A DNA stretch of 64,000 nucleotides, from the NCBI RefSeq assembly GCF_900143185.1, contig NZ_FSRQ01000001.1, forward strand, positions 1,798,001-1,862,000, written 5' to 3'. The stretch comes from Chryseobacterium scophthalmum. GTDB taxonomy: Bacteria; Bacteroidota; Bacteroidia; Flavobacteriales; Weeksellaceae. The notes below the pieces were generated by a model. It did no database searches and was not told where the DNA came from. It saw nothing but the letters and a program-made list of their open reading frames with translations. Made by a program: the position numbers and the translations under genes. Shown in pieces: positions 1 to 64,000 of this stretch (its first letter is position 1; each line of letters starts with the position of its first letter).

Positions 1-579
1 TGTTACAGGGAAAATTTGAGTTTCTCCGTTTTCGTTTTTAGCAACAATTACCGAAAGTTCTTTGTCAATATCAACTAGTTTTTCAAGAACAGAATCTTGT
101 ATCCAAAGATTTTTCATATCTTCATTCGTACGGATAACCTGAACTCCTTTTCCGTCGTAACCACCTGTATTCATTTTCTGTACAAAAGGAAGCGGCATTT
201 TTATTTCGTCTGAACTTCCATCCATAATTTCAAAATCCGGACTTGGGATATCATGCGCTTTATAAAACTGCTTTTGAAGAATTTTTTGCTGAATGGTTTT
301 AATGATTTGTGCATTCGGAACTACTTTTATCCCTTGATTTTCAAGTTCTGCCAAAGCATCTGCATTTACATGTTCAATTTCAATGGTTACTACATCTTTA
401 TCTTTTCCGAAATTCAAAACGGTTTCGTAATCATTGAAACTTCCTTGTGTAAAATGCGAAATATTATGACAAGGCGCATCTGCAGCAGGATCTAACGTGT
501 AAAATTCATCATCATACTTCAGCGCTTCCTGAATGAGCATTCTACCGAGCTGTCCGCCTCCCAAAATTCCTATTTTCAT
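1..579 (-). CDS. purK: N5-carboxyaminoimidazole ribonucleotide synthase, 5' part only
   Basis: PurK converts 5-aminoimidazole ribonucleotide, bicarbonate and ATP to N5-CAIR in cytoplasmic purine synthesis. The first 193 codons are visible; the rest lies beyond the window edge. The N-terminus MKIGILGGGQLGRML is the typical PurK glycine-rich opening. An acidic stretch TIEIEHVNADAL lies near residue 65-76, and the ATP-grasp glycine loop GGYDGKG at about residues 139-145. The ATG was chosen because this opening is invariant in the family. No frameshift or stop is present. The upstream 150 bp contains a repeat element rather than a clear promoter. Confidence 0.95.
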   Translation of the reverse strand, partial: MKIGILGGGQLGRMLIQEALKYDDEFYTLDPAADAPCHNISHFTQGSFNDYETVLNFGKDKDVVTIEIEHVNADALAELENQGIKVVPNAQIIKTIQQKILQKQFYKAHDIPSPDFEIMDGSSDEIKMPLPFVQKMNTGGYDGKGVQVIRTNEDMKNLWIQDSVLEKLVDIDKELSVIVAKNENGETQIFPVT

Positions 580-640
580 TTTTACTTTTATTTTTTCTAT
601 TAGATTTAATTATTTTTAATAAAGCTTTTAAACATCCGAA

Positions 641-723
641 TTGTCATTACGATGAAGGAGAAATCTCTAAAAAAATTAAAAAGCTTAGATTCTTCATTTC
701 GCTTTGCTACATTCAGAATGACA
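641..723. repeat. Short inverted-repeat element, TTGTCATT/GAATCT family
   Basis: The left end reads TTGTCATT followed within about 20 bases by GAAATCT. The right end is AGATTC followed by AATGACA, the reverse complement of the left end. Size is about 83 bp with no coding capacity. It shares its terminal words with the element around the GIY-YIG gene (5962-6386) and the element at 16736-16847. It lies between the divergent ends of purK and the DUF1543 gene. Confidence 0.6.
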
Positions 724-731
724 GAATGAAG

Positions 732-1280
732 CTATATTTTATCAATTTTCAAATATCCCAATCCCATCGGATTTTCCTGATTTTCGATATCAGACTTCAC
801 TAAAACAATTGAATATTTTTCTTTCATTTTTTCAGGAAGAATATCGTTGACATTAAAAATGTCATCAATATCAACACCGTGTTTGTCATCAATGTGACTT
901 ACAGCACCTTCAAAACCCATTGTTTTATAAAACTCTGTCTGTTTTGCTTTTTTCACGATTTCAGCCATTGAAGTTCCAACCATTAAATGCTGCTCATGAA
1001 ACTCTTCAAAATATCCTTTTTTATAACCGCCCAAATTGATAAAATACAATTGATTTTCTGAAACTTCTTCTCCTTTTTCTACGATTTTCACTTCAAAACC
1101 ATCAGCAAATTTTACTTCCTGATAACAGTCGAGATGAATTTTTCCTTCGGCTTCTTTCCAGAAATCTTTAATATCCGGAACTAAATCTTTGAGACTTTCA
1201 GCGATACCAAAGAAAACATCATGTTGTTCTATATTTCTGCCTTTTGGCGTTGCACCAAGGATGATATAAAATAACTTCAT
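732..1280 (-). CDS. DUF1543 domain-containing protein
   Basis: A 182-residue soluble protein with the DUF1543 opening MKLFYIILGATPKGRNIEQHD. The family has no established function. The protein is acidic and lysine-rich, with no signal peptide or membrane segment. A longer frame begins at 1349, but the first 23 residues lie upstream of or within the promoter and do not look like protein; the ATG at 1280 starts the conserved part. A TATTTTTG box at 1298-1305 (minus strand) is correctly placed for transcription from just upstream. The gene is divergent from the TauE/SafE permease. Confidence 0.8.
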   Translation of the reverse strand: MKLFYIILGATPKGRNIEQHDVFFGIAESLKDLVPDIKDFWKEAEGKIHLDCYQEVKFADGFEVKIVEKGEEVSENQLYFINLGGYKKGYFEEFHEQHLMVGTSMAEIVKKAKQTEFYKTMGFEGAVSHIDDKHGVDIDDIFNVNDILPEKMKEKYSIVLVKSDIENQENPMGLGYLKIDKI

Positions 1281-1297
1281 TTTGAATTTTATTTTTG

Positions 1298-1305
1298 CAA
1301 AAATA
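1298..1305 (-). promoter_or_regulatory. -7 box (TATTTTTG) of the DUF1543 gene
   Basis: The minus strand reads TATTTTTG, an exact match to the Bacteroidota -7 consensus TAnnTTTG, 17 bases before the ATG at 1280. No clear -33 TTTG was seen. Confidence 0.5.
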
Positions 1306-1331
1306 CGGCAAAAAATAATCTTGGATGAATG

Positions 1332-1363
1332 TTTGCCTGAAAACCGCAATAGTTTTATATTTG
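1332..1363 (+). promoter_or_regulatory. Promoter of the TauE/SafE permease (TTTG-N20-TATATTTG)
   Basis: TTTG at 1332-1335 and TATATTTG at 1356-1363 match both parts of the Bacteroidota promoter, with a 20-base spacer. The ATG at 1368 begins only 4 bases after the -7 box, so the transcript should have almost no leader. Confidence 0.7.
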
Positions 1364-1367
1364 TACC

Positions 1368-2198
1368 ATGTCGGAGATCATTATTCTTTTTCTTGGCGCT
1401 ATCTCGGCCGGGCTTTTAGGTTCGCTCACCGGTTTGGGAGGTGGAGTTATCATTATCCCTTTATTAACGCTTGGTTTCGGTGTTCCTATGCATTATGCAA
1501 TTGGTGCTTCATTGATTTCGGTAATCGGAACTTCTTCCGGAGCAGCCGTTGCATTCGTAAAAGAAGGCTTTACCAATATGAGGATCGGAATGTTTTTGGA
1601 GATCGCAACCACTTCAGGAGCAATTGTGGGAGCTTTGGTTTCCGGAATGCTGAATCCTAATACCATCGGGATCATCTTCGCAAGTATTCTTTTGCTTACG
1701 GTTATTTTAAATCTAAAAGGAAAACCCGATCATCAGGAAGCTTTAATCAAAGGAAGCCTGGAAGATAAACTGAAATTGTACGGAACTTTCCCCGATAAAG
1801 GTGTTGTGAAAAACTATGCAGCAAGAAATACCATTCCCGGATTCTTTATGATGATGTTTGCAGGAGCAATGTCCGGACTTTTAGGAATCGGTTCCGGTGC
1901 TTTGAAAGTATTGGCAATGGATAATATGATGAGGTTACCTTTCAAAGTTTCTACAACGACCAGTAATTTTATGATTGGTGTAACTGCAGTTGCAAGTTCA
2001 TTGATTTATTTCCAGAGAGGAGAAATTATTCCGGTAATTGTAGCACCCGTTTTAGTAGGTGTTGTGGTTGGAAGTTTTATAGGATCTAAAACTTTAATGG
2101 TTTCAAAAACAAAAAAACTGAAGACATTTTTCGCAATTGTTATTACGATTCTTTCAGTTTATATGATGTATAACGGTATTAGAAGCAATTTCTCATGA
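1368..2198 (+). CDS. TauE/SafE family (TSUP) membrane permease
   Basis: A 276-residue integral membrane protein of the TauE/SafE family, whose known members export sulfite, sulfoacetate or related organosulfur anions. About eight hydrophobic segments are visible. The two halves carry the family's repeated glycine-rich helices: GLLGSLTGLGGGVIIIPLL near residue 15-33, and AMSGLLGIGSGALKV near residue 160. The substrate cannot be told from sequence. The stop overlaps the start of the DUF1634 gene by 4 bases (ATGA), so the two are co-translated. DUF1634 is a frequent partner of this permease. The start sits directly behind the promoter at 1332-1363. Confidence 0.85.
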   Translation: MSEIIILFLGAISAGLLGSLTGLGGGVIIIPLLTLGFGVPMHYAIGASLISVIGTSSGAAVAFVKEGFTNMRIGMFLEIATTSGAIVGALVSGMLNPNTIGIIFASILLLTVILNLKGKPDHQEALIKGSLEDKLKLYGTFPDKGVVKNYAARNTIPGFFMMMFAGAMSGLLGIGSGALKVLAMDNMMRLPFKVSTTTSNFMIGVTAVASSLIYFQRGEIIPVIVAPVLVGVVVGSFIGSKTLMVSKTKKLKTFFAIVITILSVYMMYNGIRSNFS

Positions 2199-2578
2199 GA
2201 AAAGATTTTACAGATGTTGATCTTAACCGTTCTGTTGGAAATCTCCTTCGTTTGGGCGTTATTTTATCGGTTATCACTTCATTGATTGGTTTTGTGAAAC
2301 TTTTCATGGAAGGTTTTCAAATGCCAAGAAAATACAAGCTTCTCGACATGGGAACTTCTTCAGAAAAAGTCTGGAGCCATTTTTGGGAAACACTTTGCAA
2401 AGGTGAAGGAATGGCAATTATTCAACTGGGAATTCTGATGCTTATTTTCACCCCTTTGATGAGAATTATTTTCGCGCTAATCGGTTATCTTAAAGAAAAA
2501 GATTATGTTTATGTAATCATTTCTTCAATTGTTTTGGCGATTATGGCGATTAGTTTCTTTACGGGTTATGCGCATTAA
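2195..2578 (+). CDS. DUF1634 membrane protein
   Basis: A 127-residue protein with three hydrophobic segments, at about residues 17-34, 75-95 and 103-122. It belongs to DUF1634, a small inner-membrane family commonly encoded next to TauE/SafE permeases. It overlaps that permease by 4 bases here, and probably acts with it as an accessory subunit (inference). No enzymatic motif is seen. Confidence 0.75.
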   Translation: MRKDFTDVDLNRSVGNLLRLGVILSVITSLIGFVKLFMEGFQMPRKYKLLDMGTSSEKVWSHFWETLCKGEGMAIIQLGILMLIFTPLMRIIFALIGYLKEKDYVYVIISSIVLAIMAISFFTGYAH

Positions 2579-2610
2579 TTATCATTGATGATTGATCAAC
2601 TATAATTGAT

Positions 2611-2988
2611 TTAATTCTCATAAAATTCAAGCGGTAAATCATCCGGATCTTGCGTAAAGAAAAACTCTTTTCCGGTGAATTCATCAATACGGATTTCTTC
2701 ACAGTTTAATCCTTTTTGAATTAATTCTTCGCGTTTTTCATTAACATTTTCCACAGAGAAAGCTAAATGTCTCAGTCCACAAGATTCTGGTCTTGAAGGT
2801 CGTTGCGGAGGATTAGGAAAAGAAAATAACTCGATAACGTAATGTTCTCCGATCGCTAAATCCAGTTTATAAGATTGTCTTTCTTCTCTATAAACTTCAC
2901 GGATCATATTTAAACCTAAAATTTCGGTATAAAACTTTTTTGAAACTTCGTAATCTGAGCAGATAATGGCAATATGATGGATTTTCAT
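2611..2988 (-). CDS. VOC family protein (glyoxalase/YaeR-like)
   Basis: A 125-residue vicinal-oxygen-chelate protein with two beta-alpha-beta-beta-beta modules. It opens KIHHIAIICSDYEVSKKFY and has IELFSF, GLRHLAFSVENV and DPDDLPLEFYE. The two His and two acidic residues in these segments fit the usual metal site. Length and pattern resemble the YaeR/SMU.1112c group, whose substrate is unknown. It lies 6 bases downstream of the NTF2-like gene on the same strand, probably in one transcript. Confidence 0.8.
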   Translation of the reverse strand: MKIHHIAIICSDYEVSKKFYTEILGLNMIREVYREERQSYKLDLAIGEHYVIELFSFPNPPQRPSRPESCGLRHLAFSVENVNEKREELIQKGLNCEEIRIDEFTGKEFFFTQDPDDLPLEFYEN

Positions 2989-2994
2989 TTAAAA

Positions 2995-3432
2995 TTATTT
3001 ATTACAGTTTGTTCTTCTTGTATCGATTAAATATTGAATTTTCCAGACATTATTTTGTTTTACCAGTTGAAAACTATTGGCTCCACAATGCGAAAACTTT
3101 CCCTTGTAATAGAATTCGTAAGGTGTAAAAACACTCGCCAGATTTCCATCAATATGAATGGCTTCAAATTTAATTTTTTCGTCCGCATCATTCTTTGATA
3201 ACTTAGAAAAAGAAGATAAGAAATTTTGTAGTTTTTCTGTTTTGATTTCGTTGTTTTTTGTGATTGTTTGTAAAATCGCTTCGTCAGCAAAAACAGATTT
3301 TATCATGATTGTATCTGCATTTTTCATTCCTGTAAAAAGCTTTTCTACACTTTCTTTTATGGCATCATTTTCAGTTTTCTGGGCGAAACAGAACGAACTT
3401 AAAAATAATAAAACGATTAAAAATTTTTCCAT
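2995..3432 (-). CDS. Secreted NTF2-like (SnoaL/DUF4440-type) protein
   Basis: A 145-residue protein with a Sec signal peptide (MEKFLIVLLFLSSFCFAQ, cleavage after residue 17-18). The rest has the pattern of nuclear-transport-factor-2-like domains: an N-terminal helix (AIKESVEKLFTGMKNAD), a central region with SVFADEAILQTI, and C-terminal strands ending in VWKIQYLIDTRR. Such domains bind small ligands or serve as enzymes; no catalytic residue can be assigned. It probably shares a transcript with the VOC gene. Confidence 0.65.
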   Translation of the reverse strand: MEKFLIVLLFLSSFCFAQKTENDAIKESVEKLFTGMKNADTIMIKSVFADEAILQTITKNNEIKTEKLQNFLSSFSKLSKNDADEKIKFEAIHIDGNLASVFTPYEFYYKGKFSHCGANSFQLVKQNNVWKIQYLIDTRRTNCNK

Positions 3433-3548
3433 ATTATGAGTTTTAAACTTTAAAATTAAAAAATATATCGTTCATCATCACTGTTTACATCAAAACTGGC
3501 ACGAAATTACCTGAAAATATCTTATTTTTATTTTATATCTTAAGAAAT

Positions 3549-4631
3549 ATGTGGGAAACTTACCTTGTTCTAAGTGCTTTATTGCTGATTTTAACCGTAT
3601 TGCCAAAAATTCCGAGCCCGCATTGGATTTTTCGGTTTCCCGATTTTGGTAAAATTCAGATCACTTATTTTACAATCATCACTTTTGCTTTAGGATTTAT
3701 TATTGAAAAGACAGACTATTTATGGTATCTGCAAGGTTTATTATTGGCAATGATTATTTATCACGGAATTACTCTGATTAAATATACTCCGCTTTATAAA
3801 GTTAAAAAACATCCACAAACCGATCAATCTTCAAAGAAATACCACTTCATTTCTGCCAATGTTTATCAGTTTAATACCGATTTCGAAAAATTTATTAATC
3901 TCATCAACAAAAACAAACCGGATGTATTTCTAACAATGGAAAGCAACGGCGATTGGGAAAAAGCGCTGCAGGTTTTAGAAAAAGATTATCCGTACCAACA
4001 TAAAGTCACACTTGAAAATACCTACGGAATGCATTTTTATTCTAAAATAAAAGTTGAAGAATCGAAAACGCATTATTTTGTAGCGGATGATATTCCGAGT
4101 ATTGAAGCACATTTAAAAACCGAAGATGGTTTTGAATTTGTATTTTTTGGAGTGCATCCTCCACCTCCAAGTCCGACCGAAGAAGAAACTTCAAAAGAAA
4201 GAGACGGCGATATTCTCAGTGTTGCGAAAAGAGTAACCAAAATAAAAAAACCGGTGATTGTTGTGGGAGATTTCAATAATGTTGCTTGGTCTAAATCTTC
4301 TATTTTATTCAGAAAAACAAGTCATTTGATTGATCCCAGAGTCGGTCATGCTTTTGTATCTACTTTCCATGCAAAATACTGGCTTTTCAGATTTCCTATC
4401 GATCTGATGTTTCACAGTGAAGATATTTTCATTAAAGATTTAAAAACATTAGAAAATTTCGGTTCAGATCACCTTCCGATTTATTGTGAATTCTTTATCG
4501 ACCACCACAATGATGACCAGGAAGAACGTATAGAACAAGCAGATTCTGAAGAAATTGCCGAAGCCGAAGAAATGATCGAAGAAGGAAAACAAGAAGATGG
4601 AGAGCGTGATACAGTTGTAACTGAAGATTGA
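3549..4631 (+). CDS. Membrane-anchored endonuclease/exonuclease/phosphatase family protein
   Basis: 360 residues. Two or three membrane segments lie in the first 85 residues. They are followed by an EEP (DNase I/sphingomyelinase-like) domain with FISANVYQFN, DVFLTMESNG, FVFFGVHPPPPSP, VVVGDFNNVAWS and FGSDHLPIYCEF. These supply the usual Asn, Glu, Asp-x-Asn and Ser-Asp-His catalytic residues. The C-terminus (about 35 residues) is a Glu/Asp-rich tail. The substrate may be nucleic acid or a phosphorylated lipid. The domain should face the cytoplasm or periplasm depending on topology, which was not resolved. Confidence 0.8.
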   Translation: MWETYLVLSALLLILTVLPKIPSPHWIFRFPDFGKIQITYFTIITFALGFIIEKTDYLWYLQGLLLAMIIYHGITLIKYTPLYKVKKHPQTDQSSKKYHFISANVYQFNTDFEKFINLINKNKPDVFLTMESNGDWEKALQVLEKDYPYQHKVTLENTYGMHFYSKIKVEESKTHYFVADDIPSIEAHLKTEDGFEFVFFGVHPPPPSPTEEETSKERDGDILSVAKRVTKIKKPVIVVGDFNNVAWSKSSILFRKTSHLIDPRVGHAFVSTFHAKYWLFRFPIDLMFHSEDIFIKDLKTLENFGSDHLPIYCEFFIDHHNDDQEERIEQADSEEIAEAEEMIEEGKQEDGERDTVVTED

Positions 4632-4657
4632 TAATTAATTTTAAATTGAAAAAAATC

Positions 4658-5344
4658 TTATTGGATTTGTTTCTTTTTACTTCTAAGATAAATACTTCCT
4701 GTCAACATCACAAAGAGAACTCCAACGATAAATCCGCCAATCACATCTGTAAACCAATGTGCTCCCAAATAAATACGCGAAATCGCTCCTAAAACAATCA
4801 TTGCCGAACAGATTGCAGAGATTATTATTTTCCAAGATAATTTTAAAATTCCTGATGAAATTGCAATCACGATCAATGTTCCGAAAAAAGCAGTATAAAA
4901 CAAAACATGACCGCTCGGAAAGCTTTTATAGTGGGTTTCTTCAACAATTCTTACAAAATCTGTTGTAGGTCTCGGACGGTCGATAAGCATTTTTAAAACA
5001 TAACTTACACCGCCTGATAAAAGACATGACAATATAAAAAAAGCTTCTTTGGTATATTTAAATATCAAGAAAATCAAAGAAAATACAACAACCATAACTG
5101 CTGCAACATAAACGGTTCCCAACCAACTGAAGCCTTTCATTAAAACGTCTAAAATTGCACTTGGCTCTTCCTGCAGTTCCTGAGAAACAAGAAGATCCCA
5201 GGATTTTGGAGAAGAATCAACCACATAAAAACTCAAAAGAAGAAAAACAACGATAAAAAAAATAGAAAAACACAGAAAAAGCGTTTTTCTTTTATCTTTG
5301 AGATAGGTTGAGAAATCACTCAGAAATTCATTTTTGAAACCCAT
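4658..5344 (-). CDS. PAP2 superfamily membrane phosphatase
   Basis: 228 residues with about six membrane helices. The three PAP2 phosphatase motifs are intact: KMLIDRPRP, PSGH and SRIYLGAHWFTDV. Family members dephosphorylate lipid phosphates such as undecaprenyl pyrophosphate or phosphatidate. The sequence does not decide which. A short basic N-terminus precedes the first helix. It is transcribed convergently with the EEP gene. Confidence 0.85.
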   Translation of the reverse strand: MGFKNEFLSDFSTYLKDKRKTLFLCFSIFFIVVFLLLSFYVVDSSPKSWDLLVSQELQEEPSAILDVLMKGFSWLGTVYVAAVMVVVFSLIFLIFKYTKEAFFILSCLLSGGVSYVLKMLIDRPRPTTDFVRIVEETHYKSFPSGHVLFYTAFFGTLIVIAISSGILKLSWKIIISAICSAMIVLGAISRIYLGAHWFTDVIGGFIVGVLFVMLTGSIYLRSKKKQIQ

Positions 5345-5478
5345 ATTACATCTTAAATTTGAATTGTTTTAATTTAATTATCATTTGGGCTGCAAATTTG
5401 ATGCAAATTATTTTATAGAAGAAAGATTATCTTTTTTTCGAATTTTAAAAAAGTAAAATAGATTGATTCCAACTGAAT

Positions 5479-5910
5479 ATGAAAAAACAAATCGCAAAAG
5501 TAATAGGTCCAGGAATACTTTCCAGTTTTTTGGTAGGAACCATTTTTATGATCGCGTTTTTAATCATAATTGATATGCAAACTCCAGATCATTATGAAGA
5601 TGGCAGACCGAAAATGAACTGTTTTGGTGGTTTACAATACGGAATCGCAATAGGAATTCAAATAGTAATAGCTTTTCTTAGTTTACCCGCTTTTTTAATT
5701 CTATTCAAACAAATCAGAAAAAATAAATACTTTGTATTTCTGGCATTTTTCGCAGGATATTTTCTTTATCTGTCTTTAATTTTAACAAGTCTTCCTGAAT
5801 TTTCAGGTGATGAATATTTTATCATTATTCCTTGGGTTAACTTTTTAGTTTGGTTTTTTTATTATTTTAAACTGAGAAAGATAATTAACAAAAATGATGA
5901 TCATCAATGA
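5479..5910 (+). CDS. Hypothetical four-helix membrane protein
   Basis: 143 residues with four hydrophobic segments (about 12-32, 55-76, 88-108 and 115-132) and a basic C-terminus. I do not recognise a family. The ATG is preceded by a weak AT-rich leader. It stands alone, upstream of the GIY-YIG element and in the opposite orientation to it. Confidence 0.6.
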   Translation: MKKQIAKVIGPGILSSFLVGTIFMIAFLIIIDMQTPDHYEDGRPKMNCFGGLQYGIAIGIQIVIAFLSLPAFLILFKQIRKNKYFVFLAFFAGYFLYLSLILTSLPEFSGDEYFIIIPWVNFLVWFFYYFKLRKIINKNDDHQ

Positions 5911-5961
5911 CGTTTTACAGATTTTCAAAAAAATATGAAAATCAAAAATGTAAAATCATAC

Positions 5962-5986
5962 ACAGTTTGTCATTCCGTAGGAATCT
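5962..5986 (+). repeat. Left 25-bp inverted repeat of the GIY-YIG element
   Basis: Exact reverse complement of 6362-6386. It contains the internal palindrome-like core TTCCGTAGGAA. Confidence 0.9.
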
Positions 5987-6000
5987 AAGCATTTTTAAAA

Positions 6001-6345
6001 TTACATTTCAAACAAATAATTCCAAAAATCTAAATTTGGATTAGTACATCTAATCAACTTTAATTTTTTACTCCTAGAAAAATTCTTAATCTCATTTTCC
6101 CTTTCAATTGCCTTATGAATCCATCCAAACTTTTCATAATAGATGAGAAACTCAACATTGTATTTAGCCGTAAAGCTATTTTCATTTTGTTTGGTGGAAT
6201 GTTGAAATAATCTTTTATGAAGATTATTTGTAATACCTGTGTACAAAACAGTTTTTCTTTTATTTGTAAGGATGTAAACATAGAATGTATAAATACCTTC
6301 AGAAAATTCTATCATTGTGTTTTGTGTTTTGTTTTTTATTTTCAA
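6001..6345 (-). CDS. GIY-YIG nuclease family protein (UPF0213/YhbQ type)
   Basis: A 114-residue single-domain GIY-YIG nuclease. The variant first motif is YVYILTNKRKTVLYTGITNN, with the catalytic Arg in LHKRLFQH and the catalytic Glu within KAIERENEIKNFSR. The C-terminus ends in NLDFWNYLFEM. All conserved residues of an active domain are present. The start could instead be the Met at residue 11 (MIEFSEGIYTFYVYIL). The gene is enclosed by perfect inverted repeats and may act on them; this is inference. Confidence 0.85.
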   Translation of the reverse strand: MKIKNKTQNTMIEFSEGIYTFYVYILTNKRKTVLYTGITNNLHKRLFQHSTKQNENSFTAKYNVEFLIYYEKFGWIHKAIERENEIKNFSRSKKLKLIRCTNPNLDFWNYLFEM

Positions 6346-6361
6346 ACTTTAAAAATTGCTC

Positions 6362-6386
6362 AGATTCCTACGGAATGACAAACTGT
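6362..6386 (-). repeat. Right 25-bp inverted repeat of the GIY-YIG element
   Basis: Exact reverse complement of 5962-5986. It lies upstream of the nuclease start codon, so it may also carry its promoter. Confidence 0.9.
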
Positions 6387-6470
6387 ACGTTTAAAACATG
6401 TAATAAATTTAATAAAAAACTTTGCACAAAACTTATGCACAATTAATAAAGTAAAAACACTTAAAACAAA

Positions 6471-6495
6471 AAAAGCGAACTAAAAGTCCGCTTTT
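6471..6495 (-). terminator. Rho-independent terminator after mvaD
   Basis: On the minus strand, AAAAGCGGAC, a short loop and GTTCGCTTTT form a hairpin with one mismatch, followed by a T-rich tract. It ends the transcript of mvaD and the small ORF before it. Confidence 0.65.
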
Positions 6496-6500
6496 ATATT

Positions 6501-6569
6501 TTAAAAAGGCCAAAGATTTCGCCAACTCCATCCCCAATTAATACTTCTATTCATTCCCCACGTTCCCAT
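6501..6569 (-). CDS. Possible 22-residue tryptophan-rich small ORF
   Basis: Between the mvaD stop and its terminator, an ATG follows a purine-rich AGGAAGGT motif and opens a frame of 22 codons with five tryptophans (MGTWGMNRS..., ending NLWPF). It is in the same frame as mvaD, and the 28 sense codons between the mvaD TAG and this ATG are also open. It could be a true small peptide, the remnant of an extended mvaD C-terminus, or chance. I do not recognise it. Confidence 0.3.
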   Translation of the reverse strand: MGTWGMNRSINWGWSWRNLWPF

Positions 6570-6653
6570 TACTTTACCTTCCTCTATATTTCCAAAACCA
6601 ATAAAATTAAAAGTACAAATCCTATTCGCTAGTAAAGTTTTCTTTTCTTCATT

Positions 6654-7715
6654 CTAAAATGTCATCACATCCTTCACTACTCCATTCTTCTGAGTATGTT
6701 GAAGCAATTCAGCTTCGATAAAAGTTTTTATTTTTTCCTCTGAACCATCATTTGGAAACAGTAAATGAACATTTGCACCCGCATCCAAAGTAAAGAATAA
6801 CGGCAAATTGGTTTCTCTTCTGAAATCCCAAATTTTATTGATTACTTCTAGAGTTCCTGTTTTCATTAAGATAAATGCAGGATCGCTCATCATCATCATT
6901 GCATGAAGCGTCAATGCTTCGTGTTCTACTAATTTTATAAAACGTTGCATATCTCCGCTTTTCAAGATCTCTTTCATAGGAACAAAATTTTCTCTTGCTT
7001 CCTGAAATCTTCTTTCTGCATAGGGATTGGTATTCATCAAACCATGGCCAACCGTTGAAGAAACGCTTTTTACACCTTCATGAATCAGCAAAACCCAATC
7101 GTTAAAATCTTTGAAAATATCATGAACTTCAGAATTCGGATATTGTACAGCAAACAAATCTGAACTCCCTTCAACCTCATCAGATTCGCCCCAAACAATC
7201 AAACCGTTGTAAAGACTTCTGCAAGCACTTCCGCTTCCTAATCTTGCTAAAAAAGATGCTTTTGTTAAAGATTCTTCATCAGAATTTTTTCCGGAAAAAC
7301 TTTCATCCAGTTTCATCAGACATTTTGCGATCGCTCCAAAACCTGATGCTGAACTCGCAATTCCTGAACTGTGAGGAAATGTATTTTCTGTTTTAATAAT
7401 ATATTTTCCTTTTAAAATCCAAGGAAGATACTGTTCAATATTTTTAAAATATTTTTCAATTTTTTCGGCAAATTTCACTTCTTCGTTTCCTGCAAGAAAA
7501 GTTTGTACAGAAAATATTTCATTGGCTAAAAATTCCATCTCTGTATTTGTTTTACAATGATTTAATGTAAAGCTGATACTCGGATTTGCAGGAATCTGAT
7601 CTTTATATTTCCCCCAATATTTAATCAAAGCAATATTTGACGGACAGCTTTCTGAAACCGTTTGATTGTTTATCGTAAATTCGTTATTCCCTAGAAATTC
7701 TTGTGTTGTTGTCAT
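6654..7715 (-). CDS. mvaD: Diphosphomevalonate decarboxylase
   Basis: This GHMP-kinase-fold enzyme catalyses ATP-dependent decarboxylation of mevalonate 5-diphosphate to isopentenyl diphosphate, the last step of the mevalonate route. At 353 residues it is near the usual length. Signatures are SNIALIKYWGK near residue 26, the GHMP phosphate loop PHSSGIASSASGFGAIA near residue 115, and DAGANVHLLFP near residue 315 with the catalytic Asp. Its presence indicates that isoprenoids are made through mevalonate, as in many Flavobacteriia. The next gene in the same direction is over 100 bp upstream, so it is probably a single unit ending at 6471-6495. Confidence 0.93.
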   Translation of the reverse strand: MTTTQEFLGNNEFTINNQTVSESCPSNIALIKYWGKYKDQIPANPSISFTLNHCKTNTEMEFLANEIFSVQTFLAGNEEVKFAEKIEKYFKNIEQYLPWILKGKYIIKTENTFPHSSGIASSASGFGAIAKCLMKLDESFSGKNSDEESLTKASFLARLGSGSACRSLYNGLIVWGESDEVEGSSDLFAVQYPNSEVHDIFKDFNDWVLLIHEGVKSVSSTVGHGLMNTNPYAERRFQEARENFVPMKEILKSGDMQRFIKLVEHEALTLHAMMMMSDPAFILMKTGTLEVINKIWDFRRETNLPLFFTLDAGANVHLLFPNDGSEEKIKTFIEAELLQHTQKNGVVKDVMTF

Positions 7716-7824
7716 AGTTTAGTTTAAATGATAAACCTGTTTAATCTTAAGTGCTAAGATATTTTTATTTCTTCTTGATCATCTTATTAGATCCGCAATA
7801 TGAAAAACCTTTAGTCTTTCACAA

Positions 7825-8535
7825 TTATTTTTCATGCTTTTTAATATATTGATTCAATACAAATTGAACATGCAATATTCCTATAAAAAATGTCCAAACT
7901 GAATTAATTTCTATTCCTTTGAATTTTTCCATAATCTGTTTTCGAAGAGAATAAATACAAATCAGAAAAGATATTACGTAGCCAACTTGCCCAAGCCAAT
8001 ATAAAATCATCAAAATAATCCCATTTGAACTGGAAGAAGAGCTAAGCAGATAATTTAAACTTACATGATTGCATGAAAGAAAAAATATCAATAAAATAAT
8101 CCACACATTAAGCTTCGCATCGAATTTAATATTTTTCTTAATAAACCAATACGGAACAAAAAGTCCAAGACTTAAAGCAGAATATATAATGATAAGAAAA
8201 ATATTTTCTGTTTTTATTTCATTTTTAAGAATCTCGAATTTCAGCAGGTAAACAATTATTCCATATAAAATAAGTTTATAGCCGAAACCTCCCACTAAGC
8301 TTATTAAAGGATACCATTTTAAAATTTCTGTTGAATCGTGGTAATCAGCTTTCAAACGTTGATTAACATAATACTCCACAATATGGCTTATAATTGTGAA
8401 AGCAAGTCCGACCAATAAATAATAATTTACCTTATCTTTTGAAATTTTATCAGAAAAATAAAGATAAAGTATGATGGTGATGAGACTGAGAATAGGAAAA
8501 TAAGATAATAAATCCGGAATAAATTTTTGCAACAT
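7825..8535 (-). CDS. Hypothetical seven-helix membrane protein
   Basis: 236 residues with about seven hydrophobic segments and short loops. A serine-rich patch (LLSSSSSSNGIIL) lies in the fifth or sixth loop. The first helices resemble those of small sensor-like membrane domains, but no histidine kinase or other effector domain follows. I do not recognise a family. It lies 17 bases downstream of the acyl-CoA ligase gene on the same strand and is probably co-transcribed with it. Confidence 0.6.
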   Translation of the reverse strand: MLQKFIPDLLSYFPILSLITIILYLYFSDKISKDKVNYYLLVGLAFTIISHIVEYYVNQRLKADYHDSTEILKWYPLISLVGGFGYKLILYGIIVYLLKFEILKNEIKTENIFLIIIYSALSLGLFVPYWFIKKNIKFDAKLNVWIILLIFFLSCNHVSLNYLLSSSSSSNGIILMILYWLGQVGYVISFLICIYSLRKQIMEKFKGIEINSVWTFFIGILHVQFVLNQYIKKHEK

Positions 8536-8552
8536 ATGTTTTTTTTAATAAG

Positions 8553-10325
8553 TTAATACATTTTTTCAATCAGATCCGCATATTTTTTCAGCACGATATT
8601 TCTTTTAATCTTCAAGGTTGGGGTTATTTCTCCTGTACAAATTTCAAATTCGGCAGGCATTAAAGTAAACTTTTTTACTTTTTCGAAGTCAGAAAGATGC
8701 TGTTGCAATTCATTGATTTTCTCTTTGTAAAAATCGATTATTTCTTTCTTTTTTACAAGTTCTTCCCAATTGGTAAACGGCATATTCTTTTTCTTAAGAT
8801 ATTCACTCAAAAACTCAAAATTTGGAACAATTAAAGCCGAAACGAACTGTTTTCCTTCTGCAATTAAAACAATCTGCTGGATGATATTATTATTGGTCAG
8901 CAAATTTTCGATCATTTGCGGGGCAATATATTTTCCGTTGGATGTTTTCATCAGATCTTTGATTCTGTCGGTAATAAACAGATTACCTTTTTCGTCAAAC
9001 TTTCCGGCATCACCTGTTTTAAACCAACCATCCTGAGTAAAAACTTTTTCGTTTTCTTCAGACTTGTTGTAATAGCCTTTCATAATTCCATTTCCTTTTG
9101 CCTGAATCTCGTCTTGTTCACCAATACGAATTTCTACACCCGGCAAAGGTTTTCCACAGCTTCCATGTTCAAAATTTGTGAATGGAAAAGCTGTTAAAGT
9201 CGCGGTAGTTTCCGTAAGACCATAACCAACGGTAAGGTGAATATTCACCGATTCGAAAAACTGGGTAACTTCCGGTGACAAAGAAGCTCCTCCACAAGGC
9301 ATAAACCAAAGTCTGCCCCCCATTTTTTCTTTAATTTTACTGTAAACTAATAGTTCTGCAAAGGTTTCTTTTATTTTTAATCCGAAAGGAATTTGTTTTT
9401 CTGTTCTTTTTAATTCTCCGGTTTGTTTTCCTACTTCTAAAGCCCAATTGAAGATTTTCTTTTTTAGTGACGAACCTTCTTCTGCTTTTTCTAAAACTCC
9501 GGCATACACTTTCTGGAAAAATCTAGGAACCGCACACATCATCGTTGGCTTTACCTCTTCCAAAGCTTTCGCTATACTTTTCGGATCTTCTAGGAAATAG
9601 ACTCTTGCTCCGCCGTACAGACAAAGTAAACTCCAGCTTCTTTCGAAAACGTGGGTTAAAGGTAAAAATGCTAATGAAAGTTCTTCTTCGAAATTTTTAA
9701 ATTTAAAAAACTCAAAATGCGCATCAAATGCTTTAATGAAATTTCCATGCGTTAACATTACTCCTTTCGGCGCTCCTGTAGTTCCGGAAGTATAAATAAT
9801 CGTTGCTAAATCGTCATCATTTTTAGAAATAACTTCAAGTTCCGGAGAAGATTTAGCAATAAAATCTTCAAGATAAAAACTGCTGAATTCTTTCTTAATC
9901 CAGACTGCTTTTTTAGAAACGATGATCGTTTTAAGAAGATTGTCGGTGTCTTCTTTTTTCAAAATTTCAAGACAGCCGTCATATTGCACCTGATCTCCGA
10001 CCAAAACAATTTTTGCACCCGAATCTTTTAATATAAATTCTGCCTGCTCTGCATTATTGGTAGAATAAATAGGAACTGTAATAGCGCCAATCGACATTGC
10101 AGCCAGATCAAATATCATCCATTCTGCAGAATTCTCGGCATAAATCGCTACTTTATCATTTTCCTCAACACCTGAATCTTTCAGCGCATTGGCTGTTTTA
10201 AAAACAATTTCGCCAAACTTTTTCCAGCTCAATTCTTTCCAACCTTCCTTTTTTTTGAAACCAACTGCCGATTTTAAAGGATGTTTTTCTATATTTTTTT
10301 TAATAATTGCCTCTGCAAGATTCAT
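8553..10325 (-). CDS. Long-chain acyl-CoA synthetase (AMP-forming)
   Basis: 590 residues of the ANL superfamily. The phosphate loop YTSGTTGAPKG lies at about residue 180. GYGLTETTA, GWFKTGDAG and DRIKDLMKTSNGKYIAP are the later adenylation motifs, and the catalytic Lys is in the last 30 residues (TPTLKIKRN). Length and motifs fit long-chain fatty acid CoA ligases (FadD15 group) rather than MenE. Its start overlaps the end of the upstream epimerase gene by 26 bases, which points to one operon. Confidence 0.85.
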   Translation of the reverse strand: MNLAEAIIKKNIEKHPLKSAVGFKKKEGWKELSWKKFGEIVFKTANALKDSGVEENDKVAIYAENSAEWMIFDLAAMSIGAITVPIYSTNNAEQAEFILKDSGAKIVLVGDQVQYDGCLEILKKEDTDNLLKTIIVSKKAVWIKKEFSSFYLEDFIAKSSPELEVISKNDDDLATIIYTSGTTGAPKGVMLTHGNFIKAFDAHFEFFKFKNFEEELSLAFLPLTHVFERSWSLLCLYGGARVYFLEDPKSIAKALEEVKPTMMCAVPRFFQKVYAGVLEKAEEGSSLKKKIFNWALEVGKQTGELKRTEKQIPFGLKIKETFAELLVYSKIKEKMGGRLWFMPCGGASLSPEVTQFFESVNIHLTVGYGLTETTATLTAFPFTNFEHGSCGKPLPGVEIRIGEQDEIQAKGNGIMKGYYNKSEENEKVFTQDGWFKTGDAGKFDEKGNLFITDRIKDLMKTSNGKYIAPQMIENLLTNNNIIQQIVLIAEGKQFVSALIVPNFEFLSEYLKKKNMPFTNWEELVKKKEIIDFYKEKINELQQHLSDFEKVKKFTLMPAEFEICTGEITPTLKIKRNIVLKKYADLIEKMY

Positions 10326-11340
10326 TATTTTTGTTCAGCTTTTTGTCGTTAATATAATTGTTGAGATTAAAATCGATGCTTTCCTGTACCGGAATAAATT
10401 TAAAATTCAATTGATCCTTAATTTTCTGATTAGAAATCACATTGAGAGAAGAAACTGCATCAATATTTGATTTGGTGGCCATTTTCAGTTGAGGAAAAAT
10501 CCATCCGAAAAACCAATTGGCAATTCTTCCGATTTGCAAAGTACTTTTTGAAAGAATTTTCGCTTCTTTTAACCCTAATTTTGTTCTGATCTGATTTCCA
10601 AGGTCAGCGTATTTTTTACTTTCAGAAACGATGATAAAACGTTCTCCGAAAGCATTATTTTCCATTAATTGGATTGAAATTTCAGCGACATCTCTTACGT
10701 CAACATAACTTGTTCCGCCCGAGAAAGTAAAGCTGTTGTTCTCAAATGTAGGGAAAATATCACCGCTGCTTTTTCCCCAGTTTCCGGTTCCGATGATCAT
10801 TCCAGGATTGATGATAATTGTATTTAATCCTTCTGCAGAAGCTCTCCAAATTTCCATTTCAGAAAGATGCTTTGAAATTGCATAAGCCGAATGTTCTTCT
10901 TTAGGATTAAAGTCTGAACTTTCGTCGAGCTCGCCTTTTTCATTCAATAAATCCAGCACAGCAATTGAACTTACGTGAAGAAATTTTTCTACTGTAGAAT
11001 TTTCACAGGCAAAAAGAAGATTTTCTGTAGCCTTAATATTGGTATGATACATCTCTTTCTCATCTTTCGGATGAAAACTTACTTTTGCAGCACAGTGATA
11101 AACTTCGGTAACTTCTTTTAAGGCAGATTCAACATCATTAATATCATCGAAATCAACATCAATCCATTCGATTTTATTGAAAAAATCATCCGGATTTTCA
11201 GTATAAAACTGATAAGAATGTTTTACTTCATTGATGTTGCTTGAAGGTCTTTTTGCAGCACGCACTTTTTTACCTTTTTTCAAAAGTTCTAAAACGATGA
11301 CTCTGCCTAAAATTCCTGTTGCTCCTGTTACAAAAACCAT
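10300..11340 (-). CDS. NAD-dependent epimerase/dehydratase (extended SDR)
   Basis: 346 residues. The Rossmann motif TGATGILGRVI is at residues 5-15. The catalytic Tyr and Lys are in YAISKHLSEMEIWRA, near residue 152, with a preceding HVSSIAVL. The extended SDR pattern resembles dihydroflavonol-4-reductase-like proteins. The overlap with the acyl-CoA ligase gene suggests a joint role in modifying an acyl or carbonyl compound, but the substrate is unknown. Confidence 0.8.
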   Translation of the reverse strand: MVFVTGATGILGRVIVLELLKKGKKVRAAKRPSSNINEVKHSYQFYTENPDDFFNKIEWIDVDFDDINDVESALKEVTEVYHCAAKVSFHPKDEKEMYHTNIKATENLLFACENSTVEKFLHVSSIAVLDLLNEKGELDESSDFNPKEEHSAYAISKHLSEMEIWRASAEGLNTIIINPGMIIGTGNWGKSSGDIFPTFENNSFTFSGGTSYVDVRDVAEISIQLMENNAFGERFIIVSESKKYADLGNQIRTKLGLKEAKILSKSTLQIGRIANWFFGWIFPQLKMATKSNIDAVSSLNVISNQKIKDQLNFKFIPVQESIDFNLNNYINDKKLNKNNESCRGNY

Positions 11341-11742
11341 GAATTTAATTCTAATTGATGACCTTCAAAATTGGGTCGGTTTTATTTTTTATAAAAATTG
11401 ATTTGAGTTGAATTTCAACTGAAAAACAATTTGTGCAAATTTGCAACTTTTTCAGTCAAAACTCATTAGATTTTCATAATTATTCAGATTTTCTGAGGTC
11501 ATAAAAAAAGGAAACCTAAATATTAAGTTTCCTTTCTGATATAAATTTGTTAAATATGAATTCATCATAAAAACAAATCAAGTTTATCAAATATATTCAT
11601 TAAAATAAAAATTAAATAATGAATTACTTTGCATAAAGCAAATATTATTACCAATTTGACAAATCTAATATACGATAAAATAATTCACAATATTTAAAAA
11701 TAAAATAATTGTGAAAATTTTAACAATATTTAAAACAAATGT
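11341..11742. other. 402-bp gene-free stretch upstream of the epimerase
   Basis: Strongly AT-rich. It contains the terminator hairpin at 11508-11535 and a small imperfect palindrome GAGTTGAATTTCAACTG near 11405. No coding frame with a plausible start and no RNA gene was recognised. Confidence 0.5.
11508..11535 (-). terminator. Terminator downstream of the alpha/beta hydrolase
   Basis: Nine-base stem AAAGGAAAC/GTTTCCTTT. On the minus strand it is followed by a run of seven T. Confidence 0.75.
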
Positions 11743-12534
11743 TTAGTTGTTTAAATTCAGAAAATCTTTTACTACAGTTGCAAAATCTACAGGATTATCT
11801 GCCTGAACCCAATGTGCTGCATTTTTAATTTTCACAAACTGAGCTTTTGGAAACTGTTGTTTAATCGAAAACTCATCCTGTGGTAAAATATAATTTGATT
11901 TTTCGCCGGCAATAAATAAAGTTTCTCCCTGAAAAACTCCATATTTAATCGCATTAGAAACAAATTGATTGTATTTTTCTGCAAGCGTTTTCAGATTAAA
12001 TCTCCAGTTAAGTTTTTTACTTTCACCAGATTCTTCCCAATACAGATTTTTAGCTAAAAACTGAATCGTTGATTTCTCAGGAATATATTGAGTTAAAACT
12101 GCTTCAACATCACTTCTGGAAGCAACGGTATTAAAATCCACCATTTCCAAAGCTTTGATAATTCCCTGATGATGCGGCGGATAAGCTTTTGGAGAAATAT
12201 CCACAACGATTAATTTTTCTACTTTTTCAGGATAATTGATTGCGAACTGCATCACTGCTTTTCCACCCAAAGAATGTCCTAAAACGTGAGCTTTTTCAAT
12301 TCCGTAATGATTCATATAATTGGCAATATCATCTGCCAAATCATCATGCGACATCTCTTCAGAATGAAAGCTTCTGCCATGATTTCTTAAATCAATTAAA
12401 TGAATTGGTAAAAAATCACCCAATTCTTTTCCGAAACTTCCCCAATTATCAAGCATTCCGAACAAACCGTGAAATACTAAAAGCGGTGTTGACGACAAGT
12501 TTTCGCCAAATATTTTTGAATGTAAAATTTCCAT
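11743..12534 (-). CDS. Alpha/beta hydrolase, YbfF-like esterase
   Basis: 263 residues with the alpha/beta hydrolase fold. The oxyanion segment FHGLFGMLDNWGSFG is near residue 22, the nucleophile elbow GHSLGGKA near residue 87, and VDISPKAYPP follows. The catalytic His is in KNAAHWVQADNP near residue 240. The HGLFGxxxNW pattern is typical of YbfF-type esterases. It may hydrolyse small acyl esters; the true substrate is unknown. No signal peptide is present. Confidence 0.82.
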   Translation of the reverse strand: MEILHSKIFGENLSSTPLLVFHGLFGMLDNWGSFGKELGDFLPIHLIDLRNHGRSFHSEEMSHDDLADDIANYMNHYGIEKAHVLGHSLGGKAVMQFAINYPEKVEKLIVVDISPKAYPPHHQGIIKALEMVDFNTVASRSDVEAVLTQYIPEKSTIQFLAKNLYWEESGESKKLNWRFNLKTLAEKYNQFVSNAIKYGVFQGETLFIAGEKSNYILPQDEFSIKQQFPKAQFVKIKNAAHWVQADNPVDFATVVKDFLNLNN

Positions 12535-12550
12535 ATTTTTTTAGATTTTA

Positions 12551-12616
12551 GAGGTTAGAAATTAGAAGTTAGTAAAACAGTGCGCAAAACTAATTTCTAA
12601 TATCTAACTTCTAGTT
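12551..12616. repeat. Imperfect inverted repeat of TTAGAAGTTAG words
   Basis: GGTTAGAAATTAGAAGTTAG on the left is mirrored by CTAACTTCTAGTTTCTA on the right, around a centre near 12582. It lies between ybfF-like and pdxJ genes and may form a hairpin in RNA. Its words are related to the GAGTTAG array at 28798. Confidence 0.5.
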
Positions 12617-12617
12617 T

Positions 12618-13343
12618 CTATTTATCCCATTTTGCCAATCTCTTTAAATATGCCTGAACCGTGTTTTCCATTCCCATGTACAAAGCTTCAGAAACCAAAG
12701 CATGACCAATAGAAACTTCTAAAAGATTCGGAATATTATCTGCAAAATATTTTAAATTTTCTAAACTTAAATCGTGACCTGCATTAATTCCTAATCCAAA
12801 TTCAGCAGCTTTTACAGCCGTTTCATAGTAAGGTTTAATCGCTTCTTCTTTATTTACCGTATAATTTTTTGCATACGCTTCTGTATACAATTCGATTCTA
12901 TCAGCTCCGGTTTTTGCAGCATACTCTACCAATTCAGGATTCGGATCAAGAAAAATAGAAGTACGGATTCCTGCATTTTTAAATTCAGCGATAATTTCCT
13001 TTAAAAAATCAAGATGTTTTTTTGTGTCCCAACCTGCATTTGAAGTAATGGCGTCATCTGCATCAGGAACTAAAGTTACCTGTTCCGGTTTTACCTTCAA
13101 CACCATGTCGATAAACTCTCTGTGAGGATTTCCTTCAATATTATATTCGGTGGTAACCAAAGGCTTCAGATCATATACATCTTTTCTGGTAATGTGCCTT
13201 TCATCAGGTCTTGGATGAATGGTGATTCCATGTGCACCGAATTCCTGAATTTTTATTGCAGCTTCTGTCACACTTGGCGTTTCACCACCTCTTGCGTTTC
13301 TCAGCGTTGCAATTTTATTAATGTTTACACTTAGTTTTGTCAT
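12618..13343 (-). CDS. pdxJ: Pyridoxine 5'-phosphate synthase
   Basis: PdxJ condenses 1-deoxyxylulose 5-phosphate with aminoacetone 3-phosphate to give pyridoxine 5'-phosphate. At 241 residues it has the family length. Diagnostic segments are LSVNINKIATLRNARGG at the N-terminus, GITIHPRPDERHI near residue 35, the catalytic Glu in EGNPHREF near residue 70, and NAGHDLSLENL near residue 190. It stands alone on the minus strand. A TATTTTTG box lies at 13430-13437 with a leader of about 85 bases. Confidence 0.95.
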   Translation of the reverse strand: MTKLSVNINKIATLRNARGGETPSVTEAAIKIQEFGAHGITIHPRPDERHITRKDVYDLKPLVTTEYNIEGNPHREFIDMVLKVKPEQVTLVPDADDAITSNAGWDTKKHLDFLKEIIAEFKNAGIRTSIFLDPNPELVEYAAKTGADRIELYTEAYAKNYTVNKEEAIKPYYETAVKAAEFGLGINAGHDLSLENLKYFADNIPNLLEVSIGHALVSEALYMGMENTVQAYLKRLAKWDK

Positions 13344-13434
13344 TGTATTATTAAAGTTTAAGGCTGAAAATTAGAATTTTAAATCATTTAAATTAAGTTT
13401 AAAATCTTACGCCTTCATTAATTAAAGTACAAAA

Positions 13435-13462
13435 ATAAAAAAACCACTCGAAAGTGGCTTTA
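13435..13462 (-). terminator. Terminator of the mechanosensitive channel gene
   Basis: The minus strand reads GCCACTTTCGAGTGG followed by a run of T. The stem is CCACT/AGTGG with the loop TTCG. Confidence 0.7.
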
Positions 13463-13587
13463 TAAAAGTTTTTTAACTTCCAGTGAGTGCAAGTCTGACT
13501 ACCGTAAGAATGACGTTCACAGTACCTATTAACGATAAATTACAGAGTGAATTTATTTTTTTTAAATAATTGAAAAATTTAAAACTC

Positions 13588-13635
13588 AACCTTGTCAAGG
13601 TTATTATTAAGGTGCAAATTAACCTTGACAAGGTT
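13588..13635. repeat. Pair of AACCTTGTCAAGGTT palindromes in opposite orientation
   Basis: AACCTTGTCAAGGTT at 13588-13602 and its reverse complement at 13621-13635. Each is nearly self-complementary, and the two can pair into a longer hairpin. A related hairpin occurs at 55820-55851. Confidence 0.75.
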
Positions 13636-13656
13636 TAATCCCAACATTTAAAAAAA

Positions 13657-14922
13657 TTATTTTGGCAATCCTATCTGCATAATCTGCAGATCAAATTCTT
13701 TTGAGGCAACCAATAAGTGGTCAAAAATATCTGCCTGAATCTGCTCAAAACGCTGCCAATTCGAATCATTTGTAAAACAATACACCTCCATCGGAAGACC
13801 TTGTGTTGTAATTTCTAACTGACGAACCATAATTGCGCTTTCTTTATCGATTTCAGGATCATTTTCTAAATATTTTTGTGCATAATACCTGAAAACACCA
13901 ATATTGGTAAGCTGTCTTCCGTTAATCACTTTATCTTTATGGTTAATCGATTCTTTTTCCTGATTGATTTCCGAAGTTTTATCGTTCAGATAATCTGAAA
14001 TAAGATTGATTTCTTTTAAACGTTCAATTTCTTCGTTATTTAAAAATTTGAAAGAATTAATATTAAAGAAAATAGATTTTTTAATTCTTCGGGTATTCGA
14101 TTCAGACATTACCTGAAGATTTTTTATTTCGGTAGTCAATAAATCGTACGTTGGAATTGAGGAAATTGTTTTATCAAAATTGGCGATTTTCGTAGTCAAC
14201 AAACTGATATCCAGAATATTTCCTTCGATATTATATTTAGGAATACCGATCCAGTCCCCTACTTTTAAACTTTTAGAAGTAGCTACATGAATCCCAGTTA
14301 CAAAACCCAAAATGGTATCTCTGAAAACCAATACCAAAACCGCAGTAATTGCTCCTAAACTTCCTACAATTGTAGTTCCTTTAATCCCAAAAACCACACA
14401 AATGCTTACTACAGTAAAAATAAAAATCCCCAGAATCTTTACCGTTTCTGAAATAGCATTGATTGCCATTACTTTATAATAATCCTGTTTAATTGTGAAA
14501 TAATATCTAAAACCCGTTAAAGAGCGATAAAGCATTCCGGCAAGAATAAGAACCATACCCAAATTAACCGCACGATGAATAAAAATAGTGGTTTTGGTAA
14601 GTGCACCTACAAAAATAGACTCATGCATTGAAGCGATAAAACTCAATGCTATAAAATGTGCTACGGAATTAGTAATCCTTGACTGATAAACAGATTTTAA
14701 AACAGGAAATTTATTTTCGTTGTGAAAAAACCGAAAAGTGTAATTGATGATGAGTTTGAAAATAAAGTCAAATAATAAAAAAATAGCAATCAGTAATCCA
14801 ATCTTAACAATAATATGAAAAATCCAATCCGTCCCGGATGGAGAGATTTTGCTTACATAAATATAAAGCTGTTCACTGATTTCCTGAAAAAAACTCTTGG
14901 TATCTTTTATTTCGTCTTTCAT
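13657..14922 (-). CDS. Mechanosensitive ion channel (MscS/YbdG type)
   Basis: 421 residues. Five hydrophobic segments occupy the first 200 residues. The MscS pore helix and neck are recognisable in GSLGAITAVLVLVFRDTILGF. A beta domain (VGDWIGIPKYNIEGNILDISLLTTKIANFD) follows, then a mixed C-terminal domain. The extra N-terminal helices and long C-terminus resemble YbdG-type channels, which open on osmotic downshock. A TAAATTTG box (14928-14935) lies 5 bases before the ATG, so its mRNA may be nearly leaderless. Confidence 0.85.
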   Translation of the reverse strand: MKDEIKDTKSFFQEISEQLYIYVSKISPSGTDWIFHIIVKIGLLIAIFLLFDFIFKLIINYTFRFFHNENKFPVLKSVYQSRITNSVAHFIALSFIASMHESIFVGALTKTTIFIHRAVNLGMVLILAGMLYRSLTGFRYYFTIKQDYYKVMAINAISETVKILGIFIFTVVSICVVFGIKGTTIVGSLGAITAVLVLVFRDTILGFVTGIHVATSKSLKVGDWIGIPKYNIEGNILDISLLTTKIANFDKTISSIPTYDLLTTEIKNLQVMSESNTRRIKKSIFFNINSFKFLNNEEIERLKEINLISDYLNDKTSEINQEKESINHKDKVINGRQLTNIGVFRYYAQKYLENDPEIDKESAIMVRQLEITTQGLPMEVYCFTNDSNWQRFEQIQADIFDHLLVASKEFDLQIMQIGLPK

Positions 14923-14927
14923 TACAA

Positions 14928-14935
14928 CAAATTTA
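14928..14935 (-). promoter_or_regulatory. -7 box (TAAATTTG) of the mechanosensitive channel gene
   Basis: Exact TAnnTTTG match on the minus strand, with only 5 bases before the ATG at 14922. Confidence 0.5.
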
Positions 14936-15044
14936 GGTAATTTAGGAATGATTTTGGTTTATAAATCTGAATATTATCAGCAATTATCATCCCAAATAAA
15001 TAGAACCAATAACTTTTTGCTAACTTAGTTTTAATTAAAAACAT

Positions 15045-15536
15045 ATGGATCACTCATTAATTTCTCTGTTAAGTATTATTTTACTTATTCTGGGAATCTT
15101 AGGAACTTTTTTGCCTGTTTTACCGGGGCTTGTTTTAAGCCTTGCCGGATTATTAATTTATAAATACGGAACAGATTCTGATCTTTCAGTTCTTTATATT
15201 TGGGCTTTCGTTATTCTTACACTTACGTCTGCTGTTTTAAACTATGTAATTCCCGCAAAAACCAACAGGAAATACGGTGGAACACGATGGGGAAGCATCG
15301 GTTCGATCATCGGTACAATTGTAGGAATCTTCATTCCAATCCCTCTCGGGTTTTTGGTAGGAATGTTTGCCGGAGTTTTTATTGGTGAACTTTTGCACGA
15401 CAGTAAAGACATGAACAAAGCATTAAAATCTACAAAAGGAGCTTTTATCGGTTTTATTTACGGAACAGGATTTAGTTTAGTTGTAGGAATTGCAATGCTT
15501 TTAGTTGTAATTTTAGACATCGTTAACGTCATATAA
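15045..15536 (+). CDS. DUF456 family membrane protein
   Basis: 163 residues with about five hydrophobic segments. The DUF456 pattern is clear: an N-terminal ILGTFLPVLPGLVLSLAGL, a conserved YGGTRWGSIGS, and the glycine-rich IGTIVGIFIPIPLGFLVG. The function of the family is unknown. It lies 9 bases upstream of the lipoprotein gene and is probably co-transcribed with it. Confidence 0.8.
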   Translation: MDHSLISLLSIILLILGILGTFLPVLPGLVLSLAGLLIYKYGTDSDLSVLYIWAFVILTLTSAVLNYVIPAKTNRKYGGTRWGSIGSIIGTIVGIFIPIPLGFLVGMFAGVFIGELLHDSKDMNKALKSTKGAFIGFIYGTGFSLVVGIAMLLVVILDIVNVI

Positions 15537-15545
15537 TTTATAAAA

Positions 15546-16028
15546 ATGTATAAAAATATAATCGTAGGTTTAAGTTTTATCAGCTTAGTAAACTGCAATG
15601 CGCAGAAAGAAACCACAAAACAAACTACAACCAAGCAAGAAACTACCATTGTGAATGAAACACCTCTTAAAAAAGAAGGTAATATTATTTATTTCCGTGA
15701 AGGAGAAAATAAATTCTTGCAAGAATTTCAGATGAATGTCACCTTCAAAAATATTGCAGAAGACAGCCGTTGCCCTGAAGGAACACAATGTGTTTGGGCG
15801 GGAGTTGCCGTTGCCAATGTTGAATTCATGAGCACAACAAGTAGACCCATGATTTTACAATTATCAACCGCAGAAGTTAAGGGTAAAGATTACCACAAAA
15901 CGCAGGCATTTAATGGATATTCTATTTCTTTAAAGGAAATCACTCCATATCCAACATCACAGAAGGGTACAAAATCTCTTTCTGGAATGTATAAAATTGG
16001 AATTGAAATTAGTAAAGAAAATAATTAA
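15546..16028 (+). CDS. Hypothetical lipoprotein
   Basis: 160 residues. The signal sequence MYKNIIVGLSFISLVNCNAQ has a lipobox-like LVNC, so Cys17 is the probable lipid site. A Thr/Lys/Gln-rich linker follows. The folded part contains the paired cysteines in RCPEGTQCVWAGVAVANV, a motif I associate with a small family of uncharacterised Bacteroidota lipoproteins. The function is unknown. Confidence 0.7.
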   Translation: MYKNIIVGLSFISLVNCNAQKETTKQTTTKQETTIVNETPLKKEGNIIYFREGENKFLQEFQMNVTFKNIAEDSRCPEGTQCVWAGVAVANVEFMSTTSRPMILQLSTAEVKGKDYHKTQAFNGYSISLKEITPYPTSQKGTKSLSGMYKIGIEISKENN

Positions 16029-16035
16029 ACCACTT

Positions 16036-16677
16036 CTACCAAGAGATTGTTTTCTTACCTTTTGAAGCAAGATATTCGTTAATTTTCGAAAAAGGTTTGC
16101 TTCCATAAAAGCCTCTGTATACAGAAAAAGGTGATGGATGCGCCGATTTTATAATAAAATGTTTAGCCGGATTGATCAGTTCGGCTTTTTTCTGTGCAAA
16201 AGCTCCCCACAAAACAAAAACTACATTTTCTTTTTTATCTGAAATTTCTTTGATAATAAAATCAGTAAATTTTTCCCAGCCTAAATCTTTATGAGAATTT
16301 GGAGAATGCGCACGAACGGTTAACGTTGCATTTAATAATAAAACACCCTGTTTCGCCCAATCGTCCAATTCTTTTGAAGTACGCACTACTCCTACATCGT
16401 CTTTTAATTCTGTAAAAATATTTTTAAGCGAAGGTGGCGCTGTAACCTGTTCTGAAACTGAAAAACACAAACCATTTGCCTGAAAATCGTTATGATAAGG
16501 ATCCTGACCAATAATTACAACTTCCACATCTTCAAAAGCAGTTAATTCCAACGCTCTGAAAATCTGATTTTTCGGTGGAAATACTTTTGTTGTTGCGTAC
16601 TCTTGTTTAACTTTTTCCCAAAGTTGAGTAAAATATTCTGTGCTTTTTATTGGGGCTAAAATTTCTGTCCAGGTCAT
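16036..16677 (-). CDS. ung: Uracil-DNA glycosylase, family 1
   Basis: Ung removes uracil from DNA at the start of base-excision repair. The water-activating loop GQDPYHNDFQANGLCFSV is near residue 63. LLLNATLTVRAHSPNSHKDLGW is split over the centre, and the DNA-intercalation loop HPSPFSVYRGFYGSKPFS is near residue 188. A longer frame starts at 16722, but its first 15 residues are repetitive (FQINSFSNFQ) and not family-like. MTWTEILAPIK at 16677 is the better start and gives 213 residues. Confidence 0.93.
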   Translation of the reverse strand: MTWTEILAPIKSTEYFTQLWEKVKQEYATTKVFPPKNQIFRALELTAFEDVEVVIIGQDPYHNDFQANGLCFSVSEQVTAPPSLKNIFTELKDDVGVVRTSKELDDWAKQGVLLLNATLTVRAHSPNSHKDLGWEKFTDFIIKEISDKKENVVFVLWGAFAQKKAELINPAKHFIIKSAHPSPFSVYRGFYGSKPFSKINEYLASKGKKTISW

Positions 16678-16735
16678 GATTTCAATTTGAAAATTTGAGA
16701 ATGAGTTAATTTGAAAATTCAATTTTTACATTAGA

Positions 16736-16847
16736 TTGTCATTGACTTCATCGAATCTTCAATTTCTGAATGAAGCAAAGCGTAATGTAGAATTTATTAG
16801 CAAAATTAATGATTAGAATTGAGATTCTTCCTTCGTCGGAATGACAA
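16736..16847. repeat. Inverted-repeat element, TTGTCATT/GAATCT family
   Basis: The left end is TTGTCATT...CGAATCT and the right end AGATTCTTCCTTCGTCGGAA followed by TGACAA, with about 112 bp in total. It has no coding capacity. The ends match those of the GIY-YIG element at 5962-6386. It abuts the stop codon of the GNAT gene. Confidence 0.6.
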
Positions 16848-16849
16848 AA

Positions 16850-17359
16850 TCATATATTTTTCCTTAAACTAAAAACCAGATTATCCGGAAAACCTTCATC
16901 CACTCTCCCCTCTTCCAAAGTAAAGTCATTTTTTAGAAGTAATGACTTTGAATTTTCATTAAATTTATTGGTGAATGCTAAAATTTCATTTAAATACAAC
17001 TCATTAAAACCGAAATTCAAAACAGCTTTCAAAGTTTCAGACATGATTCCTTTTCTGTGATGATCAGGTAGTAATTCATAACCGACCTCAGCTTCCGTTC
17101 GGTCTTCAGAAAATCGGTATAAACAGATTGTTCCGATTAGATTGGGTTGATTTTTCAAAGAAATTCCCCAATAAAATGTTTCTTTGTTTTCTACTCTCTT
17201 TTTAATTGTCAAAATAAAATCCAGTGCGTCATAATTTGTTTTTGGCGAAATTCTTTTGACAAACTGATTGACTACTTCATTGCTTCGAATCTTTAAAATA
17301 TCTTCTACATGACTTTCGTCGATTGATTTTAAAACTAATCTTTCGGTTTCTATTTTCAT
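16850..17359 (-). CDS. GNAT family N-acetyltransferase (RimJ/RimL-like)
   Basis: 169 residues of the RimJ/RimL-type GNAT group. It opens KIETERLVLKSIDESHVEDI, with the family's TERLxL. The acetyl-CoA-binding loop is VGYELLPDHHRKGIMSETL near residue 91. NEILAFTNKFNENSKSLLLK follows. The acceptor may be a protein N-terminus or a small molecule. The 3' end borders the repeat at 16736-16847. Confidence 0.8.
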   Translation of the reverse strand: MKIETERLVLKSIDESHVEDILKIRSNEVVNQFVKRISPKTNYDALDFILTIKKRVENKETFYWGISLKNQPNLIGTICLYRFSEDRTEAEVGYELLPDHHRKGIMSETLKAVLNFGFNELYLNEILAFTNKFNENSKSLLLKNDFTLEEGRVDEGFPDNLVFSLRKNI

Positions 17360-17382
17360 CTATTAAATGTAAGAAAACTTTC

Positions 17383-17519
17383 AACCATAAAAAACACAAA
17401 AACTTAAACACATTAATAATTTAGTTTAATACATATTGTTTTAGAGAAACCCATCAGCTTTTGAAAATTTTAAAGCCCCTTAATTATTCAAACTAATACT
17501 TTTGTGTCTTTTGTTGTTT
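17383..17519. repeat. Hairpin-like intergenic element with ACACAAAA ends
   Basis: The left arm AACCATAAAAAACACAAAA (from 17383) is mirrored by the right arm CTTTTGTGTCTTTTGTTGTT (to 17519), with several mismatches. About 137 bp, non-coding. The arms resemble those of the element at 49070-49227. Confidence 0.5.
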
Positions 17520-17569
17520 AAATAAAAACACATTTTCAAATTCTCCAATTAATTCATTTTCAAATTAAT

Positions 17570-17577
17570 TATCTTTG
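17570..17577 (+). promoter_or_regulatory. -7 box (TATCTTTG) of mutS2
   Basis: Exact TAnnTTTG match, 4 bases before the GTG start codon at 17582. No good TTTG is seen at -33. Confidence 0.55.
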
Positions 17578-17581
17578 CACT

Positions 17582-19729
17582 GTGTATATAGATAAAGAAG
17601 ATTTAGACGAATTAGAATTTCCGCAATTGCTCGCGGAAATTGCTCCTTTTGCATATTCTCCGAAAACGAGAGATAAAATTCTTGAACTTCGTCCGATGGA
17701 AATTGACGAAGCTGAAGTTTCATTAAAAAAAACTTCCGAATATTTATCGAGTTTTGAAAGTTCGAATGCGATTCCATTCAATGAATATGAAGATATTGAA
17801 AATGAACTAAAAGTAATGCTGATCGAAAATTATCGATTGGAAAATGTAGCTTTTATCAAAATAAAAACGTTAACGGAACAAATTGGGAAACTGCAAAAGT
17901 TTTTTCCAACCATGCCCGAAACTTTTCCTAATTTGATTCAGGATGTTTCTGCATTAGAATTTAGAAAAGAAATCATTGATAAAGTTGATAAAGTTTTTAA
18001 CCGTTTTGGCGAAGTGAAAAGTGAAGCCTCACCAATTTTAAAAGAGTTGAGAACGCAAATTCAACATGCCAAAAAAGCAATTACAGAAAATTTCAACCGA
18101 GCTTTATTCAATTACGGTCAAAGTGAATTTTTGGATGATATTCGCGAAACGATTATTGACGACCAAAGAGTTTTGGCGGTAAAATCGGCATACAAAAAAA
18201 GAGTTGCTGGAAGAGTTTTAGGACTTTCAAAAACCGGTTCTATTACTTACATGCAACCCGATTCTGTAGTAAAGCATTATTTTAAGCTAAAGGAAGATCA
18301 GGAAGAAGAGAAAAAGGAAATAGACAAAATTCTGAGAAAATTAACCGCAGAATTGGCAGAATTCCAACCTCAGCTTTGGAGATATCAAATGTATATTTTC
18401 GATCTTGATTTAACGAGAGCAAAAGCGAAATTTGCAGAGCTTGTTAACGGAGTTTTACCGAAAATCAACCGCCACAGAACACTAAAATTAAGAGAAGCTT
18501 TTCACCCTTTATTGTTTTTGAGAAATAAATCTGAAAACAAAACTATTTTCCCACAATCATTAAGTTTAACAGATCATAACAGAATTATCTGTATTTCCGG
18601 ACCGAATGCTGGAGGAAAATCTATTACGCTGAAAACTGTAGGTTTGCTTCAATTGATGATCCAAAGTGGAATTTTGGTTCCTACACATCCGAAATCTGAG
18701 ATGTTTTTCTTTGATAAAATTATGACCGATATTGGCGATAATCAATCTATTGAAAATCATCTTTCGACCTATTCGTCAAGATTAAAGAAAATGGGCGGGA
18801 TCATCCGTGAAGCCGATGCAGAAACACTTTTATTGATTGACGAATTTGGAACAGGTTCTGACCCTGAATTGGGTGGCGCTTTGGCTGAAAGTTTCCTTGA
18901 ATTTTTCTATGATAAGAAGAGTTTTGCGATTATTACAACGCATTACACGAATATCAAATTGGTTGTGGAAGAGCTTCCGAATGCGCAAAATGCGGCAATG
19001 CTTTTCAATGAAGAGACACTTGAACCAATGTACAAACTGGAAATCGGACAAGCAGGAAGTTCATTTACTTTTGAAGTTGCTGAAAAGAATAAAATCCCAA
19101 GATTTATCATTCATTCTGCCAAGAAAAAAGTGGAACATGATATTGTGAATTTAGATAAAACTATTGTAAAACTTCAGCAGGAAAAATACGAAGTTGAAAA
19201 GCTGAAAACTGATCTTGCCGAAAGAAAGGAATCGGTGGAAGACAAGCGTGATAATCTGCAAAAACTAAATGAGCAGCTTCAGCAAAAGTTATTCAATTTT
19301 CAGAAATTGTACGAAGATGAGCATCGTAAACTTCAGTTCGGAACCAAGATTGAATCTTTCATCGACAGCTATGTAAAAGGAAAATCAAGGAAAGATGTGG
19401 TGAAAGATTTCGTAAAAATTCTGGAACAGGAAAAATTCAGAAAAATAGGAGCTGATAAAGATGAAACTAAGCGTCTTCAGGTGGTAAAAAGAAAAATTAC
19501 CCAACAACTGAAAAAGGAGGAGGTTATCGAAAAAATTACCGAAACCAACGAAAAGATCGAGGAAAAACGTAAAGTAGACCGCGCTGTCTGGATGAAAGAA
19601 GGGCAACGTGTGAGAATTACCGGAAGTACAAGTGTGGGAACGATTGAAAAAATATCGAGAAATAAAGTGACGGTAAATTATGGAACGTTTAAGACAATGA
19701 TCGATGCTGACGAACTGGAGAGAATTTAA
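17582..19729 (+). CDS. mutS2: MutS2-like ATPase lacking the Smr domain
   Basis: 715 residues starting with GTG; the next residues, YIDKEDLDELEFPQLL, are the family's usual opening. MutS2 proteins bind branched DNA or stalled ribosomes and use a dimeric ABC-type ATPase. Walker A GPNAGGKSITLK is near residue 340, and Walker B LLLIDEFGTGSDPELGG near residue 415. A long charged coiled coil spans about 500-660, and a KOW-like segment (GQRVRITGSTSVGTIEKIS) ends the protein. Family members usually continue into an Smr nuclease domain and reach about 780 residues; that domain is absent. The promoter box is 4 bases upstream. Confidence 0.88.
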   Translation: MYIDKEDLDELEFPQLLAEIAPFAYSPKTRDKILELRPMEIDEAEVSLKKTSEYLSSFESSNAIPFNEYEDIENELKVMLIENYRLENVAFIKIKTLTEQIGKLQKFFPTMPETFPNLIQDVSALEFRKEIIDKVDKVFNRFGEVKSEASPILKELRTQIQHAKKAITENFNRALFNYGQSEFLDDIRETIIDDQRVLAVKSAYKKRVAGRVLGLSKTGSITYMQPDSVVKHYFKLKEDQEEEKKEIDKILRKLTAELAEFQPQLWRYQMYIFDLDLTRAKAKFAELVNGVLPKINRHRTLKLREAFHPLLFLRNKSENKTIFPQSLSLTDHNRIICISGPNAGGKSITLKTVGLLQLMIQSGILVPTHPKSEMFFFDKIMTDIGDNQSIENHLSTYSSRLKKMGGIIREADAETLLLIDEFGTGSDPELGGALAESFLEFFYDKKSFAIITTHYTNIKLVVEELPNAQNAAMLFNEETLEPMYKLEIGQAGSSFTFEVAEKNKIPRFIIHSAKKKVEHDIVNLDKTIVKLQQEKYEVEKLKTDLAERKESVEDKRDNLQKLNEQLQQKLFNFQKLYEDEHRKLQFGTKIESFIDSYVKGKSRKDVVKDFVKILEQEKFRKIGADKDETKRLQVVKRKITQQLKKEEVIEKITETNEKIEEKRKVDRAVWMKEGQRVRITGSTSVGTIEKISRNKVTVNYGTFKTMIDADELERI

Positions 19730-19862
19730 TTTTGAATTAATTTTCAACGCAAAGATTATCTTCTACTTTTAATATTTTAAGAAGCAAAGAGTTGCGAACA
19801 AGTCGCTTAAGCTTGAATATGCAGACGATTTATCAAATTATTTTATTGATTATTAATTTTAA

Positions 19863-20351
19863 ATGACTGTAAAAACTCATATCACATTTAAGGATTTTTT
19901 GAATTTTAATATTAAAAATTCATTCCCAAGAATTATTATTTTTTCATTAATCATATTAGCTATTTTTGGGTTAAACTTTTCTAATGCTGAATATAATACG
20001 AAGGAAATTTTCAAATCTGCATCGATTTGGTTTGCTGCTGTTTTTGTTTTTATCATCATCCGTTCTTATTTCCGTTTGAAAAATGCTTTTTACTCTAACA
20101 AGAAAATTCAGGAAGAGATTATTTATACTTTCACTGATGAAAAAGTTCAGACCAAAGGCGAAACATTTGATGGCGATTTTACATGGAATACAGTCCACAG
20201 AGTAAAAGAAACCAAAGACTGGTTTTTAGTTTATCAAAGTAAAACAACGATGAATATGATTCCGAAAAAATACTTTTCACCAAGTGAAATTATAGAATTA
20301 AGGAATATTATTGAAAAAAATAATGTGAAAGCAAAACTTAGAAATGATTAA
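19863..20351 (+). CDS. YcxB-like membrane protein
   Basis: 162 residues. Two membrane helices lie at about 20-40 and 52-70. The C-terminal half has the YcxB-like pattern: IIYTFTDEKVQTKGETFDGDFTWNTVHRVKETKDWFLVYQ and KKYFSPSEIIELRNII in separate segments. Function is unknown. The 130 bp upstream contains ACGCAAAG-type repeat words. It ends at the bidirectional terminator 20373-20408. Confidence 0.65.
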   Translation: MTVKTHITFKDFLNFNIKNSFPRIIIFSLIILAIFGLNFSNAEYNTKEIFKSASIWFAAVFVFIIIRSYFRLKNAFYSNKKIQEEIIYTFTDEKVQTKGETFDGDFTWNTVHRVKETKDWFLVYQSKTTMNMIPKKYFSPSEIIELRNIIEKNNVKAKLRND

Positions 20352-20372
20352 AAAAAATCATTTTAATATAAA

Positions 20373-20408
20373 AATAGAGCGCTGTAACTGGCGCTCTATT
20401 CTTTTTTA
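20373..20408. terminator. Bidirectional terminator
   Basis: Ten-base stem AATAGAGCGC/GCGCTCTATT with an 8-base loop, followed by CTTTTTT on the plus strand and a T-rich stretch on the minus strand. It lies between convergent genes. Confidence 0.85.
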
Positions 20409-21503
20409 TTTCTTAATAAATTTAAACCTTGAATTTTCTTTTTCCTTTAATGAAATAAAATATATTCCTTTTACTAAATGACCGACTTTCAATGTTTTAT
20501 TTTTAGTTTTCCCTTCGCTTAGCTTTTGTCCTGCCACATTATATATTTCAAAATCTATATCTGATGAAATTCCTGAAATATTCAAAACATCTGAAGTTGG
20601 ATTTGGGTAAATACCGATTTCTTTATTTTTATTAATTTCAGTTGTTGCAAGATTAGCTTCTGTTGATAAATATACATCATAATCCTCAACCTCACCATAA
20701 CCAAAATTGCCGCAACCGTTTGTAACAGCTGTATTTGAAAAAATAACTCTCATCGTAACAGCACAACTTATATTTCCGCCGACCGAAGCTAAAGACGGAA
20801 CGCTAAACGTATTTGTACTAATATTAGCCGAGCTTGATGTAACATTCATAATTATTTCGCTCGTTTCGAAAATCCCATTTGCATTAAAATCAATCCAAGC
20901 CGTTACAAAAGCTGCATTTGGATTGATTGCACCTATTTTGGTAGCAGAAATCATATTGTTTGCAGAATCCCAAGTTAAATAAACTTTACGAGTAGCGTCG
21001 GGACGATAATCGGTGTATAAAGATGCGGCTGAATTGCTTATCATTTGTGATAAACCAGTTGAGGAAGGAGTAACTGTAATATTCGAAAGATGCATAAGGC
21101 CAGAATTTGTTGATTCTGATGTAAAATAATTGAGTTTTGTATTAAAAACCACTAAAGTTGACCATGCACCAGGAACGTTATTACAAAGTTTAGCAACCTG
21201 TACTTCATAAGCTGTGCATGGCGTTAAACCATTCAAATTAAAAAAATTCTGGTTTCCGGGGACAAACGGTGAACTCCATGGAAAATTCCCAACAGGCCTG
21301 AATCTCAAAATATAATTTGAAGTATTCGGATCATTTGCCCAACTCACAGTTGCTGCTGTATGTGAAATATTTGTTACTGAAACATTTGCCGGAGCCAATA
21401 GATCGCAAAAAAATTCAGACTTTGCTTTTTCAGGAATACTTTTTCCCTGATAAAATGTAGTTCCAAATAAAACAAGAAATAAATACAGTAAATTTTTAAT
21501 CAT
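20406..21503 (-). CDS. Type IX secretion cargo with FN3 and GEVED domains
   Basis: 365 residues. A signal peptide covers the first 20 or so residues. A fibronectin type III domain spans about 37-125 (VSVTNISHTAATVSWAND...). A GEVED-type domain spans about 135-285 (AWIDFNANGIFETSEI, FGYGEVEDYDVYL). The C-terminus is a type A T9SS sorting domain, from EIGIYPNPTSDVLNISG to the terminal FIKK. It should be exported and anchored at or released from the cell surface. No catalytic domain is seen, so an adhesive or binding role is likely. Confidence 0.85.
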   Translation of the reverse strand: MIKNLLYLFLVLFGTTFYQGKSIPEKAKSEFFCDLLAPANVSVTNISHTAATVSWANDPNTSNYILRFRPVGNFPWSSPFVPGNQNFFNLNGLTPCTAYEVQVAKLCNNVPGAWSTLVVFNTKLNYFTSESTNSGLMHLSNITVTPSSTGLSQMISNSAASLYTDYRPDATRKVYLTWDSANNMISATKIGAINPNAAFVTAWIDFNANGIFETSEIIMNVTSSSANISTNTFSVPSLASVGGNISCAVTMRVIFSNTAVTNGCGNFGYGEVEDYDVYLSTEANLATTEINKNKEIGIYPNPTSDVLNISGISSDIDFEIYNVAGQKLSEGKTKNKTLKVGHLVKGIYFISLKEKENSRFKFIKK

Positions 21504-21582
21504 GTAATTAGTTTTAAATTATTTTTAAAAATAATAAAATATTCTTCAACAAGTGATTAAAACTTTATTCTTATTTTTGAAA

Positions 21583-21861
21583 ATGCTTGTCAATATTAAA
21601 ATATTGTGGATCTTTTACAGGAAACTTCTCATTCCGGGAATTATATTTTCTTTATTGGCCTCCATTCCAGCAGGAATAAATTTTGAAAATTTCAGCTTTG
21701 GTTTTTTATTTATTTTCCCGTTGATGCATTATTTCATCTATGAATTAAGATTGAAAAACGAATATCTTTTCTATGCTAATTTTGGGTTTTCCAGAATATC
21801 GCTTTGGATGATTACAGTTGCTTTTAGTGTTATTTTAAAACTTATTTCATTTATTCTATGA
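21583..21861 (+). CDS. Small membrane protein, putative ABC transporter partner
   Basis: 92 residues from the ATG at 21583; a GTG at 21553 would add 10 hydrophobic residues. Three hydrophobic segments are seen, at about 10-30, 38-52 and 70-90. The stop overlaps the start of the ABC ATPase gene by 4 bases (ATGA). With three helices it is far smaller than a normal ABC permease. It may be a minimal permease or a regulatory partner. I do not recognise a named family. Confidence 0.6.
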   Translation: MLVNIKILWIFYRKLLIPGIIFSLLASIPAGINFENFSFGFLFIFPLMHYFIYELRLKNEYLFYANFGFSRISLWMITVAFSVILKLISFIL

Positions 21862-22517
21862 GCAAGCTTCATATCGACAGCATTACAAAATCTTTTGGTG
21901 AAAAAGATATTTTGAAAGACATTTACTTAAGCTGTGAAACCGGGAATATTTCCGGGCTTTTAGGAAGAAATGGTTCGGGAAAGTCAACTTTATTTCAAAT
22001 TATTTTTGGATCGATAAAAGGTGATACACAATATATAAAGCTCAACAATACGATTTTACAAAATCAATTTGACCGAAAAAATAGAATCACCTATTTACCT
22101 CAACATTCATTTTTACCAAAGAATATAAAAATTAGAAAGCTTATTAATTTGTTTTGTGATAAAGAAAACAGTACAAAAATTTCTCAATCTGAATTAGTTC
22201 AACCATTTTTAAATGAGACTCCAAATACGCTTTCAGCTGGCGAGCTTAGAATTGTAGAAGTTTTGCTGATTATTTATTCTAAAGCAGAATTTATTTTGCT
22301 GGATGAGCCGTTTCACAGTCTTTCTCCAAAAGTAGTAACCGAAATTAAAACAGCTATTAAACAACAAACTGATAAAGGCTTTATTATTTCGGATCATCAA
22401 TATCATGATGTTTTGGATATTTCAGATGATATTTTTCTTCTTTCTGATGGTCATTTAAAACCAATTAAAGATTTAACAGAATTGAAAAGGTTTAATTATC
22501 TTCCAAAAAATATTTAA
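21858..22517 (+). CDS. ABC transporter ATP-binding protein
   Basis: 219 residues containing one complete nucleotide-binding domain. Walker A is GLLGRNGSGKSTLF near residue 34. The Q-loop is in TYLPQHSFLP. The signature is LSAGELR, where LSGGQ is usual. Walker B is FILLDEPFHSLS, and the H-loop His is in IISDHQYHDV. It is translationally coupled to the small membrane protein upstream. The substrate is unknown. The altered signature is compatible with ATP binding, but unusual. Confidence 0.85.
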   Translation: MSKLHIDSITKSFGEKDILKDIYLSCETGNISGLLGRNGSGKSTLFQIIFGSIKGDTQYIKLNNTILQNQFDRKNRITYLPQHSFLPKNIKIRKLINLFCDKENSTKISQSELVQPFLNETPNTLSAGELRIVEVLLIIYSKAEFILLDEPFHSLSPKVVTEIKTAIKQQTDKGFIISDHQYHDVLDISDDIFLLSDGHLKPIKDLTELKRFNYLPKNI

Positions 22518-22521
22518 TTTA

Positions 22522-22529
22522 TATCTTTG
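22522..22529 (+). promoter_or_regulatory. -7 box (TATCTTTG) upstream of the secreted protein gene
   Basis: Exact TAnnTTTG match, 22 bases before the ATG at 22552. It lies immediately after the ABC ATPase stop codon. Confidence 0.45.
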
Positions 22530-22551
22530 AGCTATAAATATTCTTTTCATC

Positions 22552-23349
22552 ATGACTTTCATCCACAAAGCAATCTATTTATCGGTATTCTGTATTTTTT
22601 CTTTTAGTTTGATCAATGCTCAGAATAAAGTTCCTTTTGGCGTAGTAAAAGCCGAAGAAGGTTATGCAATGGTGCGTGTACACAAAGAAGATTACCGTAA
22701 AATTGTTGACAAAATCAGGATGAAAAGAGGAGATGTTTTTGTTTATGTAAAACCTGCTCCGGGAGAAACTGAATGGATCTGGATAAAATATCCTGAAAAA
22801 GAAGAGCTCCCAAAGCCTTTTGTGAGATATGACAGTCTTAATAAAGAAGGAATGGTGAATAAAGGTCGTATTGCATTTATCGATCAGCTTCCAAAATTTA
22901 CTCCGGTATTATCTAAAAACGGAAGATCGATTACTTTTACAGACAATAATAATCAGAAAATACCGACTGCTCAAAGAACAAAAGTGGTAATTGATATTTA
23001 TCCATCAAGTGCAAAATTTAAAAAGCAGGAAAAAGATGCCGAAGGAAATATCATTAAAATAGACAAACAAAAAACCTGGGGACTCGGAAAGGAACTTCCT
23101 GAAGATTTAAAAGAAATAAAATCAGTTCGAGTACAACAACCCGGAAGAGGTTCTGTTTTTGTAAGAGAGGCGATTAAAAATATGTTTAATCCGACGATGG
23201 ACTTTGAAAACATGGGAGTTACTTCAATTGATGATGACCATATTTTTCTTTATATGATTAATGGTTCGGGTGAACACCGATACACTACTTTCTGGACAAT
23301 TAAGGAAGGAAGAGCAATCAGCCAGATTATTTACAGCAACCCTGAATAA
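22552..23349 (+). CDS. Hypothetical secreted protein
   Basis: 265 residues with a Sec signal peptide (cleavage probably after LINAQ, residue 24). The mature part is basic and beta-rich, with GVVKAEEGYAMVRVHKEDY, GDVFVYVKPAPGETEW and VRVQQPGRGSVFVREAI. I recognise no domain. Neither a lipobox nor a T9SS sorting signal is present, so a soluble periplasmic location is the simplest reading. Confidence 0.65.
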   Translation: MTFIHKAIYLSVFCIFSFSLINAQNKVPFGVVKAEEGYAMVRVHKEDYRKIVDKIRMKRGDVFVYVKPAPGETEWIWIKYPEKEELPKPFVRYDSLNKEGMVNKGRIAFIDQLPKFTPVLSKNGRSITFTDNNNQKIPTAQRTKVVIDIYPSSAKFKKQEKDAEGNIIKIDKQKTWGLGKELPEDLKEIKSVRVQQPGRGSVFVREAIKNMFNPTMDFENMGVTSIDDDHIFLYMINGSGEHRYTTFWTIKEGRAISQIIYSNPE

Positions 23350-23378
23350 TTCTTTACCATATATTCTTTTATTATTCT

Positions 23379-23386
23379 TATTTTTG
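23379..23386 (+). promoter_or_regulatory. -7 box (TATTTTTG) of the riboswitch transcript
   Basis: Exact TAnnTTTG match. The predicted RNA would start near 23391, about 50 bases before the cobalamin riboswitch core. Confidence 0.55.
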
Positions 23387-23431
23387 CAACCGAAAAGTCT
23401 TTAGCTTTTGGCGTATCGCTTTATGCTACTA

Positions 23432-23600
23432 TTTTTCGAGAAATTGGTTCTGTTTAACTACAGATTAAAAGGGAATCGTGTGAAAATCACGAACTGTCGC
23501 GCAACTGTAAGTAACCGAAGTCTTTATAAAAAGCCACTGTGCAAAAGCATGGGAAGGAATAAAGATGTTACAAGTCAGGAGACCTGCCTATTTCTTTAGA
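23432..23600 (+). ncRNA. Cobalamin (AdoCbl) riboswitch
   Basis: The conserved core is present in order: GGGAATCGTG from 23471, CGCGCAACTGTAA just after it, AGCCACTG at 23532-23539, GCATGGGAAGG near 23548-23558, and the B12 box AGTCAGGAGACCTGCC at 23573-23588. A TAnnTTTG promoter box precedes it at 23379. Such riboswitches repress expression on binding adenosylcobalamin and normally control cobalamin uptake or synthesis genes. Here the next gene is an acyl-CoA thioesterase at 23719. A hairpin TTCAGGAA/TTCCTGAA at 23643-23665 lies between them and may be part of the expression platform, but it has no T-tract. Confidence 0.9.
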
Positions 23601-23718
23601 CAAAAACTTTCGCGATTTGAAGTTGATTGATCTTATAGTCTTTTCAGGAATTTCATGTTCCTGAATAATTCTGTTGGTTCCAATATCATTTCATTTTCGC
23701 TTTAATTAATAATGAAAT

Positions 23719-24102
23719 ATGACTACAGAAGAAAGAATTCAATCATCGGAAACCAGAATTTTCAAAGCCGTTTTCCCTAATACCACCAATCATTACGATA
23801 CTCTTTTCGGAGGAACAGCCATGCAATTGATGGATGAAGTTGCCTTTATTACCGCAACAAGATTTGCAAGAAAACGCGTGGTAACCGTAAGCAGTGATAA
23901 AATCGATTTTAAAAAACCTATTCCTGCAGGAACAATTGTAGAATTAATCGGAAAAGTTTCACACGTTGGAAAAACGAGTATGAAAGTGAATGTTGAAATC
24001 TATACCGAACAAATGTATTCTTACGAAAGGGAAAAAGCTATTGTGGGAGATTTTACTTTTGTGGCGATTGATGAGTTTAAGAAACCAATTCAAATACTAT
24101 AA
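23719..24102 (+). CDS. Acyl-CoA thioesterase (YciA-like, hotdog fold)
   Basis: 127 residues of the hotdog-fold acyl-CoA hydrolase group. The diagnostic segment NHYDTLFGGTAMQLMDEVAFI near residue 20-40 is seen as FGGTAMQLMDE, followed by SSDKIDFKKPIPAGTIVEL and the terminal GDFTFVAID. It hydrolyses acyl-CoA to free acid and CoA. It is the first gene after the cobalamin riboswitch, which is not a usual target. It ends at two strong hairpins. Confidence 0.85.
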   Translation: MTTEERIQSSETRIFKAVFPNTTNHYDTLFGGTAMQLMDEVAFITATRFARKRVVTVSSDKIDFKKPIPAGTIVELIGKVSHVGKTSMKVNVEIYTEQMYSYEREKAIVGDFTFVAIDEFKKPIQIL

Positions 24103-24108
24103 ATAAAG

Positions 24109-24137
24109 AATTTCGGCGACCTTCGGTCGCCGAAATT
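24109..24137 (+). terminator. First GC-rich hairpin after the thioesterase gene
   Basis: Thirteen-base perfect stem AATTTCGGCGACC/GGTCGCCGAAATT with the loop TTC. No long T-tract follows. Confidence 0.6.
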
Positions 24138-24166
24138 TAACGTTAAATTCAAATGTTTTTTTTTGC

Positions 24167-24202
24167 AGTTTCGGCGGGCCTTTGGCCCGCCGAAACTTTT
24201 TC
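24167..24202 (+). terminator. Second GC-rich hairpin with T-tract
   Basis: Fourteen-base perfect stem AGTTTCGGCGGGCC/GGCCCGCCGAAACT with the loop TTT, followed by TTTTTC. It shares TTTCGGCG with the first hairpin and is a strong terminator. Confidence 0.8.
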
Positions 24203-24266
24203 ATTTTATTAAATTATCTAAAAATAAATTTCAAACAATCGACTCGAAATCTGTGGGAATAAAAAA

Positions 24267-24857
24267 TTATCTCAAAACTTTTTCAGAATCCAAACTTAGG
24301 TTAAGCAAGGTCTGGAAAGCCTCTCCCATTTCGTCAGAAGCTCTGCTGATTGCATTTTCAAGCATATTTCTTATTTGAAGTTCTGTTACTTTTGCTTCCG
24401 TCCAGCTTTTTCCGGAGGTGTAAGAATTAAGAATGAAAGGCATAATTCTGTCGATGGCACAAGCAAAAATGGCATCGGGAGTTTGTTCTTCTTCAAATTC
24501 AAGCCAAAGATTAAAAAATTCTGAACGGATAGGCTCGTCTAAAATTCCGAAAATATTCTGAGCAGATTGTTTTTCTCTTTCAAATTTCCCAACCATCGCT
24601 GCTTCGTCAAAAAGAAAAGTATCACCCGCTTCAATTTCCACCAAATCATGAATTGACAGCATTCTGATCACTCTCAACAAATCGATATCGGCTCTGTTTT
24701 TGGCGTAAGGAAAAAGAATTTGGGCTAAAATGATAATCTGCCACGAATGTTCGGCAGTATTTTCTCTTCTGGAATCATCTGCATTGTAATTTCGTCTCTG
24801 CACATTTTTTAATGCGTCTACTGCGAGGATAAAATCAATTTCTTTCTGTATTTTCAT
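24267..24857 (-). CDS. HD domain hydrolase (YfbR/HDDC2-like)
   Basis: 196 residues of the HD superfamily. Metal-binding residues are visible in NTAEHSWQIIILAQIL near residue 38 and MLSIHDLVEIEAGDTFLFDE near residue 72, with the distal Asp in ACAIDRIMPF. The size and EAGD segment fit YfbR/HDDC2-type nucleotidases that hydrolyse deoxynucleoside monophosphates. A longer frame exists from a TTG at 24905, but MKIQKEIDFILAVDALK is the family-like start. The first codons overlap the end of the upstream frameshifted gene. Confidence 0.8.
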   Translation of the reverse strand: MKIQKEIDFILAVDALKNVQRRNYNADDSRRENTAEHSWQIIILAQILFPYAKNRADIDLLRVIRMLSIHDLVEIEAGDTFLFDEAAMVGKFEREKQSAQNIFGILDEPIRSEFFNLWLEFEEEQTPDAIFACAIDRIMPFILNSYTSGKSWTEAKVTELQIRNMLENAISRASDEMGEAFQTLLNLSLDSEKVLR

Positions 24858-25526
24858 TTTCTTCTTTAAAATATCGTTCTCTAGGATAGATTGTTGTTTT
24901 TGCAAACCACTTGTAATCTATAAATTCTCTCTTTACGGTTGTCACTTTTTTAGAATCTCTCTTGTCTTCTTCAAATTCTAATACTTTTAATAGTCCTCTC
25001 TCGGGAACCAATAAATATTCTGAGGTAAGATTCCAGCAACATCCATTTTTTTGATAAGCAATAATTCGTTGACGTTCTGGATCTGTTTTAAACATTCCAG
25101 AATTTGAACGCACAAGATTTGTCAATTCATCATTCAGCACAAACTGCTGTTTAAAATTATCATTCAAATATACTTCATAAAAAGGACTTTGATGATTGGT
25201 ATTTCCGTTTCTAATGGCAAGATCTTCCGCTCCATCAAAATTAAAATCACCAAAAACAACCGAATTTTTCAACGAATCAAAAACAGGTTTTTGGTTTTCA
25301 TTTAAATCTAAATAAAAATCACTTGAAGAGAAACTTTGATATTTCTTCATTGTATTCTTATCGTAAAGATCAACTGTTGCTTTCCCACTACATTTCCTTT
25401 CAGTACACGTCTCTATGTTGACAACAACATTAAAACTTTTGGAAACATTGGCTAACTCAAAATAATTTTGCGCACTACAAAGTCCTCCTAAAGAACGAAT
25501 GTCATTAGAAATTTCTTGTAATTCAT
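24835..25526 (-). pseudogene. XAC2610-like secreted protein, frameshifted in its signal peptide
   Basis: The main open frame can be read from 25350, but homologous-looking sequence continues upstream without any ATG, GTG or TTG. A separate ATG at 25526 begins MNYKKFLMTFVL and hits TAG at 25488-25490. Moving back by one base at 25491 joins it to LGGLCSAQNYFELANVS, giving a normal signal peptide (MNYKKFLMTFVL-LGGLCSAQ) fused to the XAC2610-type domain (TVDLYDKNTMKKYQSFSSS, VFGDFNFDGAEDLAIRNG). One T appears to be missing. A TATATTTG box is intact at 25576-25583. It could be a recent inactivating mutation or an assembly error. Confidence 0.7.
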
Positions 25527-25710
25527 GGTTTGTAGTTTTTATAATTCTTCGAATTAAAACCCGAAAAATCTATAACAAATATAAAAATTTAAGCTCAAAT
25601 ATTCAGTTTATTTCTAATATTTAATAATAGTACAAAATCATAAATAAAAAATTATCTACCTGATTTTCAGTTATTTAAACTTATTTTAAAAATAATTTCA
25701 CTACTTTGTA

Positions 25711-25742
25711 TTGCATATTACCATTTTAATTATATATCTTTG
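25711..25742 (+). promoter_or_regulatory. Promoter of the PadR-PspC operon
   Basis: TTG at 25711-25713 and an exact TATCTTTG box at 25735-25742 with a 21-base spacer. The leader is about 75 bases and contains the direct repeat GGTTCAACTAGCTAGGAACC, an imperfect palindrome near 25760-25780 that may bind the PadR protein. Confidence 0.6.
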
Positions 25743-25823
25743 TAATGTAAAATCGGAATAGGTTCAACTAGCTAGGAACCGAAAACTGAAAATTATATAA
25801 CTAATTAACAAAACCTATTAAAG

Positions 25824-26153
25824 ATGAATACCGAAAATACCAAAGCGCAAATGCGAAAAGGGATTCTGGAATTCTGTATTTTAAGCCTTATCAACAATCG
25901 CGAAATGTATGTTTCTGATTTAATAGATGAGCTGAAAAAAGGAAAACTGGATGTAGTGGAAGGAACCCTCTACCCTCTTTTAACAAGATTGAAAAATGGA
26001 GAATTTCTTTCCTACAGATGGGAAGAATCTACAGGAGGACCTCCCAGAAAATATTACCAAATTACAGAAAAAGGCAAAACGTTTTTATCTGAACTTCAAA
26101 TCACCTGGAAAGAATTAACAGATTCTGTAAACCAAATCACTCAAAAACTTTAA
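25824..26153 (+). CDS. PadR family transcriptional regulator
   Basis: 109 residues. The winged-helix PadR domain is complete: KGILEFCILSLINNREMYVSDLIDELKK as the first helices, VVEGTLYPLLTRLKNGEFL as the recognition helix, and TGGPPRKYYQITEKGK as the wing. It is 11 bases upstream of the PspC gene, the usual two-gene arrangement in Bacteroidota. PadR proteins are normally repressors of their own operon. The palindrome in the leader is a candidate operator. Confidence 0.88.
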   Translation: MNTENTKAQMRKGILEFCILSLINNREMYVSDLIDELKKGKLDVVEGTLYPLLTRLKNGEFLSYRWEESTGGPPRKYYQITEKGKTFLSELQITWKELTDSVNQITQKL

Positions 26154-26164
26154 AAACAAAAGCT

Positions 26165-27892
26165 ATGAACAAGACACTCTCAATAGGACTCGCAGGTTTT
26201 TCTTTCACTATAGAAGAACACGCATACATAAAGCTTAGCGATTATCTGAATGCTCTGAGAAGCTCTTTGGATATTTCTGAAGCTGATGAGGTAATTCACG
26301 ATATAGAAATCAGAATGGTTGAAATCTTCAGAGATTCTTTAGGAAAACGCGAAGTAATCAACGACGGTGATGTAGAAAGAGTAATTGCACAGATTGGTAC
26401 TCCTGAAAAAATAGAAGAACAAGAAGAAGCATATTATTCTGAGAAAAATACAAAATCGAATAAGAATAATTCTACAGGAACAACTTACACAGACAAAAGA
26501 CAATTGTTCCGTGATCCTGAGAAACAAAAAATTGCAGGGGTTTGCGCAGGTTTAGCAGCATATTCCGGAATGGAAATTTCTTGGATGAGATTAATCTGGG
26601 TGGGTGCATTTTTATTCTTATGGGTTGCACCGGGATCATCTTTCCTTGTAATCATTCTATACTTTATTCTTTGGGCAGTTTTACCAAAAGCAGAATCTGC
26701 ATCCGATTTTCTTAAGATGAAGGGTAAGCCTTTAAATTTTGATAATCTAAAAGAAGAATCAAGCAAAATTGTACAGTTTGCCAACGAAACAAGTACAAGA
26801 GCTGGTGAAATTTTCACCGAAAACAAACCATATATCAATAACGCAGGAAGCGGAGTTTGGAATGTTTTAAAATATATTATCGGTGCATTCTTCGCTTTGA
26901 TGGCAGTAGGAAGTATTATAGGAGTATTTGTGGTATTCGGACTTTTTGGAATTGATTCAAATTTTCCGGGAGCTAATGAAATGAAATTCTATTTCGATGA
27001 CGATGGACTGTATAGTGTTTTAGCAGCAATTATTATTGTAGGATCTTTAATTCCGGCTATTCTATTCAGTTTATTGAGTATTAAAATCTTCTCGCCAAAA
27101 ACTAAGTTGAGAAATATCGGTTGGGTTTTAGGAGCATTATTTATCTCTTTAATGGGTTTAGGCGCTTACTTCGGAGTAAGTATGGCAAAAAGGGATATGT
27201 TGTTTAAAGGTCATAAAGAAGATGTGGAAGAAGTTGCCATCAATACAACTTCAGATACCATCTATGTTGATATGAAAAACGTAACGATTCCTCAGAATTT
27301 TACAGCATACGACGACGATCTTTATTCTGATAAAAACTCTGTATTCGAAAAAGACTGGATTCACGTAGATGTTACAAGAAAAACAGATATCAAGACTCCT
27401 TATTTAATCATAAAGAAAGAAGCAAAAGGTTATAATTATCCTTTAAACGTAAGCGTTCCTGTAGAAATTGTAGATAATAAAGTGATTCTTCCAAACTACA
27501 TAAAATATCCTTATGATCACCGTTTCAGAGATTACAGCATCGATTATGAGTTGGTAATTCCTCAAAACACCATTGTAATTCCTGTGAAAAAAGATCAGAT
27601 TAATTTTGATGGTGACACCGATGGAAACGGAATCAACGATAATGATGAATCTGATGATAACGAAAACGGAAATATCAGCATTGAAAAAAACAAAATCTCT
27701 ATCAACGGTTCTACCATAGAATACAGTTCGAATGATAAAGACAGTGTAATTATCAATGGAGTAAAAGTTTCTGAGAAAGATGCAAAGAAGAAAATTGATT
27801 CTATCAAAAACATCATCAAGCAAAACGAAAACGAAATAAAAAGCATTGAAATCAAAGACGGAGACAGCAAAGTTTCTATAAAAACCAAATAA
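26165..27892 (+). CDS. PspC domain membrane protein
   Basis: 575 residues. An N-terminal cytoplasmic region (LNALRSSLDISEADEVIHDI) is found in PadR-linked proteins. A PspC domain lies near residues 117-180 (FRDPEKQKIAGVCAGLAAYSG in two parts), followed by three further membrane helices to about residue 340. A long extracytoplasmic C-terminus follows, rich in Asn, Asp and Lys, with a DGDTDGNGINDNDES stretch. PspC proteins sense or respond to envelope stress. It forms an operon with the PadR gene. Confidence 0.85.
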   Translation: MNKTLSIGLAGFSFTIEEHAYIKLSDYLNALRSSLDISEADEVIHDIEIRMVEIFRDSLGKREVINDGDVERVIAQIGTPEKIEEQEEAYYSEKNTKSNKNNSTGTTYTDKRQLFRDPEKQKIAGVCAGLAAYSGMEISWMRLIWVGAFLFLWVAPGSSFLVIILYFILWAVLPKAESASDFLKMKGKPLNFDNLKEESSKIVQFANETSTRAGEIFTENKPYINNAGSGVWNVLKYIIGAFFALMAVGSIIGVFVVFGLFGIDSNFPGANEMKFYFDDDGLYSVLAAIIIVGSLIPAILFSLLSIKIFSPKTKLRNIGWVLGALFISLMGLGAYFGVSMAKRDMLFKGHKEDVEEVAINTTSDTIYVDMKNVTIPQNFTAYDDDLYSDKNSVFEKDWIHVDVTRKTDIKTPYLIIKKEAKGYNYPLNVSVPVEIVDNKVILPNYIKYPYDHRFRDYSIDYELVIPQNTIVIPVKKDQINFDGDTDGNGINDNDESDDNENGNISIEKNKISINGSTIEYSSNDKDSVIINGVKVSEKDAKKKIDSIKNIIKQNENEIKSIEIKDGDSKVSIKTK

Positions 27893-28068
27893 TTCAAACC
27901 TCAGAGAGTGACGGAAGGTGTGGACGTAAGACAACCGTTTGAAATTCACACTCTTCTACTCTCAGAAACAGACAAATATTTTTCAAAAAAAAGTATTTTA
28001 TGTCATAAAAAAGTTTTATATTCGTATATTCAAATTCCATAAAAAACAAACACAAAAAAATTTAAGCC

Positions 28069-28131
28069 ATGGTACAAGTAGTTTTAGAAATTGCAGTGAA
28101 AATCGCAGATTTAATTAGCAGTTTGTTTTAA
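28069..28131 (+). CDS. Putative 20-residue amphipathic peptide
   Basis: The frame encodes MVQVVLEIAVKIADLISSLF. Polar residues Q3, E7, K11, D14 and S18 are spaced 4-4-3-4, which places them on one face of a helix; all other positions are hydrophobic. It has a purine-rich leader (AAAAAAATTTAAGCC), a near-consensus -7 box TATATTCG at 28017-28024, and its own terminator at 28159-28192. It is a stand-alone transcription unit between the PspC gene and an acyltransferase gene. It resembles phenol-soluble modulins and small membrane toxins in size and pattern. No homologue is known to me. Confidence 0.5.
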   Translation: MVQVVLEIAVKIADLISSLF

Positions 28132-28158
28132 GAGCGACAATATTTCAATATATTTGTA

Positions 28159-28192
28159 AAGTATAACCAAAATTTGGTTATACTTTTTTGTT
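28159..28192 (+). terminator. Terminator of the 20-residue peptide gene
   Basis: Stem AAGTATAACCAA/TTGGTTATACTT followed by a run of T (28184-28189). Confidence 0.8.
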
Positions 28193-28207
28193 TTAAATAT
28201 AAAATAC

Positions 28208-28804
28208 ATGAAAAAACTGATAGGTAGTTTAATGCTAAAAATTCTGGGTTGGAAAGTAGTTCTGCAGGGCGATGTCAACAATCTTGATCGTTGTGTTCTC
28301 GTTGTAGCACCGCACACTCACAATATGGAATATCTATTAGGAAATTTAGCCTATTGGAAATTAGGAAAAAAACTTAAAATCATCATTAAAGATGCTCATA
28401 CTAAAGCTTGGTACGGTGCAGTAGTAAGAGGTTTAGGCGGAATCGGTATCGACCGAAGCCAAAAGAACGATCTTATTAATTTCGTGGCGAATGAGTTTAA
28501 AAAAGAAGATTTCAGCTTGGTAATTACACCGGAAGGAACAAGAAGCTGGGTTCCGAAATGGAGAAAAGGCTTTTACCACATGGCTTTAGCAGCAAAAGTT
28601 CCTATTGTTTTGGCAGCCGGTGATTTTAAAAGAAACATTGTTTATTTGGGCTACCAAATTCCTTACGAAAGATTGGAAACGGCAAGTTTTGCTGAAGTAA
28701 TGAAGGAAATTCAGGATTATTATATTAAAAACGATATCGGTCCAAAAATTCCGGCCAACTGGAATCCTGATATTATGGGAAACGATGCTGAAGTTATGAG
28801 TTAG
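28208..28804 (+). CDS. 1-acyl-sn-glycerol-3-phosphate acyltransferase family protein
   Basis: 198 residues of the PlsC/LPLAT superfamily. The catalytic motif is in VVAPHTHNMEYLLG (HxxxxE-like variant; APHTHNME) near residue 36. The glycerol-phosphate-binding motif TPEGTRSWVPKWRKG lies near residue 118. It is short compared with PlsC and may acylate a different lipid. The stop TAG lies inside the first unit of the heptamer array at 28798. Confidence 0.8.
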   Translation: MKKLIGSLMLKILGWKVVLQGDVNNLDRCVLVVAPHTHNMEYLLGNLAYWKLGKKLKIIIKDAHTKAWYGAVVRGLGGIGIDRSQKNDLINFVANEFKKEDFSLVITPEGTRSWVPKWRKGFYHMALAAKVPIVLAAGDFKRNIVYLGYQIPYERLETASFAEVMKEIQDYYIKNDIGPKIPANWNPDIMGNDAEVMS

Positions 28805-28874
28805 GAGTTAGGAGTTAGGAGTTAGGAGTTAGGAGTTAGGAGTTAGGAGTTAGGAGTTAGGAGTTAGGAGTTAG
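28798..28874. repeat. Tandem array of GAGTTAG, eleven copies
   Basis: Perfect heptamer array of 11 units, beginning over the stop codon of the acyltransferase gene. The unit length of 7 means that any change in copy number would not alter the upstream protein, because the stop lies in the first unit. Confidence 0.95.
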
Positions 28875-28884
28875 GAGCAAAATT

Positions 28885-28923
28885 ACTTTTTACTTTTTAC
28901 TTTTTACTTTTTACTTTTTACTT
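28885..28923. repeat. Tandem array of ACTTTTT, five copies plus a partial
   Basis: Perfect heptamer array of five units and ACTT. It follows the GAGTTAG array after a 10-base gap and lies in the leader of the thioesterase gene at 28959. Confidence 0.95.
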
Positions 28924-28958
28924 AAAAAAATTACCAATTACTTATTACACATAAAAAT

Positions 28959-29393
28959 ATGTACATTAAAGATAAAACGAAAGAAGAGATATTAGAATTC
29001 ATCAACAACTGGGGTGAAGAAACTTTTGCGAAAACGATTGGTATTCATTTTATCGATATTGATATTGAAAACGAAACGCTGACTGCAACAATGCCTGTTA
29101 CACCAAACATCCATCAACCTTTTGGGATTATGCATGGTGGTGCAAGTTGTGTTTTAGCTGAAACAATGGGTTCTAGCCTTTCTAATATTTTCATCGACGG
29201 AAGCAAATATTTTGGTGTAGGAACCAACATCAATTCCAATCACTTAAGAAGTAAAAAAGACGGAATTGTGACCGCAGTAGCACGGTTTATCAGAAAAGGA
29301 AAAACAATGCATGTTTCCGAAATTGAAATTCGTGACGAAAAAGGTCAATTGATTAATCATACAACGATGACGAACAATATTATCAACCGATGA
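28959..29393 (+). CDS. menI: Hotdog thioesterase, probable DHNA-CoA thioesterase
   Basis: 144 residues of the PaaI/YdiI group. The segment PFGIMHGGASCVLAETMGS near residue 50-68 holds the catalytic Glu. VGTNINSNHLRSKKDGIVTA follows near residue 88, the pattern of YdiI/MenI enzymes that hydrolyse 1,4-dihydroxy-2-naphthoyl-CoA. menF lies 4.2 kb downstream on the same strand. In related genomes I expect the two to be close, so assignment to menaquinone synthesis is likely but not proven. Its leader contains two heptamer arrays. Confidence 0.75.
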   Translation: MYIKDKTKEEILEFINNWGEETFAKTIGIHFIDIDIENETLTATMPVTPNIHQPFGIMHGGASCVLAETMGSSLSNIFIDGSKYFGVGTNINSNHLRSKKDGIVTAVARFIRKGKTMHVSEIEIRDEKGQLINHTTMTNNIINR

Positions 29394-29418
29394 GAAATTT
29401 ATTTTAAATAAAATTTAA

Positions 29419-29443
29419 AGGCTCAAATTTTTGAGTCTTTTTT
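29419..29443 (+). terminator. Terminator after the thioesterase gene
   Basis: Stem AGGCTCAA/TTGAGTCT (one G-T pair) followed by a T-tract. Confidence 0.7.
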
Positions 29444-29510
29444 ATTATGTTACAACAAAATTTTTAGATTTTCATTTATTATGTAATTGAAAAACATAAA
29501 TTTACACATT

Positions 29511-29969
29511 ATGAAAAAACATTTAATTATTCTGTTATATTCCGTATTATTCATTGTAACTTCATGTCGTAATGATGATGAAAACGTTGAGAATAAAAAT
29601 CAAATTAACTTTCAATTGATTGGAAAAGGAAATTTGATAGGAAATTACGTTAATCCTCAAAACACCATTATTACAAACTCTATACAATGGAATAATTTTC
29701 TTAATCAAATAGACAGCACAACTTATCAAACTTCTGCTAGTTTTATCACAACTTATATTGATTTTAACGAATTTATAGTTATCGTTGTAGTAGATGAAAC
29801 CTATCCAAGCGGTGGACACTCAATCGAGATTACGAAAATGGAAGAATACCCTAAGTATATTACTATCAATGTAGAAAAATCGTTAAAGGGAAACGTCACA
29901 TCTTTTATCACTCAGCCTTATCATATTGTGAAAATTCCTAAAACCGCTAAATCTTTAATATTTAATTAA
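29511..29969 (+). CDS. PrcB-like lipoprotein, first tandem copy
   Basis: 152 residues from the ATG at 29511; the upstream ATG at 29487 adds an unlikely NINLHI extension. The lipoprotein signal is MKKHLIILLYSVLFIVTSC. The folded part has the PrcB C-terminal pattern: FIVIVVVDETYPSGGHSIEI and then TQPYHIVKIPK. Family members include a subunit of the Treponema dentilisin complex, but most are of unknown role. It is clearly paralogous to the next gene. Confidence 0.75.
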   Translation: MKKHLIILLYSVLFIVTSCRNDDENVENKNQINFQLIGKGNLIGNYVNPQNTIITNSIQWNNFLNQIDSTTYQTSASFITTYIDFNEFIVIVVVDETYPSGGHSIEITKMEEYPKYITINVEKSLKGNVTSFITQPYHIVKIPKTAKSLIFN

Positions 29970-30032
29970 AGCATCCTGCAACCTTTTTATTTTTTTTCAT
30001 CTTATATAAAGAAACCCTTAAATTTATACATC

Positions 30033-30500
30033 ATGAAAAAACATTTACTTATTTTACTATGTTCCATCTTTTTTATGACGATTTCTTGTAGTGATAATCA
30101 AGATAATGATGAACAATTGGAGAGCAAAAACCAAATTAATTTTCAGTTAATTGGAAAAGGAAACTTTGTGGGAAATTATGCAGCTCAACAAAATACGGTG
30201 ATTACAACCTCTACGCAATGGAGTAATTTTTTAAATCAAATAGACAGCCCAAACAATCACCCTTCGGCAGGTTTTACAGAAACCAATATCGATTTTAATC
30301 AGTTTATGGTTATCATCGTTATTGATGCAGTTTATCCAAATGGTGGACATTCCGTTGATATAATGACCGTTGATGAAAATCCGCAAAATATTGAGATTGA
30401 TGTTGAAAAATTACTTCAGGGAAACGTAACAACAGTTGTCACCCAACCTTATCACATCGTGAAAATACCTAAAATTTCAAAACCTGTAATATTTAATTAA
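30033..30500 (+). CDS. PrcB-like lipoprotein, second tandem copy
   Basis: 155 residues, starting MKKHLLILLCSIFFMTISC. The lipobox Cys is followed by an Asp/Glu/Asn-rich linker. It shares with the first copy INFQLIGKGN, TQWxNFLNQIDS, GGHSxxI, GNVT and TQPYHIVKIPK, and even the sequence after the stop (CTGCAACCTTTTTA) is shared. This indicates a tandem duplication that included the intergenic DNA. Confidence 0.75.
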   Translation: MKKHLLILLCSIFFMTISCSDNQDNDEQLESKNQINFQLIGKGNFVGNYAAQQNTVITTSTQWSNFLNQIDSPNNHPSAGFTETNIDFNQFMVIIVIDAVYPNGGHSVDIMTVDENPQNIEIDVEKLLQGNVTTVVTQPYHIVKIPKISKPVIFN

Positions 30501-30545
30501 AACTTACTGCAACCTTTTTACATTTCCACATCTTTAAAGAAAAGA

Positions 30546-31589
30546 ATGACCATGAGAAACTTAATTTTACCTTTTATTTTATTGTTGACCTTTGTGTTTT
30601 CTTGCCGGGAAAATGATATTGATGAAGAGCTTGAGAAAAAAACTGCCTCATATGATGTATATGTAGGAGGAACAGAAAATTTGCAAGTAAGCTATTGGAA
30701 AAACAATCAAAAAACCATTTTACAAGGAGGTAATAATTTAAATGGAATACAGATAGATGTAGATAATAATGATATTTATGTTTTAGCTGTAAATATTGAT
30801 TTTATAAGTAATATTCCAGCTTGGTATTTTTGGAAAAATGGAAATAAGTATGATGTAGCTCAATATCTCAATGTATTGCCAAATACAACTTTGCAAATGG
30901 ATAATTTACGTTTAATACCGAAAATGATTGTTAATAGCGGAGATATTTACTTTGCTGGAACTGTAAAAATAATTAATCCTACATCTGGTCTGAGTACTTA
31001 TCAACTATGTTATTGGAAGAATGGAGTAAAAACTATTATTTCAAGTCAAAATGAAGAAATGATAGGTGGTTTTGAAATTTATAATAATGACATTTACATA
31101 ACTACACGTAAAAATTATGATCCTACCACTTTTTCATGGGATTTAGTTCATTATAAAAATGGTGTACAGTTAACCTCCACAAATACTACCCATCAAATAC
31201 CTAAAGGTTATTATAAAACATCTTCCGGCATATTTTTATTAGAAGAAAATATCCAAAACAATATCCAGTCATACAAAAATGTACATACTAATACTGTTAT
31301 AAATTTACCAACGAACATCACTCAAGGACCAATTAATTCGATTTATTGGAACGAAAACGAACACTTTTACATAGGCTCCGACTTTTATTATAAAAATAAT
31401 ACTTTAGTTCAGATAAATGATCCAAACGGCTTTAATAGGATAGGTCATTTACTGACTAAAGATCAAAATATTTATATGACTAGAATTAAAGATTCTGCAG
31501 TAAAATTCTATATAAACAATGTAGAAACTATGATGATTACCGATATTTCAAAGGGCTGTTTTAATTCAATTTGTGTAGTACAGAACTAA
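30546..31589 (+). CDS. Repeat-containing lipoprotein
   Basis: 347 residues, or 345 from the second Met. The lipoprotein signal ends in LLLTFVFSC, Cys20. The rest consists of about six repeats alternating a strand like NDIYVLAV or GDIYFAGT with YWKNGVKTII or FWKNGNKYDV, as expected of a beta-propeller. It has no catalytic motif. It follows the PrcB-like pair and precedes the sigma factor gene by 2 bases after its stop, so the group is probably one transcript. Confidence 0.7.
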   Translation: MTMRNLILPFILLLTFVFSCRENDIDEELEKKTASYDVYVGGTENLQVSYWKNNQKTILQGGNNLNGIQIDVDNNDIYVLAVNIDFISNIPAWYFWKNGNKYDVAQYLNVLPNTTLQMDNLRLIPKMIVNSGDIYFAGTVKIINPTSGLSTYQLCYWKNGVKTIISSQNEEMIGGFEIYNNDIYITTRKNYDPTTFSWDLVHYKNGVQLTSTNTTHQIPKGYYKTSSGIFLLEENIQNNIQSYKNVHTNTVINLPTNITQGPINSIYWNENEHFYIGSDFYYKNNTLVQINDPNGFNRIGHLLTKDQNIYMTRIKDSAVKFYINNVETMMITDISKGCFNSICVVQN

Positions 31590-31591
31590 AA

Positions 31592-32695
31592 ATGTCAAAA
31601 ACAAATCTCAACTGGCAAAAGATCTACCTCGACCATTCCCCAAAACTTTTGGGGATTTGTCGCAGATATATTACAGATATTCAGAATGCGGAAGATATTG
31701 TGCAGGACAGTTTTATAATGGCTATTCAGAAAAATCATCAGTTAAAAGATGAAAAAGCAATTTTCGGTTGGCTGAAAAAAATTGTTGTCAATAACGCATT
31801 GCAATTTATCCGAAAAACCAGTAAAGATACCTCTATCACCACCGAACCATCAGAAATCCCAGATAATACATTGACTGAAATGACAACATCTGCAATCGAC
31901 GAAAAAACACACATTCTAGCATACGATTTTACGAGAGAAGAGCTGTTGAAATCTATCGACAGTCTGCCTTCTCACCATAAATCGGTTTTTAATTTATATT
32001 ATATCGAAAACTATTCTCATGCAGAAATTTCAAGTTTGCTGGAAATTCCGGTTAACACTTCAAAATCTCATTTGATGAGAGCTAAAAAATCGGTGCAAAA
32101 CTATTTAATGACACATTTCGTCAACCATGAAACTCCGAAAAATAAAACAGCACAGATTTTAGTTTTTCTTGGATTTGGTGGCTTGTTGTGGGCTCAGAAT
32201 TTTCAAAGTAAATTTTTGGATTTTACCATTTCACCATCAAAAAATTTCGAAATTCCGTCTGATATCGATTCGAATACAATTTTGTTTTCTTCAACCGAAA
32301 ATTTCTGGAAACAAAAAGCAATTATCGGAACAACTTTCTTCATTATTATCGTTGGGTTTATTTTGTTTTTTAATCCTAAAAATTCTTTAATAAAAACATT
32401 TAATCCAAATATTTCAAGTTCTAAACCAATAGAAAATATTACCACAACCGACCAAATCAAATTAAATACTGACAATAAATTACCTATAAATGAAGGTTTA
32501 GAAAATGTAAAAACAATTCAAAACTCAGTTTTAGAAAACAATAAAGATTTAAAATCAGAAAATCATTCTATTAAAACGAAAAACGTAGTATCTTCAAAAC
32601 CTATAACACAAAAAGATTCTGATGAAACCGTTTCTCACAAAGTGATTGTGGTGAAAAAAATCATTCAGAGAGACACTGTATTTATAGAAAGATAA
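31592..32695 (+). CDS. ECF-type sigma factor fused to membrane segments
   Basis: 367 residues from MSKTNLNWQK; an upstream frame start at 31571 overlaps the previous gene. Region 2 is at about 10-75 (AEDIVQDSFIMAIQ) and region 4 at about 120-170 (LPSHHKSVFNLYYIENYSH, EISSLLEIPVNTSKSHLMRAKK). ECF factors normally end here near residue 180. This protein continues with hydrophobic segments at about 187-200 and 243-260 and a Lys/Asn/Ser-rich tail ending IIQRDTVFIER. That tail resembles Bacteroidota anti-sigma proteins and the start of the next gene product. It may be a membrane-tethered sigma factor or a sigma/anti-sigma fusion. Confidence 0.8.
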   Translation: MSKTNLNWQKIYLDHSPKLLGICRRYITDIQNAEDIVQDSFIMAIQKNHQLKDEKAIFGWLKKIVVNNALQFIRKTSKDTSITTEPSEIPDNTLTEMTTSAIDEKTHILAYDFTREELLKSIDSLPSHHKSVFNLYYIENYSHAEISSLLEIPVNTSKSHLMRAKKSVQNYLMTHFVNHETPKNKTAQILVFLGFGGLLWAQNFQSKFLDFTISPSKNFEIPSDIDSNTILFSSTENFWKQKAIIGTTFFIIIVGFILFFNPKNSLIKTFNPNISSSKPIENITTTDQIKLNTDNKLPINEGLENVKTIQNSVLENNKDLKSENHSIKTKNVVSSKPITQKDSDETVSHKVIVVKKIIQRDTVFIER

Positions 32696-32707
32696 AACTA
32701 AACAACC

Positions 32708-33592
32708 ATGCTTTTAAGAAAAATAATTTTACTTTTTTCTGTTATATTTTTTACTTCCGCATTCGCTCAACGTAAAAAAACAGATACCATTTATGTTTAT
32801 GAAAAAGTGATTGTGTATGACACTATTTATCTTGAAAAATCAGTAAAATTAAAACCTGCAAATCTTATGTTTTCTTCTTTGGAAATCGAGGAAGAAGAAA
32901 TTAAAGAAATCAATAGAAATTTCGATAAACAACAACTTGAAGAACAAATAAAAAAACTTAGAACGAAAAGCTTTCAATACGGAATTCAGGCAGGAATTGG
33001 TTTCAAAAAAGCAAGCTGGGCAGAAATGCTGTCAGAAAAAAACCAGCAGTTCGGGCAAAATTTTGGAATATGGATTTCTAAAAGTATTATTAATCCTAAT
33101 TTTTCATTAATGCTTTCCGCAAATGTTCATCACTGGAATTCTACGTTTGATCTCGATACCAATAAAGAAGAAACTTATCTTGACGGTTTTTATTTCTCCG
33201 AAGACAATCAACCACTACTCTTTCAAAGATTTAACAATAAACATTTTGAATATGTTTTGCAGTTAAAAGCAATCTACGAATGGAAAAACCTGCGACCTTT
33301 TGTTGGATTTTTAGCCAATAAAAACAATTACAAAATGCAGTTTTTGGTTCCGGAAAATAATGTTCTGAATAAATTGGATGACTTTAAAAGTAATCAAGTC
33401 AATTTCGGGTTTTCTTTAGGTCTACAATATCGAATATTCAGCCGCTTTTTGATTGATGTGGAATATCAACATTATAAAATCAAGAATCTTTCTTTAAAAA
33501 ACTCTTCATTTGATTTTGACATTTTTAAGACTAATAATACCTTTGCTGAAAGAAAAATCAGTTTAGGAATTTCTTATTTTATTTCTAGGTAA
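32708..33592 (+). CDS. Putative outer-membrane beta-barrel protein
   Basis: 294 residues with a Sec signal peptide (MLLRKIILLFSVIFFTSAFAQ). A linker with the repeated DTIYVYEK/DTIYLEK words follows, then a coiled segment (EEEEIKEINRNFDKQQLEEQ), and from about residue 95 alternating hydrophobic strands with aromatic ends (FGIWISKSI, FSLMLSANVHHW, VNFGFSLGLQY, KISLGISYFISR). This looks like an eight-stranded outer-membrane barrel. It lies 12 bases after the sigma factor gene, in the same operon. Confidence 0.65.
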   Translation: MLLRKIILLFSVIFFTSAFAQRKKTDTIYVYEKVIVYDTIYLEKSVKLKPANLMFSSLEIEEEEIKEINRNFDKQQLEEQIKKLRTKSFQYGIQAGIGFKKASWAEMLSEKNQQFGQNFGIWISKSIINPNFSLMLSANVHHWNSTFDLDTNKEETYLDGFYFSEDNQPLLFQRFNNKHFEYVLQLKAIYEWKNLRPFVGFLANKNNYKMQFLVPENNVLNKLDDFKSNQVNFGFSLGLQYRIFSRFLIDVEYQHYKIKNLSLKNSSFDFDIFKTNNTFAERKISLGISYFISR

Positions 33593-33616
33593 TGGTTTTC
33601 TGAAAGATTCAACATT

Positions 33617-34597
33617 ATGATCTATTTCAAATTTCCTTTTGACGAGAAACTCTATTCTACAGACGAAAATTCTAACATAAATTCAATCAATTTCCATTCT
33701 TTTAATAACATTAAGAAAATTGATATTGCCGGAAAAGTTATCGAAAAAGACCTTTCGGAATTTGAAAATTTAAAGATTAGCTCAACAATTTTACCCGAAG
33801 ATGAAACTCAGTTTATTGCAGAAACTCAAGAAGAATATTTGCAAAAACTGGAAGAAGTAATTGAAATTATCAAAGAAAATAATCTTCCGAAACTGGTACT
33901 TTCAAGAAGAAAAATTTTCAATGATTTTACTGAAATAGATTTAAAAGAAAGTTTCAACAATCTTTGCAGAAATTATCCTAATGCATTCAAATATCTTTTT
34001 TTCGATGGTGAAACCTCATGGATGGGAGCTTTTTCTGAAGTTCTAGGAAAATTCAACAAATCGACTCATGAGTTTGAAACAATGAGCATTGCAGGAACAA
34101 TCCCTGTGTCTGAAGAATGGACCGAAAAAGAGATTGAAGAGCAGAAACCTGTTTCGTCATACATCAGAAATATTTTGGCAAAATTTGTCACTCTGAGCGA
34201 AGTCAAAGAGTCGGAAACTTACGATCATATTTCGGGAAATATTAAGCATCTAAAAACTGATTTTAAAATAAAAATAAATCCTGAAGATTTAGATTCTATT
34301 ATTCAGGAACTTCATCCCACTCCTGCAGTTTGCGGAATTCCTAAAGATTTTTGCAGAGAAGTTATCGAAAAGGTTGAAAAATTCCCACGAGAATTGTACG
34401 CTGGTTATATTAAAATTGAGACGGAAGATTACATTCAGTATTTCGTGAATTTACGCTGCGCAAGATTATATAAAAGTTCAATTCATCTCTTTGTTGGAGG
34501 CGGAATTACCGCTCAAAGCAACCCCGAAAAAGAATGGAATGAAACTGAACTTAAGTCTGAAGCCGTTTTGAAAAATCTGGTTATAATACATTCATAA
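33617..34597 (+). CDS. menF: Isochorismate synthase
   Basis: Converts chorismate to isochorismate, the first committed step of menaquinone synthesis. At 326 residues it is a short form without the N-terminal extension, as I expect in Bacteroidota. Chorismate-binding-domain motifs are intact: KLVLSRRKI near residue 93, TMSIAGTIPVSEEW near residue 155, LHPTPAVCGIPKD near residue 233, YAGYIKIE, and VGGGITAQSNPEKEWNETE. It is 24 bases after the barrel gene and ends at the terminator at 34622. Confidence 0.9.
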   Translation: MIYFKFPFDEKLYSTDENSNINSINFHSFNNIKKIDIAGKVIEKDLSEFENLKISSTILPEDETQFIAETQEEYLQKLEEVIEIIKENNLPKLVLSRRKIFNDFTEIDLKESFNNLCRNYPNAFKYLFFDGETSWMGAFSEVLGKFNKSTHEFETMSIAGTIPVSEEWTEKEIEEQKPVSSYIRNILAKFVTLSEVKESETYDHISGNIKHLKTDFKIKINPEDLDSIIQELHPTPAVCGIPKDFCREVIEKVEKFPRELYAGYIKIETEDYIQYFVNLRCARLYKSSIHLFVGGGITAQSNPEKEWNETELKSEAVLKNLVIIHS

Positions 34598-34621
34598 AAA
34601 TAAAATATTTAAACCAACAAA

Positions 34622-34650
34622 AAAACCTCTTTCAAAACGAAAGAGGTTTT
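34622..34650. terminator. Bidirectional terminator after menF
   Basis: Twelve-base stem AAAACCTCTTTC/GAAAGAGGTTTT with the loop AAAAC, flanked by A and T runs. It serves the convergent menF and the small membrane protein gene. Confidence 0.85.
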
Positions 34651-34669
34651 ATATTTTATGTACAAAGAA

Positions 34670-34864
34670 TTACTTCTTTGCGCCTATTTTACTCCAAGTA
34701 TTCAGGATGAAAAGTAAACCAACACCCAACAATCCGCAAGCGATTGAAATTAAAAATTTAACATTATCCTCAGATGTAATATCTGAATTCCAGTCGATTG
34801 CATACGTATTGATAGCGATGATTACGACAAATACGATTAAAAATACTTTATAAAACTTCTGCAT
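34670..34864 (-). CDS. Small hypothetical membrane protein
   Basis: 64 residues with two hydrophobic segments (about 6-22 and 38-56) and a basic end. No family was recognised. It starts 3 bases after the marC stop and is probably translated from the same message. Confidence 0.6.
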   Translation of the reverse strand: MQKFYKVFLIVFVVIIAINTYAIDWNSDITSEDNVKFLISIACGLLGVGLLFILNTWSKIGAKK

Positions 34865-34867
34865 GAT

Positions 34868-35470
34868 CTAAAAATTTATATAATTCTGCACCAGCTGCGC
34901 AAAATTTGCGGTAAATAATTTAATTGAAATTGCCAGTAGAATAATACCGAAAACTTTCTGAAGAATTGCCAAAGACGCCTCTCCCATTTTCTTCTCAATC
35001 CACTTCGCAGATTTCAGCACCAAATATACGAAAATTGTATTGAGAATGATCCCACAAATAATGTTAATATCATGAAACTCTGCTCTTAAAGACAAAGTAG
35101 TCGTCAAAGTTCCTGCTCCTGCAACCAAAGGAAATGCAATCGGAACAATCGAGGCCGATTTTGCTTCGGTTGTTTTGTTGATTTCAATTCCCAAAATCAT
35201 TTCAAGCGCAATGATAAAAATTACAAAAGCACCTGCAATGGCAAATGAATTAACGTCTACGCCAATAAATTTTAAGATCTTATTTCCTACAAAAAGAAAG
35301 ACAATCATAATCAATCCGGCAGTAATTGATGCTCTTCCTGCTTCAATCTGTCCGAATTTCTGTTGCAGGCTTACCACAATCGGAACTGAGCCGATGATGT
35401 CGATGACCGCAAAAAGTACCATAAAACTGGTAATTACTTCTTTAAAAGAGAAACTGTTGAAAACCTCCAT
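34868..35470 (-). CDS. MarC family membrane protein
   Basis: 200 residues with six membrane helices in the two-repeat arrangement of the MarC/UPF0056 family: VLFAVIDIIGSVPIVVSLQQ near residue 18 and IVPIAFPLVAGAGTLTT near residue 108. The function is unknown; an early link to multiple antibiotic resistance in Escherichia coli was not upheld. A TATTTTTG box lies on the minus strand just upstream, near 35490-35500. Confidence 0.9.
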   Translation of the reverse strand: MEVFNSFSFKEVITSFMVLFAVIDIIGSVPIVVSLQQKFGQIEAGRASITAGLIMIVFLFVGNKILKFIGVDVNSFAIAGAFVIFIIALEMILGIEINKTTEAKSASIVPIAFPLVAGAGTLTTTLSLRAEFHDINIICGIILNTIFVYLVLKSAKWIEKKMGEASLAILQKVFGIILLAISIKLFTANFAQLVQNYINF

Positions 35471-35513
35471 TTCTTACGATTATTAATTTCGCAAAAATAT
35501 AAATAAAAAATGA

Positions 35514-37253
35514 TTATTTACTAATAAGAGAATATAATTTAACAATATCTTTTAACAGTTCGTTTAAAGAATCTTCTGAAGTGATTGGAGAATACTTCTC
35601 AATTTGAACTTTTTGCAATAATTCCTGATAGCTTTCGGCAACAGAACTTCCATTCTGTCTTTCCAGAAATACTTTAAAATCTTCCTTAGAGCTTTGGAAA
35701 TACTGGCTTCTTACATCAGCATCCATTTCTTCAAAGGTTTCAAAAAACTTAGGATAATCTCCGGAAACTTTCAGATTTTCAAGGTAAGCGAAATAGTCAT
35801 TGATATCGGTTTTTAAACTTTCTCTTATCTCTTTTTCTGTTTCAGCAACAGATCCTAAAGGTTTTGGACTTGGCTTTTCCTTAATTATATTTTGTTTTTT
35901 TTGCCAATATTTAAACACCATATAAGCGATAAACAAGCCAATTAATATAGCGATATTCACGAAAAGTACATTCCAGTTGAATTTACTTTTTTCTTTTACT
36001 TTAAATGACGTGGTTTTCAAAACCGGACTATCAACTGTTTCAAGCAAAGTATTGGTATAGTCATTTACTTTTTCCACTGTTGATCTTGCTTCTAAAACCT
36101 GATCATGTGAAAAAGCAGTTAAGCCTAATTTTTCCTGTCCAAGATTTACATATTCTTTTTCCGCAGGATTGAAAAAAGCAAAAGCTTCAGTTTTCACAAC
36201 CAGTTCACCTGCCTTTTTAGGAATTAAAATATATTTAGCTAAAATTTCCCCTTTCATACCTGTAAGACCAGGATTTACATGAGAAGTAATCTTTGGTGCA
36301 AAGATTTCATAATCGGGAGATTCTTCAATTTTCGGAAGACTCATATCTGCAAGATTTCCTTCTCCTGAAACTTTTACAGTAACATTTACAGGTTTTTTGG
36401 CTTCAATTTTTTCTTTTGGTGAACAGTAAATATCCACTTTAAATTTACCTACTGCATCTTTAAAAGATTCCGGTGAACCTTCAGGAAGTTTTTTTACATT
36501 AAGCCTTACTTTATTGGAAGCTATTTTATTTTTAGTCGAAAAAGTATTTACCGAAGCAGACACCGATGGAACTTCTACGTAACCGGATTCGTTAGGAAAT
36601 ACCATAAAAACAGCCAAAACCTGCGATGCCATATTGGCGTAACCGGAAGGATCAATCTCTGATCTTTTTAAACTGACTGCATGTACATTGATATTTTCCT
36701 GCTGTGGAAGTCGTACATTCTTTACTTTTCGAAGATTGTCGATATTTCTTGAGTAAACACGTAGGATAGCAATGGTAGGCTGATCCTGATAAACTTCACG
36801 ATCCTCAATTTCCATATTCAGATAAACATCGTTAGCAATATTGGCTATTGGTTTTTTCTCAATATCTTTTATGAAAATATCAAAAGGTTCGGTTTTATAA
36901 ATTTTGTTGTTAACATTTACCAGGACTGAACCAATTCTTACTTTTCCTTTTTGTTTAGGCTCAAGAGCGATTCGGGTAATGTACTGATCGATTGCTGTAT
37001 TGGTTTCGGCATCATTAACAATCTGATTGAATGATCCGCTACCGATCATATTAAACTTCGATAAATCCGGAAGCATGATTTTACTTTTCTGCTCCAGATT
37101 ATTTCCATTCAGTTCTAAAACAATGGTAAGATTTACGATTTCTCTACCGTTGTAATCTGTTTTATCAGATTTCATCGACAGTTGTACCTGTCCGTAAGAA
37201 ATTACAGATATAAGGGTAAATATTGCGTAAATAAATTTTTGTTTCATCACCAA
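35514..37253 (-). CDS. batD: BatD family protein
   Basis: 579 residues. A signal peptide is followed by BatD immunoglobulin-like repeats (VQLSMKSDKTDYNGREIVNL, FDIFIKDIEKKP, VTVKVSGEGNLADMSLP, YILIPKKAGELVV). A single membrane helix lies near residue 435-455, and a cytoplasmic helical tail follows. BatD is an exported partner of the BatA/BatB VWA proteins in aerotolerance or envelope-stress complexes. It is the last gene of the Bat operon and overlaps the TPR gene by 7 bases. Confidence 0.88.
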   Translation of the reverse strand: MVMKQKFIYAIFTLISVISYGQVQLSMKSDKTDYNGREIVNLTIVLELNGNNLEQKSKIMLPDLSKFNMIGSGSFNQIVNDAETNTAIDQYITRIALEPKQKGKVRIGSVLVNVNNKIYKTEPFDIFIKDIEKKPIANIANDVYLNMEIEDREVYQDQPTIAILRVYSRNIDNLRKVKNVRLPQQENINVHAVSLKRSEIDPSGYANMASQVLAVFMVFPNESGYVEVPSVSASVNTFSTKNKIASNKVRLNVKKLPEGSPESFKDAVGKFKVDIYCSPKEKIEAKKPVNVTVKVSGEGNLADMSLPKIEESPDYEIFAPKITSHVNPGLTGMKGEILAKYILIPKKAGELVVKTEAFAFFNPAEKEYVNLGQEKLGLTAFSHDQVLEARSTVEKVNDYTNTLLETVDSPVLKTTSFKVKEKSKFNWNVLFVNIAILIGLFIAYMVFKYWQKKQNIIKEKPSPKPLGSVAETEKEIRESLKTDINDYFAYLENLKVSGDYPKFFETFEEMDADVRSQYFQSSKEDFKVFLERQNGSSVAESYQELLQKVQIEKYSPITSEDSLNELLKDIVKLYSLISK

Positions 37254-37990
37254 TCTTTCTCGTTGCTTTGCGGCTTTGAATAAGATTTTTCGTCTAAAAT
37301 TCTTTTGGCAGTTTTTCTTTCTCTGCCATTAATACTGTCCAGGATTGCTTTTTCAAGCTCTTTGGGAAGTTTGCCTTCGCCACCTTTCCCTTTGGGTTTA
37401 TTATCCTCACCTTTATTTTGTTGAGGACCGTTGCCCTGCTCCTGTTTTTGATTTTTAGAATCTCCTTTCTCTCCTTTGTTTTTATCTTGTCCGCCTCCGT
37501 TTTTACCGGAGCCTTGGTCTTTCTTGCTGCTATTCCTTTCTTTTTCCTTCTGCTTCAGCTTAGCAATCTCGTAATTTTTTCTTGTCGCCTCGTTATAAGG
37601 ATCCTGTTTCAGAGATTGTTTGTAATAATCAGCGGCTTTATCCGGCTGATTCATCTGCATCATTGTATTTCCCAAATTGTGAAGCGTTGCCGCTTTATCC
37701 GGTAAAGTCTGAGAAAGTTTTTCAGCTTTTGCATACTCCTCTTTCGCATCCTGATACAGTTTTCTTTTATACAAAGCGTTTCCTAAATTGTAATGTGCTG
37801 TAAAATCACCTGAATTTGATTTTATAGCTTCCATATACTTTGAAGAAGCGCCATCATAGTCATTAGCATTAAATTTTTGATTGCCTTCAAAGACCAAAGT
37901 CTTATAACTTTCCTGCCCAAATACTGCACCTGAGAACGAAAAAGCAAATATTAACGCTAAAAATACAATTTTAGTATTCATCTCTTGCAA
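37247..37990 (-). CDS. batC: TPR protein BatC-like
   Basis: 247 residues. A signal peptide ends near SGAVFG. Three tetratricopeptide repeats span about 30-140 (FTAHYNLGNALYKRKLYQDA, TLHNLGNTMMQMNQPDKAAD). A strongly Lys/Gly/Gln/Asn-rich low-complexity stretch (about 145-205) follows, and then a short helical end. The TPR part probably mediates contacts among Bat proteins. The order BatA-BatB-BatC-BatD is the standard one. Confidence 0.85.
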   Translation of the reverse strand: MQEMNTKIVFLALIFAFSFSGAVFGQESYKTLVFEGNQKFNANDYDGASSKYMEAIKSNSGDFTAHYNLGNALYKRKLYQDAKEEYAKAEKLSQTLPDKAATLHNLGNTMMQMNQPDKAADYYKQSLKQDPYNEATRKNYEIAKLKQKEKERNSSKKDQGSGKNGGGQDKNKGEKGDSKNQKQEQGNGPQQNKGEDNKPKGKGGEGKLPKELEKAILDSINGRERKTAKRILDEKSYSKPQSNEKDW

Positions 37991-38070
37991 AATTATCCCT
38001 TTATATGTTAAGAAACAGTGTCTTATTTGTTAAAATTGGGTTAAAGTATTTAATTAAAAACAGATTTCTT

Positions 38071-39078
38071 TTAAATATTAAAATCTCTTTTAGGATTAAA
38101 TAAGAAAATCATTAAAAAGAAGAATATCGAAACGCCTAAGAAGTACTGATAATAATGATTTGCATTTTGAGAATTAACTGTGGTAACAGTATCTGAAACC
38201 GTTCTGTTGATTTCTTCAGCAATTCTTTTAGGAGCATCGTTCATATTATTTCCATCGATGTAAATTCCGCCTGTAGATTCTGCCATTTTTTTTAGAGCTC
38301 CGGTTTGTCTTTTTGACACAACAGTTTCACCATTATGATCAAATTTATACCCGATAAGCTGACCATCATCATAAACCGGAACAGGCGCACCTTCATCAGT
38401 TCCCACTCCTACAGAAGTAATAGCGATTCCTTCTTTGTTTGCCAATCTTATTGCTGCATTATCATTCCCTTCATTATCTTCGCCATCACTTATCAAAACT
38501 ACTTTTCTTGCACCTTTGTTGATATTTTTAAATTTGGTTGCTGTAGTTTCCATTGCTGAAAGAAAATCTGTCCCTTGAATGGTGATATTATCTGTAGTCA
38601 AATCTGTAATATAATTTTCTACTGAGCTATAATCTGTCGTTAATGGCATGATAGAAACTGCTTCACCTGCAAAAATTACGATCCCTATTTTATCATTTTT
38701 CAATTCATGCATTGTATTGATGATCAAATTTTTAGCCTGAGTAAGCCGATCCGGATTAATATCTTCTGCATTCATAGAATTAGAGACATCCAATACAAAC
38801 ATTACGTTATTCATCTTTTGCTTGGTCTCTATTTTTTCAGCTCCACTTAAAAGGTCAATAATTGAGAATATCAAAAAAAGTGTTGCCAAAAAATAAAGTG
38901 CAGGAAATATTTTTATAAATCCGGAATTCTTTTCAAACAAACTTTCATGGAATTTTGATTCTGCAAACAATTCTCTTTTTCTTTTTTTCCAACGCAGATA
39001 ATTCATCAGAAAAAATGATAAAAACGGCAGAAGCAGCAATAACAAAAGATACCAGTAATTTCCTAAATACCAATCCAT
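38071..39078 (-). CDS. batB: VWA domain protein BatB
   Basis: 335 residues. Two N-terminal hydrophobic segments are followed by a von Willebrand A domain with the MIDAS motif FVLDVSNSMNAEDI near residue 95. The metal-site Thr and Asp are in TTDYSSVE and VLISDGEDNEG. One C-terminal helix follows. This layout is shared by BatA and BatB. It overlaps batA by one base (start/stop TAATG). Confidence 0.88.
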   Translation of the reverse strand: MDWYLGNYWYLLLLLLLPFLSFFLMNYLRWKKRKRELFAESKFHESLFEKNSGFIKIFPALYFLATLFLIFSIIDLLSGAEKIETKQKMNNVMFVLDVSNSMNAEDINPDRLTQAKNLIINTMHELKNDKIGIVIFAGEAVSIMPLTTDYSSVENYITDLTTDNITIQGTDFLSAMETTATKFKNINKGARKVVLISDGEDNEGNDNAAIRLANKEGIAITSVGVGTDEGAPVPVYDDGQLIGYKFDHNGETVVSKRQTGALKKMAESTGGIYIDGNNMNDAPKRIAEEINRTVSDTVTTVNSQNANHYYQYFLGVSIFFFLMIFLFNPKRDFNI

Positions 39079-40070
39079 CAGCTTAAAAATTTATATAGTA
39101 TCCAACGTAAAACAGCATCAAAAACCAGCATTCCTAAAGCGATCCAAAGAAAAATTTTAAAATACTCCTCATAATTATACAATTTAGAAATATTGATGTC
39201 GGTTTTTTCAAGTTTATTAATTTCAGAATAAATTTCCTGCAATCTGTTTTCAGAATCTGCTCTGTAATATTTACCATCAGTAGTTGCAGCAATTTCTCTC
39301 AACATATTTTCATCAATGGAAACTTCTCTTTCATCATAAATATATCCAAATTCATCATAAGTAACAGGCATTAAGGCATAGCCATTAGTTCCTATTCCTA
39401 TGCAATATACTTTAATATGATTGTCTTTGGCAAGAGTCGCGGCAAGCTCTGGAGAAAAAAGATTTTTCACGGGGCTGTTTACGCCGTCGGTCATCAAAAT
39501 AATCACTTTGCTTTTCGCTTTACTTTTCATCAGGTGATTCACAGCAACCGCCAAACCGTCTCCTACAGAAGTTCCGTCTGCCATTTCAAGCTGATTCATA
39601 TTCACAATTTCCTCCTTTACAGCATCATGATCAAACGTTAAAGGTACTTTCAGAAAAGCTTCCATCTTATATTTTACCAAACCAAATCGGTCATTCGGTC
39701 GTTTGTTGATAAAATCTACTGCAATATTCTTTAATACATCATAGCGATCCGGATCAAAGTCTTTCGACAACATACTCAGCGAAACATCTACAGCCAACAT
39801 AATATCAATTCCTTTTGTTTCGTCTCGGTCTTGAGAAACCGAAAAAGTTCTCGGTCTTGCCATGGCAATAATCAAAGCTGAAAGGATGATATATTTTGAG
39901 ATTTTCAATAAGAAAATCACAGGTAAAATACCATTACTGCTGTTCATATTTTGGGTAGTGGGAACCTTAATTCCTTTTCTCTTTTTCTGACTTAAATCTC
40001 TAAATAAAAGCGGAATAAACAGCAAAAACAAAAGAAAAAACCACGGACTGTAAAATTCAAAATCAAACAT
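39078..40070 (-). CDS. batA: VWA domain protein BatA
   Basis: 330 residues. N-terminal helices, a VWA domain with MLAVDVSLSMLSKDFDP (MIDAS DxSxS) near residue 95 and MTDGVNSPVKN near residue 195, and a C-terminal helix. It is the first of the two VWA paralogues. It overlaps the upstream BatD-like gene by 8 bases. Confidence 0.88.
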   Translation of the reverse strand: MFDFEFYSPWFFLLFLLFIPLLFRDLSQKKRKGIKVPTTQNMNSSNGILPVIFLLKISKYIILSALIIAMARPRTFSVSQDRDETKGIDIMLAVDVSLSMLSKDFDPDRYDVLKNIAVDFINKRPNDRFGLVKYKMEAFLKVPLTFDHDAVKEEIVNMNQLEMADGTSVGDGLAVAVNHLMKSKAKSKVIILMTDGVNSPVKNLFSPELAATLAKDNHIKVYCIGIGTNGYALMPVTYDEFGYIYDEREVSIDENMLREIAATTDGKYYRADSENRLQEIYSEINKLEKTDINISKLYNYEEYFKIFLWIALGMLVFDAVLRWILYKFLS

Positions 40071-40959
40071 CTTTTCTCAGGTTTTCAAATTCTAAATCCT
40101 TGGAAGAGCGCTGCACAAAGTCTCTTATTTCGGCAAAATCTTTTTCCATCAGCTTTTCATCAGGAAATGTTTTGGCAAATTTCACCAAATCTCCTCTTAA
40201 GAAAACATCTTCTACAATTTTTTCGTTCTCCTGCGAAATCGTATTATTTTCTTTCATTAAAACAATTAAATCATCCGTCAGCAAAATATCTGCAGGAATT
40301 CGGTATTGTTTCGTGATAAATTTTCTGGAAATATCAATCAGCTCCACATAAAACGAACGATAGTCTCCGTCTTCGATGTATTTTTTCTTTTTTAATGAAT
40401 CTAATTCTTTTAAAGTCTGGTTTGTCGCTACAACAGGCGAATCTTTACTTCGTCTTCCATATTTTACAAACATTACAATCACAAAAATTAAACATATAAA
40501 AGCGATTGCCGCCAAAACATACCATTTATAAAGTTGCCAGTAATCGGTTACTTCCAAATCAACTTCCTTATTGCTCATAATGTCATTAATCTGATCTTCT
40601 TTCATCGCAGTATTGATGACCTCAATTTCATAAGGAATTGTTTTTAAAAGCTTGTCTCCCACTTTAAATTCAAGCTCCGGAATTTTAAAAACTCCTACTT
40701 CATAAACAGCAAATTCTATTTTTCTTTCATACGTATTGGCGTTGATATTGATGCTGTCTGAAATTTCTTCAAAATGAAAAGGCAATAATTCATCTTTTGG
40801 CGCTGTAATCACTGCACGGCTTTTAAGATTATCTATTTTTATAACCAAATGATTTACCTCTCCCAAAGCAAGCGTCGTTTTCTCCAGTTTAGAAGAAAGC
40901 AGCTGTGCAAAAGAATTTACACAGATAAAAAATGAGAGTAATAAGAATATTTTTTTCAA
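40063..40959 (-). CDS. BatD-like/DUF4381-type membrane protein of the Bat operon
   Basis: 298 residues. Signal peptide (ICVNSFAQ), an extracytoplasmic Ig-like part of about 125 residues, one membrane helix near residue 148-168, and a cytoplasmic domain rich in helices (YRSFYVELIDISRKFITKQY). The position between the DUF58 gene and batA is standard for Bacteroidota Bat operons. Confidence 0.75.
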   Translation of the reverse strand: MKKIFLLLSFFICVNSFAQLLSSKLEKTTLALGEVNHLVIKIDNLKSRAVITAPKDELLPFHFEEISDSININANTYERKIEFAVYEVGVFKIPELEFKVGDKLLKTIPYEIEVINTAMKEDQINDIMSNKEVDLEVTDYWQLYKWYVLAAIAFICLIFVIVMFVKYGRRSKDSPVVATNQTLKELDSLKKKKYIEDGDYRSFYVELIDISRKFITKQYRIPADILLTDDLIVLMKENNTISQENEKIVEDVFLRGDLVKFAKTFPDEKLMEKDFAEIRDFVQRSSKDLEFENLRKDV

Positions 40960-40973
40960 TTTAAATACTAAAT

Positions 40974-41036
40974 TTTGGCTAAAGCCTATTTTCTATTTTA
41001 TCATGTAAAGCGGACTAAAGTCCGCTCCTATTGAAT
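40974..41036. repeat. Double palindrome GGCTAAAGCC and AGCGGACTAAAGTCCGCT
   Basis: A short palindrome GGCTAAAGCC is followed after about 22 bases by the perfect palindrome AGCGGACT-AA-AGTCCGCT (41009-41026) and CCTATTGAA. It lies inside the Bat operon, between the DUF58 and BatD-like genes. Confidence 0.8.
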
Positions 41037-41039
41037 ATT

Positions 41040-41903
41040 TTATTTTTTCTGAAAATAATTATATAACATCTTTGAGTAATCTTCTCCGGTATTGATGTTC
41101 AGAAACTGGGCTGAAGAATTCGCAAAATCTTCTTCCAGATTTCTTTGTTTCTGTTTTTGTGCTTCAGCAAATGTATATCTCCATCTTGCACTTGAAGTAT
41201 TTACCCAAACCTGATTTCCCGTTTCAGCATCGTACAGCAAAGTGTAACCTACATCCGGAATTTCGTTATCTTTTTCATCGTAAATTCTCATTCCTAAAAG
41301 CTGATGTTTTCTAGAAGCCACTCTCAGAATTTTAGAATCATAATCATCCTCAAAATCCGAAAGCAAAAACACAAGAGACTTTCTTTTAAAAATCCCCATC
41401 ATATATTCTAAAGCTTTATCAATTTTTGATTCTGCAGGAACATATTCAGCCGTTAAAATATGACTGATCATTGATAAAACATGCTTCCTTCCTTTTTGTG
41501 GCGGAATTACCTTATATACCTTGTCTGCAAATAAAATCAAACCTACTTTATCATTGTTTCCAGCTGCAGAAAATCCTAAACTTGCCGCAATTTCCGCAAC
41601 ATATTCTCTTTTTAACTGGGTCTTCGTACCATAATCCATTGATGCAGAAATATCAACCAAAATCATCATGGTCAATTCTCTTTCCTCTTCCATTACTTTA
41701 ACGAAAGGTTCACGAAAACGAGCTGTTTTATTCCAGTCGATCCTACGAATCTCATCTCCGAATTGGTAAGGACGAACTTCAGAAAACGTCATTCCCTGTC
41801 CTTTAAAAGCACTGTGATATTGCCCCATCAAAGTAGCTTCCGTTTTCCTTCTGGTACGGATTTCTATTTGCTTGACTTTTTTTACAATATCTTTTATTTG
41901 CAT
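41040..41903 (-). CDS. DUF58 domain protein of the Bat operon
   Basis: 287 residues. DUF58 signature FGDEIRRIDWNKTARF near residue 48, then a degenerate VWA-like domain with LVDISASMDYG near residue 82. It is soluble. DUF58 proteins work with MoxR ATPases in assembling metal-dependent or membrane complexes. It lies second in the operon after moxR. Confidence 0.88.
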   Translation of the reverse strand: MQIKDIVKKVKQIEIRTRRKTEATLMGQYHSAFKGQGMTFSEVRPYQFGDEIRRIDWNKTARFREPFVKVMEEERELTMMILVDISASMDYGTKTQLKREYVAEIAASLGFSAAGNNDKVGLILFADKVYKVIPPQKGRKHVLSMISHILTAEYVPAESKIDKALEYMMGIFKRKSLVFLLSDFEDDYDSKILRVASRKHQLLGMRIYDEKDNEIPDVGYTLLYDAETGNQVWVNTSSARWRYTFAEAQKQKQRNLEEDFANSSAQFLNINTGEDYSKMLYNYFQKK

Positions 41904-41988
41904 GGTTTCAAATGTAACAATGTATCAGTTTATCAATGTAACAATCTCAAAATTGGTAAACTATTACATTGGTAAATTGCTACATTAA

Positions 41989-42993
41989 TTAGGGTGCTTG
42001 AATTTTAGCTAAAATCCTGTTTACAATTTCTTCGGAAGTAATTTCTTCGGCTTCGGCTTCAAAAGTAAGCCCGATTCTGTGTCTTAAAACATCTTGTGCT
42101 AAAGCTTTTACATCTTCAGGAATTACAAAAGCTCTTCCTTTCAAAAACGCATACGCTCTTGAAGCAATCGCTAAGTTAATTGATGCTCTTGGTGATGCCC
42201 CAAAACTGATGTAATTTTTCAGTTCAGAAAGTCCATATTTTTCAGGATAACGGGTTGCAAAAACCATATCCAGAATATATTTCTCAATCTTTTCGTCTAA
42301 ATAAATCTGATTAACAATTGCTTTTGCTTCAACAATATTCTGTAATGAAATTACCTGTTTAATTTCAGGTTGATGCGAAGTAGAAACCATTCTCATCACC
42401 TTTCTTTCATCTTCAAATTCAGGATAATCAATTTTACATTTCAGCATAAAACGATCGCTTTGCGCTTCAGGCAAAAGATAAGTTCCTTCCTGATCAATCG
42501 GGTTTTGAGTGGCTAAAACCAAAAAAGGTTTTGGTAAAGGCATGGTTTCATCACCGATGGTCACCTGCTTTTCCTGCATTACTTCCAAAAGAGCCGACTG
42601 TACTTTCGCCGGAGCTCGGTTGATCTCATCTGCCAAAACAAAATTCGCAAAAACGGGACCTTTTTTTATCGAAAAGTCATTCTCCTTGATGTTGTAAATC
42701 ATTGTTCCCACCACATCTGCCGGAAGCAGATCTGGAGTAAACTGAATTCTTGAAAACTCACCGTGAACGGCTTCTGCCAAAGTCTTTATTGCTAAAGTTT
42801 TTGCCAAACCGGGAACACCTTCCAGCAAAACGTGACCATTTCCTAAAAGCCCTATCAAAAGTCGGTCAATCATGTAATGTTGACCAATAATCGCTTTATT
42901 GATTTCCTGCCTCAAAAGATTAAAAAAATAATTCTGTTCTTTAACCTTTTCGGTCAATTGACGGATGTCTTCTGCTTGATATGAATCTGACAT
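41989..42993 (-). CDS. moxR: MoxR family AAA+ ATPase
   Basis: 334 residues. Walker A GNGHVLLEGVPGLAKTLA near residue 50, Walker B LADEINRAPAKVQSALLEV near residue 112, sensor 1 LATQNPIDQEGTY near residue 160, and the arginine finger region QSDRFM. It is a chaperone-like ATPase and the first gene of the seven-gene Bat operon, which runs from 42993 down to 35514 with small gaps or overlaps. Confidence 0.93.
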   Translation of the reverse strand: MSDSYQAEDIRQLTEKVKEQNYFFNLLRQEINKAIIGQHYMIDRLLIGLLGNGHVLLEGVPGLAKTLAIKTLAEAVHGEFSRIQFTPDLLPADVVGTMIYNIKENDFSIKKGPVFANFVLADEINRAPAKVQSALLEVMQEKQVTIGDETMPLPKPFLVLATQNPIDQEGTYLLPEAQSDRFMLKCKIDYPEFEDERKVMRMVSTSHQPEIKQVISLQNIVEAKAIVNQIYLDEKIEKYILDMVFATRYPEKYGLSELKNYISFGASPRASINLAIASRAYAFLKGRAFVIPEDVKALAQDVLRHRIGLTFEAEAEEITSEEIVNRILAKIQAP

Positions 42994-43217
42994 TAGTTTG
43001 GATTAAAATAATGGGTAAATTTCTGATAAATACTTGCACTAATCAACACAATTAATGCCATATTTGAGTTAAAGTTTGTTAAATCTTCTTTCTTAAATGT
43101 AAGGTTAATAATCGGTCTTTTAATAAATTTATCTCAACAAAATCACTTATTTCATAAAAATCTATAAATTTTCCTTCATTGCTTCGGTCAAGAATTGTCA
43201 TTTTCAGTTTATTAAAC

Positions 43218-43225
43218 TATTTTTG
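43218..43225 (+). promoter_or_regulatory. -7 box (TATTTTTG) of the dinB-like gene
   Basis: Exact TAnnTTTG match, about 19 bases before the ATG at 43245. Confidence 0.5.
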
Positions 43226-43244
43226 ACGATTAAAATATTGTAAA

Positions 43245-43718
43245 ATGAATTATCATTTTCAAGCTCACCGACAGGTTAGAAAAAACCTTTTAGATATTCT
43301 GCAGGATACTTCTCACGAAGATCTTTTATTAATTCCTGATGGTTTTAATAACAATATCTATTGGAATATTGCTCACACCGTTGCTACACAGCAATTGCTG
43401 CATTATTACCTGAGTGGAAATCCTTTCAGAATTGATAAATACTGGATTGAAACTTATAAAAAAGGAACTTTACCGAATCTGAATGTTCAAAAATCTGAAG
43501 TAGAAGATTTAGAATTTTTACTCACTGAAACTTCAAAAACTTTGATGAAAGATTTCGACAGTGATTTCTTTTCAGATTACACACCTTACACCACAAGTTT
43601 TGGGATGGATCTGAAAAGTATTCAAGATGCTATTATTTTTAACAACATGCACGAAAGTCTGCACTATGGCTATGCAATGGCGCAGAAGCGAGCAATTTTA
43701 GGAGAAAAAGGAAGATAG
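43245..43718 (+). CDS. DinB family protein
   Basis: 157 residues, a four-helix-bundle protein of the DinB/YfiT group. The metal-site histidines are in NIAHTVATQQLLHYYL near residue 46 and NNMHESLHYGYAMAQ near residue 135. Members are metal-dependent hydrolases or thiol-linked enzymes; the substrate is unknown. It is not the DNA polymerase IV of the same name. Confidence 0.85.
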   Translation: MNYHFQAHRQVRKNLLDILQDTSHEDLLLIPDGFNNNIYWNIAHTVATQQLLHYYLSGNPFRIDKYWIETYKKGTLPNLNVQKSEVEDLEFLLTETSKTLMKDFDSDFFSDYTPYTTSFGMDLKSIQDAIIFNNMHESLHYGYAMAQKRAILGEKGR

Positions 43719-43839
43719 TCAGTTTGTGAATTTTACTACGTAAGTCAAGAGTCAATTGTGAATTTTACACATTGTTGAAAATTGATTTCGAAGAAAATTG
43801 ACGATTGACCATTCACCATATAATTTTTATGACAAATCA

Positions 43840-44580
43840 ATGAAAGACGATTTTATTTTTGGGCTTCGTCCCGTATTGGAAGCTATTGAAGCTGGAAAAA
43901 CTATTGACAAAATTTTTGTGCAAAATGCATTGCAGGGAGAGATTTATGCTGAACTGAAAGCTATTTTAGCAAAAAATAAAATACGTCCCAACTACGTTCC
44001 TGTAGAAAAACTTAACCGTTTTACAAGAAAAAATCACCAAGGTGTAGTGGCTTTTATTTCTGATGTTCCTTTTCACAGAATTGAAAATATTGTTCCTGAA
44101 TTATTTGAAGAAGGTAAAACGCCATTCATTTTAATTTTAGACAGATTAACCGATGTAAGAAACTTCGGGGCGATTTGTAGAACTGCAGAATGTGTAGGAA
44201 TTGATGCAATTGTAATTCCTGAAAAAGGAGGTGCACCTGTAAATTCTGATGCGATAAAAACTTCAGCTGGAGCGATGTACAATATCAAAATCTGTAAAGA
44301 ACCGAACTTAGCTCACGTTGTAGATTTCTTACAGCAAAGTGGGATCGCAGTATTTTCGGCAACTGAAAAGGCACAAAAATTGATATACGACGTTGATTTT
44401 ACTGCGCCTTGCGCCATTGTAATGGGAAATGAAGAAACCGGAATTTCTAAAGAAGTTCTGCATCATTCAGACGAAAAAATAAAGCTTCCGATAGAAGGAA
44501 AAACACAGTCTCTAAACGTTTCTGTAGCATGTGGAGCTATTTTATATGAAGCAATGAGACAGAAAATCACAAAAATTTAA
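43840..44580 (+). CDS. rlmB: 23S rRNA 2'-O-methyltransferase RlmB-like (SpoU family)
   Basis: 246 residues from ATG 43840 (MKDDFIFGLRPVLEAIEAG); a TTG-started extension from 43798 has no family similarity. An N-terminal substrate-binding domain (FIFGLRPVLEAIE) is followed by the SpoU catalytic domain with RLTDVRNFGAICRTAE, IVMGNEETGIS and SLNVSVACGAILYE (three knot motifs). RlmB methylates G2251 of 23S rRNA. Confidence 0.92.
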   Translation: MKDDFIFGLRPVLEAIEAGKTIDKIFVQNALQGEIYAELKAILAKNKIRPNYVPVEKLNRFTRKNHQGVVAFISDVPFHRIENIVPELFEEGKTPFILILDRLTDVRNFGAICRTAECVGIDAIVIPEKGGAPVNSDAIKTSAGAMYNIKICKEPNLAHVVDFLQQSGIAVFSATEKAQKLIYDVDFTAPCAIVMGNEETGISKEVLHHSDEKIKLPIEGKTQSLNVSVACGAILYEAMRQKITKI

Positions 44581-44658
44581 TTCACCTTTTTAAAATTATT
44601 TAATGAAATCGAGAGCAATTCGATTCCATATGACCTTAAAAAAATAAGAAACTTCCAT

Positions 44659-45705
44659 ATGAAAAATATAGCAGCATTAGCGCTTATCTCAATAGCACTT
44701 GTTTCATGTAAAAAAGAAACAGCAACCATCACGAAAGTAGATCCTAAAACAGGAAAAACAATCACCGTAGAAGTTCCTGCAGATTCTATAAAAGAAGTAA
44801 AAGCAGATGCGGCAATCAAAGATTCTTTGGGAGTTTTCAAGCAAACTTTTAAGCTTGAAAAAGGAAAAACCTACCCTTTAACAACGTATCAGAGAGATAC
44901 CAAAACGATGACTGATCCGCAAGGTAAAACCATGACCGGAACCAGCGAATCTACTGATGAGATGAGTTTCACAGTGAACGATATCAAAGGTAATGTTTAC
45001 GACTTGACTATTAATCTGATTGGAAAAAGAAATTCTCAGTCTGCACAAGGTAAAACCGTTGTTGTTGATACAAAATTGCCGATTCCTAAAGAAGATGATC
45101 TGAAAATGATCTGGAATGTGAATAAAGCACTTACCGGAAACAAGCTGAACATGAAGATGGATACAAAAGGAAATGTAATTTCTATCACCGGATTTGAAGC
45201 AGTTTACACAAAAATATCTGATGCGTTGAAGAATATCGTTAAAGACGCTAACCAAAGAGCAAGTGTTGTAGCAAGCCTTAAAGAAAGCTTCAACGAAAAG
45301 GTTTTGAAAGATCAGTTTGAAAAAAACCTTTCTGTACTTCCTAAAAAAGGAGCTAAAATCGGTGATAAATGGAGCACTTCTGAAAATGCAGACGAAGCTG
45401 GAAAAATTAAAGTGACTTCAAACTATACATTGAAAAGTGCAGGAAATGGAGTTGTAGAAATTTCAATCACAGGTGGAATTCCTAAAAAAGAAGAGAAAAA
45501 ATCTCAAGGTCCGATGACGCACAGCATGAGCAGTGAATTGTCTCAAAACGGAACCATCAAGTTTGACCAAAACACAGGATGGATTAACAACCAAAACATC
45601 AGTGTAAAAACAACACAGGTAGAAACTATTTCAGACGGAAAACAATCTCAGTCTATGAAAAGTGTTTCAAACTCTTCTGTAATGGTAAACCCTTCATCTA
45701 AATAA
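44659..45705 (+). CDS. DUF6263 family lipoprotein
   Basis: 348 residues. The lipoprotein signal MKNIAALALISIALVSC gives Cys17. The remainder fits DUF6263: FKLEKGKTYPLTTYQRDTKTM, MSFTVNDIKGNVYDL, GAKIGDKWSTS, and a C-terminal region. The function is unknown. It is expected on the outer or inner membrane, facing the periplasm. Confidence 0.75.
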   Translation: MKNIAALALISIALVSCKKETATITKVDPKTGKTITVEVPADSIKEVKADAAIKDSLGVFKQTFKLEKGKTYPLTTYQRDTKTMTDPQGKTMTGTSESTDEMSFTVNDIKGNVYDLTINLIGKRNSQSAQGKTVVVDTKLPIPKEDDLKMIWNVNKALTGNKLNMKMDTKGNVISITGFEAVYTKISDALKNIVKDANQRASVVASLKESFNEKVLKDQFEKNLSVLPKKGAKIGDKWSTSENADEAGKIKVTSNYTLKSAGNGVVEISITGGIPKKEEKKSQGPMTHSMSSELSQNGTIKFDQNTGWINNQNISVKTTQVETISDGKQSQSMKSVSNSSVMVNPSSK

Positions 45706-45792
45706 GTTTTAGGGTTTGAGTGTGTGAAAGTTTTAGAGCTGAAATCCTACAACTTTAAACCTTGAACTTTGAATTATTAAATAAAAAGTAAT

Positions 45793-46020
45793 ATGTCTTT
45801 TATCAAAGGAATTTTTGAGATCGTTCTCGCAACCATTGTTATTTTTTTTGTATGGAATATTTTGAAGCGAATTTTCTTCAAAAAGTTTTATAATTTCATG
45901 GGATTCAAACCCAATAACAATCAACAGCAGGAAACGAAAAACTCAAAAACAAATATTGAGAAAAAAGTAAAGTGGGACGCAGAAACTGTGGACTATGAAG
46001 AGGTGAAAGAGAAAAGATAA
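45793..46020 (+). CDS. DUF4834 small membrane protein
   Basis: 75 residues. One membrane helix at about 8-25 (EIVLATIVIFFVWNIL), then a basic segment RIFFKKFYNFMGFKP and a charged tail ending DYEEVKEKR. This is the pattern of DUF4834. It lies 63 bases before the YfhO gene, where I would expect it in related genomes. Confidence 0.75.
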   Translation: MSFIKGIFEIVLATIVIFFVWNILKRIFFKKFYNFMGFKPNNNQQQETKNSKTNIEKKVKWDAETVDYEEVKEKR

Positions 46021-46083
46021 TTTTATTTAAATATTATTTTGAATCTTTACAACATCTAAAATAAAATCTACTTAATAACCAAG

Positions 46084-48621
46084 ATGGCAAAAAACAAAAA
46101 CTTAATATACATTGCAGTTTCTTTAATTGCATTTTTAGTTTTAGCATTTTTATATTCTACTCCTGTTTTTACAGGAAAGCAGCTTTTCCAACACGATATT
46201 GTACAGTATCGTGGTGGCGCGAAAGAGTTGATTGATTATCGAAGCAATTTCGACAAAGAAACCTACTGGAGCGACTCTATGTTTGGCGGAATGCCAACTT
46301 ATCAGATGGGAAGCCGTTTTGAAGGAGACATTATCAAAAAAGTTGATAGCTACCTGAATATTTTGCCAAGACCAGTTAATTATTTGTTTTTATTGTTCTC
46401 AGGGTTTTTCCTTTTAGGAATGGTTGCCGTTCGAAACTGGAAATACGCCCTTTTGGGAGCTACATTTTTCGGGCTCTCCACTTATTTTTACATCATTATT
46501 GCAGCTGGACACAACGGAAAAGTAAACACCATAGAATATTTCGCACCGCTTTTAGCCGGAATTTTATTGGTTTATATCAGAAAAAAATACGTCCTCGGAT
46601 TTATTGTTACTACCCTTTTCTTTGGTTTACAGATTGCGGCAAACCACCCGCAAATGACCTATTATCTGTTCTTAGGTTTAGGATTTTTATTTATTTCTGA
46701 ATTAGTAAGAGCGATAAAAAAGAAAGTCCCGATGAAACATTTTTTGATTTCATCAGGAATTATAGCTTCTGCTTTAGCAATTGGAGTTGGAATGAATTCT
46801 CAAAGAATCATGGCAAACTCCGAATATATTAAAGAAACGGTAAGAGGAAAACAGATTCTGAATACCGAAACCCATACTGCCGGAAATACCGGAATGGACA
46901 AAGAAAGTATTTTGATGTGGAGCTACGGTCAGCTGGAAACTTTAAACCTATTTATTCCAAGATTGATGGGAGGCGGAAGCCAGGAACCTGAAGGAAAAGA
47001 AATGATGGAAAAAGTACAGCAGCTTGTTCAGGATAATGTAACTTCTCAAGCCGAGTACGACCGAATTTCTAAAGGATTTGGAAGTTTAACGTATTGGGGA
47101 GACCAACCGGGAACTTCCGGACCTGCTTATCAAGGTGCCATTGTTTGTTTCTTGGCGCTTTTAGGATTCTTTTTTGCCTCAAAAAAATACCGTTACTGGA
47201 TTTTAGGAGCTACAATTCTCACCATATTATTGGCTTGGGGAAGCAACTTCATGCCACTTTCAGACTTCTTTATAGAATACGTTCCGTTTTACAGTAAATT
47301 CAGAGCACCTTCTTCAATTTTGGTTGTTGTGGAATTGTTATTTCCTTTAATTGCGATTATCGGATTATATAGATTTTTCAATAGTGAAACTTTAGAAGAG
47401 GACTACAAAAAGAAAATCCTTACGTATGTTGGAGGTGGAACTTTAGGTTTAACTTTACTTCTGATTGTTTTCGGAAAATCAATTTTAGGCTTTTATACCG
47501 ACAACGAAAAACTCTACCTGCCTCCTTTCCTACTCGATTATTTGGTCGATGAACGTTTCAGCATGTTCAGAACAGACGCTATCAAAGCATTATTGTATGT
47601 TGGAATTACAGTAACTGTTTTATTCTTTGCTTTAAAACAAAAATTAAATCAAAATATCGCTTTGGTTATCATTGGATTGGTGAGTTTATTTGATCTTTGG
47701 ACGGTTAATAAGCGTTATTTAAATGACGATAATTATGTAGATAAAATCTTTGCTGAAAATCCTTTCCAAACTGAAGGATCAGATTATTTAGCTGAAAAAG
47801 TAGGCGATAATGCCAACTTACAATCGATTTTAGCAAGTATTCCTGTGAATAAAACATTGGAAACAATTGCTGAAAATGATAAAAAACATTACCGAATTTA
47901 CAATCAGGTTTTAGGAACAACCAGCGAAACCAATACTTCTTATTTCAAAGCTTCTATTGGAGGTTATCATGCGGTGAAACTGAGAAGATATGACGATTTA
48001 TTAAATAAATATATCGTACAACCCGACAGCGTAAAAACTCCAAAAATTCTGAATTTACTCAACACCAAGTACATGATCTTTGGTAATCCGGGAGAGCCAC
48101 AAGTTGTTCAGAATCCTAAAGCCAATGGAAATGCATGGTTTGTAAGTGATTTAAAATTTGTAAATACTCCAAACGAAGAAATTAAATATATCGGGGAAAT
48201 CGACAGTAAGAAAACCGCTGTTATTAATGCTTCCGACAAATCATATTTCAATAACAAACCGGTTCAGGCAGATTCTACAGCAACGATCAATCTGACCAAA
48301 TATGAAGCCAATGAACTAGAGTTTAAATCTCAGTCTAAAACGCCGCAATTAGCCGTTTTCTCTGAAATTTATTATCCTCATGGCTGGAAAGTTTTTGTTG
48401 ATGAAAAAGAAGTTCCATACATCAAAGCCGATTATTTATTGCGTGCAGTACATGTTCCTGCAGGAAATCATCATATCAAAATGATTTTTGAGCCACAAGT
48501 CATCGAAACTGGAAAATGGATTTCTCTTCTTTGCTTCGGATTATTTGTTATATTAAGTGCGTTTGGAATTTATTTTATTTACCAAAAAAGAGATAAAAAA
48601 CAAGTTGAAATCATTAAGTAA
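46084..48621 (+). CDS. YfhO family membrane protein
   Basis: 845 residues. About 12-13 hydrophobic helices occupy residues 10-525, including AAGHNGKVNTIEYFAPLLAG and FRAPSSILVVVELLFPL. A long extracytoplasmic loop contains GGSQEPEGKEMME. A C-terminal globular segment of about 270 residues ends in a final helix. YfhO proteins are GT-C-like putative glycosyltransferases acting on polyprenyl-linked sugars. The glycosyltransferase at 49243 is a likely functional neighbour. Confidence 0.85.
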   Translation: MAKNKNLIYIAVSLIAFLVLAFLYSTPVFTGKQLFQHDIVQYRGGAKELIDYRSNFDKETYWSDSMFGGMPTYQMGSRFEGDIIKKVDSYLNILPRPVNYLFLLFSGFFLLGMVAVRNWKYALLGATFFGLSTYFYIIIAAGHNGKVNTIEYFAPLLAGILLVYIRKKYVLGFIVTTLFFGLQIAANHPQMTYYLFLGLGFLFISELVRAIKKKVPMKHFLISSGIIASALAIGVGMNSQRIMANSEYIKETVRGKQILNTETHTAGNTGMDKESILMWSYGQLETLNLFIPRLMGGGSQEPEGKEMMEKVQQLVQDNVTSQAEYDRISKGFGSLTYWGDQPGTSGPAYQGAIVCFLALLGFFFASKKYRYWILGATILTILLAWGSNFMPLSDFFIEYVPFYSKFRAPSSILVVVELLFPLIAIIGLYRFFNSETLEEDYKKKILTYVGGGTLGLTLLLIVFGKSILGFYTDNEKLYLPPFLLDYLVDERFSMFRTDAIKALLYVGITVTVLFFALKQKLNQNIALVIIGLVSLFDLWTVNKRYLNDDNYVDKIFAENPFQTEGSDYLAEKVGDNANLQSILASIPVNKTLETIAENDKKHYRIYNQVLGTTSETNTSYFKASIGGYHAVKLRRYDDLLNKYIVQPDSVKTPKILNLLNTKYMIFGNPGEPQVVQNPKANGNAWFVSDLKFVNTPNEEIKYIGEIDSKKTAVINASDKSYFNNKPVQADSTATINLTKYEANELEFKSQSKTPQLAVFSEIYYPHGWKVFVDEKEVPYIKADYLLRAVHVPAGNHHIKMIFEPQVIETGKWISLLCFGLFVILSAFGIYFIYQKRDKKQVEIIK

Positions 48622-48640
48622 TTAAAAGTTTAAAAAGCTT

Positions 48641-49048
48641 ATGATTACTCAAAATTACATAACAGATCTTACCTACAAAATAAATGGAGCTTGTATTGAG
48701 GTTCATAAGATTTTGGGTTCAGGTTTAGCTGAAATAGTTTACCATAAAGCTTTAGAAAAAGAATTCAGGTTAAGAAATATTGAGTTCAAGTCTGAATTTA
48801 AAATTCCTGTTATTTATAAAGATGAGTATTTGGATTGTGATTTTAAATGTGATTTTTTGATTGAAGATTTAATTGTTTTAGAAATTAAATCAGTTACTTC
48901 AATTTTAGATTTACATAAATTCCAAGTTATTAACTACATGAATTTATTAAAAGTTCCTAAAGGGATTTTGGTAAATTTTAATGTGAAAAACCTATATCAT
49001 TTTGGTCAGGAAACATTTATTAATAAATATTTTGATAAATACGATTAA
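48641..49048 (+). CDS. GxxExxY protein
   Basis: 135 residues. The eponymous motif is GSGLAEIVYHKALEKEF near residue 27, followed by a PD-(D/E)XK-like core (CDFKCDFLIEDLIVLEIKSV) with the Asp, Glu-x-Lys residues of that fold. The function is unknown. The family is multi-copy in Bacteroidota. It is inserted between YfhO and a glycosyltransferase gene, and a hairpin element lies 21 bases downstream. Confidence 0.85.
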   Translation: MITQNYITDLTYKINGACIEVHKILGSGLAEIVYHKALEKEFRLRNIEFKSEFKIPVIYKDEYLDCDFKCDFLIEDLIVLEIKSVTSILDLHKFQVINYMNLLKVPKGILVNFNVKNLYHFGQETFINKYFDKYD

Positions 49049-49069
49049 ATAATAATTTTCTAATTTTTA

Positions 49070-49227
49070 AACCGCAAAAGAAACAAAAGATTTATTAACT
49101 TTTCAATTATTCAAAAGAAAGCAAAATAGGATCGGTTACTTGAAAATTCCGAATTATTATAATGTTTACGTTTTGTAAGCTTTTGAATTTCTCAAAAACA
49201 TTTTTATCTTTTGTCTCTTTTGCGGTT
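49070..49227. repeat. Hairpin-like element with 22-bp inverted ends
   Basis: AACCGCAAAAGAAACAAAAG plus AT (49070-49091) is inverted at 49206-49227 with a single mismatch. The intervening sequence is partially self-complementary too (TTATTCAAAAG against CTTTTGAAT). About 158 bp, non-coding, and lies between the GxxExxY and glycosyltransferase genes. Confidence 0.8.
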
Positions 49228-49242
49228 AAAATAAAAAAAATA

Positions 49243-50538
49243 ATGTCCACGGATAAAAAAATCCTTATTATCACCTATTATTGGCCACCTGCAGGAGGAC
49301 CAGGAGTTCAGCGATGGCTGAAATTCGCAAAATATCTTCCAGAATTTGGTTGGAAACCGATCATTTATACACCTGAAAACCCAAGCTACCCTTTATTGGA
49401 TGAAAGCTTAATGAAAGATGTTCCGGAAGATCTGGAAATCGTAAGAACAAAGATCTGGGAACCTTATCAATTGGCGGAAAAGCTTAATAAAAGCAATAAA
49501 AAATTCAAAGCGGGGCAATTTGATGTCGGTAACAATCAAAGCTGGAAATCTAAGCTTTCGATTTGGGTAAGAGGTAATTTTTTCATTCCCGATGCGAGAG
49601 TTTTTTGGGTGCAACCTTCTGTAAAATTTCTTGAGCAATATTTGAAGATCAACAATATTGAGACGATCGTTACTTCAGGACCACCCCACTCGATGCATTT
49701 GATAGGTTTAAATTTAAAAAAGAAATTTCCCGATTTAAAATGGATTGCTGATTTCAGAGATCCGTGGACTGAAATTTCATATTATAAACATTTAAAACTG
49801 ACCAACAGATCAGATAAAAAGCACCGCCAATTAGAATCTGAAGTTTTTAAAAATGCAGATATCACTTTGGCTACAAGCTATACCGATGCAGAAAATTTCC
49901 GTAAAAATGGAGCGAATGCATTTTGTATCACTAATGGATTTGATGAAACAGACTCAAACCCTCAAACCCTTCAACCCTCAAACTCTCCAACCCAATTTAC
50001 ACTAAGTTACATCGGTGTTTTAGAACAGTTAAGAAATCCTGAAAATCTTTGGAAAGCACTTGATAATTTAGTGAAAACCAATTCGGATTTTGCGGAAAAC
50101 TTTAACCTAAAATTTGTTGGGAGAATTGATGATAAAATTTTAGAAGTTATTGAGAAATCAAGCTTAAAAGATCATATTCAGAATCTTGGTTACGTTTCGC
50201 ACAATAAAGCGGTTGATGAAATGGCGAAGTCTTCCCTTTTATTGATCACTAATTTTCCAAATGAGTCTTCAAAAGGTATTATCCCTGGAAAAATATTTGA
50301 ATACTTGGCAACAGGAAAACAAATTATTTCTTTTGGTCCAAACGAAGCTGATGTTGCAAAAATTTTAGATGAAACAAAAGCAGGAAAACATTTTGGATAC
50401 AATGATTCTAAAGAAATTGAGGATTTTATTTTAGAAAAATTTGAACTGTGGAAAAATGGAAACCTTTTAGAAAACACTCAAAACATTGAACAGTTTTCAA
50501 GAAGAAATCTAACGAAACAACTTTCTGAAATATTATAA
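49243..50538 (+). CDS. Glycosyltransferase family 4-like protein
   Basis: 431 residues from ATG 49243 (MSTDKKILIITYYWPPAGG); a longer frame from 49162 reads through the repeat. It has the GT-B fold. The N-terminal domain opens YYWPPAGGPGVQRWLKF. The C-terminal domain has the GT4 segment FEYLATGKQIISFGPNEADV with the conserved Glu near residue 380. Residues around 236-251 (DSNPQTLQPSNSPTQF) are encoded by an in-frame heptamer-like repeat between the two domains. The product acts on a nucleotide-sugar; the acceptor is unknown. Confidence 0.8.
   Translation: MSTDKKILIITYYWPPAGGPGVQRWLKFAKYLPEFGWKPIIYTPENPSYPLLDESLMKDVPEDLEIVRTKIWEPYQLAEKLNKSNKKFKAGQFDVGNNQSWKSKLSIWVRGNFFIPDARVFWVQPSVKFLEQYLKINNIETIVTSGPPHSMHLIGLNLKKKFPDLKWIADFRDPWTEISYYKHLKLTNRSDKKHRQLESEVFKNADITLATSYTDAENFRKNGANAFCITNGFDETDSNPQTLQPSNSPTQFTLSYIGVLEQLRNPENLWKALDNLVKTNSDFAENFNLKFVGRIDDKILEVIEKSSLKDHIQNLGYVSHNKAVDEMAKSSLLLITNFPNESSKGIIPGKIFEYLATGKQIISFGPNEADVAKILDETKAGKHFGYNDSKEIEDFILEKFELWKNGNLLENTQNIEQFSRRNLTKQLSEIL
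49951..49993. repeat. In-frame CTCAAACC/CTTCAACC repeat inside the glycosyltransferase gene
   Basis: About 43 bases of near-repeats of CTCAAACCCT and TTCAACCCTC. It encodes the linker between the two GT-B domains. Its Thr/Pro/Ser/Gln-rich product differs from the surrounding sequence. Confidence 0.7.
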
Positions 50539-50543
50539 AATTA

Positions 50544-50570
50544 TTCCCCATCTAAAAAAGAAGGGGAATT
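50544..50570. terminator. Bidirectional terminator
   Basis: ATTCCCC/GGGGAAT stem between the convergent glycosyltransferase and lipoprotein genes. T-rich on the plus strand. Confidence 0.6.
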
Positions 50571-50574
50571 TTAT

Positions 50575-51210
50575 TTAAATAGTCCATTCATCATTGATGA
50601 CGGCAATTATATAATATTTCCCTTCGAATTCTTCGAAAACAAATCGAAGTGCCTTCCAATCCATTCCGCCATATTTTTCTGAACCAGAAATGTAATTTTC
50701 TGTAAAATTAGTATTTGGATATATTTCTTTTAAATTATTAAGAGAATTTCCATTACCTAGAAACCTATCAAATGCATACTCTGATTTTGTAAAATCTTTA
50801 CGGAAAACCCAGTTTTTCAGGTATTGATTAATGGTTGCTTTATAAATTTCACCTGAACCATCTCGGGAACCCCAAGTGAAAATAGTTTTTGTTGGCAAAT
50901 ATTTTTCAAAATCTGTTTTTGAGAAATGCTTGTCTTCATTTCGGTTAACAAAAGCATACATCGAAAACCTTACGCCTTTTTCAGGATGAATATAATTGGC
51001 AAAAACATCATAATAACCTACTTTCAGTGCCTGTAAAAGTTCATCATTGGTCTTTTTCAGCGCAACTTCTTTAGAGAATGCTTCCGGCTTTGTATCGGTT
51101 CTTTCATTTGACCTTTTCAGATTATCTGTAGAAACTGCAGGACTTTTATCTTGCTTTTTCTCACAGGACAATGCTGCTAAAAGTATGAATGCTAAAAAAG
51201 TCTTTTTCAT
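50575..51210 (-). CDS. Hypothetical lipoprotein
   Basis: 211 residues. The lipoprotein signal is MKKTFLAFILLAALSC, Cys16. A Lys/Ser/Asp-rich linker is followed by an alpha/beta domain with LLQALKVGYYDVFANYIHPEKG, FEKYLPTKTIFTWGSRDGSG and GGMDWKALRFVFEEF. The last elements resemble an NTF2-like fold. The function is unknown. Confidence 0.65.
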   Translation of the reverse strand: MKKTFLAFILLAALSCEKKQDKSPAVSTDNLKRSNERTDTKPEAFSKEVALKKTNDELLQALKVGYYDVFANYIHPEKGVRFSMYAFVNRNEDKHFSKTDFEKYLPTKTIFTWGSRDGSGEIYKATINQYLKNWVFRKDFTKSEYAFDRFLGNGNSLNNLKEIYPNTNFTENYISGSEKYGGMDWKALRFVFEEFEGKYYIIAVINDEWTI

Positions 51211-51353
51211 TATAAAATTTTCGTGAAAAGTTCAAAAGCAGTGCCAGTTTTGAGTTGAAGTCTTTCAATGTTATGTTAAATTAAATAGAGTTTAAAAATC
51301 GGAGCAATAGTTTTTGGCTTAATGTTTAGAGACTATTGAGTCAAGCTTTTTTG

Positions 51354-51361
51354 TATTTTTG
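51354..51361 (+). promoter_or_regulatory. -7 box (TATTTTTG) of ypdA
   Basis: Exact TAnnTTTG match ending 4 bases before the ATG at 51366. Confidence 0.55.
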
Positions 51362-51365
51362 TTAG

Positions 51366-52328
51366 ATGGAAATTTTAGATATTCTGATTATCGGAGCTGG
51401 GCCGATTGGTCTAAACTGCTCACTCGAAGCAAAGAAAAACAACCTGAGTTATTTAATTATTGAAAAAGGAACGATTGTAAATTCACTTTACAATTACCCT
51501 TTATATATGCGTTTTTTTTCGACGGCGGAAAAGCTTGAAATTGCAGAAATTCCTTTTATATCGGCTGCTCCAAAACCTGGAAGACAGGAAGCATTGGAAT
51601 ATTATCAAGGAATTGCAAGGCAGAAAAACATCAATATTAACCTTTACGAAAAAGTATTAAAAGTTTCTAAAAACGGAAATATTTTTGAGGTTGAAACCTC
51701 CAAATCAAAATATGTAGCCAAAAACGTCATCATTTCAACCGGGTTTTACGACATTCCGAATCTGATGAATATTCCCGGAGAAAATCTTGAGAAAGTAAAG
51801 CATTATTATACCGAACCTTATCCTTACGCAAAACAAAAAATCGTAGTGATTGGTTCGAGTAATTCTTCGGTTGATGCCGCTTTGGAAACCTACAGAAAAG
51901 GAGCTGAAGTAACGATGATTATTAGAAATTCTGAGATTTCTGAAAATGTAAAATATTGGGTAAAACCAGATATTGAAAACAGAATTTCAGAAGGAAGTAT
52001 TAAAGCTCATTTTAATGCTGAATTGATTGAAATTAAAGAAAATTCTGTTGTATTTAAAGACGAAAAAAGCAAAATTCAGGAAATTGAAAATGATTTTGTA
52101 TTAGCGATGACGGGGTATCTTCCCGATTTTAATTTTCTTAAAAATTCCGGAATTGATTTGCAGGGAGAATGTTTAAATCCTGTCTACAATCCTGAAACAA
52201 TGGAAACCAATATTAAAAATTTATATTTGGCGGGCGTTGTTTGCGGTGGAAAAGACACTCACCTTTGGTTTATTGAAAATTCAAGAATTCATGCGGAAAT
52301 GATTATTCGAAACATTCTTTCAACGTAA
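51366..52328 (+). CDS. ypdA: YpdA family putative bacillithiol disulfide reductase
   Basis: 320 residues. FAD-binding motif DILIIGAGPIGLNC near residue 5, NADPH-binding motif IVVIGSSNSSVDAAL near residue 159, and the YpdA-specific YPLYMRFFSTAEKLEIAEIP. It lacks the CxxC of thioredoxin reductases, as YpdA does. It should reduce bacillithiol disulfide with NADPH. The promoter box lies 4 bases upstream. Confidence 0.9.
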   Translation: MEILDILIIGAGPIGLNCSLEAKKNNLSYLIIEKGTIVNSLYNYPLYMRFFSTAEKLEIAEIPFISAAPKPGRQEALEYYQGIARQKNININLYEKVLKVSKNGNIFEVETSKSKYVAKNVIISTGFYDIPNLMNIPGENLEKVKHYYTEPYPYAKQKIVVIGSSNSSVDAALETYRKGAEVTMIIRNSEISENVKYWVKPDIENRISEGSIKAHFNAELIEIKENSVVFKDEKSKIQEIENDFVLAMTGYLPDFNFLKNSGIDLQGECLNPVYNPETMETNIKNLYLAGVVCGGKDTHLWFIENSRIHAEMIIRNILST

Positions 52329-52362
52329 TTATTTTATTATAAGAAATATAACAATATATTCT

Positions 52363-52370
52363 TACTTTTG
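52363..52370 (+). promoter_or_regulatory. -7 box (TACTTTTG) of the S41 peptidase gene
   Basis: Exact TAnnTTTG match, 17 bases before the ATG at 52388. Confidence 0.5.
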
Positions 52371-52387
52371 AAATATTCAATTTCAAT

Positions 52388-53380
52388 ATGAAAAGAAACA
52401 TCATTTTCGCCTTACTTACCACATTTTTTTCAATTACAATTTCAGCTCAGTCGGATAGCATTCGAGTGTATGTTACCAAAGCGCTGAAAATTATGAAAAA
52501 TAAATCGGTGAATAAATCAAAGCTTAATTGGGATGAAATATTCGATAAAACTCTTACTGAAGCGTCAAAATCTAAAACGATAAAAGAAACTTATCCTATT
52601 ATTAAAAATGCTTTAAGCTCATTAAACGATTCTCATTCTAATTTTTATCCTAAAGATGTTGTAAAAGCCTACACATTAGGATATAAAGCAACGGGTCAGG
52701 AGTTTCCTGTAATTAAAAGTGAAATGCTGGAAAACAGCTATGCTTACATCAGTTTACCAGATATTGGTTCGTTCAATAAAGATGACTGGAACTTATACAT
52801 CAATACTTTTTATGCAAAAGTAAATGACTTGCAAAAACGTAAACCTAAAGGCTGGATCATTGATTTAAGAGGAAATTTCGGAGGAATGCTCTATCCGATG
52901 TATGCTGCAGTTGCCCCTTTTTTAGACGATAAAAATGTAGTCGGCACAAAAGATGCAGAAGGACAAATTGAATATTACAATTACAAAGACGCTAAGTTCT
53001 ATGAAGGCTCAACAGCTACACAGATGTTCCAATTAACACAAAAAGAGCCAAAATCGGTGAAAAAACCTATAGCATTATTAGTCGATAAGGTGACGGGAAG
53101 TTCGGGAGAATTTATTACCGCTGCATTTGTCGGTCAAAAAAATGTAAAAATTATTGGCACAAATACGCAGGGTTTAACTTCCGGAAACCAAGAATATAAA
53201 CTATCAGACGGATCTTTCCTTGTTCTTACCACGGGCAATATTGTTGACAGAACAGGAAAAGAATATGCTAAAATTGGCGAAGGAATTCCTCCAAATATCA
53301 TCATTGAAAAATCAACAGACAAAGCAAAAACAAACGAAAACTATCTTAAAGAAGCGTTTAAGTATATTGATGATAAATAG
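52388..53380 (+). CDS. S41 family (tail-specific) peptidase
   Basis: 330 residues with a Sec signal peptide ending in TISAQ. Substrate-binding segment GWIIDLRGNFGGMLYPM near residue 156, and the catalytic Ser in DKVTGSSGEFITAAFVG near residue 234 with the downstream Lys-bearing region. No PDZ domain is seen between the signal and the catalytic domain. It should be active in the periplasm or on the surface. The substrate is unknown. Confidence 0.85.
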   Translation: MKRNIIFALLTTFFSITISAQSDSIRVYVTKALKIMKNKSVNKSKLNWDEIFDKTLTEASKSKTIKETYPIIKNALSSLNDSHSNFYPKDVVKAYTLGYKATGQEFPVIKSEMLENSYAYISLPDIGSFNKDDWNLYINTFYAKVNDLQKRKPKGWIIDLRGNFGGMLYPMYAAVAPFLDDKNVVGTKDAEGQIEYYNYKDAKFYEGSTATQMFQLTQKEPKSVKKPIALLVDKVTGSSGEFITAAFVGQKNVKIIGTNTQGLTSGNQEYKLSDGSFLVLTTGNIVDRTGKEYAKIGEGIPPNIIIEKSTDKAKTNENYLKEAFKYIDDK

Positions 53381-53451
53381 AAATTAACTTTTGATCTTTA
53401 AAACAAAATTTCTTTTCGCATTGGAATTATTTAATGAAATAGTATTTTGGT

Positions 53452-53517
53452 TTGCTCCGTAGGAGCAATATCTGTGTAGAAAAATTATTGATTTCAAAGG
53501 GCGCTCCGTAGGAGCGC
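53452..53517. repeat. Pair of CTCCGTAGGAG palindromes
   Basis: TTGCTCCGTAGGAGCAA (53452-53468) and GCGCTCCGTAGGAGCGC (53501-53517), each followed by TATCT. They lie between the S41 peptidase and TonB receptor genes, and resemble dispersed REP-type repeats. Confidence 0.85.
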
Positions 53518-53545
53518 TATCTTTTTCAATGTGATTAAAAACGTA

Positions 53546-55576
53546 TTAAAAATCAACCTTCATGCCCAAAACAAAATTTCTTTTTGCTGCAGGATTGTAA
53601 TATCTGTTTCCAAATGCATTGATATCAAAACCTGAAACATAATCTTCATCGTATAAATTCTGAATTTGCAGATATAAATTCACTCTTGTTTTTTCAAAAT
53701 CTACAGGAAATCTAAATTTAATATTTCCAACCAAGCTTGATTCTGACCAAACAGAATTTGCATCATTCAAAGGTATTTTTGAAGTATAAAAGTGAGAATA
53801 ATCAACAGAAAGTTTTTTGAAAAAAGTAAAATTCAGCAAACTGTTTATCGTTGTTCTTGGAACTCCGGTTAAATCATTTCCCGAAAAATCATTTTGATTC
53901 TGTTGATAATTTTTAAATTTAAAATCATAAAAACTTCCTGAAAACCTAAATTTCAACTGACTGAAAAAATCATTTTTAAGATCAAAATTTTTAGACTCCA
54001 ACAAAACTTCAAAACCTTTCTGAACGGTTTTTCCTGAGTTGATAAAATATTCCTGCCCCACTTCATTCTGTCTTCTTACGATTGCATCTTCGAGTCGGAA
54101 ATCAAAATAATTTGCTTCTACAAAAAAGAAATTCCCAAATTGTTTTCGGATTCCAATTTCTTTGTTCCAACCAAATTCCGGACTTATATTTACATTAAAT
54201 TGCTGGTTTGAAGAACGAATTTCTTCATTGGTGGGTGCTGAATTTCCCTTTCCTATTTTGCCTCTTGCTGAAAAACCCGGTGCAAAAAGATAAGTCAAAC
54301 CAAAATTCGGAAGCCATTGATTTTTAAAATCTATTTTCCCATTTTCCGTTCGTGGATAAAGTCTTTTCCAATCGTAAGAATTTGAATTTAAACTGATTGA
54401 AATATCAGTAAAAAGTTTTTCATTAAAATTTAATTTCTGTGAAAGAAAATAAAACCCTGAAGTATTTTTAATCTGGTCAAAATTCTGGGGATCACCTTCA
54501 AAACTTTTGCTGTTATCATAATTTTTAATCAGAATATTATTCATTCCACCTTCGAAACCAAATCGATACGCTAAAGAAACTTTATCCCAAATTTTCTCAT
54601 AATTAAAGTGTGTTCTCAAGGCAAAATTCTTTTCAAAACGGTTTTCAAAATTCGTAATAAAAGGGTTTTCAAAATCTACATAAGAACCCTGAATTAAAAG
54701 AAAATGTGAAAAATTCGGGGTGAATTGATATTCATTTGAAAGTCCGGCCAAAATCATTTTATTTCGAATTCCCGCATTTTGTTCTTCAGCTCCTGGAAGC
54801 GTTGCGGTCTTTGGTCTGGCTTGCTTTCTATTGATATTCACCTGTTCCAAAGTCAATCCGCCCGGAGTTTGATAATCAAGATCCGAATACATCAACATTC
54901 CTTTTAAGATTCCCTTTTCTGAATATTGAAAATTGTCTTTTATAAAAATTTGTTTTCTCTTTACCTTCGACTGTTCACGATAAGAATCGGTTTGATAATA
55001 ACTTTGAAAAACTTCAAAAAAATGTTTCCCTATTTGTTTAGAAAAATCAAAACTCTGGTTGAAAGTTCCATAACTTCCGGTTGACAAATTTGCGGATAAA
55101 TTTTCTGAAGATCTTGTTTTTAAAAGCAATGTTCCACCAGTTACTGCTCCATAATCACCACTTTCCGGACCTTTATAAATTTCCATTCGATCAATCAATT
55201 CTGGAGAAATCACATTAAAATAAGTATTTCCAGAAGCATCTGACAAAATGAAATCATCTAAATAAATCTTCACATTCCGAACTCCAAAAGGTGAACGTAA
55301 AGTACTTCCACGAAGCGAAATTCTGTAACTTCCGGGAGAACGTTCTTCCATTCTTGCTCCTGCAATTTGGTTGATTGATTCCAGCATTCTTTCCGGTGTA
55401 TTTTGATTAAGTAAATTTTCTGAAACTACCGAAACTGATTTTGTGGAAACAATAAAGGTCGTCGGCTTTTTATAAGCATCAATTTTTACTTCTGAAATTA
55501 GATTGACAGAATCTTTTTTCTGAGAAAATAAAAAAGTTACGGATAAGGCGGAAAGAAGAAAATATAGTTTTGTCAT
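53546..55576 (-). CDS. TonB-dependent receptor
   Basis: 676 residues from MTKLYFLLSALSVTFLFSQ (a Sec signal); an upstream ATG at 55588 adds MPCL. The plug domain spans about 40-165 (TPERMLESINQIAGARMEER, SYRISLRGSTLRSPFGVRNV, GPESGDYGAVTGGTLLLKT). A 22-stranded barrel follows, with the C-terminal NPAAKRNFVLGMKVDF ending in Phe. No carboxypeptidase-like N-terminal domain is seen. The substrate is unknown; a ferric chelate is the most common for this layout. No riboswitch or SusD partner is adjacent. Confidence 0.9.
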   Translation of the reverse strand: MTKLYFLLSALSVTFLFSQKKDSVNLISEVKIDAYKKPTTFIVSTKSVSVVSENLLNQNTPERMLESINQIAGARMEERSPGSYRISLRGSTLRSPFGVRNVKIYLDDFILSDASGNTYFNVISPELIDRMEIYKGPESGDYGAVTGGTLLLKTRSSENLSANLSTGSYGTFNQSFDFSKQIGKHFFEVFQSYYQTDSYREQSKVKRKQIFIKDNFQYSEKGILKGMLMYSDLDYQTPGGLTLEQVNINRKQARPKTATLPGAEEQNAGIRNKMILAGLSNEYQFTPNFSHFLLIQGSYVDFENPFITNFENRFEKNFALRTHFNYEKIWDKVSLAYRFGFEGGMNNILIKNYDNSKSFEGDPQNFDQIKNTSGFYFLSQKLNFNEKLFTDISISLNSNSYDWKRLYPRTENGKIDFKNQWLPNFGLTYLFAPGFSARGKIGKGNSAPTNEEIRSSNQQFNVNISPEFGWNKEIGIRKQFGNFFFVEANYFDFRLEDAIVRRQNEVGQEYFINSGKTVQKGFEVLLESKNFDLKNDFFSQLKFRFSGSFYDFKFKNYQQNQNDFSGNDLTGVPRTTINSLLNFTFFKKLSVDYSHFYTSKIPLNDANSVWSESSLVGNIKFRFPVDFEKTRVNLYLQIQNLYDEDYVSGFDINAFGNRYYNPAAKRNFVLGMKVDF

Positions 55577-55874
55577 TAAACAAGGCAAAGCAAAAATTGT
55601 ACAGTTTAAGTCTAAACTTAAAAATTAGTATATATATCCGTTTTCAATCATAATAAAAAATTTTAACGCAAAGAGCGCAAAGATTTATTTAAACAATTCA
55701 CTGTTTTTAAGCTCGCAAAGGCGTTTGACTTCGTCTAATCTTCGATTTCAATTAACTAAGCACACAAAGATTTTTCTAATATGACAAAAGCGGACAATCA
55801 TAAAAATTAGAGTAAAAAAAGCCTTGTCAAGGTTTTGAACTTTGACAAGGCTGACTTACTATTTTAAATTAAAT
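55577..55874. other. Gap upstream of the TonB receptor
   Basis: 298 bp with an ACGCAAAGAGCGCAAAGATT repeat word near 55665, a related CACACAAAGATTT near 55760, and the MFS terminator at 55820-55851. No gene was recognised. Confidence 0.5.
55820..55851 (-). terminator. Terminator of the MFS gene
   Basis: Stem AGCCTTGTCAA/TTGACAAGGCT followed on the minus strand by seven T. It is of the same palindrome family as 13588-13635. Confidence 0.85.
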
Positions 55875-57104
55875 TTAATCTACAATTTCTTTTTTATCTT
55901 CAATCATCCACGGAACGATAAAATAAAACGCAATAGCTATGATGGTTGCTAAAACTCCGGTACCGATCCACAAAACGGTAAATCCTAATTTTTCGGCAAT
56001 TAACGTTCCTAAATAGGGAGTTACAATAAATGCAATTGAAAAGGAAATTCCATTCAAACCCATATAAGCGCCTTTGTTGTTTTGCCCCGATCTCAAAGCA
56101 GTGATCGTTGACATAAAAGGCAGTGCCCAAATTTCACCGACAGATAATAAAGTCATTGAAATCACTAAAGTTATAATGCTATAATCGAAGCCCAACATTG
56201 CATAAGAAAGTCCACAAATAAAGGTTCCTAAAAACATGGTACGAGCAAGGCTCAGGTATTTTTCGGCAACCTGAACCAATCCCATTTCCAGCAACACAAC
56301 TATAAATCCGCTGTAACCTAATAAGTAACCAATATTTTGCTGACTTAAGTGTGCCGTGTCTTTGTAAAAAATCGTTAACGTACTGAATAACTGGAAGAAA
56401 CAGATTGAAAAAAGCATACAGAAAAAACAGTAGATCAAAAACTTACCGTCTCGATAAGGCGAATTTTCTTTTTTAATTTCAATTGCTTCTTTTACTTTTC
56501 TTGCTCTCAGTTTTGCGAGTTTATTACGTTTTCGAAAGAAAACAATATATAAAATTCCGGCTAGTAAAGCGGCTAAAGCATTAGAAAAAAACAAAAACTC
56601 ATAAGAAATAGCCGACAAAATTCCACCTAAAGCAGGACCGATAGAGAATCCTAAATTGACCGCCATTCTGTTTAATGAAAATGCTCTTGTAATATTTTCC
56701 GGTTTCGCATATTTGGTAATTGCCACTGAGTTTGCCGGACGAAATGAGTCACTTACAATACTTTGAATCAAAATAATTGCAGCAACTCCCACTTCCGTTT
56801 TAAAAAGCGGGATTAAACAAAACAGCGGAACACTCAGTAACAAACTGAGATACTGAACTTTGTACTCGCCAATTTTATCGGTAATAAATCCGCCTAACCA
56901 AGAACCGATTACAGAACCGATTCCGAAAAAGCTAAGCACAATTCCTGTATGTTCTATACTGAATTTTAAATGAGCAGTCATATAAACTCCCAAAAAAGGG
57001 AGCACCATCGAACCGGCTCGGTTGATGAGCATTACGAGCGCCAACATCCAGCTTTCCTGAGAAAGCCCTTTGAATGAGTTGGTGTATAATTTTATAATTT
57101 TCAC
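55875..57104 (-). CDS. MFS transporter (YfkF/drug-efflux-like)
   Basis: 409 residues with 12 membrane helices. The MFS motif A is in GSWLGGFITDKIGEYKVQYL after helix 2 (GGFITDKIGEY), and a long loop (RKRNKLAKLRARKVKEAIEI) joins the two halves. The substrate is unknown. No adjacent regulator or enzyme gives a hint. Confidence 0.8.
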   Translation of the reverse strand: MKIIKLYTNSFKGLSQESWMLALVMLINRAGSMVLPFLGVYMTAHLKFSIEHTGIVLSFFGIGSVIGSWLGGFITDKIGEYKVQYLSLLLSVPLFCLIPLFKTEVGVAAIILIQSIVSDSFRPANSVAITKYAKPENITRAFSLNRMAVNLGFSIGPALGGILSAISYEFLFFSNALAALLAGILYIVFFRKRNKLAKLRARKVKEAIEIKKENSPYRDGKFLIYCFFCMLFSICFFQLFSTLTIFYKDTAHLSQQNIGYLLGYSGFIVVLLEMGLVQVAEKYLSLARTMFLGTFICGLSYAMLGFDYSIITLVISMTLLSVGEIWALPFMSTITALRSGQNNKGAYMGLNGISFSIAFIVTPYLGTLIAEKLGFTVLWIGTGVLATIIAIAFYFIVPWMIEDKKEIVD

Positions 57105-57282
57105 AATTTTTTATTTTAATTCGTTAATAATTTTTGATAGGATTTTCATCCTATTCTTTATTAAATCGTCCCTTCAGGACTTTTAAACACAAAATAGCAT
57201 TCATATTTCTCACTAATAACACAAAAAATATTCGTGTATTCGTGGCATTTTGCTATTCAATAAATGTTTAAAAACAAAAAAA

Positions 57283-57307
57283 CAGGGCTTAAAAAATAAG
57301 CCCTGTT
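57283..57307 (-). terminator. Terminator of glnS
   Basis: Stem ACAGGGCTTA/TAAGCCCTGT with the loop AAAAA, followed on the minus strand by seven T. Confidence 0.9.
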
Positions 57308-57333
57308 TCATTTATAATGATATAAATAAATTT

Positions 57334-59007
57334 TTACTCTGGCTTATAAGAGTCTTTTAAAGTCACCGTTCTATTGAATACAAAATTTGTATCTGTAGAA
57401 TCTTGATCCTTCGTGAAATAGCCAATCCTTTGGAACTGAAGTGGTTCGCCCACTGCAACTTCCTTCAAACTAGGCTCAGCAAATCCTTGAATTGTATTGA
57501 CCGATTCAGGGTTAATGAAATTTAAGAAATCTACATCTTTCTCAGCATCAGGCTGTTCCACAGTGAATAATTTCTCGTAGTTTCTGACTTCTACCGGAAT
57601 TGCATGCTGTGCAGAAACCCAGTGAATAGTACCTTTTACTTTTCTTAAACTTTCCTCAGTTCCGCTTCCCGACTTAGATTTCTCGTCATAAGTCGCATAA
57701 ATTGTAGTGATTTCTCCATTTTCGTCCTTCTCTACTCTTTCACCTTTAATGATATAAGCAGATTTTAAACGGACTTCTCCACCTAATCTTAATCTAAAGA
57801 ACTTATTGCCCGCTTCTTCCTTGAAATCTTCACGCTCAATATATAATTCTCTTGAGAACGGAATTTCTCTTGTTCCCGCATCTTCCTGCTCGTTATTATT
57901 TTCAGTAGTCAACCATTCTTCCTGACCTTCAGGATAGTTTTCGATCACTAATTTAATAGGGTCAACAACCGCCATCACTCGTTTGGCTACTTTATTTAGA
58001 TCTTCACGTACACAGAAGTCTAAGAGCTGAATTTCAATTAAATTCTCCCTTTTGGCAACCCCAACTTTATCAATAAAATTCCTTATTGCAGTAGCTGTGA
58101 AACCTTTCCTTCTCATTCCTGAAATCGTAGGCATTCTTGGATCATCCCAACCATTTACTACATTTTCAGCAATCAGCCTTTGTAGTTTTCTTTTGGAAGT
58201 AATCATGTAAGAAACGTTCATCCTTGCAAACTCTCTTTGCTTGTTTTTAACCTTTCCATCTTCATAAACTTGGTCTAAATACCAGTTGTAAAGCGGTCTG
58301 TGGTTTTCAAACTCTAAAGAGCAAAGCGAGTGCGAGATTTGTTCAATATAATCAGATTCACCATGTGCCCAGTCATACATTGGATAAATCTTCCAGTCTG
58401 TACCTGTTCTGTGGTGAGGTTTATTCAAAATTCTGTACATCACAGGGTCACGCATATTCATATTTGGTGAAACCATGTCGATTTTTGCACGAAGAGACAT
58501 TGAACCACTTTCGAACTCTCCGTTTTTCATCTTTTCGAATAAATCTAAAGACTCTTCAACAGGACGATTTCTGAACGGAGATTCTATTCCCGGCTCTGCA
58601 GGATTTTTTCTTTGCTCAGTAATAACTTCAGACGGTTGCTCGTCAACGTAAGCTTTTCCTTCTTTGATTAACTGAACTGCCCAATCGTAAAGCTGCTGGA
58701 AGTAATCGGATGCATACAACACTTTATCCCACTTGAAACCTAGCCATTCAACGTCTTTCATAATAGAATCTACGAATTCCTGCTCTTCTTTTTCAGGGTT
58801 CGTATCGTCGAAACGAAGGTTTACGGGAGCATTGTATTTCTCACCCAAACCGAAGTTGATGCAGATCGCTTTTGTATGACCTACATGCAGATAACCGTTT
58901 GGTTCAGGCGGAAAACGGAAACGGATCTGATCTTGTTTCAAACCGTTTGCCAAATCATCTTCGATAATTTGCTCAATAAAATTGAGTGATTTTTTTTCTT
59001 CTTCCAT
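57334..59007 (-). CDS. glnS: Glutamine-tRNA ligase
   Basis: Charges tRNA-Gln with glutamine. 557 residues, a usual length. The class I HIGH motif is PEPNGYLHVGHTKAI near residue 32, and the KMSKS equivalent VSYMITSKRKLQRLI near residue 267. The C-terminal part is the beta-barrel anticodon domain. A TAAATTTG box lies at 59047-59054 on the minus strand. Presence of GlnS suggests that Gln-tRNA is made directly rather than by transamidation. Confidence 0.97.
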   Translation of the reverse strand: MEEEKKSLNFIEQIIEDDLANGLKQDQIRFRFPPEPNGYLHVGHTKAICINFGLGEKYNAPVNLRFDDTNPEKEEQEFVDSIMKDVEWLGFKWDKVLYASDYFQQLYDWAVQLIKEGKAYVDEQPSEVITEQRKNPAEPGIESPFRNRPVEESLDLFEKMKNGEFESGSMSLRAKIDMVSPNMNMRDPVMYRILNKPHHRTGTDWKIYPMYDWAHGESDYIEQISHSLCSLEFENHRPLYNWYLDQVYEDGKVKNKQREFARMNVSYMITSKRKLQRLIAENVVNGWDDPRMPTISGMRRKGFTATAIRNFIDKVGVAKRENLIEIQLLDFCVREDLNKVAKRVMAVVDPIKLVIENYPEGQEEWLTTENNNEQEDAGTREIPFSRELYIEREDFKEEAGNKFFRLRLGGEVRLKSAYIIKGERVEKDENGEITTIYATYDEKSKSGSGTEESLRKVKGTIHWVSAQHAIPVEVRNYEKLFTVEQPDAEKDVDFLNFINPESVNTIQGFAEPSLKEVAVGEPLQFQRIGYFTKDQDSTDTNFVFNRTVTLKDSYKPE

Positions 59008-59046
59008 TAAAATTCGCTTTAAGATGTCGTATTATCCGACAATTTG

Positions 59047-59054
59047 CAAATTTA
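59047..59054 (-). promoter_or_regulatory. -7 box (TAAATTTG) of glnS
   Basis: Exact TAnnTTTG match on the minus strand, about 40 bases before the start codon. Confidence 0.45.
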
Positions 59055-59159
59055 GGAAAATTTAAGGGTTTATGAAAATGATAAATTTTTAAAATAAATT
59101 CACTTTAAATTGATTTTTTTTCGGATATTTACAGTCCTAAATCTTAACATAATATCATT

Positions 59160-59237
59160 ATGAAAAAAATAAGAAAGCATTTTCTTGATATTATTGAATA
59201 TATCAAGAAAGCAATTTTCGTAAACGGGGTAATTTAA
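59160..59237 (+). CDS. Putative 25-residue cationic amphipathic peptide
   Basis: The frame begins MKKIRKHFLDIIEYIKKAIF and has 5 more residues ending in VI. Charged residues (K, K, R, K, H, D, E, K, K) lie on one face, and I, F, L, I, I, I, A, I on the other, so it should be a strongly amphipathic helix with a net positive charge. A 10-base inverted repeat TTTCTTGATA/TATCAAGAAA lies inside the ORF and could mask it or regulate it. It lies in the gap between glnS (divergent) and menC (convergent). I know no homologue. Confidence 0.45.
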   Translation: MKKIRKHFLDIIEYIKKAIFVNGVI

Positions 59238-59246
59238 TTAATTCAT

Positions 59247-60251
59247 TTACCCATTAAAGAATAACCTTTCTCCGTTTAGTTTTAAGTTAGTTTCAAAGTT
59301 ATTCGTAAACAAACTTCCTGTTCCTAAACCTTGAGGCATTTCGTTTCCTTTTGTAAAAGTATATTGTGCAATTGCATTCAAACCGATATTACTTTCTAAA
59401 GCAGAAGTAATCCACCATCCGATATTTTGACGCACAGCTAGAGATACCCACTCATCAGATCCTGAAAATCCGCCTACCAAAGCTGGTTTCAAGATGATGT
59501 ATTGAGGTTTTATTTTTTCTAAAAGTTTTTTCTTTTCATTGAAATCTATTATTCCAATTAGCTCTTCATCAAGCGCAATCGGAGTTGGAGTTTCGGCACA
59601 CAAATCTGCCATATCATCCCAATTTCCAGCTTTTATGGGTTGCTCGATAGAATGAATATGTAAATCTGAAAGTTGTTGCAATACAATTTTAGCTTCATCT
59701 TTAGAAAATCCTCCATTGGCATCAACTCGCAACTCTAAGTTTTCTTTTGAGAATTTCTGTCTTAATTTTTGAAGAATTTCATGTTCTGATTTCCAGTTGA
59801 CACCTATTTTTAATTTAATACAATGAAAGCCCTGTTCAAGTTTTTCCCGAATCTGTTCTTCCATAAAATCTACATCGCCCATCCAGATTAAACCATTAAT
59901 CATCATTGAGTTTTGCCCTTTTGTAAATTCACTCGGAAAATAAAGTTTACCTCCGTACTTTAAATTTAGTAAAGCTTGTTCGTATCCAAACCAGATCGAT
60001 GAAAATTCTTTCAACTCTTCTTTTAAAAATTCAAAATCCTGATTAATATTTTCACAAAGCCATTTTATTTTTTCTTCATAATCCGGTTTGTCATCGTAAC
60101 TCAGTCCTCTGAATATGGCACACTCTCCTATTCCTTTATTTTCTTTTTCAAAAATTTCAAGAATATAAGTCTCTTTTTCAAGCAAAACGCCGCGAGATGT
60201 TCCACTCGGGCGTTTGAATTCTAATAAATATTTGTAATATTTTGCTGTCAT
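59247..60251 (-). CDS. menC: o-Succinylbenzoate synthase
   Basis: 334 residues of the enolase superfamily. Catalytic Lys in CIKLKIGVNWKSE near residue 145, metal ligands in RVDANGGFSKDEA (Asp), SIEQPIKAGN (Glu) and ALDEELIG (Asp/Glu), and the second Lys in YIILKPALVGG. It dehydrates SHCHC to o-succinylbenzoate in menaquinone synthesis. The start codon directly follows the fbp stop (60252), so it is probably translated by coupling. Confidence 0.9.
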   Translation of the reverse strand: MTAKYYKYLLEFKRPSGTSRGVLLEKETYILEIFEKENKGIGECAIFRGLSYDDKPDYEEKIKWLCENINQDFEFLKEELKEFSSIWFGYEQALLNLKYGGKLYFPSEFTKGQNSMMINGLIWMGDVDFMEEQIREKLEQGFHCIKLKIGVNWKSEHEILQKLRQKFSKENLELRVDANGGFSKDEAKIVLQQLSDLHIHSIEQPIKAGNWDDMADLCAETPTPIALDEELIGIIDFNEKKKLLEKIKPQYIILKPALVGGFSGSDEWVSLAVRQNIGWWITSALESNIGLNAIAQYTFTKGNEMPQGLGTGSLFTNNFETNLKLNGERLFFNG

Positions 60252-61268
60252 TTATTTTACGCTGTCGATTCGCATAAACTCTTCTGCTTTTTCTACCATA
60301 TCGATGCTTCCTGCAAAAAAAGGTATTCTTTGGTGAAGCTCAGTCGGCTCAACTTCCATGATTCTTCTAAAGCCGTCTGTTGCCTTTCCACCAGCTTGTT
60401 CTGCCAAAAATGCCATTGGATTACATTCGTATAATAATCTCAACTTTCCGTTTGGTGATTGACCGTATGATGGATAGATGTAAATTCCGCCTTTCAACAT
60501 ATTTCTATGAAAATCAGCAACTAATGAACCAATATACCTTGAAGTATAAGGACGATCACCTTCCTCCATCTGGCAATATTTAAGATAATTTTTAACTCCC
60601 TGAGGGAATTTTATATAATTTCCTTCGTTGATTGAATAAATTTTACCCGTTCTTGGAAATGTCATATTTGGATGAGAAAGATAATAAGTTCCTAAGGAAG
60701 GATCTAAAGTAAATCCGTTCACGCCGTTACCTGTAGTGTAAACAATCATTGTAGAAGAGCCGTAAATAACATATCCTGCTGCAATCTGATTGATTCCTTT
60801 CTGTAAAAAGTCTTCTAACTGTACAGGAGTTCCAGGCTCTGTAACTCTTCTGTAAATTGAAAAGATAGTTCCTACAGAAACATTCACATCAATGTTTGAA
60901 GAACCATCTAAAGGATCAATTAAAACTACATATTTACTTAAATGACCGTTTTCTCCACATTTAATATCGATAAAATCATCATTTTCTTCAGAAGCAATTC
61001 CGCAAACAACTTCTCTTTGAGAAAGTGCAGTGATGAAAATATCGTTGGCAATTACATCAAGTTTTTGCTGTTCTTCACCCTGAATATTCTGATTTCCAGC
61101 AGCTCCTGCAATATCTACAATCCCTGCTTTATTTACTTCTCTATTTACTACTTTGGACGCCAGTCTTATAGCACTTAGAAGACGTGAAAATTCACCAGTG
61201 GAATACTGAAAATCTTCCTGTTTATCAATTAAAAATTCTCCTAGGGTCTGTAATGGTTGATCTGACAT
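60252..61268 (-). CDS. fbp: Class I fructose-1,6-bisphosphatase
   Basis: 338 residues. The active-site segment is [20 protein letters not shown] near residue 118, with metal ligands in CGIASEEND near residue 90 and the sugar-binding NEGNYIKFP and [17 protein letters not shown]. It dephosphorylates fructose 1,6-bisphosphate to fructose 6-phosphate in gluconeogenesis. It is directly followed by menC. Confidence 0.95.
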
Positions 61269-61588
61269 TTTTATGTTTTTTTACTTTAGTCCCAAATTTC
61301 GTAAATTTTATCACATTAAAAAACATTTTCGCACAAAAGACCTTACATCCTATTAATCAACATTATACCAACCAAATATTTTAACATCCATACTCAGTTG
61401 ATGAAGATAACTATCCCCAAATCATACCCTTAAAGAGCAAATATTTCTTATACTTTACATCAATTTTAATTAAATCTTAATTCAATCCTGGCTCATCGCT
61501 ATTTCATATCTCATCGTAATTCCATAATTTTGACATCCGAAAAAAAATTCAATGTTTTATATCTAACAATTTTATTCTTAACAATTTA
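61269..61588. other. 320-bp divergent gap between fbp and lysC
   Basis: AT-rich. A TAATTTTG box (61525-61532) serves lysC. The leader carries two copies of TAACAATTTT. No ORF and no amino-acid-type leader peptide or riboswitch was recognised. Confidence 0.5.
61525..61532 (+). promoter_or_regulatory. -7 box (TAATTTTG) of lysC
   Basis: Exact TAnnTTTG match, with a leader of about 55 bases to the ATG at 61589. Confidence 0.5.
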
Positions 61589-62827
61589 ATGAAAATTTTC
61601 AAGTTTGGAGGCGCATCAGTGAAAGATGCCGAAAGTGTAAAAAATGTATCTATGGTTCTTAGCAGCCAAGGTTTTGAAAAATGTCTACTTGTAATTTCAG
61701 CAATGGGGAAAACTACCAATGAGCTGGAAAAAGTAGTAGAATTGTATTTCAAAAAAGACAACTATCAAACTGAAATAGAGAATATAAAACAGAAACACAT
61801 TGAAATAGCTAAGGGGCTTTTCTCGGACGATCATGCAGTTTTTGCAGAAATCAATTTGTTTTTTGATGATATTGTTTCTTTTTTAAGAAGAAATAAATCT
61901 CCCAATTATAATTTTGTTTACGATCAGGTTGTAAGCTGTGGAGAAATGATTTCCACTAAAATTGTAAGCGAATATCTGAATGATATACAATTTACCAATC
62001 AGTGGCTTGATGCAAGAGATTACATAAAAACAGATGATTCTTACAGAGACGGGAATGTCAACTGGCAAAAAACTGAGGAATTTATCTCAAATTTAAATCC
62101 TGATATCTGCTATGTAACACAGGGTTTCATCGGTTCTGATGATAATAATTTTACTGTAACTTTAGGAAGAGAAGGTTCAGATTACTCAGGAGCAATTTTT
62201 GCATATTGTCTTAATGCAACCGCAATGACTATCTGGAAAGACGTTCCGGGAGTAATGACAGGTGACCCGAGAATCTTTAAAGACGTTACGCTTTTATCTA
62301 ATATCTCATACGAAGAGGCGATAGAAATGGCTTATTTTGGAGCGAGTGTAATCCACCCAAAAACATTGCAACCGCTTCAGCAAAAAAACATTCCTTTTTA
62401 TGTGAAATCTTTTGTAGACCCTACAAAAGAAGGAACGAAAGTGGGTGTTTCTGAAAAAAACCAAAGCGAAGAATCTTATATTTTAAAAGACAATCAGACG
62501 TTGCTTAAAATTTCTACGAGAGACTTCTCTTTCATCGCAGAAGACCACATGAGCTTAATTTTCAACAATTTAGCTAAATACAAAATCAAAGTTTCTTTGA
62601 TGCAGAATTCTGCAATTTCATTGGCATTATGTCTTGAAGATAAATTCCTTAAAATTGAGGAACTGAATAATGAACTTCAGAAAATTTTCAAAACAGATGT
62701 TATAAAAAATGTATCTTTATTTACTGTAAGAAATGCAAAAATGGAGAACATTGATAAATTTTACCAAGAAAAAAGTGTATTATTGGAACAGATTTCTAAG
62801 AATACGCTTCAAATGGTAACACTATAA
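61589..62827 (+). CDS. lysC: Aspartate kinase
   Basis: 412 residues. N-terminal KFGGASVKDAESVKNV binds ATP, the aspartate-binding VTLGREGSDYSGAIFA is near residue 190, and KDVPGVMTGDPR follows. Two ACT domains are at the C-terminus (about 290-412). It phosphorylates aspartate for lysine, methionine and threonine synthesis. It is monofunctional (no homoserine dehydrogenase part). It lies 23 bases upstream of the olsF-like gene. Confidence 0.93.
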   Translation: MKIFKFGGASVKDAESVKNVSMVLSSQGFEKCLLVISAMGKTTNELEKVVELYFKKDNYQTEIENIKQKHIEIAKGLFSDDHAVFAEINLFFDDIVSFLRRNKSPNYNFVYDQVVSCGEMISTKIVSEYLNDIQFTNQWLDARDYIKTDDSYRDGNVNWQKTEEFISNLNPDICYVTQGFIGSDDNNFTVTLGREGSDYSGAIFAYCLNATAMTIWKDVPGVMTGDPRIFKDVTLLSNISYEEAIEMAYFGASVIHPKTLQPLQQKNIPFYVKSFVDPTKEGTKVGVSEKNQSEESYILKDNQTLLKISTRDFSFIAEDHMSLIFNNLAKYKIKVSLMQNSAISLALCLEDKFLKIEELNNELQKIFKTDVIKNVSLFTVRNAKMENIDKFYQEKSVLLEQISKNTLQMVTL

Positions 62828-62850
62828 AAACTAACTCGGACTAAACACAC

Positions 62851-64000
62851 ATGAGCTTAATATCGAAAAATGATTTAATCAAGGCTTCCGGCTTGCATAA
62901 AATAGGGTTCCTAAAAAACCCTGTGGCATCTGCTGTTATGAGCATTGCAAAAATAAATGAAGTCAACAGACTTTATGATAAGCTGAAAGACAAAGAGGGT
63001 AAAGATTTTTTCGATTCTTTCGTAAGAGAAAGAAATTTGAGCTATGTAGCTTTTGAAGAAGACTTAGCAAAAATACCGAAAACGGGTCCTTTTATATTGG
63101 TTTCTAATCATCCTCTTGGTGCGATTGACGGAATTTTAATGTGTAAAATTCTTTCAGAAGTTCGTCCGGATTTTAAAGTAATGGGAAATTTTCTTTTAGA
63201 AAAAATAAAACCCATGGAACCGTTTGTGATTGCTGTAAATCCTTTTGAAGGAAGAAAGGAAATCAGAAACAGTGCAACCGGGATGCGGGAAACACTGAAG
63301 CATCTTGAAAATGGCGGCTGTGTAGGAATTTTTCCTGCAGGAGAAGTTTCAAATAAAAATAATCCTTACGGAGAAATTCTCGACAGAGAGTGGGAAAAAC
63401 CGGCTTTAAAGCTAATAAAAATGGCAAAAGTACCGGTTGTTCCTATGTATTTTCATGCTAAAAACAGTACTCTTTTTTATCAGGTAGCCAAGATTCACCC
63501 GAATTTACAGACCATTATGCTGCCTGCGGAAATGATGAATGACCGCGAAAAACCAATCCGTATCAGAATAGGAAAACCTATCACGGTAAAGGTAATGGAT
63601 GAGATGGAAAATATTGAGGAATTGGGAGAGTTTCTGAAACGTAAGGTTTACATGATGAAATCTTATTATGAAAAACGAAAATCTCTCGCGCAGGCTATTA
63701 ATCTCAAGAATTTATATGTAAAATTCCCTTTATTAAGAGAAGAAAACATTGTACAGAATATCATTGATGAAACTCCGAAAGAGGATATTATAAAAGACAT
63801 CAATAAACTGAGAGGTACCGACAAAATGCTTTTCAGCAATGGTAATTATGAAATATATTTTACCCCTTACGAGCAGATTCCTTCTGTAATGAGGGAAATC
63901 GGAAGACAGAGAGAGCTTACCTTCCGTGCAGTGGGTGAAGGAAGTAACCTTCCGTTTGATCTTGATGAATACGACAAACATTATCATCATTTATTTTTGT
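62851..64000 (+). CDS. olsF: OlsF-like bifunctional acyltransferase, 3' end beyond the window
   Basis: 383 codons are visible, with no stop. The N-terminal half is a PlsC-type acyltransferase: LVSNHPLGAIDGILM (HxxxxD motif) near residue 89 and IFPAGEVSNKNNPYG near residue 161. The part from about residue 305 has the OlsB-like GNAT pattern (MREIGRQRELTFRAVGEGSN, DLDEYDKHYHHLF). This order matches OlsF, which makes ornithine lipids in one protein in Flavobacterium johnsoniae and others. It follows lysC closely and is probably in the same transcript. Confidence 0.75.
   Translation, partial: MSLISKNDLIKASGLHKIGFLKNPVASAVMSIAKINEVNRLYDKLKDKEGKDFFDSFVRERNLSYVAFEEDLAKIPKTGPFILVSNHPLGAIDGILMCKILSEVRPDFKVMGNFLLEKIKPMEPFVIAVNPFEGRKEIRNSATGMRETLKHLENGGCVGIFPAGEVSNKNNPYGEILDREWEKPALKLIKMAKVPVVPMYFHAKNSTLFYQVAKIHPNLQTIMLPAEMMNDREKPIRIRIGKPITVKVMDEMENIEELGEFLKRKVYMMKSYYEKRKSLAQAINLKNLYVKFPLLREENIVQNIIDETPKEDIIKDINKLRGTDKMLFSNGNYEIYFTPYEQIPSVMREIGRQRELTFRAVGEGSNLPFDLDEYDKHYHHLFL

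Follow-up and report, generated by a model that had tools for sequence, protein, structure and literature searches.

Small Slx1-like GIY-YIG nucleases as probable dedicated enzymes of CGTC/TGTC-tagged REP hairpins

The GIY-YIG gene of Chryseobacterium scophthalmum and its flanking arms

The window analyzed here, a stretch of 64,000 nucleotides from the 4.47 Mb genome of Chryseobacterium scophthalmum, carries a small GIY-YIG nuclease gene, which is enclosed by two inverted arms of 39 nt each (Table 1). The arms are 92% complementary and their outer 25 nt (ACAGTTTGTCATTCCGTAGGAATCT) are identical, which bears out the perfect 25-bp inverted repeats that an earlier note on this DNA had placed directly at the ends of the gene, the full arms being longer. 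The stem of the window arm has 5 bp and its loop has 3 nt. The arm score was 30 at the real position, compared with 9-10 at four shifted pseudo-gene positions of the same locus. The GIY-YIG gene of this arm class (class A) adjoins the same neighbor gene in several species.

Table 1. Positions of the GIY-YIG element and of related features in the window
Feature	Position	Strand	Remarks
Left arm, class A, TGTC-tagged, 39 nt	5962..6000	+	Outer tag TTTGTC; hairpin core GTCATTCCGTAGGAATCT at 5969-5986; inner tail CTAAGC
GIY-YIG nuclease ORF	6001..6345	-	114 aa from TTG; probably 104 aa from ATG at 6315 (6001-6315)
Right arm, the left arm inverted	6348..6386	-	Hairpin core 6362-6379
Short element with the same tag words	641..723		One class-C-like hairpin (687-722), other half degenerate; not a class A arm copy
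Short element with the same tag words	16736..16847		One hairpin GTCATTCCGACGAAGGAAGAATCT at 16822-16845, other half degenerate
Neighbor gene, presumably diphosphomevalonate decarboxylase (by eye)	6654..7715		

The ORF has GIY-YIG (PF01541, E 1.1e-14) as its sole Pfam match. Translation probably begins at the ATG of codon 11, because the homologues P0003 and P0004 (94% and 90% identical) are 104 aa long and residues 1-10 of the structural model have a pLDDT below 50. Among 61 aligned sequences (114-aa numbering), Y35, R45, E83 and N102 do not vary and Y24 and G37 hardly do; from family knowledge, we take these six residues to be catalytic. The predicted structure (mean pLDDT 88) has its nearest fold in the UPF0213 protein 1zg2 (Foldseek E 2.1e-4) and its next, weaker one in Slx1-Slx4 (E 0.02-0.13), while the nearest solved sequence is also 1zg2 (profile E 1.3e-8). 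The product is accordingly a stand-alone minimal GIY-YIG domain related to 1zg2, as in the Slx1/UPF0213 group. It has no HUH Y1_Tnp match in Pfam, the Y1_Tnp genes of this genome being separate, and NCBIfam gave no match at 0.001. Among named loci, those that match the window protein best belong to Chryseobacterium, and 7,997 relatives were found among 7,998 scored candidates, many of which are named merely "GIY-YIG nuclease family protein". According to the accessible text of the 2006 superfamily survey (Dunin-Horkawicz 2006), prokaryotic Slx1/UPF0213 GIY-YIG proteins are without the C-terminal Asn.

The arm is a dispersed repeat. Its core TTGTCATTCCGTAGGAATC (at most 3 mismatches) occurs at 53 places in the genome, compared with 0 for a reversed-pattern control, and 30 of these arms form 15 head-to-head (convergent) pairs within 600 nt. 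Fourteen pairs (28 arms) are gene-free doublets with a span of 54-76 nt, and the fifteenth, with a span of 415 nt, holds the GIY-YIG gene. Only two divergent pairs (52 and 485 nt) are present and the remaining arms are single at the 3-mismatch limit, so that head-to-head dimers predominate among the 53 class A arms, as is the case in the CGTC superfamily of REPs. In 30 aligned copies, for which only the extension beyond the core is informative because they were chosen by the core pattern, conservation covers TTTGTCATTCCGTAGGAATCT plus a short tail and then ends. The tag TTTGTC is present in all 30, although the selecting pattern already contains TTGTC, and any outward target motif is weak, positions -2 and -9 to -6 relative to the arm being only mildly enriched. 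The earlier note had also regarded the short elements at both sides of the gene in the window as relatives of the arm; their tag and tail words are indeed common to it, but they belong to other stem classes and are not its copies, and their single-stranded folding is on a par with that of shuffled sequences (z -0.2 for 641-723 and 0.1 for 16736-16847). True short copies are found elsewhere in the genome, and the two that were folded as single-stranded DNA (L003 and L016) reach z values of -11.9 and -10.0 against shuffles.

Four GIY-YIG homologues are present in this genome, three of which are flanked by inverted arms, each of a different class. The arm classes are A (GTCATTCCGTAGGAATCT), B (GTCATTGCGAGGAGCGAAGCGACGAAGCAATCT) and C-like (GTCATTCAGAACGAAACG..GAAGAATCT). 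The fourth gene, which is distant and has a stop codon, shows no convincing arms, and no paired tagged hairpins were seen at the six loci of the distant clade to which it belongs (L034, L063-L067); this clade is excluded from our claim. Distant GIY-YIG genes also occur in tandem arrays with a spacing of ~361 bp in genomes G013 (C1:3684282-3685605) and G019 (C1:134701-135672).

Repeat classes, gene classes and their distribution across bacteria

Gene classes (three) and arm classes (three) were compared across 173 genomes of the genus after each gene's own two arms had been subtracted. Genomes with gene A (41) have a median of 34 class A arms vs 6 in those without it (AUC 0.86, p 2e-12), and genomes with gene C (37) have a median of 8 class C arms vs 1 (AUC 0.84, p 3e-11). 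For gene B (52 genomes), the medians are 4 vs 1 class B arms (p 7e-5), with an AUC of 0.68 that is no better than the best off-diagonal values; all of these p values are uncorrected for ancestry. Off-diagonal AUCs range from 0.55 to 0.68, with four of six p values below 0.05, and are strongest for gene A with arms C and gene C with arms A (both 0.68, p 2e-4 and 5e-4). A joint regression gave t values of 7.3 (A), 3.9 (B) and 6.9 (C) for the cognate pairs and of 2.5 at most for all others. Each gene class is therefore linked to repeats of its own class, an association that is strong for A and C and weak for B. Gene A occurs in none of the 53 genomes with two or fewer A arms and gene C in none of the 66 without C arms, which is partly trivial because a gene's own arms count. 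At least 20 class A arms are retained in 27 of the 132 genomes without gene A, and these arms are read as relics; eight of the 52 gene-B genomes have two or fewer B arms in total.

The arm class also follows the gene tree. When the arm classes of 99 loci (six states) were placed on this tree, 12 changes were needed, whereas 300 shuffles required 49 on average and never fewer than 43, so that gene lineages tend to have their own arm class. From the 181 loci, 73 were dropped because the five stem letters were not the same on both sides, and states with fewer than three members were omitted; the tree (FastTree, 109 columns) leaves 48 of its 98 inner branches unresolved.

Some genomes of the genus show unusual arrangements of these arms. 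Genome G172 has 216 class A arm matches, by far the maximum of the genus, which is likely an expansion. A tandem array of class A arms with a period of ~164 bp lies in G065 (C1:1676992-1678820), with no class A gene at the threshold, and a dense class A arm cluster surrounds a GIY-YIG gene in G062 (C1:2247471-2249005). In G022 (C2:1505858-1507330), class B arms are in one orientation and ~365 or 709 bp apart.

Flanking repeats are not restricted to the genus. A scan of genome contigs gave 80 named loci, which are similarity-ranked and not a random sample. Inverted repeats within 200 nt of the gene score at least 16 at 38 of these loci vs 1 of 606 shifted controls (42 loci score lower), and at least 12 at 53 loci vs 13 of 606 controls. 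Carriers include Flavobacterium, Halpernia, Alistipes, an Oscillospiraceae member with arms identical over 40 of 40 nt, and a Chloroflexi MAG; no arms were seen at the Patescibacteria locus L288. Where arms are present, they follow one plan, GTC tag, stem, loop, stem' and CT or CC, in which the tag is fixed and the stems vary with compensation (ATTCC/GGAAT, ATTGC/GCAAT, ATGC/GCAT, ACGC/GCGT and ATCC/GGAT). The first two stem pairs are A and T, with the exceptions ACGC, ACCC and, in Novosphingobium, GCCC.

The REPs were divided by Di Nocera et al. 2013 (PMC3733652, accessible text) into two superfamilies, GTAG-tagged and CGTC-tagged, of which the latter "apparently lack a dedicated transposase". 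Therefore, a plasmid collection (chromosome-sized records included) was searched for GIY-YIG genes with a Chloroflexi relative, by which 33 records were matched and 16 examined. Near-perfect inverted CGTC REPs, with scores of 22-44 where controls reach 12 at most, lie at the GIY-YIG genes of nine of these 16 loci, namely in Shinella (two), Rhizobium CIAT894, Neorhizobium, Azospirillum lipoferum, Novosphingobium aromaticivorans, Sphingobium (two, near duplicates) and Aeromonas caviae. In Neisseria gonorrhoeae, CGTCATTCCCGC..GCGGGAATC repeats, dRS3-like by our own reading, are found on both sides with a score of 21, and shifted controls reach 25. Flanks are weak in Planktothrix (12, with clusters of TGTCATTCTGAG repeats), Spirosoma (11) and two Sinorhizobium loci (16), and no flanking repeats were found at the Photobacterium (score 8; control 26) and Rhizobium tumorigenes loci. 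The tag is CGTC at the alphaproteobacterial, Aeromonas and Neisseria loci, and the alphaproteobacterial arms are by eye longer than the window arm. On the Planktothrix plasmid p1 (L317), the GIY-YIG gene and the TGTC-repeat clusters have an MmeI-type restriction-modification gene on one side and DISARM drmA on the other.

Outward-tagged hairpins on both sides of the gene were counted at 63 of 96 loci vs 19 of 1090 controls (the 80 named loci and the 16 plasmid-collection ones, near duplicates counted), and at 61 of 86 genus loci vs 7 of 344 controls (those longer than 3.2 kb of 91 loci, with some genes present twice and up to five loci from the distant clade). The opposite orientation was also seen, at 28 of the 96 and 16 of the 86 loci, as is expected if doublets lie nearby.

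Occupied and empty sites, and the role of the nuclease

The window element lies at the same site in G066 and is absent from G018, G101 and G189, while G001 and G109 have other DNA at this spot. The upstream flanks of 32 class A genes form 11 clusters, six of which have at least two members (short contigs may add false singletons), indicating that the class A gene has occupied several neighborhoods and was inherited within subclades. Inheritance of the gene is largely vertical, and at the window site it is vertical in one subclade. Fifteen short gene-free loci (minis) of the window genome were mapped in up to five relatives each, and seven with a coordinate gap were aligned in full. For 14 of the 15, at least one relative aligned across the arm position, so that movement looks rare. 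One mini-bearing and one mini-free relative were found for each of L003, L011, L013, L014, L016, L019 and L022, and at L016 the place of the class A doublet is taken in one species by a class-C-like one.

Outside the genus, gene and doublets part sufB from sufC by 617 nt in Azospirillum lipoferum, compared with a gap of 87-129 nt in A. ramasamyi, A. oryzae and B510; A. brasilense is also without the gene. At the spot of the Sphingobium gene, two strains of that genus have a gene-free CGTC hairpin. The hunt for empty sites included an alignment of 244 kb of the window genome with 220 kb of G109. No clean target-site duplication was seen at the window site, the seven aligned minis or the Azospirillum and Sphingobium sites, where more than the arms distinguishes sites with the gene from those without it. 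Inside the genus, presence/absence variants were found, but their edges are blurred by divergent AT-rich flanks, and hence no duplication is claimed. The genome-wide search that the earlier note had called for thus yielded copies with and without the gene, in the own genome and in related ones; the outcomes named there as contrary to its proposal, no copies in relatives or only syntenic copies of vertical descent, do not describe the several neighborhoods and the gene-free counterparts found here.

Small prokaryotic Slx1-like GIY-YIG proteins are probably the dedicated enzymes of CGTC/TGTC REPs, as RAYTs are of GTAG REPs, and would act by cutting the cognate hairpin. The element may be described as a pair of inverted REP hairpins with a TGTC tag (each made up of the GTC tag, a stem, a loop, stem' and a CT tail) that enclose a GIY-YIG gene. 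A REP doublet might turn single-stranded or be extruded as a cruciform, the cognate nuclease would recognize the fixed tag together with the class-specific stem and cut beside the hairpin, and the doublet, whether its loop contains the gene or not, could then be excised, copied or pasted elsewhere with the help of host replication and repair. That a structure-specific nuclease occurs together with hairpins whose tag is fixed and whose stems differ by class points to cutting of its own REP in the single-stranded or extruded form, and the link with copy number supports the idea that the repeats spread by such cutting. What the sequences show is the association at the flanks, the pairing of gene and repeat classes, stems that covary beside a constant tag, the conservation of the GIY-YIG residues and the existence of sites with and without the gene; binding, cutting and a spread of the repeats through cutting are inferred from these.

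The main rival, which we consider unlikely, is that the nuclease is a host structure-specific repair enzyme, the Slx1 of bacteria, which lies next to its substrates and resolves or prunes the hairpins and cruciforms of REPs but does not spread them. Its kinship with UPF0213 and, weakly, with the branched-DNA nuclease Slx1-Slx4 is consistent with this role, as is the vertical inheritance at the window site, and Dunin-Horkawicz 2006 (accessible text) cites a prediction of a repair function for prokaryotic Slx1 homologues. Pruning, however, should lower the number of copies, yet gene-bearing genomes have more of the cognate repeats, and the bracketing of each gene by its own class would be left unexplained. 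It is rather improbable that the gene is a selfish passenger which lands in REP doublets in a homing-like manner and tracks the abundance of repeats spread by something else. The gene-bearing element does resemble a mini doublet with a gene in its loop, and the gene-free hairpin at the same spot in Sphingobium fits a landing site; the cognate class pairing nevertheless makes the nuclease the simplest candidate for the spread, no NUMOD domain was matched in Pfam in the seven proteins scanned, and six relatives reached at most 21.7 bits with the group I intron endonuclease model, whose cut-off is 56.

Two further readings were rejected. Movement of the arms by RAYT-type HUH transposases of the same genome, the GIY-YIG gene being incidental, is very improbable. 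Four RAYT-like Y1_Tnp genes (L035-L038) are present, and the repeats of L038 (GCGTTCCGTAGGAACGC + TATCT) have the core TTCCGTAGGAA in common with the class A arm, a similarity that may stem from convergence or exchange; the inverted repeats next to each of the four genes are nevertheless of other kinds, and their 3.3-kb loci contain none of the five specific GIY-YIG-class arm patterns that were looked for (at most 3 mismatches). According to Di Nocera 2013 (PMC3733652, accessible text), no gene for a tyrosine transposase had CGTC repeats at its flanks. Intergenic hairpins next to genes are common in general, so that the arms of this small gene might be repeats that arose by chance or bidirectional terminators of the ordinary kind, but this is hardly credible in view of the 53 copies against none for the control, the outward tags, the compensated stems and the recurrence across phyla.

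A broader picture, which we regard as somewhat favored, would be that single-domain Slx1-like GIY-YIG nucleases run pan-bacterial families of self-spreading palindromic repeats. This would be a second, HUH-independent origin of REPs and REPINs, in which orphan CGTC/TGTC REPs, such as the alphaproteobacterial ones and perhaps dRS3 of Neisseria, gain their missing enzyme, and in which tag and class-specific stem are read by the protein, the stem coevolving with it. REPs are among the common short bacterial repeats, and one of their two superfamilies was without a known enzyme in 2013 (PMC3733652, accessible text). If our reading is true, the search for this enzyme is reduced to simple cleavage assays in vitro, a function may be gained for the very large GIY-YIG protein family, and the REP strategy would have arisen on two or more occasions from nucleases that are not related. 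How a GIY-YIG domain reads DNA structure and sequence could, moreover, be studied on the naturally occurring combinations of protein clade and hairpin stem, which would be a ready data set.

Comparison with known systems

In the accessible text of Di Nocera et al. 2013 (PMC3733652), CGTC REPs are described with a tag that is often TGTC (or CCTC), A/T in the first two stem pairs, a stem of 8-9 bp, a loop of 4-5 nt, a tail CCA and a predominance of head-to-head dimers. Their hosts are mainly alphaproteobacteria, but also Bacteroidetes, and the superfamily includes dRS3 of Neisseria and RPE-4 and RPE-6 of Rickettsia. The CGTC/TGTC tag, the first A-T stem pairs and the head-to-head dimers are also found here, and Azospirillum lipoferum and Novosphingobium, both named in that text, carry such repeats round a GIY-YIG gene. 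However, in the class A arms of Chryseobacterium the stem has only 5 bp and the tail is CTAA-like, in place of 8-9 bp and CCA. Owing to this difference in stem and loop, the window arm is regarded as a related short-stem variant that belongs to no listed CGTC family. The Neisseria repeats surround the gene but are equally dense in shifted controls.

The protein resembles the Slx1-like/UPF0213 group (PDB 1zg2, 1ywl) in being a minimal stand-alone GIY-YIG domain, with a match in both sequence and fold. Unlike here, no link to palindromic repeats is made for this group in the accessible text of the 2006 survey, where the strings 'palindrom' and 'flank' do not occur. The system further shares a mobility-associated GIY-YIG nuclease with homing endonucleases and non-autonomous short inverted-repeat copies with MITEs, but differs from them in the absence of NUMOD domains and of above-cut-off intron-endonuclease matches, and no clean target-site duplication was seen at the sites compared. 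In the open-access literature, as far as its texts are accessible, no link of GIY-YIG genes to REPs was found. GIY-YIG and rayt are listed separately in a pangenome table in the accessible part of PMC9465073, and 'rayt' occurs only within an author name in that of PMC10928387. The accessible text of a 2025 REP survey has no 'GIY', 'nuclease' or 'transposase', and that of two papers citing Di Nocera 2013 no 'GIY'.

The closest parallel is with REPtrons, in which RAYT (TnpA-REP) enzymes serve GTAG REPs and REPINs. TnpA-REP cuts single-stranded tagged REPs next to the hairpin (PMC8266576, accessible text). In both systems, a nuclease gene is bracketed by inverted tagged hairpins, gene-free doublets are dispersed, and a genome may hold several gene classes, each with its own repeat class. 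The GIY-YIG gene is likewise flanked, class by class, by the dispersed hairpin that it is presumed to serve, most weakly so for class B. The analogy with RAYTs and REP doublets drawn in the earlier note therefore holds for the anatomy, that is, a genome-wide REP-like family, gene-free doublets, class pairing and recurrence across phyla, while vertical inheritance at the window site departs from it. The enzyme here is a GIY-YIG (Slx1-like) and not an HUH (Y1) protein, the tag is TGTC/CGTC and not GTAG, and both cleavage and strand transfer are putative in the GIY-YIG system. We propose that it follows the logic of REPtrons with an unrelated enzyme and a different repeat superfamily, and that its nucleases may be non-homologous counterparts of RAYTs.
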